Shown: positions 1 through 64,000 of the stretch, one piece after another
Layout of the letters: each line of letters opens with the position of its first letter
Numbering within the stretch: position 1 is the stretch's first letter
Source of the DNA: Paenibacillus azoreducens
Lineage (GTDB): Bacteria; Bacillota; Bacilli; Paenibacillales; Paenibacillaceae
DNA: 64,000 bases
NCBI RefSeq assembly: GCF_021654775.1
Contig: NZ_AP025343.1
Span: 1,827,501 to 1,891,500 of the forward strand
Direction of reading: 5' to 3'
Made by a program: the position numbers and the translations under genes
The notes under the pieces: generated by a model
Told to the model about the DNA's origin: nothing
The model's database searches: none
Seen by the model: only the letters and a program-made list of their open reading frames with translations

Positions 1-49
1 ATCCTTAGACTAATGAGTGTGAACTCATTTTGAATGGGGAGGATGGAAT

Positions 50-781
50 ATGAATTATGTTGTGGAAACAATAAATCTTACGAAAGCATACAAAAAACAG
101 GCAGCTGTTGATGGTGTTCATTTACAGATCAGCAGAGGAAAGGTATTTGGCTTGCTCGGTCCCAACGGGGCCGGAAAGACGACGCTCCTTAAATTGCTTG
201 TCGGGCTGCTGCGCCCTACCTCGGGTGAGATTAAATTGTTTGGCGAGCCTTGGAGGCGGGAGTCTTTGGCTAGGATAGGCGCATTGATCGAGACGCCGGC
301 GATTTATGGGCATCTGACAGGGCGCGAGAACCTGCAGGTTCATCAACGGCTGCTCGGTATACCTGTAAGCCGGATTGATCGTGTTCTTGAAATCGTCGGA
401 CTTCATAAGGTTGACCGCAAAAAGAAAGCGGCTGCTTATTCTTTGGGAATGAAGCAGCGCCTGGGAATTGCTATCGCATTGTTAAACGAACCCGAATTGC
501 TTATTCTTGATGAACCGACCAACGGTCTTGATCCGCTGGGAATCCGGGAGATGAGAACTCTCATCGAATCTTTTACTGATCAAGGAATAACTGTTATTCT
601 TTCAAGCCATATTCTCAGCGAGGTGGCTCAAATTGTTCAAGAAGTCGGTATTGTCAGTCACGGGAAATTGCGTTTTCAGGGCACGCTTGATAACTTGATG
701 ACGCAAGGCAGCGGCCAGGAAAATCTGGAGGAGCTTTTTATGCACTACGTGGACGAAGGCAAGGAGGCACTTTACCGATGA
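50..781 (+). CDS. LanFEG-type peptide-immunity ABC transporter, ATP-binding subunit
   Basis: This is the ATPase of an ABC exporter of the lantibiotic-immunity/bacitracin-resistance type (LanF/BcrA-like), 243 residues, cytoplasmic. Visible motifs are Walker A GPNGAGKT at residues 37-44, a signature region YSLGMKQR, Walker B LLILDEP and the switch His in LSSHIL. The Q-loop position reads ALIETPAIYGHLTGREN, with Glu in place of Gln, as is common in this subfamily. The start is supported by GGGGAGGA upstream. The stop overlaps the next permease start in ATGA, so the genes are translationally coupled. Known LanFEG systems expel membrane-active peptides from the membrane; the substrate here is unknown. 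No lanthipeptide genes are seen, so a resistance role is more likely than self-immunity (inference). Confidence 0.9.
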   Translation: MNYVVETINLTKAYKKQAAVDGVHLQISRGKVFGLLGPNGAGKTTLLKLLVGLLRPTSGEIKLFGEPWRRESLARIGALIETPAIYGHLTGRENLQVHQRLLGIPVSRIDRVLEIVGLHKVDRKKKAAAYSLGMKQRLGIAIALLNEPELLILDEPTNGLDPLGIREMRTLIESFTDQGITVILSSHILSEVAQIVQEVGIVSHGKLRFQGTLDNLMTQGSGQENLEELFMHYVDEGKEALYR

Positions 782-1533
782 GATCATTTGTAGGTTCCGA
801 ATGGCTGAAGTACCGCAGAACGCTAACGCCTTGGCTGGTCGTCGCAGGCCCTTTTATTTTTGCTTTGATGCAGATGGTATTTGGTCTACTTATCCCGGGC
901 GGTGTAGATTGGTCTCTTGCGCTAATGAATATCTATAATTGGTGGTCTGGTTTTGGTCTCCCTTTTGGAATTATTCTATTGACTGCATTATCCGTATCAT
1001 ATGAAAGAAAAGCGGGAGCCTGGAGGTTGCTTCGCGCTTACCCGGTCAAAGGAGGAAACCTGTATTTTTCGAAATTTATCGTTATAGCGCTACAAACTTT
1101 AATCGCCTGCATTTTCCTCGGGCTTTTCATCATATTGCTTTGCAGCTGGAGTGTTACCGGTACGATACCTTGGGGGCCGATTGCTCTCGGTATAACAATT
1201 TCTTGGCTTACAGCCCTTGCACAAATCGCTTTCATGCTTTGGGCTGCCCATATGTTTGGTTTTGGTCTGACTATCTTAATCGGTTTGGCAGGAATGATTT
1301 GCGGGATCCTGCAAAACAACCGGATTGAAGGATGGATGCTGCTTCCGTGGCAATGGCCGCTTCGAGCATTGGGAGCTCTTTTTGGTTTTCAAACAAACGG
1401 CATGCCACTCGATCCATCCAGTCCACTATTAGACAATAAATTAATTATAACGGCAATAATAGCCAGTCTATCCGTTTGCGTGGCGTTATCTGTCGCAGGA
1501 GCCGCTTGGTTTAAACGGAGGGAGGTTCAGTAA
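778..1533 (+). CDS. ABC-2 type permease, EpiE/MutE-like immunity subunit
   Basis: Membrane subunit of 251 residues with about six hydrophobic segments and the characteristic N-terminus SEWLKYRRT shared with the other permeases of this block. The family partners LanF ATPases in peptide-immunity exporters. It overlaps the upstream ATPase by 4 bp and ends 3 bp before the next permease. The C-terminus KRREVQ closely matches the KRREV end of the next permease, which suggests the permeases arose by duplication. The function is inferred from family and context; the substrate is not known. Confidence 0.85.
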   Translation: MRSFVGSEWLKYRRTLTPWLVVAGPFIFALMQMVFGLLIPGGVDWSLALMNIYNWWSGFGLPFGIILLTALSVSYERKAGAWRLLRAYPVKGGNLYFSKFIVIALQTLIACIFLGLFIILLCSWSVTGTIPWGPIALGITISWLTALAQIAFMLWAAHMFGFGLTILIGLAGMICGILQNNRIEGWMLLPWQWPLRALGALFGFQTNGMPLDPSSPLLDNKLIITAIIASLSVCVALSVAGAAWFKRREVQ

Positions 1534-1536
1534 CAG

Positions 1537-2298
1537 ATGCTCAGTGGAATATATTCTGAATGGGGGAAATATCGGCGTACGGCAATTCCCTGGATACTGT
1601 TTCTGGTTCCGCTTGCTATCGCGCTTATCCTTTTGAAATATGGGTACCCATATCGATTAGGTAACAGCACATGGACTATAACCCATATTTTTGATAAGAT
1701 TGGAGATATATGGTACGGGGTGTTTCTGCCTTTTTTCTGGGGGCTGATTCCGGGAATGGCTGCAAATCTCGAGGCAAGCGCAGGTCGCTGGATATCGTTG
1801 CGTATCACTAAGGTTTCGCCAGCTAGGCTGTATCTTAGCAAGTTGGCCGTAATCGTCATTTATACAGGGTTAAGTATGTTATGGTTAATTGCTTTGGTAA
1901 TGATCAGTGCAGGGATACTGAACACGACAGGTTCAATGATGAATTGGATGGCTCTCCTTTTGGCTATTGTCGTGGGTTGGATTTCCTCCCTGCCGCTCAT
2001 CATCATTGGCTTATGGCTCGCTGAGGCATTTGGATGGCCGGTATCCGTCGGCTTTGGATCGGTTGGAGTGCTCGTTGCGGCCATAATCGGCACAACGAGT
2101 TTGGGTAACGGAATATGGATGGCGTTGCCATGGACTTGGCCGGTACGTTTTTCATACAGCACCTACATGTTATTGATAGATTCCTCCGCAAACGAATATT
2201 CCATTATTAAATCTTGCGCGTTATTCATCATTGTTCTCGGCATTATGGTTGTGCTTGCCGCAGCTTCATCCTACTGGTTCAAGAGGCGGGAGGTTTGA
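1537..2298 (+). CDS. ABC-2 type permease, MutG-like immunity subunit
   Basis: Second membrane subunit, 253 residues, with the motif SEWGKYRRT near the N-terminus and about six membrane segments. It lies 3 bp after the previous permease, with a GGAGGGAGG ribosome site inside the upstream gene's end. Together with the ATPase at 50 and the permease at 778 it makes a standard F-E-G set. It is paralogous to its neighbours by its shared ends and length. Confidence 0.85.
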   Translation: MLSGIYSEWGKYRRTAIPWILFLVPLAIALILLKYGYPYRLGNSTWTITHIFDKIGDIWYGVFLPFFWGLIPGMAANLEASAGRWISLRITKVSPARLYLSKLAVIVIYTGLSMLWLIALVMISAGILNTTGSMMNWMALLLAIVVGWISSLPLIIIGLWLAEAFGWPVSVGFGSVGVLVAAIIGTTSLGNGIWMALPWTWPVRFSYSTYMLLIDSSANEYSIIKSCALFIIVLGIMVVLAAASSYWFKRREV

Positions 2299-2301
2299 TT
2301 C

Positions 2302-3009
2302 ATGTTTCTAAACCTTATTCGATCGGAATGCATCAAATACCGCCATACACTTCTTGTTGTGACCATTGGACTCGCTCCCCTCTTGGCAGCTGCGCTTTCC
2401 ATATACAGTGAATTTGATAACGACTTCCATTGGAATCATATTTTACGAACGGCCGGCTTGTTATGGTTTGGAGGATGGATACCCATGATTTGCGGCCTTC
2501 TTGCAGGTTTTGCTTGTCAGCTTGAAAAGGGAGCGGGGAACTGGAAGGTTTTGCTGGTTAGACCTGTTTCGCCGAAATTGGTTTATTTCTCAAAACTGTT
2601 CGTATTGGTTATTCAAATGACTCTTAGTACAGCTCTGCTTTTCATTATACTGAATATAGCCTCATTATTTTTCCCGGACCAGGAACCGGTACCCTGGCTA
2701 AAATGGGGGGGGATGTGGACAGTTCAAACGCTCTTATCCATGAGTATTCTTTTTCTTTCATTTTGGATTGCGGCTGCAGCGGGACGTATAATAGCAGCGG
2801 GATTTGGATTTTTTTGCGTTATATTTTCTGGATTGTTGAGGATGATCAGCGGTTGGGGGAAGGTCGAAATTCCATTCTCCTTAATGGGAATTCAAATTCT
2901 TTTTGCAATAGTAGGTTGTGCTGCCATTTTATATTTCAGTTTAGTTTGGTTTGATAGAAGGTGGAGGACATGCAAGGAGGGGCACCGATCGTTTGGACTG
3001 TTTCATTAG
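2302..3009 (+). CDS. Third ABC-2 type permease of the block
   Basis: A 235-residue membrane protein beginning with the same SECIKYRHT-type amphipathic start as the two preceding permeases, with about six hydrophobic segments. Canonical LanFEG systems have only two permeases, so this is an extra subunit, probably the partner of the second ATPase that follows. Its 3' end overlaps that ATPase by 49 bp in another frame, so the last 16 residues are encoded in shared DNA. Confidence 0.8.
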   Translation: MFLNLIRSECIKYRHTLLVVTIGLAPLLAAALSIYSEFDNDFHWNHILRTAGLLWFGGWIPMICGLLAGFACQLEKGAGNWKVLLVRPVSPKLVYFSKLFVLVIQMTLSTALLFIILNIASLFFPDQEPVPWLKWGGMWTVQTLLSMSILFLSFWIAAAAGRIIAAGFGFFCVIFSGLLRMISGWGKVEIPFSLMGIQILFAIVGCAAILYFSLVWFDRRWRTCKEGHRSFGLFH

Positions 3010-3893
3010 CCAAATCATATCGCAATCATGACATCATAAAAAATGTGAATCTCAATCTAAAACAAGGTGAAATATATACTGTTTTGGGCACTAAGGGATC
3101 AGGCAAAACGACGCTGCTAAAATTATTGGCCGGAATCATAACCCCCACGGCAGGAAGTATCGAAATGTTTGGCATGAATCTATCAAAGAAGGTAAGTCGG
3201 AAGAAGCTTAGAAGGGTCGGCTATATGAACGGCGGGACTGGATTTTTGAGCCATTTGACTGTTGCCGAAAATCTCGACATCCATCGGAAATTAATGGGGG
3301 TGCCAGGAAAGCAATGTATCGACGATACGCTTCACAGATTTTATCTGGCTGAATTCAAAAATATCTGTGTGAAAGAGCTGCCTAACGAGATTAGGAGGAG
3401 GCTTAACGTCGCCCGGGCTCTTTTACATCGGCCGGAGCTGCTGCTGCTAGACGAGCCTGTTCAAGGCATGGACTCCTACACTCAAAGCGAGATTTTTCGT
3501 CTTATTCATGAACATGCCGCATCTCAACAAATGACCATCGTATTTACCGCCCGTCGCATGGAAGATGTTCCGTCTTATTCAAGTCAGGTTGGTATCATTC
3601 ATCAGGGGGAAGTAATCAAGCAAATAAAGGCATCCGACCTTTCATCCCAATCCATGAACCATATCATCATTAAAGTAAACGATGTTGCGAAAGCGAGCGT
3701 TCTTCTTGAGCAGGAGATGGGAATCTATAATTATAGGGTGGTCGACCATGAATACCTCTGGGTTTTTGAAAAACTGAATCATTCGGCAGACATAAACCGC
3801 ATTTTGATTCGTGGAAATGTGGATGTTTATGAACTCAGATTTGGCGGCAAAGACGATGATTTGATGAAGTTTTTAGAGGAGGATGAATGTTAA
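2961..3893 (+). CDS. Second ABC ATPase, degenerate catalytic motifs
   Basis: An ATP-binding subunit of 310 residues. Walker A is intact (GTKGSGKT, residues 43-50) and Walker B is intact (LLLLDEP). The signature reads LPNEIRRRL instead of an LSGGQ-type loop, and the switch region reads FTARRMEDV with no His where the first ATPase has SSHIL. The C-terminal 80 residues form an extra domain absent from the first ATPase. The start is GTG 2961; ATG 2970 is the alternative, but neither has a well-spaced ribosome site, which suggests translation coupled to the overlapping permease. The motif losses suggest weak or no hydrolysis, perhaps as an asymmetric partner of the first ATPase (inference). Confidence 0.8.
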   Translation: MEDMQGGAPIVWTVSLAKSYRNHDIIKNVNLNLKQGEIYTVLGTKGSGKTTLLKLLAGIITPTAGSIEMFGMNLSKKVSRKKLRRVGYMNGGTGFLSHLTVAENLDIHRKLMGVPGKQCIDDTLHRFYLAEFKNICVKELPNEIRRRLNVARALLHRPELLLLDEPVQGMDSYTQSEIFRLIHEHAASQQMTIVFTARRMEDVPSYSSQVGIIHQGEVIKQIKASDLSSQSMNHIIIKVNDVAKASVLLEQEMGIYNYRVVDHEYLWVFEKLNHSADINRILIRGNVDVYELRFGGKDDDLMKFLEEDEC

Positions 3894-4630
3894 CCCTGAT
3901 ATCTGTCGAATTTTTAAAGCTTAGGCGCTGCAAAATATGGTGGCTAATCTTATCTATATTTGCTGCTCACGCCTATTCGGACATTTTGAAAGTCAGCAGT
4001 TACCATTGGGATGTTTTTTTAAACGCAACATATATGAATCTTTGGCTCCGTCCCATACTCTTTACTTTCTTATCTGGATACCTTTTTACAAGGGATGATG
4101 AGCAGCGCATGCAAGTCATCTTCTTTTCATATCCGTTTAACCGCAGCCTCTGGTTTTTATCAAAATGTCTGACGGCCTTTTTATGGGTGGGAATGATTTT
4201 GTTCGTATCAGGTATCATCGACGTAAGTCTAGGAATGCTCTTTCTTCAAGATCCTTACACGTTTTCCGTGTTGAAATATCAATGCATGTCATTTTTGGGG
4301 TCTTGGATTCTATTTTCTGGATTGATTCCTCTAGGCATTATTCTGGCGTTAGGAGTTCGTAGCACGGTGCGCTTAGGCATATTATCTGTTCTCATTCCCC
4401 TGCTGGAGCTTCCGTTAACGGCATTGTTTCCGAAATATGCATTAATTAACCCATGGCTCCTACCCTATTTGTACTTCAGTTTTCCTTACAATTATCCGAC
4501 ACATTTTTTATGGGAGCGGGGATTATGGATTTCGGTGACGTTGATCGCCGCAAGTTTATTTTTTAGTTGGTATTTATATGTGGCCAGGGATCCAAAAACG
4601 GATTCGTACAGGTACTCTCTAGAAGAGTGA
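3887..4630 (+). CDS. ABC-2 type permease, last subunit of the immunity block
   Basis: A 247-residue membrane protein starting MLTLISVEFLKLRR, typical of ABC-2 permeases, with about six membrane segments. The ribosome site is GAGGAGGATGA inside the end of the preceding ATPase, and the two genes overlap by 7 bp. It resembles the other permeases in layout but is more diverged. It probably pairs with the degenerate ATPase. Confidence 0.8.
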   Translation: MLTLISVEFLKLRRCKIWWLILSIFAAHAYSDILKVSSYHWDVFLNATYMNLWLRPILFTFLSGYLFTRDDEQRMQVIFFSYPFNRSLWFLSKCLTAFLWVGMILFVSGIIDVSLGMLFLQDPYTFSVLKYQCMSFLGSWILFSGLIPLGIILALGVRSTVRLGILSVLIPLLELPLTALFPKYALINPWLLPYLYFSFPYNYPTHFLWERGLWISVTLIAASLFFSWYLYVARDPKTDSYRYSLEE

Positions 4631-4657
4631 TCAAAATGTAATTTGAAGGTGATTTTA

Positions 4658-5371
4658 ATGGAAAATGCCGCCCGTATTTTAATTGTTGAAGATGACTCGG
4701 ATATATGCCAGCTAATTACTGACGCTCTTCTTAAAGAGGGGTATAAGGTGAACGCGGTCCATAATGGTCTTGCAGCTGTTGATGAATTTGCTGCTAATCG
4801 TTATGATCTAATGATCTTGGATATCATGCTTCCTGGAATCGACGGTTTCGAAGTTCTTAGAAGAATAAGGGAGAAGGAGAAGATCCCCATCCTATTATTA
4901 TCGGCAAAAGACGAAGAAGTAGACAAGATTTTAGGGCTTGGAGGAGGCGCGGACGATTATTTGACAAAGCCCTTTTTGCTTGGAGAACTTTTGGCCCGTG
5001 TGAGAGCCCAATTGCGCAGGTGCTTTTATTATCATCCCGAGGTTGTAAGAACATCCGATCCGGTTATTTCTTATAAAAAATTGAAGATGAATTTGAATAC
5101 GTACCAAGTCGAAGTGGATGGAGAAACCAAAGTTTTGACCTCAAAAGAATTTGATATCTTAAGATTACTTATTTCCAGTCCTAGGCGTGTATTTACCAAA
5201 TCCCAGATTTTCGAAAATATATGGAACGAGCCGTTTTCCTCCGAGGTGGACGAAAATACGATCATGGTTCATATCCGGCGCTTGCGAATAAAAATTGAAG
5301 CAGATCCTTCGCATCCCGAATATATTCAGACCGTTTGGGGGATCGGGTACCGTTTAGGCGGAGAGGAGTAG
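4658..5371 (+). CDS. OmpR-family response regulator
   Basis: A two-domain regulator of 237 residues. The receiver domain covers about residues 6-118 with the acidic pair E11/D12 and phosphoacceptor D55 in [10 protein letters not shown]; the conserved Lys lies in LTKPF. A winged-helix DNA-binding domain follows at about 135-235 and ends [12 protein letters not shown] 4658 was chosen over upstream TTG 4643 because GAAGGTGAT lies just before it. It is paired with the kinase that begins 10 bp downstream and most likely controls the upstream ABC genes, as in NisRK, SpaRK and CprRK systems (inference). Confidence 0.9.
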
Positions 5372-5380
5372 CGAATTTAC

Positions 5381-6289
5381 ATGCTGGGAATCTTTATCAT
5401 CATATCATTGGGAACTGCTTTGATTGTTCAGTCTATTCATCAGATGATATTTATCCGCCAGGTTAAATCTATTAGTCAGGGACTGGCGGAATTACGGTCT
5501 AATGAAAGGTTTTTTTTGCATGTCAGCACAAGGAGCACGGTTCTGAATGAGCTGGCTGAACAGGTGAATTTAATAGGGGATCATATTCAATCGCTGAATC
5601 AACGAACCAAACGGCTCGAGAAAGTTCAAAGACAGGTGATGACCCATATTGCACACGATTTGCGGACACCCCTAACCTCGTTATCCGGTTACGCCGAATT
5701 ATTAAAAAATAAAGTGGATTTAAGCCATGAAGAAATGACAAAGTATGCGGATATTATATTTTTAAAGTCGCAGAATATGACCCGGATTATCCGAGATTTT
5801 TTTGAATGGGCCAGGCTTGAGGCTGATGACGTCAAAATGAATTTTCAAAAGGTGAACATGGTGAAGAAAGTTGAAGAGGTACTGCTATCATTTCTGCAGG
5901 ATTTCAATCATTTAGGGGTCGAACCCATTCTTGATTTGCCAAAATCACCGCTATGGGCGTGGGCTGACCCCGCCAGCATTGAAAGGATATTAAGCAACCT
6001 GATTACGAATTCTTTGCGTTATGGTGCAGATGGAGGCAAGCACGGTATTCGAATGTGGTCCAAAGAAGGACGCGTATGGATTGAAATATGGGACTCAGGG
6101 CAAGGAATTCTTCCCGAGAACATCCCGTTTGTTTTTGAACGCCTTTACAAGGGAAAGAGACACTACGGCTCTTCATCAGGGAGCGGCCTTGGGCTTAGCA
6201 TTACAAAGAAATTAATCGAAAAACATCATGGTGAAATATTTGTTCACAGCGTTCCGTTTGAAAAAACATCTTTTACCTTTTACATATAG
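5381..6289 (+). CDS. Sensor histidine kinase of the peptide-resistance block
   Basis: A kinase of 302 residues with one N-terminal membrane segment (about residues 2-20), no extracellular domain, a dimerisation and phosphorylation helix with H92 in MTHIAHDLRTP, and a C-terminal ATPase domain with N-box LITNSLRYG and G-boxes WDSGQG and GSGLGLSI. The very short input region suggests sensing within the membrane or through the transporter (inference). GGAGAGGAG lies about 12 nt upstream of the ATG. It follows the response regulator directly. Confidence 0.88.
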   Translation: MLGIFIIISLGTALIVQSIHQMIFIRQVKSISQGLAELRSNERFFLHVSTRSTVLNELAEQVNLIGDHIQSLNQRTKRLEKVQRQVMTHIAHDLRTPLTSLSGYAELLKNKVDLSHEEMTKYADIIFLKSQNMTRIIRDFFEWARLEADDVKMNFQKVNMVKKVEEVLLSFLQDFNHLGVEPILDLPKSPLWAWADPASIERILSNLITNSLRYGADGGKHGIRMWSKEGRVWIEIWDSGQGILPENIPFVFERLYKGKRHYGSSSGSGLGLSITKKLIEKHHGEIFVHSVPFEKTSFTFYI

Positions 6290-6325
6290 CTGTTTAAAAT
6301 TTTCAGATCGATTGACAGGGACCCG

Positions 6326-6943
6326 CTAATGAATCATTTGCTGGATGATATCATGTTTTACATACCCTTTAAGGATCCCCTTTAATACAGCTTGGGCTCT
6401 ATTGCTTGCGTCAAGTTTATAAAAGATATTGCTTATGTAATAGGAGACTGTTCTATTGCAGATATGCAGGGATTTAGCTATCTCCTTGTTTGAAAGGCCA
6501 AGCGTTATGCACTCCAGCACCTTTTGTTCTTGACTTGATAAGCTGTTTTCCGAACTCCTGAGATTGGAAATTTTGAATTGACTGTAAACCATTGTAATTG
6601 TTTTATATATGTCGGATATTTCAACTTCTTTCGTAAGGAATGCATCGATTCCGCCAATGTTTTTATTGTATAAGTGGTAGTTCTTATCAATGGCTAGCAA
6701 AATGATTTTTAAATTTGGGAATGTGCTTTTTAGATTCATAAAGGAGACTTTGAGACAGATTTCTAAATCAAATTCGAAGATAAGTACATGCGGGTTGTAA
6801 ACTCGAATGGCCTCTATAGTACTTTGCTCGGATTTGTATTTACAGGAAGTCACTTTCAAATTGTCTTTTTCCTTCAAATAATTTTGTAATGCCCACAGAA
6901 AAATTCCCCCTACGCCTATTGTCATAACTGAGATACTATTCAA
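6326..6943 (-). CDS. LuxR-type regulator with atypical receiver
   Basis: A 205-residue protein with a NarL/LuxR helix-turn-helix at about residues 133-195 (SSQEQKVLECITLGLSNKEI... then CNRTVSYYISNIFYKL). The N-terminal part has the length and secondary-structure rhythm of a receiver, but the phosphoacceptor position in VLIFEFD is Glu57 and the N-terminal acidic pair is missing; the Lys in FLTKE is present. It is therefore probably phosphorylation-independent (inference). The ribosome site GGAGGAG precedes the ATG. The gene is much more AT-rich than the flanking core genes, which suggests transfer. It converges on the immunity kinase; any regulatory link is speculative. Confidence 0.8.
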   Translation of the reverse strand: MNSISVMTIGVGGIFLWALQNYLKEKDNLKVTSCKYKSEQSTIEAIRVYNPHVLIFEFDLEICLKVSFMNLKSTFPNLKIILLAIDKNYHLYNKNIGGIDAFLTKEVEISDIYKTITMVYSQFKISNLRSSENSLSSQEQKVLECITLGLSNKEIAKSLHICNRTVSYYISNIFYKLDASNRAQAVLKGILKGYVKHDIIQQMIH

Positions 6944-7820
6944 TTCTTTACTCCTCCTCTTTAATTTTTTCTATAGTATCTGTTAAAAATAGTGGGTTAT
7001 TTTTTTTGGTTTAAATATTAGCAGTTAGTAGATTTAGAGGGTTTTCTTATTATATTAATATTATATTTTAAATCGCTTACAATTTCTAGGACAATTATAA
7101 TTATTTAATTTTTTTGTTATAATATGTATTTTTTGAATTGCAAGGAAATATACGAAGGTAACATATACGATTGCCCGCGTAAGCAAGCATAGCATCACGC
7201 TAACCTATTAAAGTATGCAAATCTGCATCCTATTTCAGCAAAATCACCGCTTTACATGGAAAAACCTGCAAATGGAATCAACTTTATAATGAACATTTAC
7301 GGGTGTTTGCACAGTGGCATTATAAAATGATTTTTGAAGTCGTTTTTTTGGATTTTAGTAAAATCCTACATACAAAAATGACTGGCTGTTCCATTTGGAA
7401 AGTTGCAAAAGTGCATCTATTTTAGCGCTCCAGGTAACTATGGCTAGAAAGCTTGCAATAGTGCATCTTTTCCCCAGCTTTTAGACATAAATAGACGATT
7501 CATAGTCAAATGGATGCACTTTCGCAACAATTTTCCATTTCACGCTATAAAAGGCCTGAAATGGATGCACTTTCGCAACATTTTTCCTTTTCACATGATC
7601 GGCTGTCGTCTGAAAAAGCTTGCGCCCTGAATCGATTTAACAATGATTGATATCGAGTATTTAAACCTGCGTAGTGGCCAACCCGTAAAAACTATGGAAT
7701 AATGAAAAACTTCAAAAGAGGGGTCCCTTTTACGGAAGGTGACTCCTTTAGTGATTTTGTGGTACGTTATATGAGGCTAGGTCACCTAAAACAGAAGTTC
7801 AAGGAAAGAAGGGAAATGTT
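6944..7820. other. AT-rich intergenic stretch
   Basis: About 880 bp without a convincing gene. The first 200 bp are extremely AT-rich and probably hold the promoter of the leftward LuxR-type gene. The remainder holds the dyad repeat element at 7402-7579 and a related GCAAATCTGCATCC sequence near 7218-7230. A reading frame at 7702-7929 overlaps the DUF1904 gene in another frame and has no supporting features. Confidence 0.6.
7402..7579. repeat. Four-word dyad element, GTTGCAAAAGTGCATC type
   Basis: Two copies of GTTGCAAAAGTGCATC (7402-7417; variant CTTGCAATAGTGCATC at 7452-7467) are followed by two reverse-complement copies GATGCACTTTCGCAAC (7513-7528 and 7564-7579). Same-orientation copies are 50 and 51 nt apart, and the inner and outer pairs share one dyad centre near 7490. 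The layout matches the elements at 21952, 40254 and 56009, although the word itself differs. Confidence 0.8.
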
Positions 7821-8165
7821 TTGCCTTTTGTCAGATTTACGGGATTCGAAAAAAACGTGGTGGAACATGTCGCACCCGCAATCATTGAGGATTTTGCAGC
7901 TATCGCCAACATTCCGCAGGAAATCGTAAAAATAGAGCTTTTACCAGTGGAAAAAATCATAAATAGTCCGCAGTCCGTTGAAATTTACATGTTTCCGAGA
8001 GAACAGGAGAAGCATGACGCCATCGCCAAAATGATCAACGAACATCTGAAAAATGAAGGATTTCACCGCGCTCATATTTTTTATGTCCTGCTGCAGCCAT
8101 CGCTTTATTATAAAGAAGGATTGCCTTTAAACGAGATTCCTAGGAAAACGGTTCACGAGACTTGA
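7821..8165 (+). CDS. DUF1904 family protein
   Basis: A 114-residue cytoplasmic protein that matches the DUF1904 family along its whole length, including the start PFVRFTGFE, the central EIYMFPREQEKHD and the end LLQPSLYYKEG. The family has a tautomerase-like small alpha/beta appearance, but no established function. The start is TTG 7821, preceded by AAGGAAAGAAGGGA. It stands alone between repeats. Confidence 0.8.
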   Translation: MPFVRFTGFEKNVVEHVAPAIIEDFAAIANIPQEIVKIELLPVEKIINSPQSVEIYMFPREQEKHDAIAKMINEHLKNEGFHRAHIFYVLLQPSLYYKEGLPLNEIPRKTVHET

Positions 8166-8190
8166 GCCAAGCATCCGTACTTGTTAAAAA

Positions 8191-8433
8191 GGGGCCCGCA
8201 AGGTAATCGGAATAAGCTTCGAAAGCCCCACGCCACTCAGTACTTTGCTTCGCAAAAGCGCCTCTCTGCGAGATGCGTCGGACTTCTTTCCGATACCCTC
8301 AGTACTTTTGCTTCGCAAAAGCGCCTCTCTGCGAGATGCGTCGGACTTCTTTCCGATACCCTCAGTACTTTTGCTTCGCAAAAGCGCCTCTCTGCGAGAT
8401 GCGTCGGACTTCTTTCCGATACCCTTTGTGGGG
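8191..8433. repeat. GGGG-CCCGCAAGGT palindromic element, interrupted
   Basis: The left part GGGGCCCGCAAGGTAATCGG and AATAAGC (8191-8217) and the right part CCCTTTGTGGGGTTATT are the two arms of the intergenic element seen intact at 22897-23021 and in part at 62177. Here the arms are separated by the 63-bp triplication at 8236-8424. Confidence 0.7.
8236..8424. repeat. 63-bp tandem repeat, three copies
   Basis: Three head-to-tail copies, starting at CTCAGTACTTT (8236, 8298 and 8361), of a 62-63 bp unit that contains GCTTCGCAAAAGCG (a hairpin) and CTGCGAGATGCG. The copies are essentially identical except for one T missing in the first, so the expansion is recent. Because 63 is divisible by three, all frames stay open across it, producing spurious reading frames on both strands. 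No gene is called here. Confidence 0.9.
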
Positions 8434-8551
8434 TTATTCTGCAAATAAATCTGTGTATAGGGAATCAATTTCATAATGGATATATCGGCGTTGTGAAATT
8501 GATTTTAGGAATTGGAATATGAGTAAATTGTCGCTATAATCGTAAGTAGAT

Positions 8552-8589
8552 GCGATCAAGAAAATAGTAGCAGCCATTTTCTTAATCGC
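8552..8589. repeat. 38-nt hairpin repeat, copy 1
   Basis: GCGATCAAGAAAAT and ATTTTCTTAATCGC form a 38-nt hairpin upstream of ppaC. The same 38-nt hairpin, with an identical left arm and a changed loop, lies at 24026-24063 as the tip of a terminator. Here there is no T-run after it. Confidence 0.65.
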
Positions 8590-8653
8590 GTCTAGACCAA
8601 TACATTTCAGGAATGTCTTTACTTTAACAATGGATAAGGAGTATGAAAAACTC

Positions 8654-9583
8654 ATGGCTAAAACATTGATTTTCGGGCATAAAAATCCGGATACGGATAC
8701 GATCACATCAGCTATTGTGTACTCATATTTGAAAAAACAGCTGGGATTCGATACGGAACCTGTGCGCCTCGGCAGCGTGAACGGCGAAACGCAATATGCG
8801 CTGGACACTTTCAAGGTTGAAGCTCCGCGTTTGGTGGAGAAGGTGTCGGATCATGCCAGCGAAGTAATCCTGGTTGACCACAATGAACGCCAGCAAAGCG
8901 CTGACGACATCGATCAAGTTCAGGTTATGGAGGTCATCGACCATCACCGGATCGCGAATTTCGAGACAAGCCATCCGCTTTACTACCGCGCTGAGCCTGT
9001 CGGCTGTACAGCAACGATCTTGAACAAGATTTTCAAGGAAAAAAATGTAGCGATTCCGAAGGAAATTGCCGGCCTCATGGTTTCGGCGATCGTATCGGAC
9101 ACGCTTCTGCTGAAATCCCCGACTTGCACGGACGAAGACGTGGCGGCAGCACGCGAATTGGCGGAAATCGCCGGCGTGAACCTGGAAGCATACGGTCTTG
9201 AAATGCTGAAAGCCGGAGCCGACATGAGCAGCAAAACGATTGCCGAGCTGATTTCGCTGGATGCCAAGGAATTCCAAATGGGCGACCAAAAGGTTGAAAT
9301 TGCCCAAGTTAACGCTGTCGACATCAACGATGTTTTGAATCGTCAGGCTGAGTTGGAAGAAGCTTTGAACAACGTTATCAGTCAAAAAGGCCTGGATCTG
9401 TTCGTATTTGTCGTTACCGACATCCTGAACAGTGATTCCGTAGCTCTGACGCTGGGTAAAGCGGCTTCGGCTGTGGAAACGGCGTATAACGTGAAGCTGG
9501 AGAACAACAAAGCCGTATTAAAAGGCGTTGTATCCCGCAAAAAACAAATCGTACCCGTTCTGACCGAAACATTGAGCAAATAA
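8654..9583 (+). CDS. ppaC: Manganese-dependent inorganic pyrophosphatase
   Basis: Hydrolyses pyrophosphate to phosphate in the cytoplasm, driving biosynthesis; family II (DHH) soluble pyrophosphatase. Metal-binding motifs are visible: GHKNPDTDT near the N-terminus, DHN and DHH in the first domain, and the C-terminal [10 protein letters not shown] that holds the substrate-binding RKK. ATG 8654 gives 309 residues, the usual family length, and the standard start [13 protein letters not shown]. The upstream ATG 8630 would add eight unusual residues. AAGGAG lies at 8636-8641. It is a single gene followed by a terminator. Confidence 0.95.
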
Positions 9584-9601
9584 GACTCTGGATAAATATA
9601 A

Positions 9602-9643
9602 ACAGGCGCCCTTCCCTGAGTGGGGATGGACGCCTGTTTTTTT
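9602..9643 (+). terminator. Terminator of ppaC
   Basis: Stem ACAGGCG (9602-9608) pairs with CGCCTGT (9631-9637) and runs into a T-tract. Confidence 0.85.
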
Positions 9644-9764
9644 GGTTTGCAGCTTATTTTATATGTGCTTTCGCTTCTTAAAAGTGAAAAACCTGTTCAT
9701 GTCTGAACAGGTTGGGATAAAAGGATTAATTCTGTCAGTTTCCAGGAGAAGGGATTGGCTTCGA

Positions 9765-9959
9765 TTACTGTTCGGGTTCCTCGTCTTCCTCAGAATCTTC
9801 TTCGGAATCTTCTTCAGAATCTTCTTCCTCGTCCGATTCGAATTCCTCTTCTTCCGCGTCTTCCTCTTCCTCTTCCTCGTCTTCGGCTTCTTCAATGTCG
9901 TCGATTTGAGATTCTACTTCTTCTTCGGACAGCAGCAGTTCGTTTTCAAAATTTTCCAT
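9765..9959 (-). CDS. Small highly acidic protein
   Basis: A 64-residue protein made mostly of Glu and Asp after the first 20 residues, with the repeated unit SEED (15-bp DNA repeats). No catalytic or membrane features are visible. It is a plausible real gene because AAGGAGGGATTAAGAC precedes the ATG and a promoter-like region with a palindrome lies upstream. It converges on ppaC. I do not recognise a function. An RNA-polymerase delta-like or metal-buffering role would be pure guesswork. Confidence 0.65.
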   Translation of the reverse strand: MENFENELLLSEEEVESQIDDIEEAEDEEEEEEDAEEEEFESDEEEDSEEDSEEDSEEDEEPEQ

Positions 9960-9981
9960 GTCTTAATCCCTCCTTATAATA

Positions 9982-9997
9982 CACTTATTCATAAGTG
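9982..9997. promoter_or_regulatory. Palindromic operator candidate
   Basis: CACTTATTCATAAGTG has perfect 7-bp arms. It lies upstream of the leftward acidic-protein gene between a TTGAAA-like -35 and an AT-rich -10 region (on the minus strand), the expected position for a repressor site. Confidence 0.45.
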
Positions 9998-10125
9998 CAG
10001 TTTCAATATATCACTAGTACATCAAAACGTCTGTCACATGCTGGAAGTTGAATCCCATAATTTTCAGTCATATTACTACAAAAAACGGGCTTGCCGGAAG
10101 ATACGTCGAAACTTTTCCTGTTCTC

Positions 10126-10154
10126 TTGACCGGGTAAAATTCACACGTTATAAT
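10126..10154 (+). promoter_or_regulatory. SigA-type promoter of the TetR gene
   Basis: TTGACC (10126-10131), a 17-bp spacer and TATAAT (10149-10154). Just downstream AAAACCAA (10160-10167) and TTGGTTTT (10189-10196) form an inverted repeat that also includes the palindrome AACCGGTT (10166-10173). This is a likely autoregulatory operator for the TetR protein (inference). Confidence 0.75.
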
Positions 10155-10213
10155 GCAATAAAACCAACCGGTTTAATTTAAAAACTCATTGGTTTTTAAG
10201 GGGGATGATTTCA

Positions 10214-10237
10214 ATGAAGAAAGGAATAGAGACATAG
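10214..10237 (+). CDS. Seven-codon leader peptide overlapping tetR start
   Basis: ATG 10214 is preceded by the strong site AAGGGGGATGATTTCA and encodes MKKGIET, ending TAG. The last base of TAG is the first base of the GTG start of the TetR-family gene. The arrangement points to translational coupling or leader control. The alternative is that only the downstream frame is used, from an upstream TTG. Confidence 0.45.
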   Translation: MKKGIET

Positions 10238-11130
10238 TGTCCAACGACCGCAAACAGGAAATTATGGAGGCAGCCATTCGTATTTTTTCGCGCAAAGGAT
10301 TTAACGGTTCCACCATGCAGGACGTCGCCGACGCTTGCGGCATGTCCAAAGCGACGTTGTATCAGCATTACAAATCCAAGGATCAGCTTTTATTATCCAT
10401 TTTTTATATGGTGAACGACCGGATTTACTATAAGCTGCAGTCCGTGATGCACCAAGGAGATTTTCCTGCGGAGGAATGTTTAAGACAACAAATCGAACTT
10501 CTGATCCGGGATTGTCTGTCGCACTGCGAGCTGATCCGAATGCTGCACGCGGAACATCCGAATGCTTTTAACGATGAAATTATGAAGGCATCAGGGGAAA
10601 TACAAGCAAGAATGATCAGTCATTTTGAGCGGATGCTCCGGCTGGTTTACGGTCCGCGGGTCGAACCGTATGGAGTGGAACTGGTCTTTGTCTTGATGTC
10701 GCTGCTCGACAAGTTCAATGAGCTGATGATTCTGCAAAATGTGGTGGTGAATGTAAAGGAACTGTCCGATTATATTATGAAGCTGCTTGGTTTTATGGCG
10801 GAAGGTCTGATGGAAAATGGCGTCAAGCCGATTATGAGCGAACATAACCGTCCTGAATGTTTGCGTTCCGGCTCGCCGGAGCCGGAATCGGACAGTGTGG
10901 AAGGCCTGATATGCCGGATGTACCGCAATGCGGATTTGCTGCGGGATGCCGGGAAAGCGGAGCAGGACATCCGCAATTCGATCCTGATGTTGGATCACGA
11001 ACTTAAAAGCCCTTCGCCGCGCAGATTTATCGTGCAGGGGATGCTTCACAATCTGCTTGGAACCGAAGAGCTGCGCGAGTCAGCCGAATGCCTAACCCGG
11101 CTACCGGAAATGAAACATTATATAGATTAA
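10237..11130 (+). CDS. TetR-family transcriptional regulator
   Basis: A regulator of 297 residues with a typical N-terminal TetR helix-turn-helix (IRIFSRKGFNGSTMQDVADA then MSKATLYQHYKSKDQLL). The ligand domain is longer than the usual 190-220 residues, with about 100 extra C-terminal residues. GTG 10237 was chosen because it gives the standard short TetR N-terminus. TTG 10189 is in frame but lies within the operator-like repeat. The MFS pump begins 48 bp downstream, so it is very likely the local regulator of that pump (inference). Confidence 0.85.
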   Translation: MSNDRKQEIMEAAIRIFSRKGFNGSTMQDVADACGMSKATLYQHYKSKDQLLLSIFYMVNDRIYYKLQSVMHQGDFPAEECLRQQIELLIRDCLSHCELIRMLHAEHPNAFNDEIMKASGEIQARMISHFERMLRLVYGPRVEPYGVELVFVLMSLLDKFNELMILQNVVVNVKELSDYIMKLLGFMAEGLMENGVKPIMSEHNRPECLRSGSPEPESDSVEGLICRMYRNADLLRDAGKAEQDIRNSILMLDHELKSPSPRRFIVQGMLHNLLGTEELRESAECLTRLPEMKHYID

Positions 11131-11178
11131 AGAGAAGATTGACAAAAATACCGGATAACAAAGGAGAAACCATAACGA

Positions 11179-12408
11179 ATGTCCTCTGACAACAAAATGA
11201 ACAAGTCACTGATTGTACTTATGATTAATATGTTTATCGCGATGCTGGGCATCGGACTTGTCATTCCGATTTTGCCGAAGCTGCTCGAGGATTTCCATGC
11301 CGGAGGAACGGCCGCCGGTTATTTGATCGCCGCCTCCGGATTGACCCAGTTTCTGTTTTCGCCGATTGCGGGGGAGTGGGCCGATAAATACGGACGGAAA
11401 CGGATGATCGTATTGGGGCTTTTATTATTTACGTTGTCCCAATTTATATTTGCGAGCGCAAGTGTGATGTGGATGCTGTATCTATCCCGTTTCTTGGGAG
11501 GGATCGGCGCCGCGATGATGGTTCCGGCCATGATGGCTTACGTGGCGGACAGCACGACGGAGGATACGCGTGGCAAAGGCCTCGGTTTGCTTGGCGCCGC
11601 GATGTCGCTCGGATTTGTAATCGGGCCCGGAATCGGCGGATTTCTGGCGGATTTGGGCCTGCGCGCACCGTTTTATATTGCCGCTTTGATCGCGGCGATT
11701 GCCACGGTATTATCGGTTGTTATGCTTAAGGAAACCTTGTCCTTAGAACGTCGGCAGGCGGCCAAAAATTCGAATGTGAAACGGGAGGGCATCGTAAAAC
11801 AGCTGATTTCTTCCGTAAAAGCACCTTATTTTATCTATTTGATCCTGGTGTTCACCCTTACCTTCGGCCTCGTTAATTTTGAAGCGATTTTCAGCCTGTA
11901 TGTTGACAACAAATATGCATACACAACCAAAGAAATTTCGATTATGATTACCGTCGGATCGCTGGTTGGCGTTATCATCCAAGGTGCGTTTATCAATAAA
12001 TTGCTGCATCGCTTTGGGGAAAACAAGCTGATCAACGTTTCCTTCCTGATTTCGGCCATCACGATGGTGCTGATGCTGCTCTCAGGCAACTTCTGGTACA
12101 ATATGCTTATGATTCTTGTTTTCTTCACCTTTACTTCGATTATGAGACCGGCAATCAATACGATGTTATCCAAAATGGCAGGACCCGAAGAGCAGGGGTT
12201 TGTCATGGGAATGAACAATGCTTATATGAGTCTCGGGAATATTTTTGGGCCTGCGCTTGCCGGCATTTTGTTTGACGTTCATATGAATCTGCCATATTCG
12301 TTTGGGGCGATCATATTGGTGCTGAGTCTGCTTTTGTCCGTTTCATGGGGGAGAAGAGGAACGGGAAGCGGCAAACAGAAGCTTGGAACGGCAAACAGCA
12401 AGGGATAA
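11179..12408 (+). CDS. MFS multidrug/tetracycline-type efflux transporter
   Basis: A 409-residue, 12-segment major facilitator of the DHA1 drug:proton antiporter group. Diagnostic motifs are present: motif A GEWADKYGRKR between segments 2 and 3, the segment 4 motif LSRFLGGIGAAMM, and the antiporter motif C LGFVIGPGIGG in segment 5. It resembles Bmr/NorA-type exporters. It is transcribed after the TetR gene with GGAGAAACC before the ATG and probably forms one operon with it. The substrate cannot be told from sequence. Confidence 0.9.
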   Translation: MSSDNKMNKSLIVLMINMFIAMLGIGLVIPILPKLLEDFHAGGTAAGYLIAASGLTQFLFSPIAGEWADKYGRKRMIVLGLLLFTLSQFIFASASVMWMLYLSRFLGGIGAAMMVPAMMAYVADSTTEDTRGKGLGLLGAAMSLGFVIGPGIGGFLADLGLRAPFYIAALIAAIATVLSVVMLKETLSLERRQAAKNSNVKREGIVKQLISSVKAPYFIYLILVFTLTFGLVNFEAIFSLYVDNKYAYTTKEISIMITVGSLVGVIIQGAFINKLLHRFGENKLINVSFLISAITMVLMLLSGNFWYNMLMILVFFTFTSIMRPAINTMLSKMAGPEEQGFVMGMNNAYMSLGNIFGPALAGILFDVHMNLPYSFGAIILVLSLLLSVSWGRRGTGSGKQKLGTANSKG

Positions 12409-12859
12409 GCATGTGGATCTGGCTGTATGAAGCAAGTCTTTCCAATCTGTATCCTGTGATGAGTTGCTAAGTGTCGCATTGTTTGCAGCTCCCAGCGCAT
12501 GTTGCAGGTCTGCATGAGGACGGTTCACCAGAAAAGGACCTTCATCATGCAACGCATGCAACGCCACACTGTGCGAAGCTGCCTGCAGTGAGAAGGCGCA
12601 TCCCAACGACGCAGGAACATTCAGAGGGAAAAGATGCGTAATTGCAGTTTTTTACAAAAAAATAATGTCTGGGTGAAAAAGCTTGTGAAAATGCAGGCTT
12701 TTTTGCTTTTTTTTACAACTATTGTGATTAAATGATGGAAAAAGATGCAGTTTCTGCTGGAATGAATCATCTTGATTTTTTGACATTCGTCTTGGCAGAA
12801 ACAGGAATATGGATTAATCTGAAAGGAAACTCATATACAGTACAAAGGGGGGAAACGGA
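12409..12859. other. Intergenic gap after MFS gene
   Basis: About 450 bp without a gene. AAAAAGC (12676-12682) and GCTTTTT (12697-12703) form a terminator-like hairpin with further T-runs. The stretch before it (12420-12640) is GC-richer and contains no recognisable domain in any frame. Confidence 0.5.
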
Positions 12860-13390
12860 ATGTTGATAGAGACAGAGAGACTTGTGATCCGCGAATATCG
12901 CGAAGAGGATTGGGAAAGCGTACATATTTACGCATCAAATCCGGAAGTGACGAAATATACGCTGTGGGGTCCGAATTCGGTTCAAGAGACGAAAGAGCAT
13001 GTACAAACCATGCTGAAGTCACAGCAGCAGAAGCCAAGGTTGACGCATGAATTTGCCGTAACCTTAAAAGCGGGCGGGATAATGATCGGCGGAGTTGGAC
13101 TACATGTTGAGAAGACCAACGGAGAAATCGGATATTGCTTTAACCCGGATTACTGGGGGCAGGGGTATGCCGTTGAAAGTTCCAAGGCTATGTTGGAATT
13201 GGGCTTCACCCAATTGGGGTTGCACCGGATTTATGCTACCTGCCGTCCGCAAAATGCGGCTTCGGAGCGTGTCATGTTAAAGCTTGGCATGCGGAAGGAA
13301 GGCCATCTGCGCGAGCATACTCTTGGCAATAAAGGGTACGCGGATTCATATCTTTATTCTATTTTGGAACAGGATTATAATCAGAATTAA
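12860..13390 (+). CDS. GNAT acetyltransferase, RimJ/RimL type
   Basis: A cytoplasmic N-acetyltransferase of 176 residues. It starts MLIETERLVIREY, typical of the RimJ/RimL subfamily. The acetyl-CoA-binding loop is visible as NPDYWGQGYAVESSKAM, followed by the conserved LHRIYATCRPQNAASERVM and KLGMRKEGHLRE. GGGGGGAAACGGA precedes the ATG. Family members acetylate ribosomal proteins or small amines; the substrate here is unknown. Confidence 0.88.
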   Translation: MLIETERLVIREYREEDWESVHIYASNPEVTKYTLWGPNSVQETKEHVQTMLKSQQQKPRLTHEFAVTLKAGGIMIGGVGLHVEKTNGEIGYCFNPDYWGQGYAVESSKAMLELGFTQLGLHRIYATCRPQNAASERVMLKLGMRKEGHLREHTLGNKGYADSYLYSILEQDYNQN

Positions 13391-13467
13391 GGTGATAAGA
13401 AGCGTCATAATTATGAACGGATAAAGCTGTATGAAACAGCGAGCAAATGAAAAGAGGTTTAACCAAC

Positions 13468-14451
13468 GTGAAAATGCCTGAAATAACGGAGCATCAGGAC
13501 GGAATCATTCAAATAAAAATATCGATGTCTTTTCCCCTGCGCTGGGTGAACAGTTATGTGCTGCAGGAAAGCGATGGGATAACGATTATCGATCCCGGAC
13601 CGCATACCGCGGACAATGAAGAAGAATGGAGGCAGGCATTTGCTGAGCTGGGGATGACTTTTAGCGATGTCCGGCAAATCGTGCTAACCCATCATCATCC
13701 GGATCATTTGGGCTGTTCCGGCTGGATTCAGCAGCTGTCCGGCTGCAAAGTATGGATGTCGGAGCGTTCCTTTCAGGAAACCCTGCTCATGTGGGGACCT
13801 GAATCAACGATGCACGCGGATTTGCCGAAGCTGTTTTCCAGCCAGGGAATGCCCGAAGAATGGACGAATCAGCTTGAGGCGCATATGAACGGTTTTGTGG
13901 CGCAAATTACGCCGAAACCCGAGGTATCCTTTATTCCGTCTGATCAGAAGTTTGCCATGGGCGGACGCGAATGGCTGCCGATTGAAACGGCAGGCCATGC
14001 TCCAGGCCACTTGTCCTTTCTTCATGAAGAGAGCGGCATCATCATATGTGGGGATGCGGTGCTGCCGCAAATCTCGCCGAATGTGAGCCTGATGCCTGGC
14101 AGCGATCCCGAACCGCTGCAATCGTTTCTGCTCGGGCTGCAGAAGCTGCAGAAGTTCGAGGTCGAAACGGCCTATCCGGGCCACCGCAATCCGTTTCAGC
14201 ATTTTGGTGATCGGCTGGAGGCGCTGCTGCGTCATCATGAGGAGCGGCTGGCGAAACTGGAGCAGCTGATCGCTTCCGCTCCGGCTCCGGGTTATGAGTT
14301 ATGCGTCTCGCTGTTTGGCAGCAAGCTGGGCATTCACCAGATGCGTTTTGCCATGTGCGAGACGCTTGCCCATACGCGGGAGCTTGAGCGCCGGGGCAGG
14401 ATCGCATCGCAGAGCGAAGCGGACGGTGTGACCAGGTACCATATTTGCTAA
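13468..14451 (+). CDS. Metallo-beta-lactamase fold hydrolase
   Basis: A 327-residue hydrolase. The zinc motif HHHPDHLG is followed by GHAPGHL, the metal-bridging Asp in IICGDAVLP and the His in AYPGHRNP. This domain order is that of glyoxalase II-like/YflN-type hydrolases, followed by an unassigned helical C-terminal segment of about 80 residues. GTG 13468 was chosen because AAGAGG precedes it. ATG 13447 is in frame but has no ribosome site. The substrate is unknown. Confidence 0.85.
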   Translation: MKMPEITEHQDGIIQIKISMSFPLRWVNSYVLQESDGITIIDPGPHTADNEEEWRQAFAELGMTFSDVRQIVLTHHHPDHLGCSGWIQQLSGCKVWMSERSFQETLLMWGPESTMHADLPKLFSSQGMPEEWTNQLEAHMNGFVAQITPKPEVSFIPSDQKFAMGGREWLPIETAGHAPGHLSFLHEESGIIICGDAVLPQISPNVSLMPGSDPEPLQSFLLGLQKLQKFEVETAYPGHRNPFQHFGDRLEALLRHHEERLAKLEQLIASAPAPGYELCVSLFGSKLGIHQMRFAMCETLAHTRELERRGRIASQSEADGVTRYHIC

Positions 14452-14465
14452 GCGGCGCCTATAAC

Positions 14466-14497
14466 AAGGAGACATCCGCTTGCGGAATGTCTCCCTT
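14466..14497 (+). terminator. Stem-loop after MBL hydrolase
   Basis: GGAGACAT (14468-14475) pairs with ATGTCTCC (14487-14494) around a loop that can itself pair. It lacks a strong T-run, so termination is uncertain. Confidence 0.5.
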
Positions 14498-14581
14498 ACC
14501 GAATATCAAATTTGTCTGCAATCTGAAAAGGAATTCCCTAGAGGAATTCCTTTAGATTTACAGTGTTCGACTTGCATCCTT

Positions 14582-15433
14582 TTATTTAGTAGTTGGGGAT
14601 GGAGCGGGACCAGCGCCTTCTGTTGGAGGCGTATTTTTCATTTTTTCTTTTGCTTTCTCGATTTCTTCCTTCTTCAGGGGTGCACCCACCTTGAAGCTCT
14701 CAATAATTTTGCCCAGTGTCGCCGCATCAAAATCGTCTTGCGCATACAGCTCTACGGTAAAGCCATTATTCTCCCAAATCACAATTCCATTTGCGAAGTA
14801 AACCGTGGTTCCTTTGATCACTTCTTTTTTCACTTCGCCTGTAGTACCGATGCCGTTTTCTCCCCCCTTGGAAATTAGGAAGTTCACGGTTTTCTCGCCT
14901 TTTTCGAACTGTACTTCTGCCATAGTTTTGCCATGAATGACTGTATTGACGTACTTGTAATCTGCCAGCCAGGATGGGGCAGGGAAGTTTAGCCCCAATA
15001 CGGCGCGAGCCTCTTCCAAAGTCAGGTTAGGGCGTACCTGCAATTGAACCTCGCGGGAGGTATCGCCTGCCGCTTGGCCAGAAGCGTTGTTATCTGCGGA
15101 TCTAGCCGGTTCTTTGTCGTATTGGACGATTTGCATGTTTCCCACCTGAAAACGTGCCAAAATGGTTTCCATCATATTTTGTGCAAAAGAGGTAGTCGAA
15201 AAGGCAACTGTCAAGATAGCAACAGCCATAGCACTTACGGTTGTAGTTTTCCATTTATTTTTTTTCATCACGATCTCATCCTTTTTCGTAAAATTTGGTT
15301 GAATGGTCCCTGCTCCCATTTTAAATGCGAGACGATGGTAGATTCGGTCTTTAGAGGCTTTGTCATTAAGCTCCAGATTGGCAAGCAAGTTGGTCAAATC
15401 GCGGAATTCATCAACATCCTGCCTATTTTTCAT
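14582..15433 (-). CDS. Anti-sigma factor-like membrane protein with DUF4367 domain
   Basis: A 283-residue protein. A short cytoplasmic N-terminal part (residues 1-55) precedes one membrane segment (TVSAMAVAILTVAF region) and an extracellular part with a DUF4367-type domain (from LTLEEARAVLG to about TLGKIIESF) and a Pro/Lys-rich end. ATG 15433 was chosen because GGGAGG precedes it. It overlaps the sigma stop in ATGA. Its place directly after an ECF sigma gene suggests that it holds that sigma at the membrane (inference). Confidence 0.75.
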   Translation of the reverse strand: MKNRQDVDEFRDLTNLLANLELNDKASKDRIYHRLAFKMGAGTIQPNFTKKDEIVMKKNKWKTTTVSAMAVAILTVAFSTTSFAQNMMETILARFQVGNMQIVQYDKEPARSADNNASGQAAGDTSREVQLQVRPNLTLEEARAVLGLNFPAPSWLADYKYVNTVIHGKTMAEVQFEKGEKTVNFLISKGGENGIGTTGEVKKEVIKGTTVYFANGIVIWENNGFTVELYAQDDFDAATLGKIIESFKVGAPLKKEEIEKAKEKMKNTPPTEGAGPAPSPTTK

Positions 15434-16008
15434 TTTAAAAAACCTCCCTTTTCCAGTTCTTGTTGAAGCTTTTTCAGACATCTGTAGAGGACTACACCGA
15501 TATTTGAACTGCTGACTCCGAGAAGGTCAGCAATTTCCGCATTTTTCAAACCAGCTGCATACTTCATGCCGATGATATTACGTTCCTTATCACTTAGCTT
15601 TGCCAGAGCCTTGTACAAGATTTCGTTGCTGTCTTCGAGGATGACAATTTCTTCCGGAGATGGCCTTGGTAAAATCATGTCCAGAATTGAATCCAGCGAA
15701 AAGGTGATCCTTTTTTTTTGTGAACGGAAGTAATCAGTCACAGCGTTTCTAGCAATCGCAAACAACCAAACTTCAAAATTGGATTTCTGTGGCGAGTAGC
15801 TGTTGTATTTTGAAATCACTGCTTCAAATACATGACTGCAAATCTCTTCCGCATCATAGTGGTTGTTAATTCGGTAGCAAATATATTTGTAAACACGGCT
15901 ATAATATGCATCGTAAATCTCTGCAAATTTTTCTTCTGACATGATCCCTTTTTTAAGATCACGAATGCCGCTGTGGCTAATTCCTGTATTCGCCTGAGCA
16001 ACCTCCAA
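15430..16008 (-). CDS. ECF-type RNA polymerase sigma factor
   Basis: A 192-residue sigma-70 family protein. Region 2 covers FAEIYDAYYSRVYKYI to VWLFAIARNAVTDYFRSQ, and region 4 covers ALAKLSDKERNII to EIADLLGVSSSNIGVVLYRC. The TTG 16008 start has the excellent site GAGGGGAAGTAG. ATG 15942 (MSEEKFAEIY) would give the compact 170-residue ECF length but a poorer site, so the start is open. It is coupled by a 4-bp overlap to its membrane regulator. Confidence 0.85.
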   Translation of the reverse strand: MEVAQANTGISHSGIRDLKKGIMSEEKFAEIYDAYYSRVYKYICYRINNHYDAEEICSHVFEAVISKYNSYSPQKSNFEVWLFAIARNAVTDYFRSQKKRITFSLDSILDMILPRPSPEEIVILEDSNEILYKALAKLSDKERNIIGMKYAAGLKNAEIADLLGVSSSNIGVVLYRCLKKLQQELEKGGFLK

Positions 16009-16055
16009 CTACTTCCCCTCCCTCCTCAATTATGAGATGCATCCATTAAAGGGAT

Positions 16056-16075
16056 AACAAATTGCGCAATTTGTT
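16056..16075. promoter_or_regulatory. Perfect 20-bp palindrome upstream of ECF sigma
   Basis: AACAAATTGCGCAATTTGTT is an uninterrupted perfect palindrome 48 bp upstream of the sigma start codon. It is a likely binding site for a dimeric regulator of the sigma/anti-sigma operon. Confidence 0.5.
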
Positions 16076-16467
16076 GTGGTTGTATGAGTCTCACATTAGT
16101 TAATACGGAAAACGAATCATTTTATTAACAAATTAGTTCAATTTTTATTAGAGAAATGCTTTGCATATGGAAAAATGTATTGCTAACTTCTAACGAAACA
16201 CATCGAACGCGAGGACACCTAAAGGACGCAATGCTGTTCAATATTAGCCTTTTTGGAAGCGGTATGCACCTGGCCGGGCTGGATCGGGCGGAGCTGCAGA
16301 AGGATTTCTGTATGAAAACCCGAATTTTTTTAGATTCAGAAGAAGATCTGCTAGTCGGTTTTAAGAGGGGAGGATTTGTTAAGGTTTCTGTAAGGTTGCC
16401 ATAAAGTACGTGTAAGGTACGGTCATTACAATTGGATACAATGACAACTATCCAAGGAGACCTAAAT
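16076..16467. other. Intergenic gap before DUF418 gene
   Basis: About 390 bp. A 57-codon frame at 16231-16404, preceded by AAAGGACGCA, has no recognisable domain and may be a decayed fragment. The ribosome site AAGGAG of the DUF418 gene ends the region. I see no RNA gene here. Confidence 0.4.
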
Positions 16468-17544
16468 ATGCAACCTTCTGTTTCATCCAAAGAGAGGATT
16501 GTATCACTTGATATTATTCGCGGAATGGCGTTATTTGGCATATTGCTAATCAATATCAAAGGGTATCGCGTTGTGGTAGAAGGGATGGCGTTGCCGGACA
16601 TTGCCGGCTTTAATGAAGTCATTCAGACTTTCACAACCGTTTTTATCGAAAAGAAATTCTATTCTATTTTCTCGTTTCTGTTTGGGGCTGGTTTTTACCT
16701 GTTTGCTTCGCGCGCCGAAAGCCGGGGGGACAAGCCGCTGCGCCTTTTCTCCAGAAGGCTGCTGGCACTGTTGTTGATCGGTGTTGCGCATTTGCCCATT
16801 TTCTGGGGGAGCATTTTGTTTTTTTATGCGCTGATCGGCTTCCTGCTGCTCCCCTTTTATCGGGCTAGCGTTAAGACTACGCTTTGGATCGGAGGAGGGC
16901 TGTTGGTACTGCACCTTGCAGCGACTGGACTGCAATTTGCCATTTCTTATTCGGAGCTGGAGATAGCGCAAGCTCTGAACTTTCTCACCAATGACTGCAT
17001 TACCATCTTCCTCATGTTCTTGTCTGGCTGCGTTGCGGCGAAGGCGGGATGGATCGGAAAGACGGGCGAGCATATTCGATCTATTCGAAAGCTATTTCTG
17101 CTGCTGCTTCCGATTGCTGCGGGACTGTCGGTTTGGATGTGGGTAGCCGAAGGCAACGCCGATCCGCTGTTGTCTTCGATTGTTGCGCTGAGCGCAATTC
17201 CTATGGCTTATTGTTATCTTTCCGGTTTGTTTTTGCTGCTAGAGCATCGAAGTATCGCCCGTTTGTTCAGCCCGGTAGGGAAGTTAGGGCGTATGGCGCT
17301 CACCAATTATGTCGCGCAAAGCCTGATCGGCGTCGCCCTGTTGGATATGTTCGGTATTAATTTTCCGACACCGGTAGAGATTGTGCTAGTGGCAATAGTT
17401 ATATTTGTGATTCAAGTGGTGATAAGCGTCGTCTGGCTGCGGTTTTTCCGCATGGGTCCACTGGAGAAGCTTTGGCGTATCATGACTTATGGCAGAAGGG
17501 CTATCGGGCGAACCGGGCGAACGCATGTCTCCGCTAGGGATTAA
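16468..17544 (+). CDS. DUF418 family membrane protein
   Basis: A 358-residue membrane protein with about eight to ten hydrophobic segments. It starts with the hallmark RIVSLDIIRGMALFGILLIN and ends with the DUF418 domain (LGRMALTNYVAQSLIG, then VWLRFFRMGPLEKLWR). The family is widespread and its transport or acyl-transfer role is not settled. ATG 16468 has AAGGAG eight bases upstream, whereas upstream TTG/ATG codons lack it. Confidence 0.85.
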   Translation: MQPSVSSKERIVSLDIIRGMALFGILLINIKGYRVVVEGMALPDIAGFNEVIQTFTTVFIEKKFYSIFSFLFGAGFYLFASRAESRGDKPLRLFSRRLLALLLIGVAHLPIFWGSILFFYALIGFLLLPFYRASVKTTLWIGGGLLVLHLAATGLQFAISYSELEIAQALNFLTNDCITIFLMFLSGCVAAKAGWIGKTGEHIRSIRKLFLLLLPIAAGLSVWMWVAEGNADPLLSSIVALSAIPMAYCYLSGLFLLLEHRSIARLFSPVGKLGRMALTNYVAQSLIGVALLDMFGINFPTPVEIVLVAIVIFVIQVVISVVWLRFFRMGPLEKLWRIMTYGRRAIGRTGRTHVSARD

Positions 17545-17586
17545 TATGCGACGCCATATTGCTAAAAATCATGCGATTGATATGTA

Positions 17587-17960
17587 GTGACGAGCATGAA
17601 GCTGTCCTGGACGAGCGCGACGGATCACGCCGGTGTGACCGGCTACCGGATCTACGTCGATGGCAAGGAGTTCACGACGGTAAGCGGGAACGTGTATGGA
17701 ACAACCGTCAACGGTCTGACGGCTGATACCAAGTATGCGTTCAAGGTCACTGCTTATGACGCGGTAGGGAATGAAAGCGAGCCGATAAGCAAGCAACGAC
17801 AGCCCAATCTTCGAGTGGAGGCGGAGGTTCCTCAGGCAGCGGTTCTGGAGACAGTGGTTCCGAAGCAGGCCGCGTGTTACCCGGCAACGCCAATCTGAAA
17901 GACTTGCAGGTATGGGCCCCAAGCCATCCGAACCGGCCAAAAGAGTTCAATCTTCCGAAT
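17587..17960 (+). pseudogene. Decayed FN3 / cadherin-like beta-sandwich surface protein fragment
   Basis: One fibronectin type III domain is recognisable (MKLSWTSATDHAGVTGYRIY to AYDAVGNESEP). Directly after it the frame is shifted: one base appears missing in AGCAAGCAACG (about 17790). In the shifted frame the reading continues as TTAQSSSGGGGSSGSGSG, a linker, then GNANLKDLQV, the typical start of a cadherin-like beta-sandwich domain. Both ends of the parent protein are missing. It is a remnant of a larger secreted or S-layer protein, with no promoter or secretion signal. Confidence 0.7.
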
Positions 17961-17982
17961 CCCAAAGAACGCTGCCATCAAG

Positions 17983-18510
17983 TTACTCGCGTTCGGCTTG
18001 TTTCCGGTGTGCGATGCGGCTGCTTGCGGCTGCGGCGATCGCTCCGACGATATCGTCCAGGAAGGTATGGGTTTCACCGGTGCTTTTATCGTTCAAGCGT
18101 TCGAGGACGCCGGGTTTCAACTTGTCCACGTAACCATAATTGGTAAAACCGATGCTGCCGTAAACGTTCACGATGGAAAAAGCCAATATTTCGTCCACGC
18201 CGTACAGGCTTTCATCATTCACCAACATCTCCTGCAATGGCGAAATCAACTTGCCTTCCTCGGCAAGCACATCCAGCTGAATGCCGGTTAACACCGCATT
18301 TTGCACTTCGCGCTTGCTCAGCACCCTTTTAACATTTTCCATGCATTCTTCCATCGTCAGATTCGGGTAATATTTTCTCTGAAGAGTCATCACGAGCTCG
18401 GCGATTTCCTCCAGCTTCACGCCTCTTTTGGCGAGCCATTCCAGCGTAGCGTCGGCTACTTCTCGGCTGTTAAGGCTGTATGGCGCTTTTTCATTGTTAT
18501 GTTCACTCAT
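17983..18510 (-). CDS. Phosphatidylglycerophosphatase A family protein (YutG-like)
   Basis: A 175-residue protein matching the PgpA family as found in Bacillales (YutG-like). Conserved stretches are GVKLEEIAELV, LYGVDEILAFSIVNVYGSIG, LDDIVGAIAAAASSRI and the acidic residues around them. Enzymes of this family remove phosphate from phosphatidylglycerophosphate in phospholipid synthesis. Unlike Gram-negative PgpA it lacks clear membrane segments, so exact activity is not assured. GGAGGGATCAT precedes the ATG. It is divergent from gerM. Confidence 0.82.
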   Translation of the reverse strand: MSEHNNEKAPYSLNSREVADATLEWLAKRGVKLEEIAELVMTLQRKYYPNLTMEECMENVKRVLSKREVQNAVLTGIQLDVLAEEGKLISPLQEMLVNDESLYGVDEILAFSIVNVYGSIGFTNYGYVDKLKPGVLERLNDKSTGETHTFLDDIVGAIAAAASSRIAHRKQAERE

Positions 18511-18697
18511 ATGATCCCTCCGTTAACAAAGTTGGTATTTCAAATTGTACTTTTCTTCCATCATATTGTCCAGTTTCCCGCCAACAGACAGGGGGGACAG
18601 GCGCCGCTTTTCGTTTTTTTGGGACCGGCTGTTATTTTTTAAAGCGGGGGCTCGTATACATGGTAGTACAATCTGTACAAAATGATTAGGAGGAACC

Positions 18698-19789
18698 ATG
18701 CATATGACCAAAGTTAATAAAATTCGCGGCATTACTGCCGCCGGATTGTTGGCCGTTCCGGTTTTGCTCTCAGGCTGCAATTTGTTTGGCTCCCAATCTT
18801 CCATGGATATCGACAAGCCCCCGACCGAAATCGAACAGCAAATGCTGAACATGACGGAAGGACCGGTCTCAACCAATAAAGGCAATAAAGGAGATCAAAC
18901 GCAAAGCGGGCCCAAAACGACTGTTTATCTTATGAATGACAAAGGTTTATTGGCCCCCGTTTCACTTGGAATCCCCGAATCCAAAGACGAAGACGCCTTG
19001 AAGCAGGCACTGCAGGCTCTGGTATCCGGCGGGGAATACGCCAAATATTTACCGAAAGGGTTTGCCGGTATTTTGCCTGCTGGAACCGAGGTGCAACATG
19101 TGACGGTGGATCAGGATCAGAAGATGGCGGTCGTGGAATTCAACAGCGCATTCACCAAATATGACGCGCCGGATGAGCGCAAAATATTGGAAGCCGTCAT
19201 ATGGACGTTAACCGGGTTCCCCGGGGTGCAAAGCGTGCAGTTATGGGTCGATGGACAAAGACTGACGGAAATGCCGCAAAACGATACGCCGCTGAATCAC
19301 CCGCTCAGCCGCAGCTTCGGCATCAACCTAGAACAAGCGGATGGTGTCTCCTTGACGCATTCGACGCCGGTTACGGTTTATTTTGCAACAGTCACGCCGG
19401 ACGGAGCCTATTCGTATTATGTGCCCGTGACAAGGCTGGTACAGCCGGGGCAAAACAAATTAAAAGCAGCGCTTGACCAGTTGATCCGCGGGCCCCAGTC
19501 GAATGACGGCCTTGAGCAGGTGATGACGGATGGCACCGAGGTCCAATCGGTCAAACCGGAAAAAGACGGAACGGTTACCGTTGCGCTTAAAGACGACATG
19601 TTTGAACAAAATGACCCGATCCCGGACGAACTGCTGCAATCCGTCGTGCTGACCGTTGCCGAAAATAGCAATAATGCCAAGGTCAAAATCGATATGAACG
19701 GCCGGTCCAGCATTATGGGCATCAATGACCACCAGGATTACAGCAAGCCGGTATCCAAGCCCGATTATATTAATGAAATTCCATTGTAA
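18698..19789 (+). CDS. gerM: GerM-type spore lipoprotein (two GerMN domains)
   Basis: A 363-residue lipoprotein with lipobox LLSGC near residue 27 and two GerMN domains (about 75-200 and 220-345; both carry VYLM/VYFA and a VVEFN/VALKD core). In Bacillus GerM is needed for sporulation and germination. Length and position match: gerM is followed by rph and rdgB as in Bacillus. GGAGGAACC precedes ATG 18698; a second ATG lies two codons on. Confidence 0.9.
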   Translation: MHMTKVNKIRGITAAGLLAVPVLLSGCNLFGSQSSMDIDKPPTEIEQQMLNMTEGPVSTNKGNKGDQTQSGPKTTVYLMNDKGLLAPVSLGIPESKDEDALKQALQALVSGGEYAKYLPKGFAGILPAGTEVQHVTVDQDQKMAVVEFNSAFTKYDAPDERKILEAVIWTLTGFPGVQSVQLWVDGQRLTEMPQNDTPLNHPLSRSFGINLEQADGVSLTHSTPVTVYFATVTPDGAYSYYVPVTRLVQPGQNKLKAALDQLIRGPQSNDGLEQVMTDGTEVQSVKPEKDGTVTVALKDDMFEQNDPIPDELLQSVVLTVAENSNNAKVKIDMNGRSSIMGINDHQDYSKPVSKPDYINEIPL

Positions 19790-19876
19790 TCCGCGTTTTA
19801 ATGCGTGTTCAAAAAGGTCGGTTTTCAGCACCGAGAAGGATTGAATAAAGCTAGGGACGAAAGGAGCGGAGCTACA

Positions 19877-19974
19877 CGTTTTCGTAGAAAACGACTTCGA
19901 AAGCATCTGCTTGTAGTGGGTACGTGAGCACCTGAAATGTTTCCGAAGGAAACATACTTCGTAAGCATCTGCTT
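19877..19974. repeat. Two-unit repeat with compensating hairpins
   Basis: Unit 1 has hairpin CGTTTTC-GTA-GAAAACG (19877-19893) and unit 2 TGTTTCC-GAA-GGAAACA (19938-19954). Each is followed by a CTTCG stretch and AAGCATCTGCTT (19901-19912 and 19963-19974). The hairpin arms differ between units but remain paired. Confidence 0.6.
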
Positions 19975-20034
19975 AGGCCCGGCTGAATTCACCCGATTCG
20001 ATGCCGAGCCTGCTTTCTGATTCACTTCGTGTTA

Positions 20035-20147
20035 GATATAGAATATATTCGTTATCAGAGAAGCTGATAAAATTCTATATCGCAAGAAAACCCACAGCTA
20101 AAGGTGGTCTGTCTGCTGTGACAGTACGCCAATAGACGTTTTTCTTA
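20035..20147 (+). repeat. Structured intergenic element, copy 1
   Basis: Left arm GATATAGAAT (20035-20044) pairs with ATTCTATATC (20072-20081), with an inner hairpin TTATCAG/CTGATAA. The constant part follows: GCAAGAAAAC...GGTCTGTCTGC...AATAGACGTTTTTCTTA. Strand is given by the orientation of the constant part. Confidence 0.75.
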
Positions 20148-20148
20148 A

Positions 20149-20257
20149 GATATCAGAAAGTACACTTCAAAGGAATCTGCATCCTGATATCGCAAGAAAA
20201 ACTACAGCTAAAGGTGGTCTGTCTGCTGTGACAGTACGCCAATAGACGTTTTTCTTA
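20149..20257 (+). repeat. Structured intergenic element, copy 2
   Basis: Arms GATATCAG (20149-20156) and CTGATATC (20184-20191), then the constant part beginning GCAAGAAAAAC and ending GTTTTTCTTA, whose ends AAGAAAAAC/GTTTTTCTT pair. It is head-to-tail with copy 1. Confidence 0.8.
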
Positions 20258-20412
20258 TCAAAAGCGGACTTTTTGAACTACCTCTTACAGGTGCTTTTGT
20301 GCCGACACTTTGTTAAAATAAAAGTTGCTTAAATATGGAATGGGCCGAAAAAGACGAAGCGGATTTCGTCCATTCGTATTCAGAGGATGCGTATAAGTAG
20401 GAGGCAGAAAAG

Positions 20413-21171
20413 ATGAGATCTAACGGACGTAGCAGCGATCAGCTCAGGCCGATGAATTTATCAGTGAATGTAAACAAATATGCGGAAGGTTCCGTGTTCA
20501 TTGAAATGGGAGATACGAAGGTATTATGCATGGCGACGGTGGAAGAAAAGGTTCCCCCATTTTTGAAAGGACAGGGAAAAGGCTGGGTAACGGCTGAATA
20601 TTCCATGCTTCCAAGGGCGACGCAATCACGTAATCAGCGGGAAAGCGCGCGGGGCAAGCTCAGCGGCCGAACGATGGAAATTCAGCGGTTGATCGGCAGA
20701 GCGCTGCGCTCCGTCGTTGATCTTCGGGCACTTGGCGAACGTACGATTACGCTCGACTGCGATGTGATTCAGGCGGATGGAGGAACGCGGACAACTTCGA
20801 TTACAGGCTCTTTTGTTGCCCTCGCCATCGCTGTAAACAAAATCGCAGAACAGCATAAGCTGCCGGTCTTTCCGATTACGGACTACCTGGCTTCGGTCAG
20901 CGTAGGCGTCGTAAACGGCGAACCGGTGCTGGATCTGAATTATGAAGAGGATTCAAGCGCGAAGGTCGATATGAATCTGGTGATGACAGGCAGCGGCACC
21001 TTTGTCGAACTGCAAGGAACCGGCGAAGAAAGCCCATTCTCCCGCCAGGAGCTGAATCAGCTCTTGGAGCTTGGGGAGAAAGGAATTTTGCAGCTGATCG
21101 AGAAACAAAAAGAAGTGCTTGGACCGATTGCCCTGATGATTGGCTCCGGCCAGACGGGAAGAGAGGTCTAG
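20413..21171 (+). CDS. rph: Ribonuclease PH
   Basis: Phosphorolytic 3'-5' exoribonuclease that trims tRNA 3' ends, 252 residues, the usual length. Conserved stretches are [43 protein letters not shown] and [19 protein letters not shown] with the phosphate-binding and metal residues. GAGGCAGAAAAG precedes the ATG. It is followed after 2 bp by rdgB, forming the conserved Bacillales pair. Confidence 0.95.
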
Positions 21172-21173
21172 GC

Positions 21174-21809
21174 ATGATTCTGGATAGCGATTTGATCATT
21201 GTAGCGACCCGGAATCCGGGGAAAGTGAAGGAATTCGAGCATGCTTTTGCTGAGCTTGGCAAACAAGTGAAAAGCATGTTTGATTATCCCGGGCTGCCGG
21301 ATGTCGTGGAAGACGGGGATACCTTTGCCGCCAATGCGCTGAAAAAAGCCAAAACGGTCGGAGATGCCCTGGGCCTGCCGGTACTGGCGGATGATTCCGG
21401 TTTATGCGTGGATGAGCTGGATGGCCGTCCGGGAGTCTATTCGGCGCGTTTTGCCGGGGAGCATGCAGCGGACCAGGATAATAACGAGAAGCTGCTGCGC
21501 ATGCTGGAGGATAAAAAAATGGGTGAGGATACGCAGCAGCCGCTGCTCAGCACGGCGCGTTTTGTATGCACATTGGTGCTGTACAACCCGGCTGCCGGCT
21601 CATCTCTCGAAGCAACCGGCGAGGTGGAGGGTTGGATTACGAGCGAGCCGGCAGGCTGCGGCGGATTTGGTTATGACCCGCTTTTTTATCTGCCTGATTA
21701 CGAAAAAACGATGGCGGAACTTTCGCTGGAAGAGAAGCAGGCCATCAGCCACCGGGGCAAGGCCCTGCGCAACCTGATTGGTTTGCTTAAACAGGAAGCT
21801 GTGATGTAG
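21174..21809 (+). CDS. rdgB: XTP/dITP diphosphatase (RdgB/HAM1 family)
   Basis: House-cleaning nucleotide pyrophosphatase that hydrolyses non-canonical purine triphosphates. It has 211 residues with the signature start IIVATRNPGKVKEFE, then PVLADDSGLCVDELDGRPGVYSARFAG, GFGYDPLFY and ISHRGKAL. It begins 2 bp after the rph stop, so it is co-transcribed. An insertion rich in charged residues (EDKKMGEDTQQP) lies mid-protein. Confidence 0.95.
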   Translation: MILDSDLIIVATRNPGKVKEFEHAFAELGKQVKSMFDYPGLPDVVEDGDTFAANALKKAKTVGDALGLPVLADDSGLCVDELDGRPGVYSARFAGEHAADQDNNEKLLRMLEDKKMGEDTQQPLLSTARFVCTLVLYNPAAGSSLEATGEVEGWITSEPAGCGGFGYDPLFYLPDYEKTMAELSLEEKQAISHRGKALRNLIGLLKQEAVM

Positions 21810-22270
21810 AACGGTTAACGTTTTTAAAGCTTTTTGACTGTCCGCGGCGGCTTGGGTTCCAGGCTGCCGTGTTTTTGGAGGACGTCGGGAAACGGTGAAT
21901 TCGGACATATCGACTGCGTTGGGATCGCATGAATAGATCGCACACTAAACTCTAACGGACATAGCGGCCGCTATGAAGGGCAATTTTGACTATTATGATT
22001 TCTAACGGACACAGATGCAGCTATTTGGTGGAAAAGCATACTTTTGCCCGTGTTTCGGAGCAGTTAAGCGCTGTGGTGTCCGTTAGAATTCCAAAAGGGC
22101 TGTTTTTAGCGGATTAGCGTCCGTAGTGTCCGTTAGAATAACGTTGAGGCTTGCGAATATTCGCACATTGCTTAGCAGGACCAGCACGATGGAAATCAGC
22201 ATAACGTTATGCATCAATCTGAATTCTCGTACATATTGAAGCATTTTTGAAGAATCGGGGGAGCTAAGTT
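21810..22270. other. Gap between rdgB and ASCH gene
   Basis: About 460 bp, mostly filled by the dyad element at 21952-22136. Nothing else recognisable is present apart from the ASCH ribosome site GGGGGAGC. Confidence 0.6.
21952..22136. repeat. Four-word dyad element, CTAACGGACA type
   Basis: CTAACGGACA occurs at 21952-21961 and 22002-22011. Its reverse complement TGTCCGTTAG occurs at 22077-22086 and 22127-22136. Steps are 50, 75 and 50 nt, and both pairs share the dyad centre 22044. It is homologous to 56009-56193 and has the same geometry as 40254-40438. Confidence 0.9.
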
Positions 22271-22723
22271 ATGAATGAAGCGGCACAAACATATTGGAAT
22301 GAATTTTGGGAGCGGCAGGGACGGGACAAGCCTGAATCGGTAAGCGCTTGGCCATTCGGAGCAGCACCGGATCATTTGGCGCAATTGGTCATCGACGGCA
22401 TCAAAACGGCAACTTGTTCGTCTTTGATCAGTTATGAAATCGAAAATGAACCTATTCCTTCAGCCGGCGATTACAGCATTATATTAAACAGCCAGGATAT
22501 GCCCGTAGCTATTATCCAAACTACCGAAGTCAATATTATGCCTATGAACGAAGTTTCCGAGGATTTCGCCAGCGCCGAAGGGGAAGGGGACAGAAGCTAC
22601 CGGTATTGGAGAGAAGTTCACGAAGCATATTTTAAAAATGAGTTAAGCAGGTTCGGGCTTGAATTTTCGGATGATATTTCTTTAATATGTGAACGATTTC
22701 GATTGGTAGATGTCAAAAAATGA
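22271..22723 (+). CDS. ASCH domain protein
   Basis: A 150-residue cytoplasmic protein with an ASCH fold (RNA-binding, related to PUA): FGAAPDHLAQLVIDGIKTAT, SAGDYSIILNSQDMPVAIIQ, then SEDFASAEGEGDRSYRYWRE. This is typical of the YqfB/Pthip-like ASCH branch, thought to act on or bind nucleic acids or modified nucleosides. GGGGGAGC precedes the ATG. It is a single gene with its own terminator. Confidence 0.85.
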   Translation: MNEAAQTYWNEFWERQGRDKPESVSAWPFGAAPDHLAQLVIDGIKTATCSSLISYEIENEPIPSAGDYSIILNSQDMPVAIIQTTEVNIMPMNEVSEDFASAEGEGDRSYRYWREVHEAYFKNELSRFGLEFSDDISLICERFRLVDVKK

Positions 22724-22746
22724 TTTGCCCTCTGGGCAAGCGGTTG

Positions 22747-22773
22747 AAAAAGCAGCTTTTTGCTGCTTTTTTT
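22747..22773 (+). terminator. Terminator of ASCH gene
   Basis: AAAAAGCAGC (22747-22756) and GCTGCTTTTTTT (22762-22773). Confidence 0.85.
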
Positions 22774-22776
22774 GAA

Positions 22777-22885
22777 GATATCAGAATGTATAACTTCGGG
22801 GGGAACGCATCCTGATATCGCAAGAAAAACTTCTGCTAAAAGCGGTCTGTCTTCTTAGAAAGTACGTCGATAGACGTTTTTCTTA
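22777..22885 (+). repeat. Structured intergenic element, copy 3
   Basis: Arms GATATCAG (22777-22784) and CTGATATC (22812-22819), then AAGAAAAAC...GTTTTTCTT. It contains the inner hairpins CTGCTAAAAGCGG and ACGTC-GATA-GACGT. It lies just after the ASCH terminator. Confidence 0.8.
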
Positions 22886-22896
22886 TCAAGTTTTTC

Positions 22897-23021
22897 GGGG
22901 TCCCCGCAAAGTATCTGGAATAAGCATCGAAGCGAAGGCTCCACTTTGTGGGGTTATTTTGTTGGGGTCCCCGCAAAGTAATTGGAATAAGCATCGAAGC
23001 ATGGGCTCCACTTTGTGGGGG
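22897..23021. repeat. GGGGTCCCCGCAAAGT palindromic element, two copies
   Basis: Two direct copies (22897-22953 and 22964-23021) of GGGGTCCCCGCAAAGT, a spacer with GGAATAAGCATCGAAGC, and CCACTTTGTGGGG. The ends CCCCGCAAAGT and ACTTTGTGGGG pair. It directly follows structured element copy 3. Confidence 0.8.
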
Positions 23022-23125
23022 AAGTTTGTGGGGGAAGTTTGTTGCTATAGCCCACTGCTTGCTCCCGTTTTTTGGTATGATGGGGGAGACTTAAGTTTCA
23101 ACATTTACCGATTGGAGTGAAAGGA

Positions 23126-23995
23126 ATGTCAGCAGAGAAGCCGGAAATGGACTTACGGTGCATGTCCTATAACATCAAAAATGCATATGATATGGATGGT
23201 GAGAACGGCTGGATCGGCCGCAAGGAGCTGGTGGCGGGGGTTATCCGTTTTCATCGGCCGGACCTTGTCGGCATGCAGGAAGTGCTTTATAACCAACTCG
23301 AGGATCTGCAGCAGCAGCTGCCTGAATACGGCTGGATTGGTGTCGGAAGAGAAGACGGAGACAAGGATGGGGAATTTTCCTGTATATTTTACCGCAAAAG
23401 CCGGCTGAAACCGCTGCGCCAAAATACCTTCTGGCTCTCGGAAAGTCCGGAAGAACCGGGGTCGCTTGGCTGGGACGCCGCCTGCAGACGCGTAGTGACA
23501 TGGGCGGAGTTTGAAGATACATATACGGGCCAAAATTTCCTGCATTTTAACACCCATTTCGATCATGTGGGGCAAATTGCAGTCGAGCAAAGCGCCCATC
23601 TGATCCTGGAGCGGATCGGGGAGCTTGCGGCAGGCATCCCGGCTCTGCTGACAGGCGATTTCAACGTGACCGAGGATTCCGTCCCATACCGTGTCATCAC
23701 CCGGCAGAATGGATCGGGTCCGGCTTTGCTGCGCGATGCAAGCAAGGTTGCGGATTATAAACATTTCGGTCCGCCGTTTTCTTTCCAGGGTTTTGATTCG
23801 CGCGAGATTGCGGCACGGATGTTTCCGGCATTTTTGGAGCGGCAGGAAAAACATGAAATCGAGTTTGAGAAACCGATTGATTTTATTTTCGTTACGAAGC
23901 AGGTACATGTGCTGAACCACGGATTTATTGCGGATCACCGCGAGGGCAAAATGCCTTCCGACCATTATCCGGTGGTGGCGGATCTGGTCATCTAA
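23126..23995 (+). CDS. Endonuclease/exonuclease/phosphatase family protein
   Basis: A 289-residue metal-dependent phosphodiesterase-fold protein without a signal peptide. Catalytic motifs are visible: N in MSYNIKNAYD, E in VGMQEVLYNQ, HFNTHFDHVG, LTGDFNVTED, and the terminal SDHYPVVADL. Family members cut nucleic acids, phospholipids or phosphoinositides, and the substrate cannot be told. ATG 23126 was preferred over GTG 23117 because GGAGTGA lies at the right distance. Confidence 0.88.
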   Translation: MSAEKPEMDLRCMSYNIKNAYDMDGENGWIGRKELVAGVIRFHRPDLVGMQEVLYNQLEDLQQQLPEYGWIGVGREDGDKDGEFSCIFYRKSRLKPLRQNTFWLSESPEEPGSLGWDAACRRVVTWAEFEDTYTGQNFLHFNTHFDHVGQIAVEQSAHLILERIGELAAGIPALLTGDFNVTEDSVPYRVITRQNGSGPALLRDASKVADYKHFGPPFSFQGFDSREIAARMFPAFLERQEKHEIEFEKPIDFIFVTKQVHVLNHGFIADHREGKMPSDHYPVVADLVI

Positions 23996-24006
23996 AGCCA
24001 GCGGGC

Positions 24007-24082
24007 AAAAGACGTGCTGTTAGGCGCGATCAAGAAAATGGCTGTCATTATTTTCTTGGTCGCGCCCACAGCACGTCTTTTT
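24007..24082 (+). terminator. Long terminator with 38-nt repeat tip
   Basis: Outer stem AAAAGACGTGCTGT (24007-24020) and ACAGCACGTCTTTTT (24068-24082). The inner part 24026-24063 is the 38-nt hairpin shared with 8552-8589. Confidence 0.8.
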
Positions 24083-24174
24083 ATTATGGACTTTTCTGGA
24101 GTAAAACGCTTTCTAGACGGTGGAAGGCTGAATATCCTATAATTAGGGACATGTCTTTGGAAGGAGGAGAACTC

Positions 24175-25734
24175 ATGGGGGAATTATGCAAAGTTCTTGT
24201 CGTTGACGATGAGCTTCTGGTCCGGCAGGGCATCAAACATTTATTAGACTGGGAGCGCGACGGCTTTCAGATTATAGGAGAGGCCGGAAACGGCAAGGAG
24301 GCCATGGAATTGATCCGCGAACTTCAGCCTCATATCGTGCTTACGGATATCGTGATGCCATTGATGGACGGGGAGGAACTGACAAAACTGATTAAACATA
24401 ACTGGCCGGAGATTGAGATCATTGTGCTCAGCAGCTTCAGCGAATTCGATTATGTGCGTTCCACGTTTCAAAGCGGCGTTTCGGATTATATATTAAAGCC
24501 CCATCTGGACACCGATATGCTGCTCCAAGTGCTCCGTAAGACAGCGGAAAAAATACCGTCGCTGAGAAATGCCGGCAGAGACGCGGATTATCATATGACT
24601 ATCAATCAAGTATTGGAGAAACTGCTGTCCCGCTACGAAACAGAGGTTGAACCGTCTTTGATCCGGGATTGGTTTCCGAATTCTTGCTTCTGTTTGCTTG
24701 GCATGGAAGAAGATGATGAAGCTGCCGCAGGAAAACAAGACTACCCGCTGATGGAGTCCTTGAACGCGCTGCTGCCTGGAATGAAAGCCGTTCATATCAA
24801 CGGGCATGCCATTCCCGGGCGGCCAGGGATGAATCTGTACCTGCTAAACATAAGCAGGGAAGATTGCGATCATCTGCGGGATAGGCTAAAAATACTTTCT
24901 CCCGTTTCGCAAACCGGGCATGACAGAATCGTTTGGATGCTGGGCAGCCCTTTTCAATCCTTGAATCAGATGAGAGAGAACTATGAAAAAACTTTTCTCA
25001 AGCTGCTGGAGTACCGCTTTTTCCTGCCTAAGGATATCTCTTTAACGAGAGCCGAGCTGCCGGAACCGACGGCTCAGACTTCAGCCTTTCCGCTGCAGGA
25101 TTTTATGGAGCGGATTCGCAGGCTGGAATTGGAAGAAGCCTTCCGTGAACTGCAGGAGTACGTCGATTTGCAAAAACGTTCCTATACCTCCGATGTGTTT
25201 GAGTTCAAATCTTTCATCGGCAACATGATCTTTAATGTCATCCACCTGCTTGGCAGTATGAACTATAATATGAAGCCACTGGATGAAGCCAAATACGCAT
25301 TTTTTAAAACCATCGACGAAGCGCGGCATGTTACGGACATAGAGCTGGTAATTAAGCATTTCCAGATGCAGGTGTCAGAGCAGGTATTTTCGAGCTCCGC
25401 CCCCTCTTCATCTAATCCAAGCATGAAGCTGCTGCTGGACTATATCGAACAGCACTACATGGAGCCGATTAGCTTAACCGGCATGGCGGAACATTTTCAC
25501 TTTAATCCCTCTTATTTGTCCAGCTACTTTGCGGCCCATTACCATGAAGGTTTCAAGGAGCATTTGAACCGCGTCCGCATCAACAAAGCCGCTGATTTGC
25601 TGCGCTTCAGCGACACGCCGATTTCGGAAATCGGCAGCAGGGTCGGGTATGGGGATCATAGTTATTTTTGCAAGGTATTCAAAAAAAGCATGGGATTGTC
25701 GCCGACCCAGTATAGAAGACATCACCAGGCATAG
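24175..25734 (+). CDS. YesN-type response regulator with AraC DNA-binding domain
   Basis: A 519-residue regulator. An N-terminal receiver (residues 5-120, phosphoacceptor D58 in VLTDIVMPLMDG, Lys in ILKPHL) is followed by a long linker and a C-terminal AraC-type double helix-turn-helix (from LLLDYIEQHYMEPISLTGMA to YFCKVFKKSMGLSPTQYRR). ATG 24175 was chosen for GGAAGGAGGAGAACTC. It is followed by the cognate kinase and then a sugar importer and beta-galactosidase. It is the probable activator of that operon (family context). Confidence 0.92.
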   Translation: MGELCKVLVVDDELLVRQGIKHLLDWERDGFQIIGEAGNGKEAMELIRELQPHIVLTDIVMPLMDGEELTKLIKHNWPEIEIIVLSSFSEFDYVRSTFQSGVSDYILKPHLDTDMLLQVLRKTAEKIPSLRNAGRDADYHMTINQVLEKLLSRYETEVEPSLIRDWFPNSCFCLLGMEEDDEAAAGKQDYPLMESLNALLPGMKAVHINGHAIPGRPGMNLYLLNISREDCDHLRDRLKILSPVSQTGHDRIVWMLGSPFQSLNQMRENYEKTFLKLLEYRFFLPKDISLTRAELPEPTAQTSAFPLQDFMERIRRLELEEAFRELQEYVDLQKRSYTSDVFEFKSFIGNMIFNVIHLLGSMNYNMKPLDEAKYAFFKTIDEARHVTDIELVIKHFQMQVSEQVFSSSAPSSSNPSMKLLLDYIEQHYMEPISLTGMAEHFHFNPSYLSSYFAAHYHEGFKEHLNRVRINKAADLLRFSDTPISEIGSRVGYGDHSYFCKVFKKSMGLSPTQYRRHHQA

Positions 25735-25750
25735 GGGAGCGTTGAGAGCG

Positions 25751-27580
25751 ATGAAGGCATTATACGAGCGCCTCAAATTTCACGGTCTGTTCATCAAGAT
25801 GTTCGCGGTTATGTTCGTCAGCATTATTGCGATTGCGGTTTCCGTCGCTTGGACGAATCTGCGGATGACGGAGAAATTGTTTTTGGAAACCTTCAGCATT
25901 ACCAATTCCAAGGTCATGAACCAGGTCAAAAGCAACTTCGAATCATTTCATTATTCCAACGTGCTTGCAGCTATGACCGCCCAACAGAGCGGAACGCTCA
26001 AGACTTTTTTAACGGAAAAGAGCTCGGGTCAATCCACGAAGGAAATGAACGCCTATTACGGAATGACACAGCAAATGCGCAAGATCCAGACCACCGTCGA
26101 TGCTTATTCGGCAGGCATTGCGATTGTCGGAAAAAACGGCCGCAATTATTCGGGCAATTCCTATCTGACCAAACCGAATGCCAGAGAGTTGTATGGGAGC
26201 GCTTTAACTCCAAAGGCGGAGGCCGCTCCGGGAAAAATGATGTATCACCTGTATGAGGGACAGGCTGAAGAAGGCGGCAAGCCTTTTATTGTCGCCACCA
26301 AGGTGCTGCAGGAACCAACGACGGGCCAGAAGTACGGCATGCTGTATATTACGATTGATGAAAAAGATTTTAAGCCGTTTTATAGCAGTTTTACGAGCGA
26401 AGGCAATGATGTCGTCATCATCGACAGTTCCGGGACCGTGATGTCCAGCAACCACGCTTCGCTAGTCGGGCAAAAAAATGTCCAATTGCTATCCTACGCG
26501 CGGGAAATCCAAGAGCAAGGGCTGCATGTTAAAAAGGTGAAGATGATGAGCAAGGATGAACTGATGCTGGCCCAGTATTTGCCATCGTACAATTTTTATC
26601 TCGTGAACATGATCGACCAGAAGCAGGTGCTCGGTCAAATGGTCAACACCAAGTCGATCATCCTGCTCGTACTCGTGATTGTGCTGGTTGCGCTTATTAT
26701 CGTGTTCCTCATTTCACGAAAAATGACTCGCTCGCTCACGCTGCTCTCCCGCCAGATGTCGAAGGTGACGAGCCGGAATTTTCACAACTATGTGAATGTC
26801 AGCGGCGGGTACGAGATCCGGCAGCTTGGCGAGGCATATAACTATATGCTGGATGAAGTGAATGATTATGTTGCGCGTCTGGTTCATACTCAGCAGGAGC
26901 AGCGGAAGGCGGAACTTGCCGCCCTACAGCAGCAGATCAATCCGCATTTTCTGTATAATACGCTCGCTTCGGTCAAATTTCTTGTTCAGCAGGGCAGCAA
27001 GGAAAAAGCGGTGGACACGATCCATGCGCTCATTTCGCTTCTGCAGAATACGATCAGCAGCGTCAGCGAGACCATTACGGTAGAAGAGGAACTGGTAAGT
27101 CTGAAACATTACGTATTCATCAATCATATCCGTTACGGGGAGCGCATCCGGGTAAGTTATTTCGTGGCTCCGGACTGCAATGGGTATCATGTGCCGAAAC
27201 TGATGATTCAACCTTTTATCGAAAACGCGTTTTTTCATGCTTTTAATGAAAAGGAAAGCGGATTTATCCATGTACTAATTTCCAGCGACGGCAGACAGCT
27301 GATTTGCGAAGTCGTAGATAATGGGGATGGCATGGACATGCAGCAGTTGGAACAGGCGAGGGATAAACGGAATCAAAAGGGATCCAGACAGCTGTTTTCC
27401 GGAATCGGCGTGGCGAATGTTCACGAGCGCATCCGTCTGCTGTACGGAGAAGATTATGGAGTGACGATCGCTAGCGGGCGGGGCGAAGGCACAAAGGTTC
27501 GAATTACGATGCCGATTATTGAACATCCGCCGGAATCCGGCGAAGAAATCCAAAAAAAATACCAAAATCCAAAGAAATGA
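25751..27580 (+). CDS. YesM-type sensor histidine kinase
   Basis: A 609-residue membrane kinase: membrane segment at about 12-34, a large extracellular sensing domain to about 300, a second segment near 305-325 (IILLVLVIVLVALIIVFL), HAMP, the His_kinase domain with H399 in QINPHFLYNTLAS, and a C-terminal ATPase domain (NAFFHAF, DNGDGMD, GIGVANVHERI). ATG 25751 follows the regulator stop by 17 bp. It senses an extracellular sugar or a binding-protein complex in comparable systems (inference). Confidence 0.92.
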   Translation: MKALYERLKFHGLFIKMFAVMFVSIIAIAVSVAWTNLRMTEKLFLETFSITNSKVMNQVKSNFESFHYSNVLAAMTAQQSGTLKTFLTEKSSGQSTKEMNAYYGMTQQMRKIQTTVDAYSAGIAIVGKNGRNYSGNSYLTKPNARELYGSALTPKAEAAPGKMMYHLYEGQAEEGGKPFIVATKVLQEPTTGQKYGMLYITIDEKDFKPFYSSFTSEGNDVVIIDSSGTVMSSNHASLVGQKNVQLLSYAREIQEQGLHVKKVKMMSKDELMLAQYLPSYNFYLVNMIDQKQVLGQMVNTKSIILLVLVIVLVALIIVFLISRKMTRSLTLLSRQMSKVTSRNFHNYVNVSGGYEIRQLGEAYNYMLDEVNDYVARLVHTQQEQRKAELAALQQQINPHFLYNTLASVKFLVQQGSKEKAVDTIHALISLLQNTISSVSETITVEEELVSLKHYVFINHIRYGERIRVSYFVAPDCNGYHVPKLMIQPFIENAFFHAFNEKESGFIHVLISSDGRQLICEVVDNGDGMDMQQLEQARDKRNQKGSRQLFSGIGVANVHERIRLLYGEDYGVTIASGRGEGTKVRITMPIIEHPPESGEEIQKKYQNPKK

Positions 27581-27590
27581 CATTCGCTTT

Positions 27591-27605
27591 CGGTAAGCGC
27601 ATTCA
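27591..27605. promoter_or_regulatory. Candidate cre-like site 1
   Basis: CGGTAAGCGCATTCA, just after the kinase gene, shares GGTAAGCGC with the second site at 27689 and resembles the CcpA cre consensus. It would bring the beta-galactoside operon under carbon catabolite repression (inference). Confidence 0.35.
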
Positions 27606-27688
27606 CGAAACTGATAAAAGAACAAATCTATGCAAAGGAAGTTCTAACGATGCGGCTTTACCCGGTGCTACACTGATTTCAGACCAAT

Positions 27689-27703
27689 TGGTAAGCGCTT
27701 GCA
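27689..27703. promoter_or_regulatory. Candidate cre site 2
   Basis: TGGTAAGCGCTTGCA is close to the CcpA cre consensus TGWAANCGNTNWCA with a symmetric AAGCGCTT core. It lies 54 bp before the binding-protein start. Confidence 0.55.
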
Positions 27704-27756
27704 TAAAAAGCGTGAGCCATGGCGGAAGTTACTGAACACATAAAGGGGCTGAAACA

Positions 27757-29058
27757 ATGAAGAAGGTCATGGTTTTATTGCTGGCCTGCATGGTGCTGCT
27801 GACCGCATGTTCCTCCGGTAGCAATAACAAGGAACAGACGGCATCCGGCGGGGAAGGGGATTCCAAAACCAAGGAAATTACCATTTGGGCATGGGATCCG
27901 AAATTTAACATTGCCGCGCTGAATATTGCCAAGGAAGCGTACAATGCGAAACATCCGGACGTAAAAGTCAACATTGTGGAATTTGCGCAGGCCGATATCA
28001 TCCAGAAAATGAACACCGGACTGAACTCCGGAACCACCAAAGGTTTGCCGAATATCGTTTTGATCGAGGATTACCGGGCACAGGGGTTCCTGCAAGCCTA
28101 CCCTGATTCCTTTTCTGATCTGACAGGGAAAATCAAACCGGCAGATTTTGCCGAATATAAAATCGGACCGACTAGTTATAACGGCAAGCAATACGGCGTT
28201 CCGTTCGACTCCGGGGTTGCAGGCCTCTACGTCCGCAAGGATTACATCGAACAGGCGGGGTATAAGTTGGATGACCTGAAGGATATGGACTGGAAGCAGT
28301 ATATTGAAATGGGCAAAAAAGTGAAGGAGAAAACAGGCAAAGATATCATCACGCTCGATCCGAATGATCTGGGGATTTTGCGCATGATGATCCAATCCGC
28401 AGGTTCGTGGTATTTGAAAGAAGACGGTAAAACGCCTGATCTTGCAGGCAATGCGGCGCTGAAGGAGGCCTTTTCGCTGTACAAGGAGATGATGGAAGCC
28501 AATATCGTTAAGGCGAATGCGGACTGGAGCCAGTTTATTGCTTCCATCAACAATGGCGACGTTGCGACGGTTCCGACAGGCAACTGGATTACTCCTTCGG
28601 TGAAGGCCGAATCGTCCCAATCCGGCAAATGGGCAATCATGCCAATGCCGAAGCTGCCGACCACGCCGAATTCCGTTCATGCAACGAATCTCGGCGGCAG
28701 TTCCTGGTATGTCATGAATATTCCGGGTTCCGACACGGCCGCTGATTTCCTGGCAGAAACTTTTGGTTCGGATGCGGACCTGTACCAAAAGCTGCTGACT
28801 GATGTCGGGGCAATCGGGACGCTGAAGTCCGCCTCCCAGGGCGAGGCCTATTCCAAACCAGACGAGTTCTTCGGCGGAGAGAAAACGGTCAGCAATTTTG
28901 CCAAATGGACGGCTGAAATTCCAAAGGTCAACTACGGCATCTCCACCTACGCCATTGAGGATATCCTGGTTGTCGAAATGCAAAATTTCCTGAACGGCAA
29001 AAGCTTGGATCAAGCGTTAAACGATGCTCAAGCCCAGGCTGAAGCGCAAATCAAATAA
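27757..29058 (+). CDS. Sugar ABC transporter substrate-binding lipoprotein
   Basis: A 433-residue family 1 extracellular solute-binding protein. The signal peptide ends in lipobox LLTAC (Cys near 16). The mature part begins with a Ser/Gly-rich linker then ITIWAWDPKFNIAALNIAKE, typical of oligosaccharide binders. GGGGCTGAAACA precedes the ATG. With the two following permeases it forms an importer without its own ATPase; these use a shared MsmX/UgpC-type ATPase elsewhere (family knowledge). The substrate is probably a galactoside, given the beta-galactosidase downstream. Confidence 0.92.
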   Translation: MKKVMVLLLACMVLLTACSSGSNNKEQTASGGEGDSKTKEITIWAWDPKFNIAALNIAKEAYNAKHPDVKVNIVEFAQADIIQKMNTGLNSGTTKGLPNIVLIEDYRAQGFLQAYPDSFSDLTGKIKPADFAEYKIGPTSYNGKQYGVPFDSGVAGLYVRKDYIEQAGYKLDDLKDMDWKQYIEMGKKVKEKTGKDIITLDPNDLGILRMMIQSAGSWYLKEDGKTPDLAGNAALKEAFSLYKEMMEANIVKANADWSQFIASINNGDVATVPTGNWITPSVKAESSQSGKWAIMPMPKLPTTPNSVHATNLGGSSWYVMNIPGSDTAADFLAETFGSDADLYQKLLTDVGAIGTLKSASQGEAYSKPDEFFGGEKTVSNFAKWTAEIPKVNYGISTYAIEDILVVEMQNFLNGKSLDQALNDAQAQAEAQIK

Positions 29059-29167
29059 GCGGTTTTCAGCTTTCATAGCAATAGGTGTAACTCTATGGGC
29101 GCTTTTAACAATCGCGGGCAGCGAAGGCGCCCGGGGGTTATATTTTTGACGGAAAGGGGCTTTGACA

Positions 29168-30064
29168 ATGATGAAAGCAGACCGGCAGGGAATGAGCATC
29201 CGCGTAAAAAATGCTTTTACGGGGTGGAGCTTCATCCTGATCGCTGTACTTATGATTGCGGCTTTTTATTTTTATCCGATGATCCAGGCTCTGATCCTGT
29301 CCTTCAAAACCGGCAGGGGAGCCAATCTTTCGTTTACGGGCTGGTCCAATTACGAGCGGCTGCTCACGGACAAAACCTTTTTCACGGCATTGAAGAACAC
29401 GTTCATTTATCTGATCATCCAGGTGCCGATCATGATCATTCTGGCGCTTTTCATTTCGGTGCTGCTGAACGACAGCAAGCTGAAATTCCGGGGTTTTTTC
29501 CGAACGGCGATTTTTCTGCCATGCGTTACCTCGCTGGTGGCCTATTCGGTTGTCTTCAAGTATCTTTTTGGCACAAACGGTCTCATCAATACCATGTTGA
29601 TGAAGCTATCTATCATCGGAACGCCCATTGAATGGATTACCGATCCGTTCTGGGCCAAAATTACGATCATTATCGCCATCACCTGGCGCTGGACCGGCTA
29701 TAACATGATCTTTTACCTGTCGGCGCTCCAGAATATCGATAACTCGATTTATGAAGCGGCGCGGATCGACGGTGCGTCTTCCTTCAAGCAATTTTTCAAA
29801 ATAACGATTCCGATGCTGAAGCCTATCATATTGTTCACGTCCATTACTTCAACGATCGGTACGCTTCAGCTCTTTGACGAGGTACTGAATATTACGAAAG
29901 GCGGTCCCGGCAACGCGACGCTTTCGATTTCGCAGTATATTTATAATCTGTCCTTTAAGTACACCGCCGATTTTGGATATGCGGCAACCGTCTCTTATTC
30001 GATCGTGCTCATTATCGTGGCGCTGTCGTTGATTCAATTCAGAGTGGCAGGTGATCGGAAATGA
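29168..30064 (+). CDS. Sugar ABC transporter permease, MalF type
   Basis: A 298-residue inner-membrane permease with six segments and the EAA loop YEAARIDGASSFKQFFKITIPM. ATG 29168 was chosen for AAAGGGG upstream; TTG 29162 is in frame but less likely. It overlaps the next permease by 4 bp. It is part of the putative galactoside importer. Confidence 0.92.
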   Translation: MMKADRQGMSIRVKNAFTGWSFILIAVLMIAAFYFYPMIQALILSFKTGRGANLSFTGWSNYERLLTDKTFFTALKNTFIYLIIQVPIMIILALFISVLLNDSKLKFRGFFRTAIFLPCVTSLVAYSVVFKYLFGTNGLINTMLMKLSIIGTPIEWITDPFWAKITIIIAITWRWTGYNMIFYLSALQNIDNSIYEAARIDGASSFKQFFKITIPMLKPIILFTSITSTIGTLQLFDEVLNITKGGPGNATLSISQYIYNLSFKYTADFGYAATVSYSIVLIIVALSLIQFRVAGDRK

Positions 30065-30885
30065 AGAAAGCAAAACGGATTTTTACTTATGGATTTCTTG
30101 GCGTGGCGTCGTTTATTTCGATCTTTCCGTTTCTTTGGATGGTCGTCAGCGCGACCAACAAGTCCGTGGAGGTGACCAAAGGGAGACTTCTGCCCGGTAC
30201 CTACCTGATTCAAAACTTCAAACATCTGCTGGAATCCACCGATCTGGGTACGGCGCTTTCGAATTCCGCCAAAATCTCGGTTATCACCACGGTGCTTGCG
30301 ATCCTGATTGCCTCTTTGGCCGGATACGGTTTTGAAATCTTTCGCTCCAAAGCGAAGGATGTGGTGTTTAACATTTTGCTGCTGTCGATGATGATTCCTT
30401 TTGCGGCCTTGATGGTCCCACTGTACAGGATGTTTGCCAATGTGTCCGACGCTGCGCCGTTTTTTGGCATCGACTCCAAGGTAGCGGTGATGCTGCCGAC
30501 GATTACGACCGCTTTTCTTATTTTCTTTTTCCGCCAAAGTTCGAAGATGTTTCCGAAGGATATGGTGGAAGCGGGGCGGATTGATGGACTAAGCGAATTC
30601 GGGATATTCGTCAAAATCTTTATGCCGACGATGAAAACGACGTATGCTGCGGCAGCCATCATTACGTTTATGTCGAGCTGGAACAATTATCTCTGGCCGC
30701 TGATCGTGCTGCAGTCGCCGGAACAAAAAACCATTCCGCTGCTGATTTCGAACTTGGGTTCCGGATACGCGCCGGATTACGGGCTGATCATGCTGGCGAT
30801 CGTAATTGCCACGCTGCCGACGGCGCTTGTGTTTTTCCTGATGCAAAAGCATTTTGTGGCAGGCATGATGGGTTCGGTGAAATAA
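30061..30885 (+). CDS. Sugar ABC transporter permease, MalG type
   Basis: A 274-residue permease with six segments and the EAA loop MVEAGRIDGLSEFGIFVKIF. It starts within the stop of the previous permease (ATGA) and ends 28 bp before lacZ. The C-terminus QKHFVAGMMGSVK is typical of the family. Confidence 0.92.
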   Translation: MKKAKRIFTYGFLGVASFISIFPFLWMVVSATNKSVEVTKGRLLPGTYLIQNFKHLLESTDLGTALSNSAKISVITTVLAILIASLAGYGFEIFRSKAKDVVFNILLLSMMIPFAALMVPLYRMFANVSDAAPFFGIDSKVAVMLPTITTAFLIFFFRQSSKMFPKDMVEAGRIDGLSEFGIFVKIFMPTMKTTYAAAAIITFMSSWNNYLWPLIVLQSPEQKTIPLLISNLGSGYAPDYGLIMLAIVIATLPTALVFFLMQKHFVAGMMGSVK

Positions 30886-30913
30886 AACGTTTATATTACG
30901 GGAGCGATGTTAC

Positions 30914-33900
30914 ATGAAACGGAAACAACCCAGTCTGGAATGGCTGAGCGATGTCAGCGTCTTTGCGGTCAACCGCATTCCGGCGCACTCGGATCACCGG
31001 TATTACCGAACGGAGAAAGAGGCGCTTCTGCTTGCTGACATGAACATGAGATATCCGCTGAACGGAATCTGGAAATTTGCGTATTCGGCGCATCCGGACA
31101 GCAGGCCTGCCGATTTCTATCAGATACACCATCGATGCGACGGCTGGGACAGCATTCAAGTGCCGGGACATATTCAGCTGCAGGGCTTCGGTCAGCCGCA
31201 GTACGTCAATACGATGTATCCCTGGGATGGGATCGAGGAACTGCGCCCTCCGCAAATTCCGCAAATAAATAACGCGGTGGGAAGCTACGTCAAGGAATTC
31301 GAACTTCCTGATAGTTTTCATGAACATCCGGTTTATATCTCTTTTCAGGGCGTTGAGTCGGCTTTTTATGTATGGCTGAACGGAGAATTCGTCGGATACA
31401 GTGAAGACAGCTTTACGCCATCGGAATTCGATCTGACTCCATTTGTGCGGGATGGCATGAATAAGCTTGCCGTTGAGGTATATCAACGCAGCACGGGGAG
31501 CTGGCTCGAAGATCAGGACTTCTGGAGGTTTTCCGGTATTTTCCGTGATGTGTATTTGTACACTGTGCCGGAGCTGCATGTCCGGGATCTGTTTGTCCGG
31601 ACCGATCTGGACGGTGAGTATAAGGATGGCGTGCTGAACGCGGATCTGCTTCTGCAGGGAGAGGACTTCGGCTATGCCGATGCTATGCTGCTGAACCCGG
31701 ACGGGAGTGAAGCCGGACATGCGCGGCTGGGGCGGACCGCCGACATGGAAGGGGAGTTCAGGGAAGATAAGGCGGAAGGAGTGAATGTTTCACTTCAGCT
31801 GAGCGTCCCGGGCGTTCAGCTGTGGAGTGCGGAGCTGCCCCGGCTATATACGCTGCTGATTTCTCTTTATGATTCAGATGGCCGGCTGCTGGAGGTAGTA
31901 CCGCAGCAGGTGGGGTTCCGAAAATTCGAGATGCGTGACCGCATCATGCACCTCAACGGGCGGCGAATCGTGTTCAAAGGCGTTAACCGGCATGAATTCA
32001 ACTGCCGCCTTGGACGTGCCATAACGAAGGAAGATATGCTCTATGATATCCGCACATTAAAACAAAATAACATCAATGCGGTGCGGACATCCCATTACCC
32101 GAATCAAAGTTTGTGGTACGAGCTTTGCGATCGGTACGGCATTTACGTTATTGACGAGATGAATCTGGAAAGCCATGGATCATGGCAGAAAATGGGCGCG
32201 GTCGAGCCTTCCTGGGTGGTTCCGGGAGATCGCCCCGAATGGAAAGCTATTGTCATGGACCGCGCGGTGTCGATGTTCGAGCGGGATAAAAATCATCCTT
32301 CCATCCTGATCTGGTCCTGCGGCAATGAATCTTTTGGCGGCGAAGTGATTTATCAAGTATCTCAGTACTTCCGCAAAGCCGATCCGGGCCGTCTCGTTCA
32401 TTATGAAGGCGTGTTTCATGACCGCAGATTCAATGACACCAGCGATATGGAAAGCCGGATGTATGCCAAGCCGGCGGATATTGAAGCTTATCTGAACAGT
32501 AATCCGGATAAACCCTATATTACCTGCGAGTATATGCATGCAATGGGCAATTCGCTTGGCGGCATGCACAAATATACGGAATTGGAACAGAGATATCCGA
32601 TGTACCAGGGCGGCTTTATCTGGGACTACATTGATCAGTCCCTCCTGCGTGAGGATCGATATGGAAGGCCTTATCTTGCTTACGGAGGCGATTTTGGAGA
32701 TCGGCCGACGGATTACAACTTTTGCGGCAACGGCATCGTGTACGCTGACCGCAAATGGTCGCCGAAGATGCAGGAGGTCAAGTTTCTCTACCAAAACATA
32801 AAGCTGGTGCCGGACCGCGGCAGCGTAACGCTTATCAACGAAAATTTGTTTGCGGATACGGAGGCTTATGATTTGGAATGCGTGCTGTACAGGAATGGGG
32901 AGGAAGTAAGGCGCAGTCTGATTCATGCCTGCGTCGAACCCCAAAGCCGCCGCGCGCTGCCGCTTGATCTGGCGGATGGAACGCTGCCTGTGGGCGAGTA
33001 CTGCATCCATGCATCGCTTAGGTTAAAAGAAAATACCCTTTGGGCAGAAGCAGGACATGAGGTTGCTTTCGGACAACATGTATTTGATGTCAAAAGCAGC
33101 GAGAAGGCGGAGATGGTCGCCGGCGGCTCCGGGCTAAAAGTCGTCCGCGGTGACGTCAATATCGGCGTCCACGGGCCGGACTTTTCGGTCTTGTTCTCCA
33201 AACAGGTAGGCAGCTTGGTTTCGTTAAACTATGCTGGAAGGGAAATGATATCCTTCCCGCCGCTGCCGCTGTTCTGGCGCGCCACAACGGATAATGACCG
33301 TGGAACGGCCATGGATTTTCATGCGGCTGGCTGGTATGCCGCGAGTCTGGGGCCAAAATGCGCGGATGTCTCGCTTCATGAAGGCGGTTCAGGCGTGAGC
33401 ATCCGGTTTGCGTACCGGCTTAGTATCAGTGCCGAGGCTGGGGCATCGGTTCAATATACGGTGTATCCGGATGGCCAAATCCGCGTAGAAGCTGAATACA
33501 CAGGCGCTGACGGGCTTCCCGATCTGCCGGTTTTCGCTGTCAGCTTCAAGATGCCTGCGGGGTATGGCGAGCTGAAATGGTACGGGATGGGACCGGAAGA
33601 GAACTATATTGACCGCTGCCACGGGGCCAGACTCGGATGCTTTGAGACCCTGGCTGCCGACAGCGATTCGGATTATCTTGTGCCTCAGGAATCCGGTAAC
33701 CGGACTGGAGTCAGAAGTTTGCGCGTGCTGGATGATTCGCAAGCGGGACTCCTTATTCAGGCGCCCGATGGCCAGCCGCTTGAATGCCGCGTGTCGCCAT
33801 ATACGGCATTCGAACTGGAACATGCGCGGCACCGGTATGAGCTGCCGCCGGTTCATTACACGGTCGTAACCGTTGCAGGACGGCAGATGGGCGTTGGCGG

Positions 33901-34000
33901 GGACGACAGCTGGGGAGCGCCTGTGCATGAAGAATACCGAATTCCGGCAGACCGGAATATGAAATTCGAGTTCTGGCTGAGAGCGGAAGGACTAAGCTGA
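30914..34000 (+). CDS. lacZ: Beta-galactosidase, glycoside hydrolase family 2
   Basis: Cytoplasmic hydrolase of beta-galactosides, 1028 residues, the LacZ length (E. coli 1023). Sugar-binding domain DQDFWRFSGIFRDVYLY, immunoglobulin-like domain, TIM barrel with HEFNCRLGRAI, RTSHYPNQSLWYELCD, acid/base E472 in WSCGNESF and nucleophile E539 in TCEYMHAMGNS, then the large C-terminal beta-galactosidase domain (GPEENYIDR). GGAGCGATGTTAC precedes the ATG. It is the last gene of the sensor-importer-hydrolase operon. Confidence 0.95.
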   Translation: MKRKQPSLEWLSDVSVFAVNRIPAHSDHRYYRTEKEALLLADMNMRYPLNGIWKFAYSAHPDSRPADFYQIHHRCDGWDSIQVPGHIQLQGFGQPQYVNTMYPWDGIEELRPPQIPQINNAVGSYVKEFELPDSFHEHPVYISFQGVESAFYVWLNGEFVGYSEDSFTPSEFDLTPFVRDGMNKLAVEVYQRSTGSWLEDQDFWRFSGIFRDVYLYTVPELHVRDLFVRTDLDGEYKDGVLNADLLLQGEDFGYADAMLLNPDGSEAGHARLGRTADMEGEFREDKAEGVNVSLQLSVPGVQLWSAELPRLYTLLISLYDSDGRLLEVVPQQVGFRKFEMRDRIMHLNGRRIVFKGVNRHEFNCRLGRAITKEDMLYDIRTLKQNNINAVRTSHYPNQSLWYELCDRYGIYVIDEMNLESHGSWQKMGAVEPSWVVPGDRPEWKAIVMDRAVSMFERDKNHPSILIWSCGNESFGGEVIYQVSQYFRKADPGRLVHYEGVFHDRRFNDTSDMESRMYAKPADIEAYLNSNPDKPYITCEYMHAMGNSLGGMHKYTELEQRYPMYQGGFIWDYIDQSLLREDRYGRPYLAYGGDFGDRPTDYNFCGNGIVYADRKWSPKMQEVKFLYQNIKLVPDRGSVTLINENLFADTEAYDLECVLYRNGEEVRRSLIHACVEPQSRRALPLDLADGTLPVGEYCIHASLRLKENTLWAEAGHEVAFGQHVFDVKSSEKAEMVAGGSGLKVVRGDVNIGVHGPDFSVLFSKQVGSLVSLNYAGREMISFPPLPLFWRATTDNDRGTAMDFHAAGWYAASLGPKCADVSLHEGGSGVSIRFAYRLSISAEAGASVQYTVYPDGQIRVEAEYTGADGLPDLPVFAVSFKMPAGYGELKWYGMGPEENYIDRCHGARLGCFETLAADSDSDYLVPQESGNRTGVRSLRVLDDSQAGLLIQAPDGQPLECRVSPYTAFELEHARHRYELPPVHYTVVTVAGRQMGVGGDDSWGAPVHEEYRIPADRNMKFEFWLRAEGLS

Positions 34001-34010
34001 ATAAAGATGG

Positions 34011-34050
34011 AAATCCCCCGGCCGCTAACCGCTCGGGGGATTTGTTTGTT
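34011..34050 (+). terminator. Terminator of lacZ operon
   Basis: AAATCCCCCG (34011-34020) pairs with CGGGGGATTT (34034-34043), followed by a T-rich tract. Confidence 0.85.
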
Positions 34051-34052
34051 AA

Positions 34053-34162
34053 GATATAAGAAAGTATAAACTTCGGAGATCTCGCATCCTTATATCGCAA
34101 GAAAAATTACCGCTAAACGCGGTCTGTCTTCTATGAGAGTACGTCGATAGATGTTTTTCTTA
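34053..34162 (+). repeat. Structured intergenic element, copy 4
   Basis: Arms GATATAAG (34053-34060) and CTTATATC (34089-34096), then AAGAAAAAT...ATGTTTTTCTT with inner hairpins CCGC-TAAAC-GCGG and ACGTC-GATA-GATGT. It starts three bases after the lacZ terminator. Confidence 0.8.
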
Positions 34163-34166
34163 TAAG

Positions 34167-34253
34167 TTTTCAGCGGCCTATAGCCTCTATGAATCGCTAG
34201 AAAAACATCCGCTAAACGATGCCCCGCTTCTTGGATACATCGATAGACGTTTT
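34167..34253 (+). repeat. Structured intergenic element, degenerate copy
   Basis: The constant part is recognisable as TAGAAAAACATCCGCTAAAC and ATCGATAGACGTTTTCATA. The 5' hairpin and the middle have drifted. It is in tandem with copy 4. Confidence 0.55.
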
Positions 34254-34282
34254 CATATACAAAGTTTCTTAGTACGCCGCTG

Positions 34283-35074
34283 TTAGAGCGGCAGCATGAT
34301 CCGTTCCCTGTTTTTGAAAACGGCCCATTCCCGGAAACCAATATCCAACAGATGCTTCCGGATGTCGGAAAAATGCTCGCCGACGCGTTCCGGCTCATGC
34401 GCATCAGAGCCAAATGTTACTTTGACGCCGTAATGAAGCGCCCGCTCCAGCAGCCAATGGTCCGGAACCCACAAGTCGTCGGAGGAGTTGATCTCCATCG
34501 CGATCCCGTGTTCGGCAATCGTCTTCAGCATATTTTCCGCCGTTTCCGGGTGCAGATCGGCATATCCGGGAAAATAACGGTTCAACGCATCCACGTGTCC
34601 CAAAATATCGTATAACCCGGCTGCGGCCGATTGCGCAACATGGTTGTAATAGCTGTTTTTTACCTCCAGCTTTGCTTCACGTGTCAGCTGGTCCCAATAG
34701 TCGCTGTCGTAAAGGCTGATCCCCGCGAACTCGTGAACAGACCCGATGATATAATCGAAAGGATAAGATTGTAAAATACCGCGGTACAAATCCAGACAAT
34801 CCGGAATAAAATCCGCTTCCACCCCAAGCAGAACGTCGATTTGTCCGGCAAACTCCTGTTTTAGCGCAAGCACTTCGCGAATATATGCTGGAAAATCGCT
34901 TTTGGCCATGCAGGCACCGGGATCCGGATGGTCTTCCGGCTCCGCGAAAAATGGCGTATGGTCCGAAATGCCGATATATGCCAAGTTTTTATCCAAGGCA
35001 GCCGAAATGTAATCGCGAACCGAACCTTGCGCATGTCCGCATCGCTGATGATGTGTATGCAAGTCAAAGATCAT
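34283..35074 (-). CDS. Histidinol-phosphatase, PHP family (HisJ/HisK type)
   Basis: A 263-residue PHP-domain phosphoesterase, expected to remove phosphate from L-histidinol phosphate in histidine synthesis. Metal ligands are visible: DLHTHHQRCGHA at the N-terminus, ISDHTPF, GVEADFIP, IGSVHEF, GHVDALNRY and FGSDAHEPERVGEH. It stands alone rather than in a his operon, so other phosphoesterase substrates remain possible. Its 3' end is next to the repeat block after lacZ. Confidence 0.88.
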   Translation of the reverse strand: MIFDLHTHHQRCGHAQGSVRDYISAALDKNLAYIGISDHTPFFAEPEDHPDPGACMAKSDFPAYIREVLALKQEFAGQIDVLLGVEADFIPDCLDLYRGILQSYPFDYIIGSVHEFAGISLYDSDYWDQLTREAKLEVKNSYYNHVAQSAAAGLYDILGHVDALNRYFPGYADLHPETAENMLKTIAEHGIAMEINSSDDLWVPDHWLLERALHYGVKVTFGSDAHEPERVGEHFSDIRKHLLDIGFREWAVFKNRERIMLPL

Positions 35075-35225
35075 GAGTATCCCTCCGCAGTTTTGTCTCC
35101 ATTTTTATCTTGCCATCCACTATACCGCATGATAAGATCACTATCACCACATATAGCATCGTTTTTTTCTTTTTTCTACATATCTTCTCTTATATCTGAT
35201 CAATTTTGTTTTGAGGGGGAAGGAA

Positions 35226-36071
35226 ATGGAGACGGATTTTTATGAAGCTTCGATGTTTTACATCGACAGGGAACGAAAACTTCAGTCCAGCATGCCTGCG
35301 CATCACTACCATGACGGATATGAGATTTTTTATTTGGTTTCCGGCGATATTTGTTATTTTATCGATGGAAAAGCATATCAGGCAGTCAGCGGAGCGTTGT
35401 TTATCATCAACATGAACGAAATCCATAAGCTGGTGAATTCCAGCGGGGCTACCTTCGAGCGGGTGACGCTTGAATTCAAAAAAGAGTTTTTGGAGGATCT
35501 GTTTGCCGGCGGGCTGCCGGTTGATGTGATGTCGGGTTTCCGGCAGGGCAGGCCTTTTATCAAATTATCCGCTTTGGAACAGAGCTTTGCGGAAAGGTTA
35601 TTCGAACAAATGATCCATGAATTCGTGAACAGGCCGGAAGGATACGAACCGAATCTCAAAACCTTGCTGTTTCAACTGCTTTTGTTCATCCACCGCAAAA
35701 TGGGGGCCGCTCCGGCTGCGGAACAGACCGTAGTCAACTCGATCCATAAGAAAACATTTGAAATTGTGGATTATATCAATCGCCATTATGACCAGAAATT
35801 GACCATCGAGCGGATATCCCGGCGCTTTTATATCAGTCCCTCTTATTTTTGCAAAACGTTCCGAAAAAGCACCGGTTTCACTTTTACCGAATATGTAAAC
35901 AACGTGCGCATCAAGGAGGCCAAAGTACAGCTGGCCGAAGGAAGTGATAAGGTGGCGGAAATTGCGGAGCGGGTCGGTTTCGAAAGCCTGACGCATTTCG
36001 GACGGATTTTTAAGGAATTCACCGGCTTGTCCCCTTTAAAATACAGGCAGCAATCGAATAAGCGATTTTAA
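35226..36071 (+). CDS. AraC-family transcriptional regulator with cupin domain
   Basis: A 281-residue regulator. An N-terminal cupin sugar-sensing domain (HHYHDGYEIFYLVSGDICYF, then FIINMNEIHKL) is followed by a C-terminal double helix-turn-helix (IVDYINRHYDQKLTIERISR, then YFCKTFRKSTGFTFTEYVN and SLTHFGRIFKEFTGLSPLKY). ATG 35226 was chosen for GAGGGGGAAGGAA. It lies beside a broken fucU remnant, which hints at a lost fucose or ribose-type target operon (inference). Confidence 0.9.
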   Translation: METDFYEASMFYIDRERKLQSSMPAHHYHDGYEIFYLVSGDICYFIDGKAYQAVSGALFIINMNEIHKLVNSSGATFERVTLEFKKEFLEDLFAGGLPVDVMSGFRQGRPFIKLSALEQSFAERLFEQMIHEFVNRPEGYEPNLKTLLFQLLLFIHRKMGAAPAAEQTVVNSIHKKTFEIVDYINRHYDQKLTIERISRRFYISPSYFCKTFRKSTGFTFTEYVNNVRIKEAKVQLAEGSDKVAEIAERVGFESLTHFGRIFKEFTGLSPLKYRQQSNKRF

Positions 36072-36169
36072 TTTTTTGAATTTTTGAAATTGAAAAGGGA
36101 TCAGAAAGGATTGTCCTACAGACTGTCGTAATAAGAAGAGAATGCGATTAAACAAAAGGAGGTTTCGAG

Positions 36170-36274
36170 ATGCTGAAAGGAATTTCCTCTCTTCTGTCGC
36201 CGGAACTGCTGAAAATCCTCTGCGAAATGGGGCACGGGGATGAGATTGTGTTTGCAGATGCGAATTTTCAATAA
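36170..36274 (+). pseudogene. N-terminal remnant of FucU/RbsD mutarotase
   Basis: A frame of 34 codons with the strong site AAAAGGAGGTTTCGAG. It reads [15 protein letters not shown] then [15 protein letters not shown] and stops at TAA. This is the start of the FucU/RbsD family (about 140 residues), including the catalytic-type His in GHGDE. The rest is absent and a terminator follows within 10 bp. It is most simply a deletion remnant. A retained micropeptide is possible but unsupported. Confidence 0.7.
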
Positions 36275-36282
36275 AAATATCT

Positions 36283-36309
36283 GCCCGTTCTGCAAAGAAC
36301 GGGCTTTTT
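36283..36309 (+). terminator. Terminator after fucU remnant
   Basis: GCCCGTTC (36283-36290), loop TGCAAA, GAACGGGC (36297-36304) and a T-run. Confidence 0.85.
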
Positions 36310-36332
36310 GGTAGCGATAATCTAAAATTAGT

Positions 36333-38177
36333 TTATTTAATAGTGACATGGTAAGTTTTAAGCCAGTTGTTGACTTGAGCGAGATAGGCGAATAATTGCG
36401 GGCCGGACATCAGCTGGCCAAACCAAGGCAGATTGGAGGACGCTTCGGGCGAGGCTGCGATCTCACGGATTTTTTCCTGGTTAATAAGCGGAAGGATCGG
36501 TGAAGCTGGATCATCCAATATATCAAACATTTGTTTTTTGACGGCGGCAAGAAAATCGGGATTATGCGTTTTGGGATACGGGCTTTTTTTGCGATACAGG
36601 ACATCATCAGGCAATACGCCTTCCAAAGCCTTGCGCAAAATGCCTTTTTCTCGGCCCCCGGCCATTTTCATTTCCCAGGGGATATTCCATACATACTGTA
36701 CGAGCCGGTGGTCACAATAAGGAACGCGGACCTCCAGGCCGACGCCCATGCTCATGCGGTCCTTGCGGTCAAGCAGCGTAGGCATGAAGCGGGTAATGTT
36801 CAAATACGACATGATGCGCATTTTCGCTTGTATTCCGTTTTCGCCGCGGAGTTTCGGCACCTCCCGCACAGCTTCGGCGTATCGGTCCTCAAGGTATTCA
36901 AGCGGCCGTACCCACTCGCGGATTTCAGGCGAAAGCAAACTTTCCCGCATCTCCGAGGCTACTGCCCAAGGGAACGTGCCCGAATTCAGCATCTCTTCCC
37001 GGTGAAACCATGGATAACCCCCGAAGATTTCGTCCGCGGCTTCCCCGGATACGGCTACGGTAGCGCCTTTTTTAATTTCCCGGCAAAAGAGGTAAAGGGA
37101 GCCGTCAACATCCGCCATACCCGGCAAGTCGCGTGTCAGGGTGGAGTTGCTCAACGACTCGATCAGCTCCGGAGTATCGAATTCGATGTAATGATGATTT
37201 GTCCCGAGCTCCTCGACCATTCGCTGAATCCAAGGAGCATCCGCTCCCGGCTGAAAAGCATGGGATTTGAAATGTTTGTCGTTGCCAACATAGTCGACCG
37301 AATAGGTATCCATCTTTCCCTGTCCGGTCCGGTTGTAATATTGCACGGCAAGCGCCGTCAGCGCGCTTGAATCCAGTCCCCCGGAAAGCAGCGTGCATAC
37401 GGGAACATCGGAAACGAGCTGGCGCTCGAGCGTATCCTGAAGCAGCTCGCGCAAATGCGAGGCGGTCGCTTCTGTATCTTCCTCATGCTGATGGCTGTCA
37501 AGTTTCCAATACTGATAATGATTCAAACCTCTGCGGCTAAAGATCATGGCATAACCCGCGCGCAGTTCCTTCATGTCGCGGTAAACGCCTTGGCCCGGCG
37601 TGCGTGCCGGTCCGATGATAAAAATTTCCGCCAAACCTTCGGCGCCTACGGAGGGTTCGACTTTGGGGTGCTGAAGCAGTGCTTTTGGTTCGGAACCGAA
37701 GATCAGCATACCTCCGATCAAGCTGTAGAAAAATGGTTTTACGCCAAGCCTGTCACGGGCCATAAAGACCTGCTGGCGCACGCTGTCCCAAATGGCGAAA
37801 GCAAAAATGCCGTTGAATTTATCGACGCAGGCTGGCCCCCATTCGATGTAAGAGACCAAAAGAACTTCCGTATCGCAATTCGTCCGGAAGTGATGTCCTC
37901 TTTTCAGCAGCTCCCGCTTGAGTTCTGCCGCATTATACAATTCCCCGTTATATACTATGGTGTATAAGTCCTCATCATCGTATACAAGCATGGGCTGCGC
38001 CCCATTTTCCGGATCGATGACGCTGAGCCTGCGGTGGCCGAAGGCACAAGGGCCTGAAATCCATGTTCCGTATGCATCCGGGCCTCTTGGAGTCAAGGTT
38101 TCCGTCATTTTTACGAGCGTCTGCAGATGCTGCGTCAAATCGCCGTTCCACTCGACAAAACCGGTAATTCCGCACAT
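36333..38177 (-). CDS. asnB: Asparagine synthetase, glutamine-hydrolysing
   Basis: Makes asparagine from aspartate, glutamine and ATP. It has 614 residues, near the usual length. The N-terminal glutaminase domain begins MCGITGFVEW with nucleophile Cys2 and has GHRRLSVID and YNGELYN. The synthetase domain has the ATP loop LLSGGLDSSALTALA and later GEAADEIFGGYPWF and EVRVPYCDHRLVQY. GAAAGGATGAACCGTC precedes the ATG. It is a single gene transcribed leftward. Confidence 0.95.
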   Translation of the reverse strand: MCGITGFVEWNGDLTQHLQTLVKMTETLTPRGPDAYGTWISGPCAFGHRRLSVIDPENGAQPMLVYDDEDLYTIVYNGELYNAAELKRELLKRGHHFRTNCDTEVLLVSYIEWGPACVDKFNGIFAFAIWDSVRQQVFMARDRLGVKPFFYSLIGGMLIFGSEPKALLQHPKVEPSVGAEGLAEIFIIGPARTPGQGVYRDMKELRAGYAMIFSRRGLNHYQYWKLDSHQHEEDTEATASHLRELLQDTLERQLVSDVPVCTLLSGGLDSSALTALAVQYYNRTGQGKMDTYSVDYVGNDKHFKSHAFQPGADAPWIQRMVEELGTNHHYIEFDTPELIESLSNSTLTRDLPGMADVDGSLYLFCREIKKGATVAVSGEAADEIFGGYPWFHREEMLNSGTFPWAVASEMRESLLSPEIREWVRPLEYLEDRYAEAVREVPKLRGENGIQAKMRIMSYLNITRFMPTLLDRKDRMSMGVGLEVRVPYCDHRLVQYVWNIPWEMKMAGGREKGILRKALEGVLPDDVLYRKKSPYPKTHNPDFLAAVKKQMFDILDDPASPILPLINQEKIREIAASPEASSNLPWFGQLMSGPQLFAYLAQVNNWLKTYHVTIK

Positions 38178-38532
38178 GACGGTTCATCCTTTCTATTGTT
38201 GTTCGTCTCTTTGCTATCTTTTTGCTATTTTTTTGCATGATCAGGATTGCGGTTCAGGTTTAAATAATTTCGCTAGCTTTTTCCCGGTTTTTATTCCCGG
38301 GGCCCCCGAAATGTATTCGGTGTTGCTTCAAATTTTCACGGCACTCTTTGGGGTTGCACCAGTTCCCTATTTTGTCAAAGTGATACAGTTATATGCCGAA
38401 GAAAGGAATAAAATGTCTGTCCGCTTGCGTTAGGCCGAAGGAAACTTGTCACAAGCAGCGAGATGGTATCGGGCAAATGGAACTTTGCACCTTGTTTGAA
38501 ATCGGGCTATAAATGTAGCCATTTATTGAGGG
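38178..38532. other. Gap between asnB and the small spore-type gene
   Basis: About 350 bp. It contains the leftward asnB promoter region (AT-rich near 38200-38240). I see no gene, riboswitch or repeat in the rest. Confidence 0.5.
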
Positions 38533-38562
38533 ACATATCCACCCTTCGCGTTTCCCATACTA
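38533..38562 (+). promoter_or_regulatory. Candidate SigG (forespore) promoter
   Basis: CATACTA (38556-38562) equals the SigG -10 consensus. The ACATA at 38533-38537 sits 18 bp upstream as a partial -35. TATAAT (38561-38566) overlaps, but no SigA -35 is found at 17 bp. Confidence 0.45.
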
Positions 38563-38584
38563 TAATTCAGGGGGGTGAGCGAAA

Positions 38585-38716
38585 GTGGCGTTCACGTATA
38601 AAAAAACGAAAGGCAACAAGTATGCCCACCAGACTGAATTCGCCGAAGAGGTCCTGAGCAAGAACGACAGAAATTTGGCTGTTCCGCAAAGCCCGAGACG
38701 TTTTGGCAATAAGTAA
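38585..38716 (+). CDS. Small basic protein, possibly spore-associated
   Basis: A 43-residue protein from GTG 38585 with GGGGGGTGAGCGAAA upstream. It begins with AFTYKKTKGNKYAH, contains QTEFAEEVLS and ends RRFGNK. QTEFA-E resembles the repeat motif of gamma-type small acid-soluble spore proteins, and the promoter resembles SigG sites. I infer a forespore protein, but the length and sequence do not match a named family I can recall. It is followed by a good terminator. Confidence 0.55.
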   Translation: MAFTYKKTKGNKYAHQTEFAEEVLSKNDRNLAVPQSPRRFGNK

Positions 38717-38727
38717 CCCCTAAAGTG

Positions 38728-38757
38728 AAAAACCTCCGAAACCGATCGGAGGTTTTT
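38728..38757 (+). terminator. Terminator of small spore-type gene
   Basis: AAAAACCTCCGA (38728-38739) and TCGGAGGTTTTT (38746-38757). The symmetry makes it work in both directions. Confidence 0.85.
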
Positions 38758-38804
38758 CATCCTTAATGCAGCTGAGATTCATTACATATAATGGAAGGAA
38801 GAGG

Positions 38805-39098
38805 TCACTCATATTCGCGCAAAACCTGAATTCCTTTTACGATATTGTAGATGAACGTCCCCAAATAAATAATGATGAACAGAATGATATAACCGAGCAC
38901 CGACCCCGGATTATCTGCACCAAAAGTAAGAATGAGCAGCGGAACAGCCGAAGCGAAAGGCAAGATATGGGATATCAACGCTCGTCTTGAATGCATGATG
39001 ACATACGAATCAGTGGAAGCGATCCAGACGATCAGGGGGAAAATAAACGGCGCGAAAAAAATGCTGAAATACGATAAGGATGACAGCAATTGACGCAT
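38805..39098 (-). CDS. DUF4870-like small membrane protein
   Basis: A 97-residue protein with three membrane segments (LSYFSIFFAPFIFPLIVWI, the ALISHILPFASAVPLLIL region, and LGYIILFIIIYLGTFIYNI), the layout of DUF4870 proteins. The usual motif with a conserved His and Arg-Arg-Ala is visible as VIMHSRRALISH. ATG 39098 follows AAAGGAGTTTTGGCA. An upstream in-frame ATG has no ribosome site. Its function is unknown. Confidence 0.78.
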   Translation of the reverse strand: MRQLLSSLSYFSIFFAPFIFPLIVWIASTDSYVIMHSRRALISHILPFASAVPLLILTFGADNPGSVLGYIILFIIIYLGTFIYNIVKGIQVLREYE

Positions 39099-39179
39099 TG
39101 CCAAAACTCCTTTAACATGGTTTGCTGTTATCATATTACCCCTTCAAACTAACGATGATTCATTTTTGAAAATTTCTCT

Positions 39180-39207
39180 TTGAATTTTCCCGAAAATGCG
39201 TTATAAT
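39180..39207 (+). promoter_or_regulatory. Promoter of tRNA-Arg
   Basis: TTGAAT (39180-39185), a 16-bp spacer and TATAAT (39202-39207), about 30 bp before the mature tRNA. Confidence 0.75.
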
Positions 39208-39236
39208 AATTAACGCACCGTTTTTATACATATTAA

Positions 39237-39301
<65 letters not shown>

Positions 39302-39310
<9 letters not shown>

Positions 39311-39681
39311 TAAAGCAAGCCACTCATTGGAGTGGCTTTTTTTCATTAGAGGGATTCGAACCGGGTTCGTCGGAGCAAAGGCATCGTTAGGGTAACTTCG
39401 CAGTCAGCCCGAAGGGGTGTACCCCGACCTGGGACGTAGTCAAGCCACTCATTGGAGTGGCTTTTTTCATTAGAGGGATTCGAACCGGGTTCGTCGGAGC
39501 CTAGGCATCGTTAGGGTACCATCGCAGTCAGCCCGAAGGGGTGTATCCCGACCTGGGACGTGGTATTCACTCATTGGAGTGGCTTTTTCATTAGAGGGAT
39601 TCGAACCGGGTTCGTCGGAGCATAGGCATCGTTAGGGTACCATCGCAGTCAGCCCGAAGGGGTGACTCCTGAGCAGGGACG
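39302..39681 (+). repeat. tRNA-linked tandem repeat, three units
   Basis: CCTGGGACG, the last nine bases of the tRNA, recurs at 39428-39436 and 39552-39560 and in altered form at 39673-39681, giving units of 126, 124 and 121 bp. Each unit contains the hairpin CCACTC-ATTG-GAGTGG with a T-run, GAGGGATTCGAACC (antisense to the tRNA T-arm), and GCAGTCAGCCCGAAGGGGTG. The first hairpin serves as the tRNA terminator. Confidence 0.9.
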
Positions 39682-39720
39682 CCAGGCCACCGGTATTTTT
39701 ACGATTGGTCTTCGCATGCC

Positions 39721-39749
39721 TTGAGGTATATTTCTCCATATGCTAAGAT
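39721..39749 (+). promoter_or_regulatory. Promoter of candidate antisense RNA
   Basis: TTGAGG (39721-39726), 17-bp spacer, TAAGAT (39744-39749), reading toward the toxin gene on the opposite strand. Confidence 0.5.
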
Positions 39750-39755
39750 AACAAT

Positions 39756-40046
39756 AAGTAAGGAGCAGCCGGCCCAGGCTGCCCCTCGTACAAACATCTT
39801 GAGCGGGATTCCCCTCCGAGATCATGTATATGAACGCGAAGTAACCCACTTAGGCGCGAACCTTAGGAGTGGGTTACTTTCGTTTGTCGATGTAAGTCAG
39901 CAAAGCCAACAGGAACAACCCGAAGGTAAGAACCTCACCGAACGAAATGTTCATCGCACCACCCCCTTTCGGGAGGGTGCGCCCACTCAAGGTGTGTATG
40001 TACATTCCATATTATACCATGTTGCCTCTTGGATAAGAGGCTTTTT
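39756..40046 (+). ncRNA. Candidate antisense antitoxin RNA
   Basis: The predicted transcript runs from the promoter at 39721 to the terminator GCCTCTT-GGAT-AAGAGGC with T-run at about 40024-40046. It would be about 290 nt and fully antisense to the toxin gene and its leader. The layout is that of type I toxin-antitoxin loci (inference; no expression data). Confidence 0.45.
39874..39954 (-). CDS. Putative holin-like toxin peptide (type I toxin)
   Basis: A 26-residue hydrophobic peptide starting MNISFGEVLTFGLFLLALL and ending YIDKRK. A single membrane helix with a basic tail matches the Hol_Tox (putative holin-like toxin) family of Firmicutes. AGGGGGTGGTGCG precedes the ATG, and TATAAT (minus strand, at 40011-40016) lies upstream. 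The stop codon is inside a strong stem (GTAACCCACT 39841-39850 with AGTGGGTTAC 39868-39877) that probably ends the mRNA. It would depolarise the membrane if unchecked (family knowledge). Confidence 0.7.
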   Translation of the reverse strand: MNISFGEVLTFGLFLLALLTYIDKRK

Positions 40047-40253
40047 AATATAAATTTTCAATGTCGGTAAGCATTAAGTAAAATGAAAGTGGTAGATCAA
40101 ATTCAGTGCGGAACGATAACATTTAAACAACGAATTCCTGAAATTGTAAGAAAGCCTCTGCAAAAACATATACTTTCTGAACAAGTGCTCCAATATACAT
40201 TTTGCAAAAGGGCGAAGTTTGCTCTTACCACACTTTGGTTTATCTGGATTCAG
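40047..40253. other. Gap after toxin-antitoxin locus
   Basis: An open frame of 72 codons from 40083 has no ribosome site and runs into the dyad element, so it is not called. Nothing else is visible. Confidence 0.5.
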
Positions 40254-40438
40254 CTAACGAAACTGGGTAGCGTTATTTCGAGGAAACCGAAGCCGATTTA
40301 GATTTAACGAAACTACAGAACGTTATTTGGACGAAATATGCCCGAATGAGCCTCATTTGAGCTGAATAGCGTTTCATAGTTTCGTTATAAATTTTAGAAG
40401 CTTATTTTTGTCCAAATAACGATTGTAGGTTTCGTTAG
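40254..40438. repeat. Four-word dyad element, YTAACGAAAC type
   Basis: CTAACGAAAC (40254-40263) and TTAACGAAAC (40304-40313), then GTTTCGTTAT (40379-40388) and GTTTCGTTAG (40429-40438). Steps are 50, 75 and 50 nt with a common dyad centre at 40346, exactly as in the element at 21952. The word differs. Confidence 0.9.
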
Positions 40439-40460
40439 CTTATGGCAGGATTACATCCAA

Positions 40461-40550
40461 AGGGGATTCGAACACGGGTTAAGTCTGAGCATAGACATCG
40501 GTAGGACAAAATGGCAGTCAGCCCGAAGGGATGTACCAAGGCCTGGGACG
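40461..40550 (+). repeat. Distal partial copy of the tRNA-linked repeat
   Basis: It contains GGGGATTCGAACACGGGTT, GCAGTCAGCCCGAAGGGATG and CCTGGGACG (40542-40550), the same order as in the tandem array at 39302. It is separated from the array by the toxin locus and the dyad element. Confidence 0.75.
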
Positions 40551-40656
40551 TACCCCGCAAAGCTCCCAACGCGGTATACCGGGGGTCCATCACTATGGAA
40601 AAAACCGCTCATGTTAAGAAACTCTGACTACTATTGAAGTGCACCCCTTAGAATAG

Positions 40657-40706
40657 ACATTGGAAAAACCCCTAGGTTGCATCCTAGGTGTTTTTTTCAA
40701 TGTCCA
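40657..40706 (-). terminator. Terminator of L,D-transpeptidase gene
   Basis: A long stem: GACATTG...AAAAACCCCTAGG, loop TTGCAT, CCTAGGTGTTTTTTTCAATGTC. It is nearly symmetric and probably works in both directions. Confidence 0.8.
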
Positions 40707-40756
40707 CTAAATGGGTCTTGACCAATAATGGACAGGGATTTTTTTTTCATGTGAGT

Positions 40757-41467
40757 TCATTCCATCAACCCTAATGCTTCGTAGATCTTTTCGGAAACAA
40801 CTCCATTTCGCGGCAATTGCTGATCCCGCTGGAAATTCATCAGGGCACGGGTGGTAAGGGGTCCAAATTTACCGTTGGTTGCCCCCGTAAAATATCCGGC
40901 ACTCTTCAGCCGGGATTGAATAAGCTGTACATCTGCTCCGACATCCCCTTCGGCGAGCCGCTTCGGATGGTGATTCAGATCCCCTAAAACATGACCGTAG
41001 ATCGTAACTTTTGTCCCCAGAGGAATCATCTCGTATAAATCCATGACATCCCTGTTGAACATGCGTATACAGCCATGACTCTGGTGTTGGCCGATGGAAT
41101 AGGGTCTGTTTGTTCCGTGAATTCCATAACTTCCCCAAGGCACGTTTAATCCGAGCCATCGTGGACCAAAGGAAGGCCCCCAATTTTTCCCCTTGTACGT
41201 GATGATGTATTCTCCAACGGGAGTTGGTGTGGATGGGTTGCCGACCGCAACGTGGTAGGTTTTGATTTTCTTCCCTTGTTTCCACACAACCAGTTTGTGT
41301 TGAACCGGATAAACATCAATAGAGTAAACCGATTCATAGTTAACGATGGGGAGCGATGGATCGGCATGGGCAGAAGTAAACGAGCCGGCGAAAAATAAAA
41401 CCAGGATGGACATATTAACGTTTTTTAAGAAACGATGGAACGTTTTCCTAGTCATCATCATATTCAA
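40757..41467 (-). CDS. L,D-transpeptidase with peptidoglycan-binding domain
   Basis: A 236-residue secreted wall enzyme. Signal peptide at about residues 1-35 (basic start, SILVLFFAGSFTSAHA), YkuD catalytic domain at about 45-165 with IHGTN and SHGCIRM, nucleophile C133, and a C-terminal peptidoglycan-binding domain (GDVGADVQLIQSRLKSAGYF). It forms 3-3 crosslinks or attaches proteins to peptidoglycan. It is a stand-alone gene with its own terminator. Confidence 0.9.
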   Translation of the reverse strand: MNMMMTRKTFHRFLKNVNMSILVLFFAGSFTSAHADPSLPIVNYESVYSIDVYPVQHKLVVWKQGKKIKTYHVAVGNPSTPTPVGEYIITYKGKNWGPSFGPRWLGLNVPWGSYGIHGTNRPYSIGQHQSHGCIRMFNRDVMDLYEMIPLGTKVTIYGHVLGDLNHHPKRLAEGDVGADVQLIQSRLKSAGYFTGATNGKFGPLTTRALMNFQRDQQLPRNGVVSEKIYEALGLME

Positions 41468-41617
41468 CCTTGTCTTGGATAACGGATTTAAAGGGGTTTA
41501 GTTATTATCTCCTAAGGAAATTTGAATATTCGGTTTCTCGCCGCTCCATTCCCAAATGCCGTTGCCTCAGCTTATCATCAATTTTATTTCCATGGGACAA
41601 CGTATAGTTAAAAAGAA

Positions 41618-41653
41618 AAAAACTCTATCCTCAAGCCTGAGGATAGAGTTTTT
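41618..41653 (-). terminator. Bidirectional terminator after serine hydrolase
   Basis: AAAAACTCTATCCTCA (41618-41633), loop AGCC, TGAGGATAGAGTTTTT (41638-41653), a perfect 16-bp stem. Confidence 0.88.
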
Positions 41654-41808
41654 CTAACTCCGTGCGATTCAAGTTCCAACAATCCGGTGAACCTTCGCGC
41701 TTGCATCGCCGCACTGTACGCTGGTAGCTGTGCACGGTGCAGGTAAAAAAAGGAATATCCGTTACCCACTATTATTTCGCATTCATACTGGACAACGATT
41801 TCAAAAAC

Positions 41809-42720
41809 TTATAATAATGGCAAAATCTCATCCCAAACTGCATCAAGTATCGCCTGCATATTTTCTTCATGGCTGTTGATCGCAACTACTGCGTTTTTGC
41901 CAGGAATGACAACACAGAATTGGCCGAACATTCCATCAGCGCGATAGGCATCATGCTGACACATCCAGAACTGGCAGCCGTAACCTTGACTCCAATCCGG
42001 ACCGCCTTCGTTGTCAATCTGTCTGCGGGTCGCAAACTCGATCCAGTCTGCTGGCACAAGCTGCTTGCCGTTCCACTTTCCCTTTTGCAGCAGCATTTGT
42101 CCGAAGCGGCTCAGCTCTTCATTGTTGATATAGAGTCCGGTACAGCCAAGTGTAACGCCAAGCGGGGAGGTATCCCAGCTTATATTCTGAATGTCTAGCG
42201 GCTCAAACAGGCGAGGCGTTAAATAATCTTTTACGGTTTGGCCTACCGCAGCTTGAACCAATGCGGAAATCATGAAAGTGTCGCCGCTGCTGTAAGTGAA
42301 AGTCTCTCCCTGGGGTCTATCCAAAGGCAGGGACATATAATATTTAACCCAATCCTTTTCCTGCAGACTGGCTCTTTCTTCGGCCCACAGCGGGGGCGAG
42401 TCATGGCCTGAGGACATGCGCAGCAGGTTGTAAAGCGTTAATTCCCCCGGATGAAGGGAGGGAGCTAGTGTCGGATCCTGTTCGGCATATTGGGGGAAGA
42501 AATCCTTTAACTTCGTATCGAGGGTCAGCTTTCCTTCCGCGATCGCCAATCCCACGGCCATGCAGGTGAAAGATTTGCTGACCGAATGCTGAAGACGGCG
42601 CTCATCCCGGTTTAAGTCCCATTGTGCGGCAGGGGTTCCGTTTTGCAGTATGCGGACGGAAAGAACGTTTAATTGTTGATGGTTCACGCTGTTCAAAAAC
42701 CCGGTTAATGATACGGACAT
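41809..42720 (-). CDS. Serine hydrolase, beta-lactamase/esterase class C fold
   Basis: A 303-residue protein without signal peptide. Catalytic motifs are SVSK (Ser-x-x-Lys) in LQHSVSKSFTC and YSSGD in place of Tyr-x-Asn, as in EstB-type esterases and related hydrolases rather than true beta-lactamases. ATG 42720 is preceded by AAGAAGG; an ATG 14 codons upstream lies over the operator-like sequence. It is divergent from the beta-glucan locus and may share its regulation. The substrate is unknown. Confidence 0.82.
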   Translation of the reverse strand: MSVSLTGFLNSVNHQQLNVLSVRILQNGTPAAQWDLNRDERRLQHSVSKSFTCMAVGLAIAEGKLTLDTKLKDFFPQYAEQDPTLAPSLHPGELTLYNLLRMSSGHDSPPLWAEERASLQEKDWVKYYMSLPLDRPQGETFTYSSGDTFMISALVQAAVGQTVKDYLTPRLFEPLDIQNISWDTSPLGVTLGCTGLYINNEELSRFGQMLLQKGKWNGKQLVPADWIEFATRRQIDNEGGPDWSQGYGCQFWMCQHDAYRADGMFGQFCVVIPGKNAVVAINSHEENMQAILDAVWDEILPLL

Positions 42721-42742
42721 AACAGGCCTTCTTTCTCTTTGA

Positions 42743-42756
42743 TTGAAACGTTTCCA
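42743..42756. promoter_or_regulatory. LacI-type operator candidate 1
   Basis: TTGAAACGTTTCCA is a near-palindrome with the central CG typical of LacI-family and cre sites, 23 bp before the serine hydrolase start. Confidence 0.5.
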
Positions 42757-42911
42757 CAACATTCCATTAACCTTGAATTTATTATATTTTCATACCATTG
42801 TCAACCGAATGAAGTAAACGTTTTCCCCGTGTGTTACGGGTAATTAAAAGCTGTTTTTTCACCAAAAAAACATATAAACGCCGAACAGAAAACAAGTTTT
42901 AAAAAAGATAG

Positions 42912-42941
42912 TTGACATGATTTGGGGATGAGGATTATGAT
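42912..42941 (+). promoter_or_regulatory. SigA-type promoter of the esterase-to-GH94 locus
   Basis: TTGACA (42912-42917), an 18-bp spacer and TATGAT (42936-42941). It implies a leader of about 245 nt before the esterase start. Confidence 0.65.
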
Positions 42942-42945
42942 GTTA

Positions 42946-42959
42946 TCGAAACGATTCGA
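42946..42959. promoter_or_regulatory. LacI-type operator candidate 2
   Basis: TCGAAACGATTCGA lies directly after the -10 box, over the expected transcription start, the classic place for a repressor site. Confidence 0.55.
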
Positions 42960-43102
42960 AAAAATCGCTTTCAAACACAATCAAAACCAAACTTCACAAT
43001 CTTTAATGAAAAATGTGGAAAAGCCGCAAAGCTGCACAATCATGCGGATATTCGGTGTTTTGGTGCTGATGTCCATGTTTCTTAGAGTCGTCGAAAATAA
43101 AA

Positions 43103-43119
43103 TGAAACGTTTCGTTTCA
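43103..43119. promoter_or_regulatory. LacI-type operator candidate 3
   Basis: TGAAACGTTTCGTTTCA contains the perfect palindrome GAAACGTTTC (43104-43113) and a second GTTTCA arm. It sits in the leader of the esterase gene. Confidence 0.5.
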
Positions 43120-43195
43120 ATGCCGCATGTGGAAGGTATATATAAATACCGTTAGCGAGTGTCGGCGGAATTTGTATCGATGAAAGGGGTTACGC

Positions 43196-43954
43196 ATGGC
43201 GCATTTAGCGATAGAAACAGGATCGCCTACTTTGCGAATGACAACAAGCATTCATGTCGTCTCTCCAGTGGATGCCGGGATTCCGGCAAGCAGCACGCTG
43301 TATTTATTGCATGGCGCGGGCGACAATGCGAGTACATGGCATCGTCTGACTACCGTTGAGCTCTACGCCGCCAAGTACGGATGCACGGTCATCATGCCGG
43401 AAGTGAATCGCAGTTATTACACGGACATGGAATACGGTCTCGATTATTTCCAGTATGTGACCCGGGAGCTTCCGGAAATCTGCGGGCGTATGCTCCGGTT
43501 GAACGACGACCCCGGCCGTACTTTTGTGGCCGGCCTTTCCATGGGGGGATACGGCGCTTTGAAATGCGCGCTGACTTATCCTGACCATTATGCTAAAGCC
43601 GTTTCATTGTCCGGTGTCACCGACATTCGAAAACGTCTCCGCGATCCGGGCATGGAGCCCGGGATGGTCAAGGAAATGCAGGCGGCATTTGGTCCGGAGC
43701 TTGCGGTTAAGCCGGATCAGGATTTGTACGCATTGGCCAGGAGACGAATCGAAGAGGGCGGCAAACTTCCTTCGGTGTTGTGCTGTTGCGGAACCGAGGA
43801 TCCTTTTATCGGGATGAACCGCGAATTTGCCGATACCATGCAGCAAACCCCGTTTGAATTCAAGTATGTGGAGGGGCCGGGAACGCATGACTGGCTATTC
43901 TGGGAAAAACATCTGAAAACAGCCTTTGACTTTTTGTTCCACGAAAAGAATTAA
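43196..43954 (+). CDS. Esterase D/EstA-type alpha/beta hydrolase
   Basis: A 252-residue cytoplasmic serine esterase with nucleophile S115 in AGLSMGGYGALK, acid in CGTEDPFIG and His in GTHDWLFWEKHL. This is the acetyl/tributyrin-esterase branch of the esterase D family. GATGAAAGGGGTTACGC precedes the ATG. It is the first gene of a sugar importer/GH3/GH94 locus, so it may strip ester substituents from imported oligosaccharides (inference). Confidence 0.88.
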   Translation: MAHLAIETGSPTLRMTTSIHVVSPVDAGIPASSTLYLLHGAGDNASTWHRLTTVELYAAKYGCTVIMPEVNRSYYTDMEYGLDYFQYVTRELPEICGRMLRLNDDPGRTFVAGLSMGGYGALKCALTYPDHYAKAVSLSGVTDIRKRLRDPGMEPGMVKEMQAAFGPELAVKPDQDLYALARRRIEEGGKLPSVLCCCGTEDPFIGMNREFADTMQQTPFEFKYVEGPGTHDWLFWEKHLKTAFDFLFHEKN

Positions 43955-43975
43955 CGTAGAGTGAGGCGATGCAAA

Positions 43976-44935
43976 TTGAAACCCGCAGCCTTAGGGCCTG
44001 ACAAAAAATTAAGAGAACGTTCGGGTTCCGGATCCTGGTACAAGGAAATCTGGAAGCACCGGATGACCTACACGCTGCTGATACCCGGACTCATTTGGCT
44101 TATCCTGTTCGCCTACCTGCCGATGGGCGGATTATCGCTTGCGTTTAAGCATTACAAGGCCAACGAGGGAATTTGGGGCAGCCCTTGGGTAGGCTTTGAA
44201 AACTTCAAATATGTATTCCGCGATCCAACCTTTATGCAAGCCGTGTGGAGAACGTTATACATCAATATTATTAAACTCGTCATTACATTCCCGTTCCCAA
44301 TCTTGCTGGCGCTGCTGCTGAATGAGCTGCGGATGCGGAAGATGAAAAAGCTGTATCAAACCGTGTTTACGTTTCCGCAGTTTTTATCCTGGATCATCGT
44401 TTCCGGGATTGTCATCAACGTTCTTTCCTATGACGGTCTGCTCAACAGCGCGCTGGCGATGCTTGGACTGCCGACGATTAACTTCCTGGGCTCGGAAAAA
44501 ATGTTCCTGCCGATGCTCATAATTACCGATATTTGGAAATCGACGGGATGGGGCGCAATCATATTTTTGGCCGCGATCTCGGGCATTGACCAGGACCAAT
44601 ATGAATCGGCGCAGATCGACGGCGCTTCGCGGATGCAGCAGATTTTCAAAATCACGCTGCCGAACATTATCCCAACTGTAACCGTAATGTTCATCCTGAA
44701 CGTGGGCGGTTTGATGTCAGCCGGTTTTGACCAGATCTTCAATTTGGCGAATGCGGCGACGCAAAATGTATCCCAAGTGCTCGATGTCTATATTTACCGG
44801 ATTACATTCCAGTCTTCGACGGACTTCTCGTTCTCGACGGCTGTCAGCTTGTTCCGTTCGCTTGTGAATATGATCCTGCTGCTGGCTGCCGACAGAGTGG
44901 CCAAAATGATGGGCGGAGACGGTTTGTTCCGCTAG
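43976..44935 (+). CDS. Oligosaccharide ABC permease, LplB type
   Basis: A 319-residue permease with six segments and the EAA loop YESAQIDGASRMQQIFKITLPN. The N-terminus WKHRMTYTLLIPGLIWLILF is typical of the LplB/YtcP group. TTG 43976 was chosen because GAGG lies upstream; the in-frame GTG 43961 has no site. It starts 21 bp after the esterase. Confidence 0.9.
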   Translation: MKPAALGPDKKLRERSGSGSWYKEIWKHRMTYTLLIPGLIWLILFAYLPMGGLSLAFKHYKANEGIWGSPWVGFENFKYVFRDPTFMQAVWRTLYINIIKLVITFPFPILLALLLNELRMRKMKKLYQTVFTFPQFLSWIIVSGIVINVLSYDGLLNSALAMLGLPTINFLGSEKMFLPMLIITDIWKSTGWGAIIFLAAISGIDQDQYESAQIDGASRMQQIFKITLPNIIPTVTVMFILNVGGLMSAGFDQIFNLANAATQNVSQVLDVYIYRITFQSSTDFSFSTAVSLFRSLVNMILLLAADRVAKMMGGDGLFR

Positions 44936-44952
44936 GAAAGGAGTGCAAACAG

Positions 44953-45855
44953 ATGAGTGTCAAAGCTGTGAAACAGCATAAATACCGGGTCGGAAAAATG
45001 ACTTTCCTGGATTATTTCCTGATGGCCGTGCTGGCGGTCTTAGCATTAATGATCATTATTCCATTTCTGAACGTTATTGCGATTTCGCTTTCCCCGCAAA
45101 AAGATTATGCGGACAATCCGATGATGCTGTTCCCGAGACATCCGACGCTGGATGCGTACAAAGCGCTTTTAAATGATGGAAGAATCGTGACGGGTTTTTT
45201 GAATACGCTCAAAATCCTTGTTGTAGGCCTTCCGCTCAGCTTGTTTTTGACGAGCACCATGGCTTACGCCCTGAGCCGGAATAAATTTCCGGGCAAGAAG
45301 GGTATCTTCTTCCTGGTCCTGTTCACGATGATTTTTAACGGCGGGATCGTACCGCTTTACCTGGTAATGAAGTCGCTGCATTTGACCGGCAGCCTGTGGT
45401 CCGTCATTCTGGTGGGCAGCTTCAGTGCTTTTAATATGATTCTGATGATGAATTACTTCCAGGGTTTGCCGGAATCTTTGATGGAATCCGCAAGGCTGGA
45501 CGGGGCGGGAGAGTGGAAAATCCTCTTCTCCATCGTTCTCCCGCTGGCTGCGCCGATTATGGCTACCATTACGCTGTTCTACGGCGTCGGATTCTGGAAT
45601 GGATGGTATGACGCCATGATCTTCCTCCGAAAGGCGGATATGCTGCCGTTGCAAAACGTTCTGCGAACGATCATTGTCGAATCGTCGACAAACGTATCGA
45701 ATGCATCAAGCGTTGACGCATTGAACAAATCCGGTTTCTCTACGGGAATGAAAATGGCTTCGGTTTTCGTTTCGATGGTGCCGATCATGTGTTTCTTCCC
45801 GATGCTGCAAAAGCATTTCGCTAAAGGGGTGTTAACAGGGGCTATCAAGACCTGA
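44953..45855 (+). CDS. Oligosaccharide ABC permease, LplC/YtcP type
   Basis: A 300-residue permease, partner of the preceding one, with six segments and the EAA loop LMESARLDGAGEWKILFSIV. The long C-terminal loop before PMLQKHFAKGVLTGAIKT is normal in this group. GGAAAGGAG precedes the ATG, and the gene starts 17 bp after its neighbour. Confidence 0.92.
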   Translation: MSVKAVKQHKYRVGKMTFLDYFLMAVLAVLALMIIIPFLNVIAISLSPQKDYADNPMMLFPRHPTLDAYKALLNDGRIVTGFLNTLKILVVGLPLSLFLTSTMAYALSRNKFPGKKGIFFLVLFTMIFNGGIVPLYLVMKSLHLTGSLWSVILVGSFSAFNMILMMNYFQGLPESLMESARLDGAGEWKILFSIVLPLAAPIMATITLFYGVGFWNGWYDAMIFLRKADMLPLQNVLRTIIVESSTNVSNASSVDALNKSGFSTGMKMASVFVSMVPIMCFFPMLQKHFAKGVLTGAIKT

Positions 45856-45863
45856 TTAATACA

Positions 45864-45919
45864 AATAGATTTTTAAAGGTAGTTGAACACGCATTTTAAA
45901 GGTAGTTCAAAAATCTATT
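45864..45919 (+). promoter_or_regulatory. Intergenic stem-loop before binding-protein gene
   Basis: AATAGATTTTT (45864-45874) and AAAAATCTATT (45909-45919) are perfect 11-bp arms. The loop holds a direct repeat TTTTAAAGGTAGTT (45871-45884 and 45894-45907). It may protect or process the mRNA so that the binding protein is made in excess (inference). Confidence 0.5.
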
Positions 45920-45938
45920 CAAACATGGGGGATTAAAC

Positions 45939-47540
45939 ATGAAAACGAAGAAAAAGCTGTCATTCAAACCTCTTCTGGCTGTTGCATTGTCAGCGGTTAT
46001 GCTGACGGCGACGGCATGTTCCAAGGAAGCGGCATCGGGCGGCAACGAAAAAGACCAGGACGGAGGCTACAAAGACAAGCTCAAAATTTCCGTAGCGCAA
46101 ACTACAGAAGTAAAGGACGGCCAACTGGACAACGAGTTCCATAAGTACTGGATGGACAAATTCAATATCGAGTGGGACTACAACTATATTCAGTGGGACT
46201 CCTGGCCGGAAAAGCTTCGTCTGTGGATCAACTCCGGAGATCTTCCTGACGTGGCGAGCTGGAACTATGTGCATGGCGATTTCATGAATTACGTAGACCA
46301 AGGGCTGCTTTATAAATTCCCGGATGACTGGAAAGAGCGCTGGCCGAACATAGCTGCGGCCTATAAGCAGACAGGACTCGGCGACAAGCTGGAAGAGCTG
46401 ACCGGCGGAACGTACATCCTGCCCAAACCTGTTTATTACGAAAATAAACCTGCAGATCCGCTAGTGAACCAAATCGGCGTTATCGCGCTGCGCAAAGACT
46501 GGGCGAAAGCGGTTGGATTTGAACTGAAAGATGAATACACAACAAGCGAATTGATGAAATACGCCGAACTTGTCAAAGAAAAAGATCCCGGCAAACTCGG
46601 TTCGAAGCTTGTTCCGATTTCCTATAATGCGGATGACGCCTTGACCAATATCATTATGGCTAACAGTGAGCATTCCCGCGTGGAATCTGCATTCTATAAA
46701 GGCGAAGACGGCAAATTCCATTGGGGTCCAGCCGATCCTGAGACGCTCACCGGTTTGAAACTGATGCAAAAAGCATACAAAGAAGGGCTTTTGAATCCTG
46801 AGTTCTATACCTGGAAAAACAGCGAAGGCAGCGACAACTTCAAAGTCAAGGGTGTTGCAGCTATTACAAGTCTTGGCGGCCTGGCATCGTACAGACAAGA
46901 CATGGATAAAGCCATGAAGAAAAATCTTGGCGTAGATAGCGACGAACTCGTTCATACAGCGATCGTGCTTGGCGATGACGGTAAATACCGCAACCTGGAG
47001 CAGCCAAATTTCTGGTCGTCCCTGATCTTTTCGCCAAACATCAGCAAAGAGAAATTCGAACGCATCATGGACTTGATCGACTACTCCACAAGCAAAGAAG
47101 GACAACTGCTCGTGAACATGGGCTTTGAAGGCAAGGATTGGAAATACGACGACAATAAAGAACTGGTAAGCCTCCTTCCTGAAGGAACATCTCTGGAAGA
47201 CAAATATCCGGCCCGTTTTGAAGGCCTGTACGTTCTCGGCGATGATTTCAGCATCATCAATCCTGCCATCAAAAAAGAATACCGCGATACAGCCGTAAAA
47301 CATTACAAAAACAAAGCGAAATTCGGTTCCGAAGGCGGCAAGCTGGCAACGTATGACTGGGATGTGCAATTGTATGACTCCAAAGCGAAAAGCCAGGCAT
47401 CTTTCGAATATCAAAACGAATATGCCAACCTGATTCTCCAAAGCGGGGATTTGGAAGCGAACTGGAAGAAATGGGTGGAAAGCAAGCAATCGCTCGTGAA
47501 ACCGGTTCTGGACGAATTGAACAGCAAATTTGCCAAGTAA
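45939..47540 (+). CDS. Oligosaccharide-binding lipoprotein, LplA type
   Basis: A 533-residue extracellular binding protein with signal peptide and lipobox TATAC (Cys near 27). The large size and Trp-rich segments (WDYNYIQWDSWPEKLRLW) fit binders of oligosaccharides in this importer group. In the comparable Listeria beta-1,2-glucan locus the binding protein sits beside GH3 and GH94 genes, as here. GGGGGATTAAAC precedes the ATG. The partner ATPase is not in the window. Confidence 0.9.
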   Translation: MKTKKKLSFKPLLAVALSAVMLTATACSKEAASGGNEKDQDGGYKDKLKISVAQTTEVKDGQLDNEFHKYWMDKFNIEWDYNYIQWDSWPEKLRLWINSGDLPDVASWNYVHGDFMNYVDQGLLYKFPDDWKERWPNIAAAYKQTGLGDKLEELTGGTYILPKPVYYENKPADPLVNQIGVIALRKDWAKAVGFELKDEYTTSELMKYAELVKEKDPGKLGSKLVPISYNADDALTNIIMANSEHSRVESAFYKGEDGKFHWGPADPETLTGLKLMQKAYKEGLLNPEFYTWKNSEGSDNFKVKGVAAITSLGGLASYRQDMDKAMKKNLGVDSDELVHTAIVLGDDGKYRNLEQPNFWSSLIFSPNISKEKFERIMDLIDYSTSKEGQLLVNMGFEGKDWKYDDNKELVSLLPEGTSLEDKYPARFEGLYVLGDDFSIINPAIKKEYRDTAVKHYKNKAKFGSEGGKLATYDWDVQLYDSKAKSQASFEYQNEYANLILQSGDLEANWKKWVESKQSLVKPVLDELNSKFAK

Positions 47541-47971
47541 AGGTTTTGCAAAATCCTAAAGTAATGAATACCGATGCAAATGATCCCGTCCTGAAGCTTT
47601 TGCCTTCGGGCCGGCATTCCTGGAACCCGGTGTGCATCATGTAAAGCGCCGCCGGGTTTCATCTCTTCCGGGCCAGGTTGCGGGAACGATTCATTTTTAA
47701 AAGCGATCTTTTCCGTAACCTGCAAAGAAGAAGAAATACATGTCTTCTGAATGAGGAATGTGCATAAACATGGGGAACCGAAAGCTTCCATCTTGTCTTC
47801 CTGCAAGGGGATAACGGTTTTGTGCAGGTTCCTGAGAAAGGAGAAAGAATTGAAGAAGTCGGCATAGGCTTCGTTGATTCTATATAAATTGGATCTTTTC
47901 GGCAAAAGAGCCGTGAACAGCATCAATTAAAAATGAATTCATTACCTTAGCAGGTAGTTGGAGGGGACTTT
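47541..47971. other. Gap between binding protein and GH3 gene
   Basis: About 430 bp without a recognisable gene. Short frames on the minus strand lack ribosome sites. The GH3 ribosome site GGAGGGGAC ends it. It may hold a separate promoter for the two enzymes. Confidence 0.45.
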
Positions 47972-50134
47972 ATGGATATCCAGCAATTAAAAGGACTTAT
48001 AGAACAAATGACGCTTGACGAAAAAATTGCCCAATTGCTGCAGCTTACCGCCCATTTTCATGAAGGGACAGACAATGAAGGCCAGGTTACGGGGCCGATG
48101 GAAGAAATGGGGATTACCGAATCTATGGTTCGGGCCAGCGGTTCCGTGCTTGGGCTCTCCGGAGCGCAGGCCGTCATCGATGTGCAAAACGCTTATTTGC
48201 AAAAAAACCGCCTGGGAATTCCGCTCATGTTTATGGCGGACGTGGTGCATGGATTCAAAACCATCTTCCCGATTCCGCTGGCAATCGGCTGCTCCTGGGA
48301 TACGGACCTGGCCGAGAAGAGCGCGGAAATCGCCGCCAAAGAATCCGCCGTATCCGGCATTCATGTAACGTTCGCGCCGATGGTTGATCTGGTGCGCGAT
48401 CCGCGTTGGGGACGGGTGATGGAGACGACGGGCGAAGACCCATATTTGAACAGCCTGTTCGCCAAAGCTTTTGTCCGCGGTTATCAGGGAGACCGGCTCA
48501 AGGAAAATCCGGACCGGCTAGCGGCTTGCGTGAAGCATTTTGCGGCGTACGGCGCCCCTGAAGGCGGCCGAGATTATAATACGGTCAACATGTCCGAACG
48601 CCAGCTGCGCGAATATTACTTGCCGGCTTACAAAGCGGCGCTGGATGAAGGCTGCGAAATGGTGATGACATCCTTCAACACGGTGGACGGCATACCGGCT
48701 ACGGGCAACGAGAAGCTGATGCGCGGCATTCTCCGCGACGAATGGAATTTTGACGGTGTGCTTATTTCCGATTGGGCTTCAATCCGGGAAATGATCGCGC
48801 ATGGCGCGGCGGAAGATGACCGCGAAGCGGCTTACCGGGCCATCCGGGCGGGCGTGGACATTGAAATGATGACTCCGTGTTATGTCCGCCATCTGCCGGA
48901 GCTGATCGAAAGCGGCCGGGTGGATGAAGCTTTGATCGATGAAGCTGTGCTGCGTATTTTACGTCTGAAAGATAAACTTGGACTTTTTGAAAATCCGCTG
49001 CGGGCAGCTGATCCTGACAGGGAACGCGAGGTCGTATTCTGCGCGGAACACCGCCAAGCTGCTTACGAACTTGCCGCCAAATCCAGCGTGCTGCTCAAAA
49101 ATAACGGCGTGCTGCCGCTGCGAGCGGATGCGAACGTTGCCTTGATCGGACCGTTTGCGCAAAGCAATGACATTTTAGGGTGGTGGTCCTGCGTAGGTTC
49201 CAAGGAAGATGCGGCTTCACTCGGACTTTCACTGAAGGAACGTTTGGCCGAAGGGAAACTTCGTTCGGCCGAAGGCTGCGGAATCGACAGCATGACGCAG
49301 GAGCAGCTAAATGAGGCGCTGGAAACGGCGCAAAACGCGGATATCATTGTCCTCGCTTTGGGCGAAGAATCGGCGATGAGCGGCGAAGGCGGCTCCAGAA
49401 CGAATATCCGTCTTCCAGAAGCCCAGCTTGAGCTGGTGAAACAGCTGAAAACCTTGGGTAGACCGCTGGCAGCCGTGATCTTCAACGGACGTCCGCTGGA
49501 TCTTCATGGCATCTTCGAGGAAACGGACGCTGTGCTCGAAGCTTGGTTCCCAGGCAGCGAAGGCGGAGCAGCCATCGCGGATATCTTGGTTGGCCGCGTA
49601 AATCCATCCGCGCGATTGACCATGTCCTTCCCGCAGTCGGCAGGGCAGATTCCAGTATATTACAACCATTTCAACACGGGCCGTCCAATGGATCCGCAGA
49701 AGACGGAGGAGCGTTATGTTTCCAAATATATCGATAGTCCGAATGAACCGCTGCTTCCGTTTGGATTCGGCCTTTCTTATACCACCTTTGAATACAGCGA
49801 TTTGAAGATTTCGGGCCATGAGATGAAGGCTGGCGAATCGCTGACGGTTCAGGTTAAGGTGACAAATACGGGAGAACGGGATGGCGTGGAAACCGTTCAG
49901 CTGTATATCCGCGATGTAGCGGCAGAAGTCGTGCGTCCGCTGCGCGAGCTCAAAGGTTTTGAGAAGCTGGCTCTTGCGCCGGGAGAAAGCGGCATTGCCT
50001 CCTTTACTTTGACGGAGGAGCAGCTCAGGTACCATCATTCCGATCTCAGCTTTACCAGCGACCCTGGCACGTTCCAAGTGTTCGTTGGATCAAACTGCCG
50101 GGATACGCTGTCGGGATCCTTTAAACTGATCTGA
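47972..50134 (+). CDS. Beta-glucosidase, glycoside hydrolase family 3
   Basis: A 720-residue cytoplasmic GH3 enzyme (no signal peptide). The N-terminal barrel has FMADVVHGFKTIFPIPLAIG, RWGRVMETTGEDP and nucleophile D267 in GVLISDWAS. The second domain begins near SSVLLKNNGVLPL, and a C-terminal fibronectin III-like domain has TVQVKVTNTGERDGVE. The layout is that of BglX. In the beta-1,2-glucan context it would release glucose from sophorose or short oligomers (inference). Confidence 0.92.
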   Translation: MDIQQLKGLIEQMTLDEKIAQLLQLTAHFHEGTDNEGQVTGPMEEMGITESMVRASGSVLGLSGAQAVIDVQNAYLQKNRLGIPLMFMADVVHGFKTIFPIPLAIGCSWDTDLAEKSAEIAAKESAVSGIHVTFAPMVDLVRDPRWGRVMETTGEDPYLNSLFAKAFVRGYQGDRLKENPDRLAACVKHFAAYGAPEGGRDYNTVNMSERQLREYYLPAYKAALDEGCEMVMTSFNTVDGIPATGNEKLMRGILRDEWNFDGVLISDWASIREMIAHGAAEDDREAAYRAIRAGVDIEMMTPCYVRHLPELIESGRVDEALIDEAVLRILRLKDKLGLFENPLRAADPDREREVVFCAEHRQAAYELAAKSSVLLKNNGVLPLRADANVALIGPFAQSNDILGWWSCVGSKEDAASLGLSLKERLAEGKLRSAEGCGIDSMTQEQLNEALETAQNADIIVLALGEESAMSGEGGSRTNIRLPEAQLELVKQLKTLGRPLAAVIFNGRPLDLHGIFEETDAVLEAWFPGSEGGAAIADILVGRVNPSARLTMSFPQSAGQIPVYYNHFNTGRPMDPQKTEERYVSKYIDSPNEPLLPFGFGLSYTTFEYSDLKISGHEMKAGESLTVQVKVTNTGERDGVETVQLYIRDVAAEVVRPLRELKGFEKLALAPGESGIASFTLTEEQLRYHHSDLSFTSDPGTFQVFVGSNCRDTLSGSFKLI

Positions 50135-50276
50135 TCCATGTAAGCCATACGAGGGATGACGCTGCCTTCTTTCGGTTCCGGCATCCCCACCATGCTGAAA
50201 TCGTAGAGCTGCCTGGACTACAACCGATATTTGCGGCTTTTGCGCTGTGAACAGGATAGGAGGAATAAATATAGAT

Positions 50277-53200
50277 ATGACAGCCACAATTGCGAACTCA
50301 AAGCTCAACATCCAAGCTGGCGACCTGCGCTTTACCTTTTGGGAGAGCGGCGATTTGTTTCAGGCCGCGAGCGGACAGACCATGATCAATCAACTGATGA
50401 CAAGCCCTGTAGAGGGATCTTTAAATAATATATACCTGCGGATTCATCGCGCGTCTGGGATTTCCTTTTACCCGCTGCTTGGAATTCATTCCAATAGCAC
50501 AGTCAGTGCCGGCGGCAATCGTATGGTATGGGAAGGCAGCGAGGAAAGCGTGAATTATCGCGTCACTTTTGCATTGTCTAAGCAGGGCGTTTGGTTCTGG
50601 GATGTCGTAACTCGCGGCGAAGGCGTGATGATCGATGTCGTATACGGCCAGGACATAGGAAATGCCGATATCGGGGCCGTACGCAGCAATGAAGCTTATT
50701 TGTCGCAGTATATCGACCATTCCGTATTCGAAGATAAACATTACGGCTATGTGGTTTGCTCAAGACAAAATCAACCGCAAAGCAGCGGATTCCCATACAT
50801 CCAGCAAGGTTCGCTTACCCGGGCTGCCGGTTATTCGACGGATGGTTTCCAATTTTTCGGGCTCTCTTATAAAGAAACAAATTTGCCATCCTGTTTAAGT
50901 CAAGCCAAACTGGCCAATGAAATTTACCAATACGAATTTGCGTATACGGCGCTGCAGTCGGAATTGGTTGCCTTGAATGGTGAAGCCCGGTTTGTATTTT
51001 ATGGCCTCTTCAAAGCAAACCATGCAGATTCTGTACAAAAGCTGGAATTCAAGGAAGAGGTTGCGAAAGCGTGGGCGGAATATGAGGAAGAGCAAACCGT
51101 TCAGCTGCAAAAGCTGCCTCCGGTATGCCTTAAGGCTGCAATCGGCAAACCGCTTGAGATTCTCTCCATGAAGGAAGCGGAAATAAGCGAGCGTTTTCCT
51201 TCTCATAAAAGACATGAGGAAGAACGCCAGGATGGACAACTGCTGGCATTCTTTACCGACTCCTACGAGCACATCGTAAGTAAAGAAAAGGAGCTGCTGG
51301 TAGAACGTCCGCACGGGCATATTCTGATGAGCGGAAATAACGTGAAGCTCGGAGCGAAGGTCATCACGACCACTTCTTATATGTATGGCATTTTCAATTC
51401 ACATCTTGTGGTGGGGAATACCAATTTCAATAAAATGATGAGCAATACGCGCAATGCGCTGAATGTGCCGAAAACGGCGGGACAGCGGATTTATGTTGAA
51501 GTAGATGGCGAGTACCGTATGCTGACCATGCCTTCCTTGTTTGAGATCGGCTTTAATTACGCGCGCTGGTATTACAAAACCGCAGACGATATGCTGATCA
51601 TCACGAATTTTACGACCGTTGATACGCCAGAAGTCCGCCTGAACGTCCGTTCCGAGAGCGGCAAGGCATACCGGTTCCTGGTGACCAATCAAGTTACGAT
51701 GAATGTTAATGAATATGAGACGAAAGTCCGGATGACAAATGATAACGGGATCATTACCTTTTACGGCGGTGAGGATGCAATCCGCAAGGAGGCCTATCCA
51801 AATCTGCAATACCGTATGTGGATTGACGGCGCTGACGTGGAGTATGGCGATGAGACGATGTTTGCTGAAGGCATTCAAGCCGGATGCGCATCGCTAGTAA
51901 CGATGCAAATCGATTCGGCCCGGGAGTGGACGCTTACCGTTCAAGGATTGCTCTATGGAGAGGAACTTCAGGCATCAAGGAAGAATATAGAAGAAGAGAT
52001 TGTAAAATACCGAGATTTCTACAAGCAGGTCATGAACGGTTTCCGCCTTAGCGGCGCGGATGGAGCGGAAGGGGAAGATTTCTTTAAAGTCAATGCCTTG
52101 GCTTGGTGGTATACGCATAACATGCTTGTCCACTACTCCGTACCGCATGGTCTCGAACAATACGGCGGAGCGGCTTGGGGGACGCGTGATGTATGCCAGG
52201 GGCCTGTCGAGTACTTTTTGGCGACGCAAAAATTCGCTCAAGTCCGTGACATCCTTCTGATGGTGTACACTCACCAATATGAAGATGATGGGAACTGGCC
52301 GCAGTGGTTCATGTTCGACCGTTATGCACAGGTCCAGCAGGAAGAAAGCCATGGCGATATCATTGTTTGGCCGCTGAAAGTGCTCAGTGATTATTTGACG
52401 GCTACCCAAGATTACAGTATTTTGAAAGAAAAGGTTCCTTATACCATCAAGGGAAGTTTCCGGTTTACGGAACAGACCTATACGGTTTTAGAGCATGTTA
52501 ACAAAGAAATCGGTTATATTCGCAGTCATTTTCTGCATGATACTTATCTATCTTCTTATGGCGACGGGGATTGGGACGATACGCTCCAGCCAGCGAATGC
52601 GCAGCTGAAGAAGTATATGGTCAGCAGCTGGACGGTTGCTCTGACTTACCAGACCTTAACGCGGCTGTCCGCAGTGCTGCTTCCCGAAGAACCTGCTCTT
52701 GCGGCAGATCTTCAGGAGATGGCTTCCGGCATTAAGCGGGATTACAAACGCTACATGCTGCAAACGAATGTCATTCCTGGATTCCTCTATATGGAGGATC
52801 CGGCTGAGACGAAGCTGATGCTGCATCCGACGGATACCGAAACAGGCATTCAATACCGTTTGCTGCCGATGACGCGCGGGATGATCGCTGAGCTTCTTGA
52901 CCCGGAATGCGCAAGATCGCATTATGAACTGATCAAGGAAAAGCTGTTTTTCCCGGACGGCGTGCGCCTGATGAACCTTCCAGCCCAATATGCGGGCGGA
53001 GTCAGCACGCATTTCAAACGGGCGGAGCAGGCTGCGAATTTTGGGCGCGAGGTCGGACTTCAATACGTGCACGCGCATATCCGGTTCATCGAAGCGATGG
53101 CCAAGCTGGGACATGCGGACGATGTATGGAACGGATTGAATGTGATTAACCCGGTCGGGATCCGGAATGTGGTTCCAAATGCGGAAATCCGCCAGAGCAA

Positions 53201-53633
53201 TGCTTACTTTAGCAGCTCTGACGGCAAGTTTAATACACGTTATGAAGCGCAAACGGATTTTGATGAGCTTCGCAGCGGCAAGATTCAGGTCAAGGGCGGC
53301 TGGCGAATTTACTCCAGTGGACCAGGGATATACATGAACCAACTGATTTCGAATGCGCTCGGCATCCGCCAGGACCATGAAGGGCTTGTGGTAGATCCCG
53401 TACTGCCTGCATCTTTGGACGGAATGCATTTCGACTTCCAATATGACGGAGTCAATGTAACCTTCCGTTATCACATGACAGGCGCTCCTGTCAGCCGGAT
53501 TGTCATGAATGGCAAGGATCTGGCTGCCGAAAGGTTGTCCAACCCGTATCGTAAAGGCGGACTGCGTGTGTCCAAACAGATTTTTGAAGCAGCAATGAAC
53601 TTAAATAATAATATAATTGACATTTTTATGTAA
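50277..53633 (+). CDS. GH94-type phosphorylase, probable 1,2-beta-oligoglucan phosphorylase
   Basis: An 1118-residue cytoplasmic enzyme. Size and sequence style match the long GH94 branch that contains 1,2-beta-oligoglucan phosphorylase of Listeria, not the 800-residue cellobiose phosphorylases. An N-terminal beta-sandwich region is followed by an (alpha/alpha)6 barrel with YGGAAWGTRDVCQGPVEYF and the Asp-rich YGDGDWDDTLQPAN (residues 761-774), where the general acid is expected. It would split oligomers with phosphate into glucose 1-phosphate. ATG 50277 has GGAGGA upstream. Substrate assignment rests on recall of the family and gene order. Confidence 0.78.
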   Translation: MTATIANSKLNIQAGDLRFTFWESGDLFQAASGQTMINQLMTSPVEGSLNNIYLRIHRASGISFYPLLGIHSNSTVSAGGNRMVWEGSEESVNYRVTFALSKQGVWFWDVVTRGEGVMIDVVYGQDIGNADIGAVRSNEAYLSQYIDHSVFEDKHYGYVVCSRQNQPQSSGFPYIQQGSLTRAAGYSTDGFQFFGLSYKETNLPSCLSQAKLANEIYQYEFAYTALQSELVALNGEARFVFYGLFKANHADSVQKLEFKEEVAKAWAEYEEEQTVQLQKLPPVCLKAAIGKPLEILSMKEAEISERFPSHKRHEEERQDGQLLAFFTDSYEHIVSKEKELLVERPHGHILMSGNNVKLGAKVITTTSYMYGIFNSHLVVGNTNFNKMMSNTRNALNVPKTAGQRIYVEVDGEYRMLTMPSLFEIGFNYARWYYKTADDMLIITNFTTVDTPEVRLNVRSESGKAYRFLVTNQVTMNVNEYETKVRMTNDNGIITFYGGEDAIRKEAYPNLQYRMWIDGADVEYGDETMFAEGIQAGCASLVTMQIDSAREWTLTVQGLLYGEELQASRKNIEEEIVKYRDFYKQVMNGFRLSGADGAEGEDFFKVNALAWWYTHNMLVHYSVPHGLEQYGGAAWGTRDVCQGPVEYFLATQKFAQVRDILLMVYTHQYEDDGNWPQWFMFDRYAQVQQEESHGDIIVWPLKVLSDYLTATQDYSILKEKVPYTIKGSFRFTEQTYTVLEHVNKEIGYIRSHFLHDTYLSSYGDGDWDDTLQPANAQLKKYMVSSWTVALTYQTLTRLSAVLLPEEPALAADLQEMASGIKRDYKRYMLQTNVIPGFLYMEDPAETKLMLHPTDTETGIQYRLLPMTRGMIAELLDPECARSHYELIKEKLFFPDGVRLMNLPAQYAGGVSTHFKRAEQAANFGREVGLQYVHAHIRFIEAMAKLGHADDVWNGLNVINPVGIRNVVPNAEIRQSNAYFSSSDGKFNTRYEAQTDFDELRSGKIQVKGGWRIYSSGPGIYMNQLISNALGIRQDHEGLVVDPVLPASLDGMHFDFQYDGVNVTFRYHMTGAPVSRIVMNGKDLAAERLSNPYRKGGLRVSKQIFEAAMNLNNNIIDIFM

Positions 53634-53639
53634 TTTTTA

Positions 53640-53665
53640 GGCGATCTTAACAGATCGCCATTTTC
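53640..53665 (+). terminator. Terminator after GH94 gene
   Basis: GGCGATC (53640-53646), loop TTAACA, GATCGCC (53653-53659), then ATTTTCC. Confidence 0.75.
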
Positions 53666-53781
53666 CATAGGGATTGCAAACTGCCATCATTCCACGATTC
53701 AATAAGGGGTTATGGTTGCAGAAAATATGCAGCAGCCCTTAGCAGCATGATATATAGAGATAGATAAGGAGCGAGGATAAA

Positions 53782-54753
53782 TTGGTAAGTATTAAGGATA
53801 TCGCTAAAAAAGCCGGGGTTTCCATTTCAACGGTATCTTATGCCCTTAATGGCAGCAATAAAGTGACGGATGAGACAAGTTCCAAAATACTGGCGATCGC
53901 CAGAGAGCTGAATTATGTGCCTAATGCGGCCGCAAGAACCTTAAAGAAAAGAGAATCGAAAATTTTGGGCGTGTTTCTGACGGATTTTAAAGGGGATGTA
54001 TACGGTGAATTGCTGGACGGGATGAAGGAAGTCTGCAACTCCCAGGGATATGACCTGATCGTATGCAGCGGCAAACAATCCCACCGGATGCTTCCGGAGC
54101 GCATGATCGATGGCGCGGTCATCCTGGACCATACGTTTTCGAGCGAAGAATTGCTTAAATATGCGGAACGCAATCATAAAATCGTCGTTCTGGACCGCGA
54201 GATTGAACATCCGAACATCAATCAGGTATTGCTCGATAATAAAGCCGGAGCAACCTTGGCCACGGAATATTTGCTGGAGCAGGGACATCGAAAAGTGTAC
54301 ATCGTTACAGGCCCTGAAGATTCTTTTGACTCCATTCAGCGGATGAAAGCCGTGAAGATGATTGCGGACAGGCATGACGAAGTCGAATGGATTGAAATTC
54401 AAGGGGATTTCAAAAAAAGCGGCGGTGAAAAAGCAGCAGAGCAAATCATGCGGGAATATACGGATCCGGTTGCCGTTTTTTGTCTTAATGACGAGATGGC
54501 GATCGGACTATGCAACCGGCTTGCCGATACAGAGTTTAAGATCGGCGAGCAGATTCATTTGATCGGTTTTGACAATATCGAGCTGACCCGGTACATGCAG
54601 CCGCGGCTGGCGACGATTGATTATTCGAAACGCAAATGGGGGGCGCTCGCATCCGAGCAGCTCATTAAAATTATTTCCGGAGAAAAAGTGGAGCATGAAC
54701 GTATTTACGTAACCCTAGTAAAGGGAGAGTCCGTTGGAAAAGGGCCAAAATGA
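53782..54753 (+). CDS. LacI-family transcriptional repressor
   Basis: A 323-residue regulator. The N-terminal LacI helix-turn-helix and hinge (SIKDIAKKAGVSISTVSYAL, then VPNAAARTLKKRESKILGVF) is followed by a periplasmic-binding-protein-like sugar domain (IGLCNRLADTEFKIGEQIHL, LIGFDNIELTRYM). The start is TTG 53782 after AAGGAGCGAGGATAAA. It ends the beta-glucan locus and is the likely owner of the GAAACG-type operators at 42743-43119 (inference). Confidence 0.92.
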   Translation: MVSIKDIAKKAGVSISTVSYALNGSNKVTDETSSKILAIARELNYVPNAAARTLKKRESKILGVFLTDFKGDVYGELLDGMKEVCNSQGYDLIVCSGKQSHRMLPERMIDGAVILDHTFSSEELLKYAERNHKIVVLDREIEHPNINQVLLDNKAGATLATEYLLEQGHRKVYIVTGPEDSFDSIQRMKAVKMIADRHDEVEWIEIQGDFKKSGGEKAAEQIMREYTDPVAVFCLNDEMAIGLCNRLADTEFKIGEQIHLIGFDNIELTRYMQPRLATIDYSKRKWGALASEQLIKIISGEKVEHERIYVTLVKGESVGKGPK

Positions 54754-54779
54754 AACATATTCCGCTTGAATCGATAAAT

Positions 54780-54824
54780 GACCCGAAGAGAGACACCGCA
54801 GCTTGCGCGTCCTCACTTCGGGTC
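54780..54824 (+). terminator. Stem-loop after LacI gene
   Basis: GACCCGAAG (54780-54788) and CTTCGGGTC (54816-54824) with a long loop. The T-run is short. Confidence 0.6.
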
Positions 54825-54978
54825 GTTTGCGTTTGAATAACTTCATAAGCGTACGATATTGCCTGCCCATCAATGAACTCGACGTCCCGCAAAAAAACTT
54901 GTACGCAGTAACATTGATAAAAATCCCAGTTTTTTTTGCTCTCAAATGTACAAGATATTACACGGGAGGTTGAGTAAA

Positions 54979-55812
54979 TTGCACATTATGCACATTATGC
55001 ACATTTTTCTTTGGCTGCTCATCATGTTAATAAGCGGATGCGAACGAAAAGCGGATCCTCCCAACCAATCACCGATAGAGATAAAACAATCTGTGCCAAA
55101 AACTCATTTAGAGATAAAACAAGCTGCCCCAAAAACTCATATGATCTCACGAGCCTGCCCAGATTCTATTCCTATCTTGATGTACCATTCCGTTGGCCGC
55201 AGTCAACCTGGAGCACTTTTTGTGCCTCCCATGGTATTTCGTAAACAAATGGAACATTTAAAGAACACAGGATATAATACCATAACGTTCAAGGATTTAA
55301 TGAATTGGAAGGAAAATGGATCGATCCCGGATAAAGCGATTATGATTACTTTTGACGATGGATATTTGGATAATTTTACGGTTGCTTATCCCATTTTAAA
55401 AAAGCTTCAAATGAAAGCAACGATATTCGCCACGAGCGATTATATTGGTTCGCCCCATCACTTGAATTGGAGCCAAATAAAAGAAATGGAACAATCCGGG
55501 TTCATCGAAATCGGTGGGCATACCCGGCATCATGTAGAACTGACAAAAAGCAACCGTTTACAACTTGTGGACGAGGTTTGGGGGGCTAAACAGAGGTTGG
55601 AGAAGGAATTGGGACACCCCATCATTGCGTTTGCTTATCCATCCGGCAAATTCAATCCAAATGCAATACAGGTGGTTAAGGATGCCGGTTTCGAGTTTGC
55701 CGTCACGACGAAACCTGGTTACGCCGTAAAAGAACAAGGATTTTTAACCCTTCATCGCATACGAATACCCGGCGAACAGCCAATGGCTGCTTTTATTCGC
55801 AAATTCCCCTGA
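54979..55812 (+). CDS. Polysaccharide deacetylase, lipoprotein
   Basis: A 277-residue membrane-anchored NodB-type deacetylase. A short signal peptide with lipobox MLISGC is followed by a linker with a tandem duplication (IEIKQSVPKTH, LEIKQAAPKTH), then the catalytic domain: PILMYHSVG, MITFDDGYLDN (catalytic and metal Asp), GGHTRHHVEL (metal His), FAYPSGKFN and the final LHRIRIPG. It removes acetyl groups from wall or exopolysaccharide GlcNAc. TTG 54979 was chosen for GGGAGG nine bases upstream; it lies in a CACATTATG triplet repeat. Confidence 0.85.
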   Translation: MHIMHIMHIFLWLLIMLISGCERKADPPNQSPIEIKQSVPKTHLEIKQAAPKTHMISRACPDSIPILMYHSVGRSQPGALFVPPMVFRKQMEHLKNTGYNTITFKDLMNWKENGSIPDKAIMITFDDGYLDNFTVAYPILKKLQMKATIFATSDYIGSPHHLNWSQIKEMEQSGFIEIGGHTRHHVELTKSNRLQLVDEVWGAKQRLEKELGHPIIAFAYPSGKFNPNAIQVVKDAGFEFAVTTKPGYAVKEQGFLTLHRIRIPGEQPMAAFIRKFP

Positions 55813-56008
55813 TCCCTAATCAAACAGTTGTCTTTATAAAAAAAGTGATCAAAAAAACAATTTCAAATAAAACAAACGGGCTGTCCCCAAAGTAGGTTAG
55901 TAGTTTGCTGATCAGACAGCTCACTTGGAATTAGAAACGGTTGGGTAACCCAAAAGTGACGAGCAGAGCTAAGTTCTGCATCGACGCATTGAAAAGTCAC
56001 ACAACACT

Positions 56009-56193
56009 CTAACGGACACAGTTGACGCTAATGTAGGCAATTTCGACCATTGTGATTTCTAACGGACACAGCTGCAGTTATTTAGTGAAAAAACTCGCTT
56101 TTGATGGTGTTTATGAGCAGTTAAGCGCTGTGGTGTCCGTTACATTTTTAAAATAGCTGTTTTTAGCCATTTAACGGTCGTGGTGTCCGTTAG
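56009..56193. repeat. Four-word dyad element, CTAACGGACA type, second copy
   Basis: CTAACGGACA at 56009-56018 and 56059-56068; TGTCCGTTAC at 56134-56143; TGTCCGTTAG at 56184-56193. Steps are 50, 75 and 50 nt. It is homologous over its whole length to 21952-22136 and lies inside the IS remnant. Confidence 0.9.
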
Positions 56194-56280
56194 AATCGGA
56201 AGCGTAGGCGGAGGTCGCAGTTCATACCGTCCCAAAATGATCCTTTACGTTTACCCGCAAATGGTTTACTTTTGCCGTGG

Positions 56281-56499
56281 CATCGAAAAGCTGCTGTCAA
56301 GAAAACCTCCTAGGGCAACAGGTTGTTCCGTCGGTTCTCCTTGCGAGTGCTAGAGAAGGTCCACGCCGAGTTTGGGCTTGTGGCTTTGGCCCACAATCTA
56401 CCGAAGGTGGCGGGCTTCCGCTCCACTGCTTTCCTGCAAAAGCGACAGAACAAAAAAAGTTGGACGGAAAACATGACGTTTTCCCGACCAACTTTTTAA
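56281..56499 (+). pseudogene. 3' fragment of IS1182-family transposase
   Basis: In the frame ending TAA at 56497-56499 the sequence reads FRRFSLRVLEKVHAEFGLVA then LAHNLPKVAGF, the typical C-terminus of IS1182-family transposases. An in-frame TAG at 56311 and loss of everything upstream show that it is dead. The overlapping 88-codon frame is a frame shadow. A strong hairpin with AAAAAGTTGG/CCAACTTTTT spans its end. Confidence 0.75.
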
Positions 56500-56563
56500 T
56501 TGGGGGACTTATTGGACAGCCCTATGCGAGTAGAAACCTTTGAGGCAGCTTCGCCCGCAAAGA

Positions 56564-57517
56564 TTATGAGGAGGTGCTTAAAAGCATCAGGATAATGGAT
56601 GACAGCGACAGGCAGGCGCTGATCAAATAAATGAACAATACGGCCTGCTTCGGACTGAGCCCCCATGAAAGCAAGCGGTAATGGATTTGGCTGCGGTCCG
56701 CTTTATAAACGGGTTGTCCATTCAGATAACGTTTGATGACGACGTAGATATTATCGAAGATCGGAACGCCAAGCGCCAAGACCGGAACCAGAATCGAAAT
56801 GACGGTTACCTGCTTAAACGCGCCATCCAGCGCGATAATCCCCAACATAAATCCGATAAATGTCGCTCCGGCATCGCCCATGTAAATTTTGGCCGGAGGT
56901 TTGTTGTACTTTAAATAACCAAGCGCAACGCCAACCAGAATGATGGCCATGATCGCCGACTGGGTTTGCCCCTTGGCAATCGCCACGACAAACAGCGTAA
57001 GCGCCGAAATGCCGGCCACTCCGCCGGACAAGCCGTCAAGCCCATCCATGAAATTGATGACCGTGGTGACGCCGAAGATCCATAAAATAGTCAGGATGAA
57101 CTGCAGCCAGTCGGGAAACACGACCATATGCCCGGCAAACGGGATGGTCACGCCGACAAAAGAGATACCGGAGAAATAAACAATCACGGCAGCGCCGACT
57201 TGAACGATCGTTTTCGGCAGAGCCGGAAAGTCTTTCCCGCGGGTTTTGTACCAGTCATCCACCATCCCGATTCCAAGAATCAGGAGCGAACCGGCAATAA
57301 TTCCGGCCATTTCAAGATCCCAATGATTGCTCAGGATCAGATAAGGAATCATAAAGCCCAGGAAAATGGCGATGCTCGCCAGATGGGGAACAGGCTCTTT
57401 ATGGATTTTCCGGCTGGTAGGTCTGTCGACGAAGTCGACCCGAATCGCCAGCTTGCGCAAAGGTGGGATGAGTGCTAGTACGATTACAAGCGATAAAATA
57501 AATCCAATTACATACAC
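56564..57517 (-). CDS. tagO: UDP-GlcNAc:undecaprenyl-phosphate GlcNAc-1-phosphate transferase (TagO/WecA family)
   Basis: A 317-residue polytopic membrane enzyme that starts lipid-linked wall polymer synthesis. Conserved parts are RVDFVDRPTSRKIHKEPVPH, GIGMVDDWY (Mg-binding Asp pair), NFMDGLDGLSGG and YMGDAGATFIGF. PHLASIAIF replaces the usual PHLGGIAIF. The C-terminus is shorter than in Bacillus TagO (about 358 residues). GTG 57517 has GGAGG nine bases upstream; the longer frame adds an unlikely N-terminus. It is divergent from the next gene. Confidence 0.88.
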   Translation of the reverse strand: MYVIGFILSLVIVLALIPPLRKLAIRVDFVDRPTSRKIHKEPVPHLASIAIFLGFMIPYLILSNHWDLEMAGIIAGSLLILGIGMVDDWYKTRGKDFPALPKTIVQVGAAVIVYFSGISFVGVTIPFAGHMVVFPDWLQFILTILWIFGVTTVINFMDGLDGLSGGVAGISALTLFVVAIAKGQTQSAIMAIILVGVALGYLKYNKPPAKIYMGDAGATFIGFMLGIIALDGAFKQVTVISILVPVLALGVPIFDNIYVVIKRYLNGQPVYKADRSQIHYRLLSWGLSPKQAVLFIYLISACLSLSSIILMLLSTSS

Positions 57518-57742
57518 GATTTTCGGCCTCCATAATTTCAGATAACAATGGTATAAAACAATTAATGCCATTATTTGCCATTTTTCTCGGATAAGCTCTT
57601 TTTCTAACTAGGATAATACCTATTTTTACAAAAGACAACGGTAAATATTTAATGTTTCCATAACACACCTATCGAATGGTTTTAACAATTCTATATGAAA
57701 ATGGACCTATATCCATTATGTGATTAGAAAAGGGTGAGCCAT

Positions 57743-59176
57743 TTGAGAAACAATAAAATGTACCAAATGATCGCGGCAGCCGCACTTGTTACGGCAGCTT
57801 TGTCCACAGGGACCGCGGATGCGGCAGCGGCAAAGGAAACAGTTAAAAGCTCTGAAACCAAAGTCGCATCTTCCAAACTTGCCGTAACCAAAGAGCAGAT
57901 TCTGATCAATGGCCAAAGCACTGCGGTGTCAATGATCCAAGCGGGAAGCGACAAGCTGATTGCCGCCGCAGAATTGGCTAAGAACTTCGGCACGGCAGTG
58001 ACGTCTTCTAAAGGCGTAATCACGCTAAGCGGAGGAAAAAACAGTCACAGCATTCAGATCCAACCCGGTTCCAAAGCATTCAAGGTAGATGGAGAGGAGC
58101 GTTCCTTTACTACAGCTCCAGTTATGCAGGATGGCCGATTGTATGTCGAATTGAAGGCAGCTGTGGGAGCATTGGGCGGCGAAATCCTGAATGACGGACA
58201 ATCCGTGCAAATTTTGACGAAAGAGAGAATCGCCGGAAGTTTTGATTCCGTCATTGTAGACGACAAAGGCCAAGTGATTGCCGTCAAAGATGACGCTGAA
58301 CAAACGCAATTGCTTCGTCTTCATGCGGATTACAGTTCATCCTTATTATCTTCGGATAATAACGTGCCGAATATGGTAATTTCTCCAAGCGGAGATACAG
58401 CTGCTTACACGGATGAAACAGGTCAGCTTTATTTGATCGGTTTATTCGGAGGACAGCCTTACAAACTCGGTTCCGATACATCGGTTAAAATGGATCTGGT
58501 TTGGTCCGCAGACGGCAAAAAGATTTACTTCGTGCAAGGCGACAAACAGGAAAAAATCTCTTACATATCGATCGATACAGGCAAAATCACCGAGCTTGTG
58601 GCAGACAAAGTGGAAAACAAGTCTGAAGTCCGCATTTCGGCCGACGAGAAAAAAATCGCCTACATCGTCAATGTTACCGGCGTTGCGCAAAGCGACAAGG
58701 ACAGCACGGAAGAATCGCTTAAAATCGATTACTCCGGTGCGGGCGAGCAGATCTATACCCTTGATCTTGGCGTAAAAGACGCCAAACCTGCGGCTTTGAC
58801 AACTTCCGGCGACAATAAGCTGTATCCGGCTTTCCTGAGCGATGGCAGCGTCGCTTATCTGAGTGCCGATTCCAACGACAATGCCAAAGGCGCTATCAAA
58901 GCGGTTGGCGCTGACGGGAAAATCCGCGATGTGATCGCAGATGTGGATGTGACCTTAAGCGCGGCGGTTAACGGAAACGTGGTTGCTACCGGAATTGCCG
59001 CCGACGGCAGCAATAAAGTTTACAGTGTTGTGGCAGGCGCGAAAACCGAGCTTTACAGCACGAAATCCGATATTACGGATCTGGCTATTTCGGCAGACGG
59101 CAGCTATGTGGCCATTGTTGCAGACGGCAAAATCATCTTGATTCAAAACGGAAAAGCAATTGAAATTACCAAATAA
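57743..59176 (+). CDS. Secreted protein with copper-amine-oxidase-N-like and beta-propeller domains
   Basis: A 477-residue exported protein. The signal peptide ends near ADAAAA. A Cu_amine_oxidN1-type stalk domain follows (about 50-160, QILINGQSTAVSM to QILTKERI), then a PD40/TolB-like propeller with repeated ISPSGDTAAYTD, WSADGKKIYFV and ISADEKKIAYI. TTG 57743 follows AAAGGGTGAG. It is not an amine oxidase: the catalytic domain is absent. It lies 33 bp before pstS and probably shares its transcript, so a wall-side role in phosphate limitation is possible (inference). Confidence 0.8.
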   Translation: MRNNKMYQMIAAAALVTAALSTGTADAAAAKETVKSSETKVASSKLAVTKEQILINGQSTAVSMIQAGSDKLIAAAELAKNFGTAVTSSKGVITLSGGKNSHSIQIQPGSKAFKVDGEERSFTTAPVMQDGRLYVELKAAVGALGGEILNDGQSVQILTKERIAGSFDSVIVDDKGQVIAVKDDAEQTQLLRLHADYSSSLLSSDNNVPNMVISPSGDTAAYTDETGQLYLIGLFGGQPYKLGSDTSVKMDLVWSADGKKIYFVQGDKQEKISYISIDTGKITELVADKVENKSEVRISADEKKIAYIVNVTGVAQSDKDSTEESLKIDYSGAGEQIYTLDLGVKDAKPAALTTSGDNKLYPAFLSDGSVAYLSADSNDNAKGAIKAVGADGKIRDVIADVDVTLSAAVNGNVVATGIAADGSNKVYSVVAGAKTELYSTKSDITDLAISADGSYVAIVADGKIILIQNGKAIEITK

Positions 59177-59209
59177 TAACGGGTTCAAAAATGAGAGGAG
59201 ATTATTCAG

Positions 59210-60064
59210 ATGAAAATATTTAAGAAAGTATCCCTTTTGGCTGCAGCTTCTTTGGTAGCCGTAACTACCTTGGTTGGTTCCGTATCCGCCGCATCCAATC
59301 TTTCCGGCAAAATCACGGTTAACGGATCCACAGCCCTGCTTCCATTGACGCTGCAAGCGGCGAAAGAATTCCAAAAACTCAACCCAAAGGTTAAAATCGC
59401 AGCTTCAGGCAAAGGTTCCGTTACCGGACCGCAGGCCGTGAAAAAAGGCATCGCCGATATCGGCGCATGCGACTGGGACGCCAGCGTGGACGTTCCCGGC
59501 TTCAAAGCTTTTGACGGACAGGTGGCAAACAAAGTTGCAGTCATTCCTTTCGCTACGATTGTCAATAAAAACGTCAAAGTAGGCAACCTGACGACTGAGC
59601 AGCTTAAAGGTATTTATTCCGGAAAAATCACCAACTGGAAAGAAGTAGGCGGCGACAATGCCGATATCGTGGTTATTACCCGTGCTTTCGGTTCCGGAAC
59701 ACGCGTTAACTACCAAGCTAAAGCGCTGGCAGGCGGCGACATCGTGAAAAAGGACAAAAACTATAAAGAAGTTGGATCCAGCGGCGATATGAAAACGGCT
59801 GTAGCAACGACGCCAAACGCCATTGGATACATCGACCTGGTATACGTAAACAGCGATGTAAAAGCAGTCAGCTTCAACGGCGTGGAGCCAACGACTGAAA
59901 ATGTCATCAACGGATCATATAAAATTTGGGCGTATGGATACTACATGACCAAAGGTCAACCTACAGGGGCGACAAAAGCTTTCATCGATTATGTGCAAAG
60001 CCAAAAATTCCAACAAGGCTCCCTGAAAAAGCTGAAATTCATCCCGATTTCTGCAATGAAATAA
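59210..60064 (+). CDS. pstS: Phosphate-binding protein PstS
   Basis: The extracellular binding protein of the high-affinity phosphate importer, 284 residues. The signal peptide ends SVSAAS; no lipobox Cys is visible, unlike many Gram-positive PstS. Phosphate-binding motifs are ITVNGSTALLPL, GKGSVTGPQAV and RAFGSGTRVNY. GAGAGGAG precedes the ATG. A stem-loop separates it from pstC. Confidence 0.92.
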   Translation: MKIFKKVSLLAAASLVAVTTLVGSVSAASNLSGKITVNGSTALLPLTLQAAKEFQKLNPKVKIAASGKGSVTGPQAVKKGIADIGACDWDASVDVPGFKAFDGQVANKVAVIPFATIVNKNVKVGNLTTEQLKGIYSGKITNWKEVGGDNADIVVITRAFGSGTRVNYQAKALAGGDIVKKDKNYKEVGSSGDMKTAVATTPNAIGYIDLVYVNSDVKAVSFNGVEPTTENVINGSYKIWAYGYYMTKGQPTGATKAFIDYVQSQKFQQGSLKKLKFIPISAMK

Positions 60065-60109
60065 TTCATTAAAAACTCATCTGATTGTACTTTGATGATG
60101 TATACTACG

Positions 60110-60142
60110 GCCAGCCCTGAATGAATATGGGGCTGGCTGCTT
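60110..60142 (+). terminator. Attenuating stem-loop between pstS and pstC
   Basis: GCCAGCCC (60110-60117) and GGGCTGGC (60130-60137), followed by TGCTTTAT. The weak T-tract suggests partial termination, giving more PstS than permease. Confidence 0.6.
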
Positions 60143-60158
60143 TATAGGAGGAAAACCA

Positions 60159-61112
60159 GTGAGCACGTCCACCCGGCAATATGTTCCCGAAGATTCTTCA
60201 TTATTGATGCAGCCGTCACGCAAAAATAGATTCAGCCGCTATATGCGCGCCCGATTGGCAAACCGATTGTCAGCGTATTATTTCCTGCTCAGCATTCTGG
60301 CATTGTGTTTTGTCCTGGGCCTGGTCATTTTTTTCATCGGAAAAACCGCGATGCTGACTTTTAAACATATCTCCTTGGCGGACTTTTTCCTTTCCTTTAA
60401 CTGGACGCCGGAAGAGGATCATTACGGAGCGGCGGCGATAATCATCAACACTTTATCCTTAACGGCATTGACCTTGATCATGGCGGTTCCGATAGCTGTA
60501 GGTCTGGCCATATTGATCGCGGAAATTGCGCCGAAATGGATAAAAAACATGATGCGTCCGATTCTGGACCTTCTGGTGGGAGTGCCGTCCATCGTTTACG
60601 GATACCTTGGTTTGACCGTTTTGATTCCTTTTTTGCGCAGACTCAGCGGAGAGAACTTAGGCGACGGCCTGCTGGCTGCGGCGTTAGTGCTTGCGCTCAT
60701 GGTGCTGCCGACCATTTGCCGGATCAGCGACGAAGCGATTTCCATGGTACCGAAGAAATACCGCGAAGCCGCATATGCGCTGGGGTCGACGCGCCTTCAG
60801 GTTATGCTGCGGGTCGTTATTCCTGCTGCGGGCCGGGGAATTATCGCAGCTATCATCATGGGTATGACGCGGGCGATCGGGGAAACGATGGCGGTGGTGA
60901 TGGTCATCGGGAACACGGCCCAACTGGCAAAAACGCTGTTCACGCCGGCTTCCGTGCTTACAAGCAATATCGTCATGCAAATATCGAATGTGGAGTTTGA
61001 CTCCACCTGGAATTATGCGCTGCATATGATGGCATTCCTGCTCTTGGCCATTTCGTTTATTTTGATCCTGTTCATCCGCTATCTCGGCCGCAAAGGGAGT
61101 GATAAAGCATGA
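60159..61112 (+). CDS. pstC: Phosphate ABC transporter permease PstC
   Basis: A 317-residue membrane permease with six segments, GVPSIVYGYLGLTVLIPF and the EAA loop YREAAYALGSTRLQVMLRVV, then MTRAIGETMAVVMVIGN. The start is GTG 60159 with GGAGGAAAACCA. It overlaps pstA by 4 bp. Confidence 0.93.
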   Translation: MSTSTRQYVPEDSSLLMQPSRKNRFSRYMRARLANRLSAYYFLLSILALCFVLGLVIFFIGKTAMLTFKHISLADFFLSFNWTPEEDHYGAAAIIINTLSLTALTLIMAVPIAVGLAILIAEIAPKWIKNMMRPILDLLVGVPSIVYGYLGLTVLIPFLRRLSGENLGDGLLAAALVLALMVLPTICRISDEAISMVPKKYREAAYALGSTRLQVMLRVVIPAAGRGIIAAIIMGMTRAIGETMAVVMVIGNTAQLAKTLFTPASVLTSNIVMQISNVEFDSTWNYALHMMAFLLLAISFILILFIRYLGRKGSDKA

Positions 61113-61990
61113 CTACTTTGTCGCGCAGCCGTAAAATGCAAAGATCGCTTGTTTATAACAAGCTGGCAACATGGGCCTTCTATACGCTGGGGGCGCTGGT
61201 GCTGCTTCTTATCTTTTGGCTTTTGTTCTCGATTCTCAGCAAAGGGCTTCCGGGTTTGTCGCTCGAATTTTTGACCAAAATTCCTGAGGACATGGATGCG
61301 GGCGGCGGGATTGGACCGGTTCTTTTCAATTCTTTTTACATTTTGTTTCTTTCTCTTGTCATTTCGATCCCGATCGGTCTGGGTGCGGGTATTTACATGG
61401 CGGAATATGCGCCTGAAAATAAGTTTACCGAGGTATTGCGCATCTGCGTGGAAAGCCTCTCTTCCGTGCCTTCCATCGTATTCGGCATGCTGGGTTTGGC
61501 TATTTTCGCGGAATATTTCCAAATCGGTTTGACGATTCTCGGCGGTGCTGTCAGCTTGGCTTTCCTCAACCTGCCGATGCTGGCCCGGGTGACGGAGGAA
61601 GCGGTTCGGGCGGTGCCGACGGACGTGAAAAACGCCTCTTACGCGCTTGGAATGACCAAGTTTCAATGTATCCGCACGGTGGTCCTGCCGATGGCGCTGC
61701 AGGGGATTATTACCGGCATCTGTCTTGTAGCGGGTCGGGCTTTCGGTGAATCGGCCGTTATTTTGCTGACCGCAGGTCTCAGCACGTCAGGGGAAATGTG
61801 GGATTTCAATCTGTTTTCGCCTGGCGAAACATTAGCCGTTCATCTCTGGTATGTTCAGTCGGAGGCGATCGTCGAAGATGCTGCACAGATTGCCGACAGA
61901 TCGGCGGCGGTGCTGGTCGTGGTTGTTCTGCTCATTAATCTGCTGTTCCGGATCCCGCTGTGGATCAATAACCGCAAGTTGAAGCGTTAG
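61109..61990 (+). CDS. pstA: Phosphate ABC transporter permease PstA
   Basis: A 293-residue membrane permease, partner of PstC, with SVPSIVFGMLGLAIF, the loop VKNASYALGMTKFQCIRTVV and AGRAFGESAVILLTAGL. It starts inside the pstC stop. The operon ends here with a strong terminator; the ATPase PstB expected next is not in the window. Confidence 0.93.
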   Translation: MTTLSRSRKMQRSLVYNKLATWAFYTLGALVLLLIFWLLFSILSKGLPGLSLEFLTKIPEDMDAGGGIGPVLFNSFYILFLSLVISIPIGLGAGIYMAEYAPENKFTEVLRICVESLSSVPSIVFGMLGLAIFAEYFQIGLTILGGAVSLAFLNLPMLARVTEEAVRAVPTDVKNASYALGMTKFQCIRTVVLPMALQGIITGICLVAGRAFGESAVILLTAGLSTSGEMWDFNLFSPGETLAVHLWYVQSEAIVEDAAQIADRSAAVLVVVVLLINLLFRIPLWINNRKLKR

Positions 61991-62002
61991 CTGCCAAAAC
62001 GA

Positions 62003-62050
62003 AGGAGCCATCCTATCCGGTCTGATTCGACCGGAGGAGGCTCCTTTTTT
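62003..62050 (+). terminator. Terminator of pst operon
   Basis: AGGAGCC (62003-62009) and GGCTCCT (62039-62045) with an inner CCGGT/ACCGG pair, then a T-run. Confidence 0.88.
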
Positions 62051-62053
62051 GAA

Positions 62054-62168
62054 GATTATAGAATTTATAAATTTTAAGCGGAGCTTAAGAAATCCTATAA
62101 TCGCAAGAAAAACATCCGCTAAATGCGGTCTGTCTTCCTAGAAAGTACGTCGATAGACGTTTTTCTTA
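62054..62168 (+). repeat. Structured intergenic element, copy 5
   Basis: Arms GATTATAG (62054-62061) and CTATAATC (62095-62102), then AAGAAAAAC...GTTTTTCTT with inner hairpins CCGC-TAAAT-GCGG and ACGTC-GATA-GACGT. It follows the pst terminator directly. Confidence 0.8.
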
Positions 62169-62176
62169 CATTTTCC

Positions 62177-62205
62177 GGGGTCCCTGCAAAGTAATCGGAA
62201 TAAGC
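62177..62205. repeat. GGGGTCCCTGCAAAGT element, partial copy
   Basis: The left half of the palindromic element (GGGGTCCCTGCAAAGTAATC, then GGAATAAGC) abuts the stop of the leftward permease gene. The right half is missing. As at 22897 it comes right after a structured element. Confidence 0.7.
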
Positions 62206-63038
62206 TACGCCTTGATTCCATTCATCGCAATGCCTTCAATAAAATAACGCTGCAGGAATATAAACAAAATGATGATCGGCAGCGTCGCCATGACCGCACC
62301 GGCCATCAGCAGCGGATAGTCGGTGGAATGCTGGCCTTGAAACGTCGAAATGCCGATGGATAGCACCCGCATATCCTCAGAACTGGTCATGATGAGCGGC
62401 CACAGCAGTTCATTCCATGAGGCCAAGATAGTAAAAATGGCCAGGGAAACGAGCGCCGATTTGGACAGAGGCAGATAAATGTTCCAATAAATCCGGAAGT
62501 AGCTGCAGCCGTCTATTTTGGCCGCCTCCTCCAGATCTTTGGGCAGCGTCATAAAGAACTGCCGCAGCAGGAAGGTACCGAAGGCGCTAAAGATTCCGGG
62601 AATGATCAGCACGTAAAATGTATCCAGCCAGTCCAGCTCACGCATGATGACAAAGCTTGGAATCATGACCACCTGGGACGGAACCATGAGGACGGCCAGC
62701 ATTGCGAGAAAAATGATGTTTTTGCCCGGGAACTTCAGACTAGCAAAGGAATAGGCGGCTAGCGAACAGAGCAGAAGCTGACCAGCCGTTCGGCTGACCG
62801 TAATGAGCAGTGTATTTCCGTAATATCTTGCAAAATCGATGGTTTCCAAAACCTTGGAATAGTTCTCGAAATGCCATTCCGCAGGGAAAAGCGCGGGCGG
62901 CACCTTCATGGAGTCGGCAAAAGATTTAAAGGATGTGGACAGCATCCATAGAAAGGGCATGATCATGAGCACGGCTCCTGCGATGAGCAAAATGTGAACC
63001 GCGATCCTGCTTGCTTTGTTGCTGGCGCTGCTTGTCAT
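62205..63038 (-). CDS. Sugar ABC transporter permease, MalG type
   Basis: A 277-residue permease with six segments and the EAA loop LEEAAKIDGCSYFRIYWNIY. The C-terminus FLQRYFIEGIAMNGIKA is standard for sugar importers. It is transcribed leftward after the partner permease with an 18-bp gap. The 3' end touches the repeat at 62177. The substrate is unknown, since the binding protein is outside the window. Confidence 0.92.
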   Translation of the reverse strand: MTSSASNKASRIAVHILLIAGAVLMIMPFLWMLSTSFKSFADSMKVPPALFPAEWHFENYSKVLETIDFARYYGNTLLITVSRTAGQLLLCSLAAYSFASLKFPGKNIIFLAMLAVLMVPSQVVMIPSFVIMRELDWLDTFYVLIIPGIFSAFGTFLLRQFFMTLPKDLEEAAKIDGCSYFRIYWNIYLPLSKSALVSLAIFTILASWNELLWPLIMTSSEDMRVLSIGISTFQGQHSTDYPLLMAGAVMATLPIIILFIFLQRYFIEGIAMNGIKA

Positions 63039-63056
63039 CGGGCGCGCCTCCTTCCT

Positions 63057-64000
63057 TTATTGATAATGGACCCAGCGCTTCTGGAAGTACATCTGAAAGG
63101 CCGTGATGACGAGGATGATGATAAACAGAATGAAAGCTTGGGCGGAAGCGTAACCCATATTAAAATACTTGAAGCCATCCTCCCAAATGTTGTAGACGAC
63201 GGTCCGCGTCGAATCGAGCAGGGAGGACTGCTGGCCCATCATGATAAAGACAAGATCGAATACCTGAAAAGAGTTGATGAAAGACATAACAAGCACAAAA
63301 AACAGGCTGGGCGTAAGCAACGGCAGCGTAATCCGAAAAAAACGGTACAGCGTACCGGCGCCGTCCAATGAGGCTGCTTCATAGTAGCTGGCGGAAATGC
63401 CCTGCAGGCCGGAGAGAAGAATGACGGCGTTATATCCGATGCTGGTCCACACGCTGACGATTACGATCGAGAACAGAGCGAATTTCTCATCGAAGAGCCA
63501 GTTCGGCTGCGGCAGATGGAGAGTTCCAAGCACGAAATTAATTAGCCCGAACTCCGAGTTGTACAGCCACTTCCAGACCATTCCGACGGCAATGGGCATC
63601 GTGATCACCGGAATAAAATAAAGGGTTCTGTAGAGAACCATGCCTTTGATCTTCTGGTTCAACAGCACGGCTAATATGACGGCAAAAGCAATGGAAAGCG
63701 GTACTGTAGCTATAGTGTAGAGCAGCGTGTTCAACAGCGAGCGGGTGAACTTCCCGTCCGCTGCAAGCTGCGCAAAGTTGTCGATTCCGTTAAAGACGGG
63801 GGAGGACATGCCGTCCCAAGCCGTAAAGGACAGGAACAAGGAAGCGGCGGAGGGGACCATATAAAATATGGCAAGCCCGAGCACAACCGGGAGAATGAAA
63901 AGATATCCCCAGGCCGCTTCACGGATCGAAAGCTTGGAAGGATTGCGCCTTTGCTTTATCGGCGCTTGGGGCTGTTGTTTGGCGGAAGCCGTGGATGCGT
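63057..64000 (-). CDS. Sugar ABC transporter permease, MalF type (5' end cut by window)
   Basis: The frame is open to the window edge. The visible part has a basic N-terminal region (KQRRNPSKLSIREAAWGYLF), six membrane segments, and the EAA loop YYEAASLDGAGTLYRFFRIT. The family N-terminus is nearly complete, so only a few residues and the promoter should lie beyond 64000. It pairs with the downstream MalG-type permease. Confidence 0.9.
   Translation of the reverse strand, partial: ASTASAKQQPQAPIKQRRNPSKLSIREAAWGYLFILPVVLGLAIFYMVPSAASLFLSFTAWDGMSSPVFNGIDNFAQLAADGKFTRSLLNTLLYTIATVPLSIAFAVILAVLLNQKIKGMVLYRTLYFIPVITMPIAVGMVWKWLYNSEFGLINFVLGTLHLPQPNWLFDEKFALFSIVIVSVWTSIGYNAVILLSGLQGISASYYEAASLDGAGTLYRFFRITLPLLTPSLFFVLVMSFINSFQVFDLVFIMMGQQSSLLDSTRTVVYNIWEDGFKYFNMGYASAQAFILFIIILVITAFQMYFQKRWVHYQ

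Follow-up and report, generated by a model that had tools for sequence, protein, structure and literature searches.

We analysed a 64,000-nucleotide stretch of the Paenibacillus azoreducens chromosome (the window; contig NZ_AP025343.1, positions 1,827,501 to 1,891,500), which is part of one 7.3-Mb contig. The element at 40254..40438 and its relatives, each carrying four similar words in a fixed frame (tetrads), are probably binding platforms for a cognate DNA-binding protein whose recognition helix would read all four words. Proteins from genes adjoining such elements seem to recognise the word through two or three amino acids. The architecture, the concordance of words within an element, the gene linkage and the correlation of residues with words were all obtained by sequence analysis.

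The 40254 tetrad, listed without strand on the basis of word positions, the spacing scan and genome matches, carries the AAAC word over 185 bp. Its TAACGAAAC words lie at 40254-40263 (+), 40304-40313 (+), 40379-40388 (-) and 40429-40438 (-). These positions confirmed the 50/75/50 steps and the total of 185 bp given in a preliminary description, and the frame proved to be common to this AAAC element and two GACA elements of the window. TATTTGG was likewise present behind the second word. The word had been given as YTAACGAAAC, which held in that four copies are present, but the third copy, ATAACGAAAC, starts with A and not with Y. Single words are no evidence for an element, since YTAACGAAAC with at most one mismatch occurred 10 times in the window, with 8.2 expected. 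Bases 7 and 17 covaried as complements (0.48 vs 0.30 expected), which gives every unit the look of a quasi-dyad some 21 bp long (word positions 2-22). Based on the sequence, the axis and this covariation, the units were placed at 40255..40275 (unit 1, +), 40305..40325 (unit 2, +), 40367..40387 (unit 3, -) and 40417..40437 (unit 4, -); unit centres of the tetrad are 50/62/50 apart. The neighbouring gene, which has the tetrad on its 3' side, encodes an L,D-transpeptidase (YkuD + PG_binding_1; 40757..41467, -). On the other side of the element lies a tRNA gene (39237..39310, +), the sole Rfam match in the whole window at the gathering threshold; the tetrads were unmatched. A direct repeat of about 85 bp (TTCGAAC..GAGCATAG..TAGG..CAGTCAGCCCGAAGGG) flanks the element at 39600-39690 and 40464-40550, and pieces resembling it were also seen beside some other AAAC elements.

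The two GACA tetrads (CTAACGGACA), at 21952..22136 and 56009..56193 (no strand assigned), have the same steps and were recovered both by the pattern and by a word-agnostic scan. Their word is TAACGGACA, with GTAACGGACA as the third word of the 56009 element, which has a 93% copy, flanks included, elsewhere in the genome. The word-agnostic scan accepted any four matching 9-mers at the tetrad offsets and covered this spacing and its ±1 neighbours. It scored the three elements of the window at 54, 51 and 49; no other place in the window exceeded 36, and window shuffles (one shuffle per spacing) did not exceed 34. A probable fourth tetrad with a GTGCATC word (TTGCRAAAGTGCATC; 7403..7579, no strand assigned, steps 50 and 51) scored 36, at the edge of the background, and was the only tetrad with this word in the fetched DNA of the window's genome. 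The frame was also found with other words in other species. In P. sacheonensis (L223), a tetrad with the word AATAAGTGCA-N4-TGCACTTATT scored 46. Genome G013, which has zero TAACG tetrads at up to 2 mismatches, has two tetrads with drifted CGGAC words (scores 41 and 39) and two more with the words TTAGTTGTA..TACAGTTAT (35) and TTAGGGAA..TCCCTGATT (37); the latter two scored near the shuffle ceiling of 36 and therefore rest on their visible dyads. The scan found no tetrads in 200 kb of genome G006 or in 100 kb of each of three other genomes.

Genomes were searched with the pattern TAACG-N45-TAACG-N73-CGTTA-N45-CGTTA, and the reversed pattern served as control. With up to 3 mismatches, the window's genome gave 121 tetrad matches vs 1 for the control. 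Among the 295 genomes from this family, 133 had tetrads at up to 2 mismatches, with 0 or 1 control match in each genome, and copy number in related genomes ranged from 0 to 190; at up to 1 mismatch, 143 of 392 genomes of the order had matches. An exact scan across the collection found tetrads in at least 118 stretches, and those listed all come from Paenibacillus, Cohnella, Fontibacillus, Saccharibacillus, Gorillibacterium or unnamed Paenibacillaceae. Same-strand TAACG pairs were 50 apart 242 times and 49 or 51 apart 13 times, and the inner TAACG-CGTTA span measured 83 bp in 83 cases and 82 bp in 21; part of these stretches had been picked by the exact pattern, a choice biased towards exact spacing. 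In gapped DNA searches, matches of full length covered 181-186 bp.

Word concordance was assessed on exact-core elements (84 from the window's genome and 130 from other species), keeping only those of 185 bp and removing redundancy at 85% identity, which left 44 and 111 elements, respectively. Positions 2-6 are fixed by the search pattern and thus lie outside the measure. In the other species (n=111), bases 7-10 agreed at 0.80-0.87 within an element, in every one of the six word pairs, vs 0.41-0.43 between elements (z 17-20); in the window's genome (n=44), the values were 0.95-0.98 and 0.59-0.63. Positions 7-10 showed a strong excess of agreement; the excess was weaker at 11, 14-20 and 22-25, and positions 26-50 had none. 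The code-like word identity proposed earlier thus survived the comparison within and between elements that had been suggested for it, at bases 7-10, both in this genome and across species. The accompanying claim that all four copies change together stood as a strong tendency and not as an absolute rule: across the 111 elements, all four codes were alike in 35, three of four in 38, fewer agreed in 33 and none in 5. In the window's genome, the four codes were identical in 33 of 44 elements, and three of four agreed in the other 11.

In the hunt for a partner, stop-to-stop frames of at least 80 aa were clustered in 253 element-bearing stretches. One ORF family hugged the elements, lying within 300 bp at 9 of 10 loci (median 218 bp); larger ORF clusters had a median distance above 1 kb. 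The preliminary description had suggested looking for DNA-binding proteins of variable specificity in the same genomes, and this family beside the elements is a candidate. We then considered 70 gene loci picked by protein (30 automatically and 40 by hand, mostly from multi-copy genomes), seven genomes without TAACG tetrads being included. A tetrad lay 3' of the gene at 48 of the 70 loci, within 320 bp in 46 of these 48, a proportion that may overstate family-wide linkage because the profile was built from linked members. In the fetched DNA, a tetrad was present on either side at 52 loci, on both sides at 10 and on neither at 18; three of the seven genomes without TAACG tetrads nevertheless had a tetrad whose words had drifted. 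In contrast, none of 19 loci matching pieces of the 56009 region and none of the five Y1 transposase loci of the window's genome had a tetrad within 1.5 kb. Partner protein matches were found in 244 of 295 family genomes, often several per genome. A strong homologue (E <= 1e-60) was present in 97 of 104 genomes with at least 5 tetrads vs 69 of 191 with fewer (Fisher 1e-23, kinship ignored), and seven of the 104 had none. In the window's genome, a single close homologue is encoded at 5582132-5582803; its gene lies upstream of a GACA tetrad, at a distance of 228 bp, and its helix has Arg192 and Arg196, as predicted. A 36-residue remnant lies near a GACA tetrad.

The partner is about 220 aa long. 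Its N-terminus is related to DUF559/Vsr and its C-terminus is a winged helix; the C-terminal domain gave a structural match to a winged-helix DNA-binding domain. Its 746 homologues are named 'transcriptional regulator' or hypothetical in databases. The partner fell below every Pfam cut-off, and no family in NCBIfam, PHROGs or PADLOC matched it convincingly; for DUF559 (PF04480), neither any of nine A1 members nor P0002 reached the cut-off. A sequence search of solved structures gave nothing below E 0.2. In a comparison with the PD-(D/E)XK nuclease fold, strands and helices of the N-terminal model followed the order alpha-beta-beta-beta-alpha-beta, and this domain alone, a model of low confidence, had no match in a fold search. 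In 118 scored homologues, the ExK lysine site held Gln (71) or His (47) and never Lys. The DUF559-type paralogue kept the lysine in 104 of 104 scored proteins. One distant paralogue of this type in the window's genome (L375, 5554368-5555012), with ExK and a winged-helix-like C-terminus, passed DUF559 at 22.8 bits (cut-off 20.6) and had no tetrad nearby; paralogues of this type are widespread in Paenibacillaceae (820 homologues).

Protein identity predicted the code of the adjacent element (Mantel r 0.475, p 2e-4; 32 of 44 gene-element pairs after de-duplication). The closest protein from a different genome agreed in code at 0.72 vs 0.41 for random pairs, and same-genome paralogue pairs agreed at 0.5 or less in 11 of 12 cases. 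Residues were numbered on the match from the window's genome, and the recognition helix was placed by alignment to the model. A blind ranking of 193 variable columns for signal beyond overall identity placed columns 192, 188, 196, 201 and 191 at the top, and these lie inside or just before the recognition helix.

The code table was built from 49 distinct loci, each having a clean tetrad on the 3' side. Words with G at base 7 had Arg192 (23), Asn192 (8) or Gly192 (1), words with A at base 7 had Gln192 (9) or other residues (4), and words with C at base 7 had Gln192 (4). Thus Arg192 went with G7 in 23 of 23 cases and occurred in 22 of 23 GA words, Gln192 went with A or C at base 7 in 13 of 13, and Asn192 with GT in 7 of 8, the exception being GACT. 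Further exceptions were Gly192 with GTTA and the A-words, 4 of 13 of which lacked Gln192. Among protein-DNA contacts, Arg-G and Gln-A are classical. At base 9, C went with Arg196 in 13 of 13 cases. Residue 196 was Ser, Asn, Asp, Glu or Tyr for GAA words, Val, Ile or Thr for GTT and Ala for CTT. Base 9 was less cleanly read, because AAA words also had Arg or Lys; Arg196 occurred in AAA words and in one AAT word as well. Three tests of the code at 75% protein de-duplication (n=21) gave p values of 0.0025, 3e-5 and 0.004, for residues selected on the same data as used in the tests.

The window's genome yielded no protein of the AAAC type, although the AAAC word occurs in 61 of the 117 relaxed tetrads of its fetched DNA, the 40254 element included. 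Decay of this orphan class was expected and was not clearly seen: perfect words made up 0.86 vs 0.81 for GAC, and mean mismatches per word were 0.29 vs 0.22. These tetrads may owe their lack of a protein to recent gene loss, may be served by another protein or may persist for some other cause.

The mechanism that we propose is as follows. Each quasi-dyad unit of about 21 bp would bind one protein, which is probably dimeric, and all four units in their fixed 50/62/50 geometry would be occupied jointly. The recognition helix would read the bases following TAACG, residue 192 reading bases 7-8 and residue 196 helping with base 9. On this proposal, the four words would be alike because one protein must fill all four sites, and differing words would mirror paralogues with differing helices. 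An element mostly adjoins the gene on its 3' side, and since elements lacking a gene are dispersed as in REPIN/RAYT, we propose that the protein disperses or maintains them in trans. Physical binding, dimerisation, joint occupancy and dispersal by the protein are what we infer.

Several explanations would do without a binder. One is that the copies evolve in concert through gene conversion, slippage or template switching, an idea offered in part in the preliminary description; the words are direct and inverted repeats inside 185 bp, and tandem duplicated tetrads exist, as this explanation would have it. A structured RNA or terminator, in which base pairing keeps the words alike, would fit elements lying 3' of genes whose outer and inner word pairs fold as a long hairpin. 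However, code agreement in the non-pairing combinations 1-2 (0.83) and 3-4 (0.84) was like that in 1-4 (0.86) and 2-3 (0.80). The equality of the six pairs and the lack of excess agreement at positions 26-50 speak against unit duplication, slippage, conversion and simple stem pairing. The same footprint recurs in many unrelated elements, and helix residues of a protein follow the word, which also speaks against conversion or slippage, so that this mechanism is disfavoured and we consider it highly improbable. As for the RNA, positions 11-16 agreed less in 1-4 than in 1-2 in the window's genome and no Rfam match fell on the tetrads of the window; pairings 1-3/2-4 could in principle yield an equal agreement pattern, and overall a role of base pairing is very unlikely. 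The cognate binder, the other mechanism named earlier, gains support from the linked DNA-binding family and from helix residues that track the word. It is conceivable that this correlation reflects linked inheritance, the gene and its adjacent element being copied together without recognition, and the correlation of identity with code does rest on gene-adjacent elements. That explanation predicts a correlation with the whole protein, whereas the signal beyond identity sits in residues 188-201. Distant proteins (45-58% identical) alike at residues 192 and 196 had identical codes in 4 of 4 pairs, whereas protein pairs differing at both had a mean code identity of 0.26 (107 pairs). Moreover, in eight genomes with Arg192 or Gln192 strong hits (G101, G117, G133, G141, G149, G156, G221 and G230), unlinked words compared by eye mostly had base 7 as predicted, among the words listed, with single exceptions in G141, G221 and G230; this comparison leaves out G184, G201 and G012. 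We therefore regard linked inheritance alone as unlikely.

The tetrad could also serve the host, as an architectural, insulating or transcription-boundary complex 3' of genes that is not moved, and this deserves serious weight although we rate it as less than likely. By a simple purpose-made gene caller, none of the 84 elements of the window's genome lay inside called genes; 35 were in convergent, 43 in tandem and 2 in divergent gaps and 4 were unplaced, and gaps of at least 50 bp in the same stretches numbered 63, 160 and 45, respectively. In four orthologous pairs, unit positions outside the fixed cores were 93% identical (299/320, that is 379/400 minus 80 fixed core bases), spacers 86% (291/340); in the 100-bp flanks, 74% of the bases that could be aligned were identical, and gaps took up 160 columns. 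The replacement of the catalytic lysine by Gln or His in all 118 scored homologues also suits a host role. Yet the 3' position fits insertion tolerance as well, and the absence of indels in the orthologous pairs is partly selection, because all eight loci came from the exact-spacing scan. A fixed host function also sits poorly with copy numbers from 0 to 190 among related genomes, with tetrads that adjoin the partner gene, at 10 of 70 loci on both sides, and with the absence of the 56009 tetrad from the 19 related loci, which match the query only partly (1.5 kb examined). An orthologous element was seen in a viral-collection contig (L233) that is colinear with this chromosome across several genes: its words are mixed (GGTT, GGAT, GGTT, GGAC), and those of the window's genome are three GGAC and one GGTC.

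Dispersal by a Y1 (RAYT) transposase, as for REP/REPIN repeats, would account for extragenic, palindromic, dispersed repeats with several classes per genome, but the five Y1_Tnp matches of the window's genome had no tetrad within 1.5 kb and another family has; we regard it as extremely improbable. Returning to the binding-platform proposal, dispersal by the partner itself is called into question by the missing ExK lysine, and neither a target duplication nor an empty site was found. In the flanks of 84 elements of this genome and 128 others, no direct repeat of 3-12 bp stood clearly above shuffled flanks, and the copies may be old, with the target duplication lost. The fuller reading is an undescribed dispersed-repeat system of Paenibacillales, in which a diversifying, DUF559-derived, ExK-less winged-helix family would read the code behind TAACG by two or three residues of the recognition helix, fill the four sites and disperse the tetrad in trans. 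The system would then parallel REPIN/RAYT without a Y1 transposase, and its word classes, about ten in number, would form a natural series. We hold this reading close to an even call, slightly on the doubtful side.

As described in PMC3116915, REPIN/RAYT comprises dispersed extragenic palindromic repeats in several classes, each with its own adjacent gene. The tetrads are likewise extragenic, palindromic, dispersed and present in many copies. However, they consist of four TAACG-word sites in a 50/62/50 arrangement and not of a GTAG/CGTC-type tag or REP doublet, and their movement is a proposed one. With a partner other than a Y1/HUH transposase, the tetrad system lies outside REPIN/RAYT. Like bacterial MITEs (bcr1, RUP, NEMIS, ERIC), tetrads are short, non-coding and numerous with inverted ends, but they belong to no recognised MITE, lack a convincing target duplication and have inner words as conserved as the ends. 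The partner resembles DUF559 (PF04480), related to Vsr-like endonucleases, through its homology to the Paenibacillaceae paralogue above the cut-off, but is itself below it and has ExQ or ExH in place of ExK. In Tn7, TnsA has an endonuclease-like domain followed by a winged helix, and the transposon ends carry several sites of about 22 bp that are read by TnsB. The domain order of the partner and the several sites of similar length in the tetrad are alike to these. Among the matches listed, the open-access PMC literature gave no paper on these repeats or the partner, and a term search of PMC12306157 and PMC3733652 turned up no mention of Paenibacillus. That a repeat can come with a cognate gene is already known; what appears new is that an element of four sites is paired with proteins of this family.

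If the proposal is correct, the REPIN/RAYT problem, that of a repeat and a cognate chromosomal gene persisting together, would have been solved a second time in an unrelated way, and there would be a role for hundreds of proteins named 'transcriptional regulator' or hypothetical and for repeats numbering up to 190 per genome. The element-protein pairs would form a natural specificity series for the winged helix (Arg-G, Gln-A/C and Asn-GT at one residue), so that the recognition code would be testable by swaps of single residues and single words.

Some further features of the flanks and spacing were observed. A fixed longer repeat unit was considered and set aside, because homology past 185 bp was one-sided or variable in length and present in some copies only. 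A tail of about 90-140 bp starting with AAGCCCGCATGACCTCACGG lies on one side only of 9 elements of the window's genome (e.g. 465903, 2757634 and 4535109), 3 of them AAAC and 6 GACA elements. Tetrads 6694125 and 7153006 share a 2-kb stretch of 98.7% identity and seem to adjoin two rRNA operons (rRNA inferred from frames); a transposon reading of this repeat was rejected, since the shared stretch reads as antisense rRNA frames by an IMP-dehydrogenase-like ORF, partly masked. The tetrads 5154574 and 5154818, which lie 244 bp from each other, differ in their words (GACA and AAAC), and in the other close tetrad pairs one word was common to both members. In P. sabuli (L230), seven tandem 50-bp units starting with GCGCAAAATG were found at 6844-7193, and their step equals the 50 bp of the tetrads.
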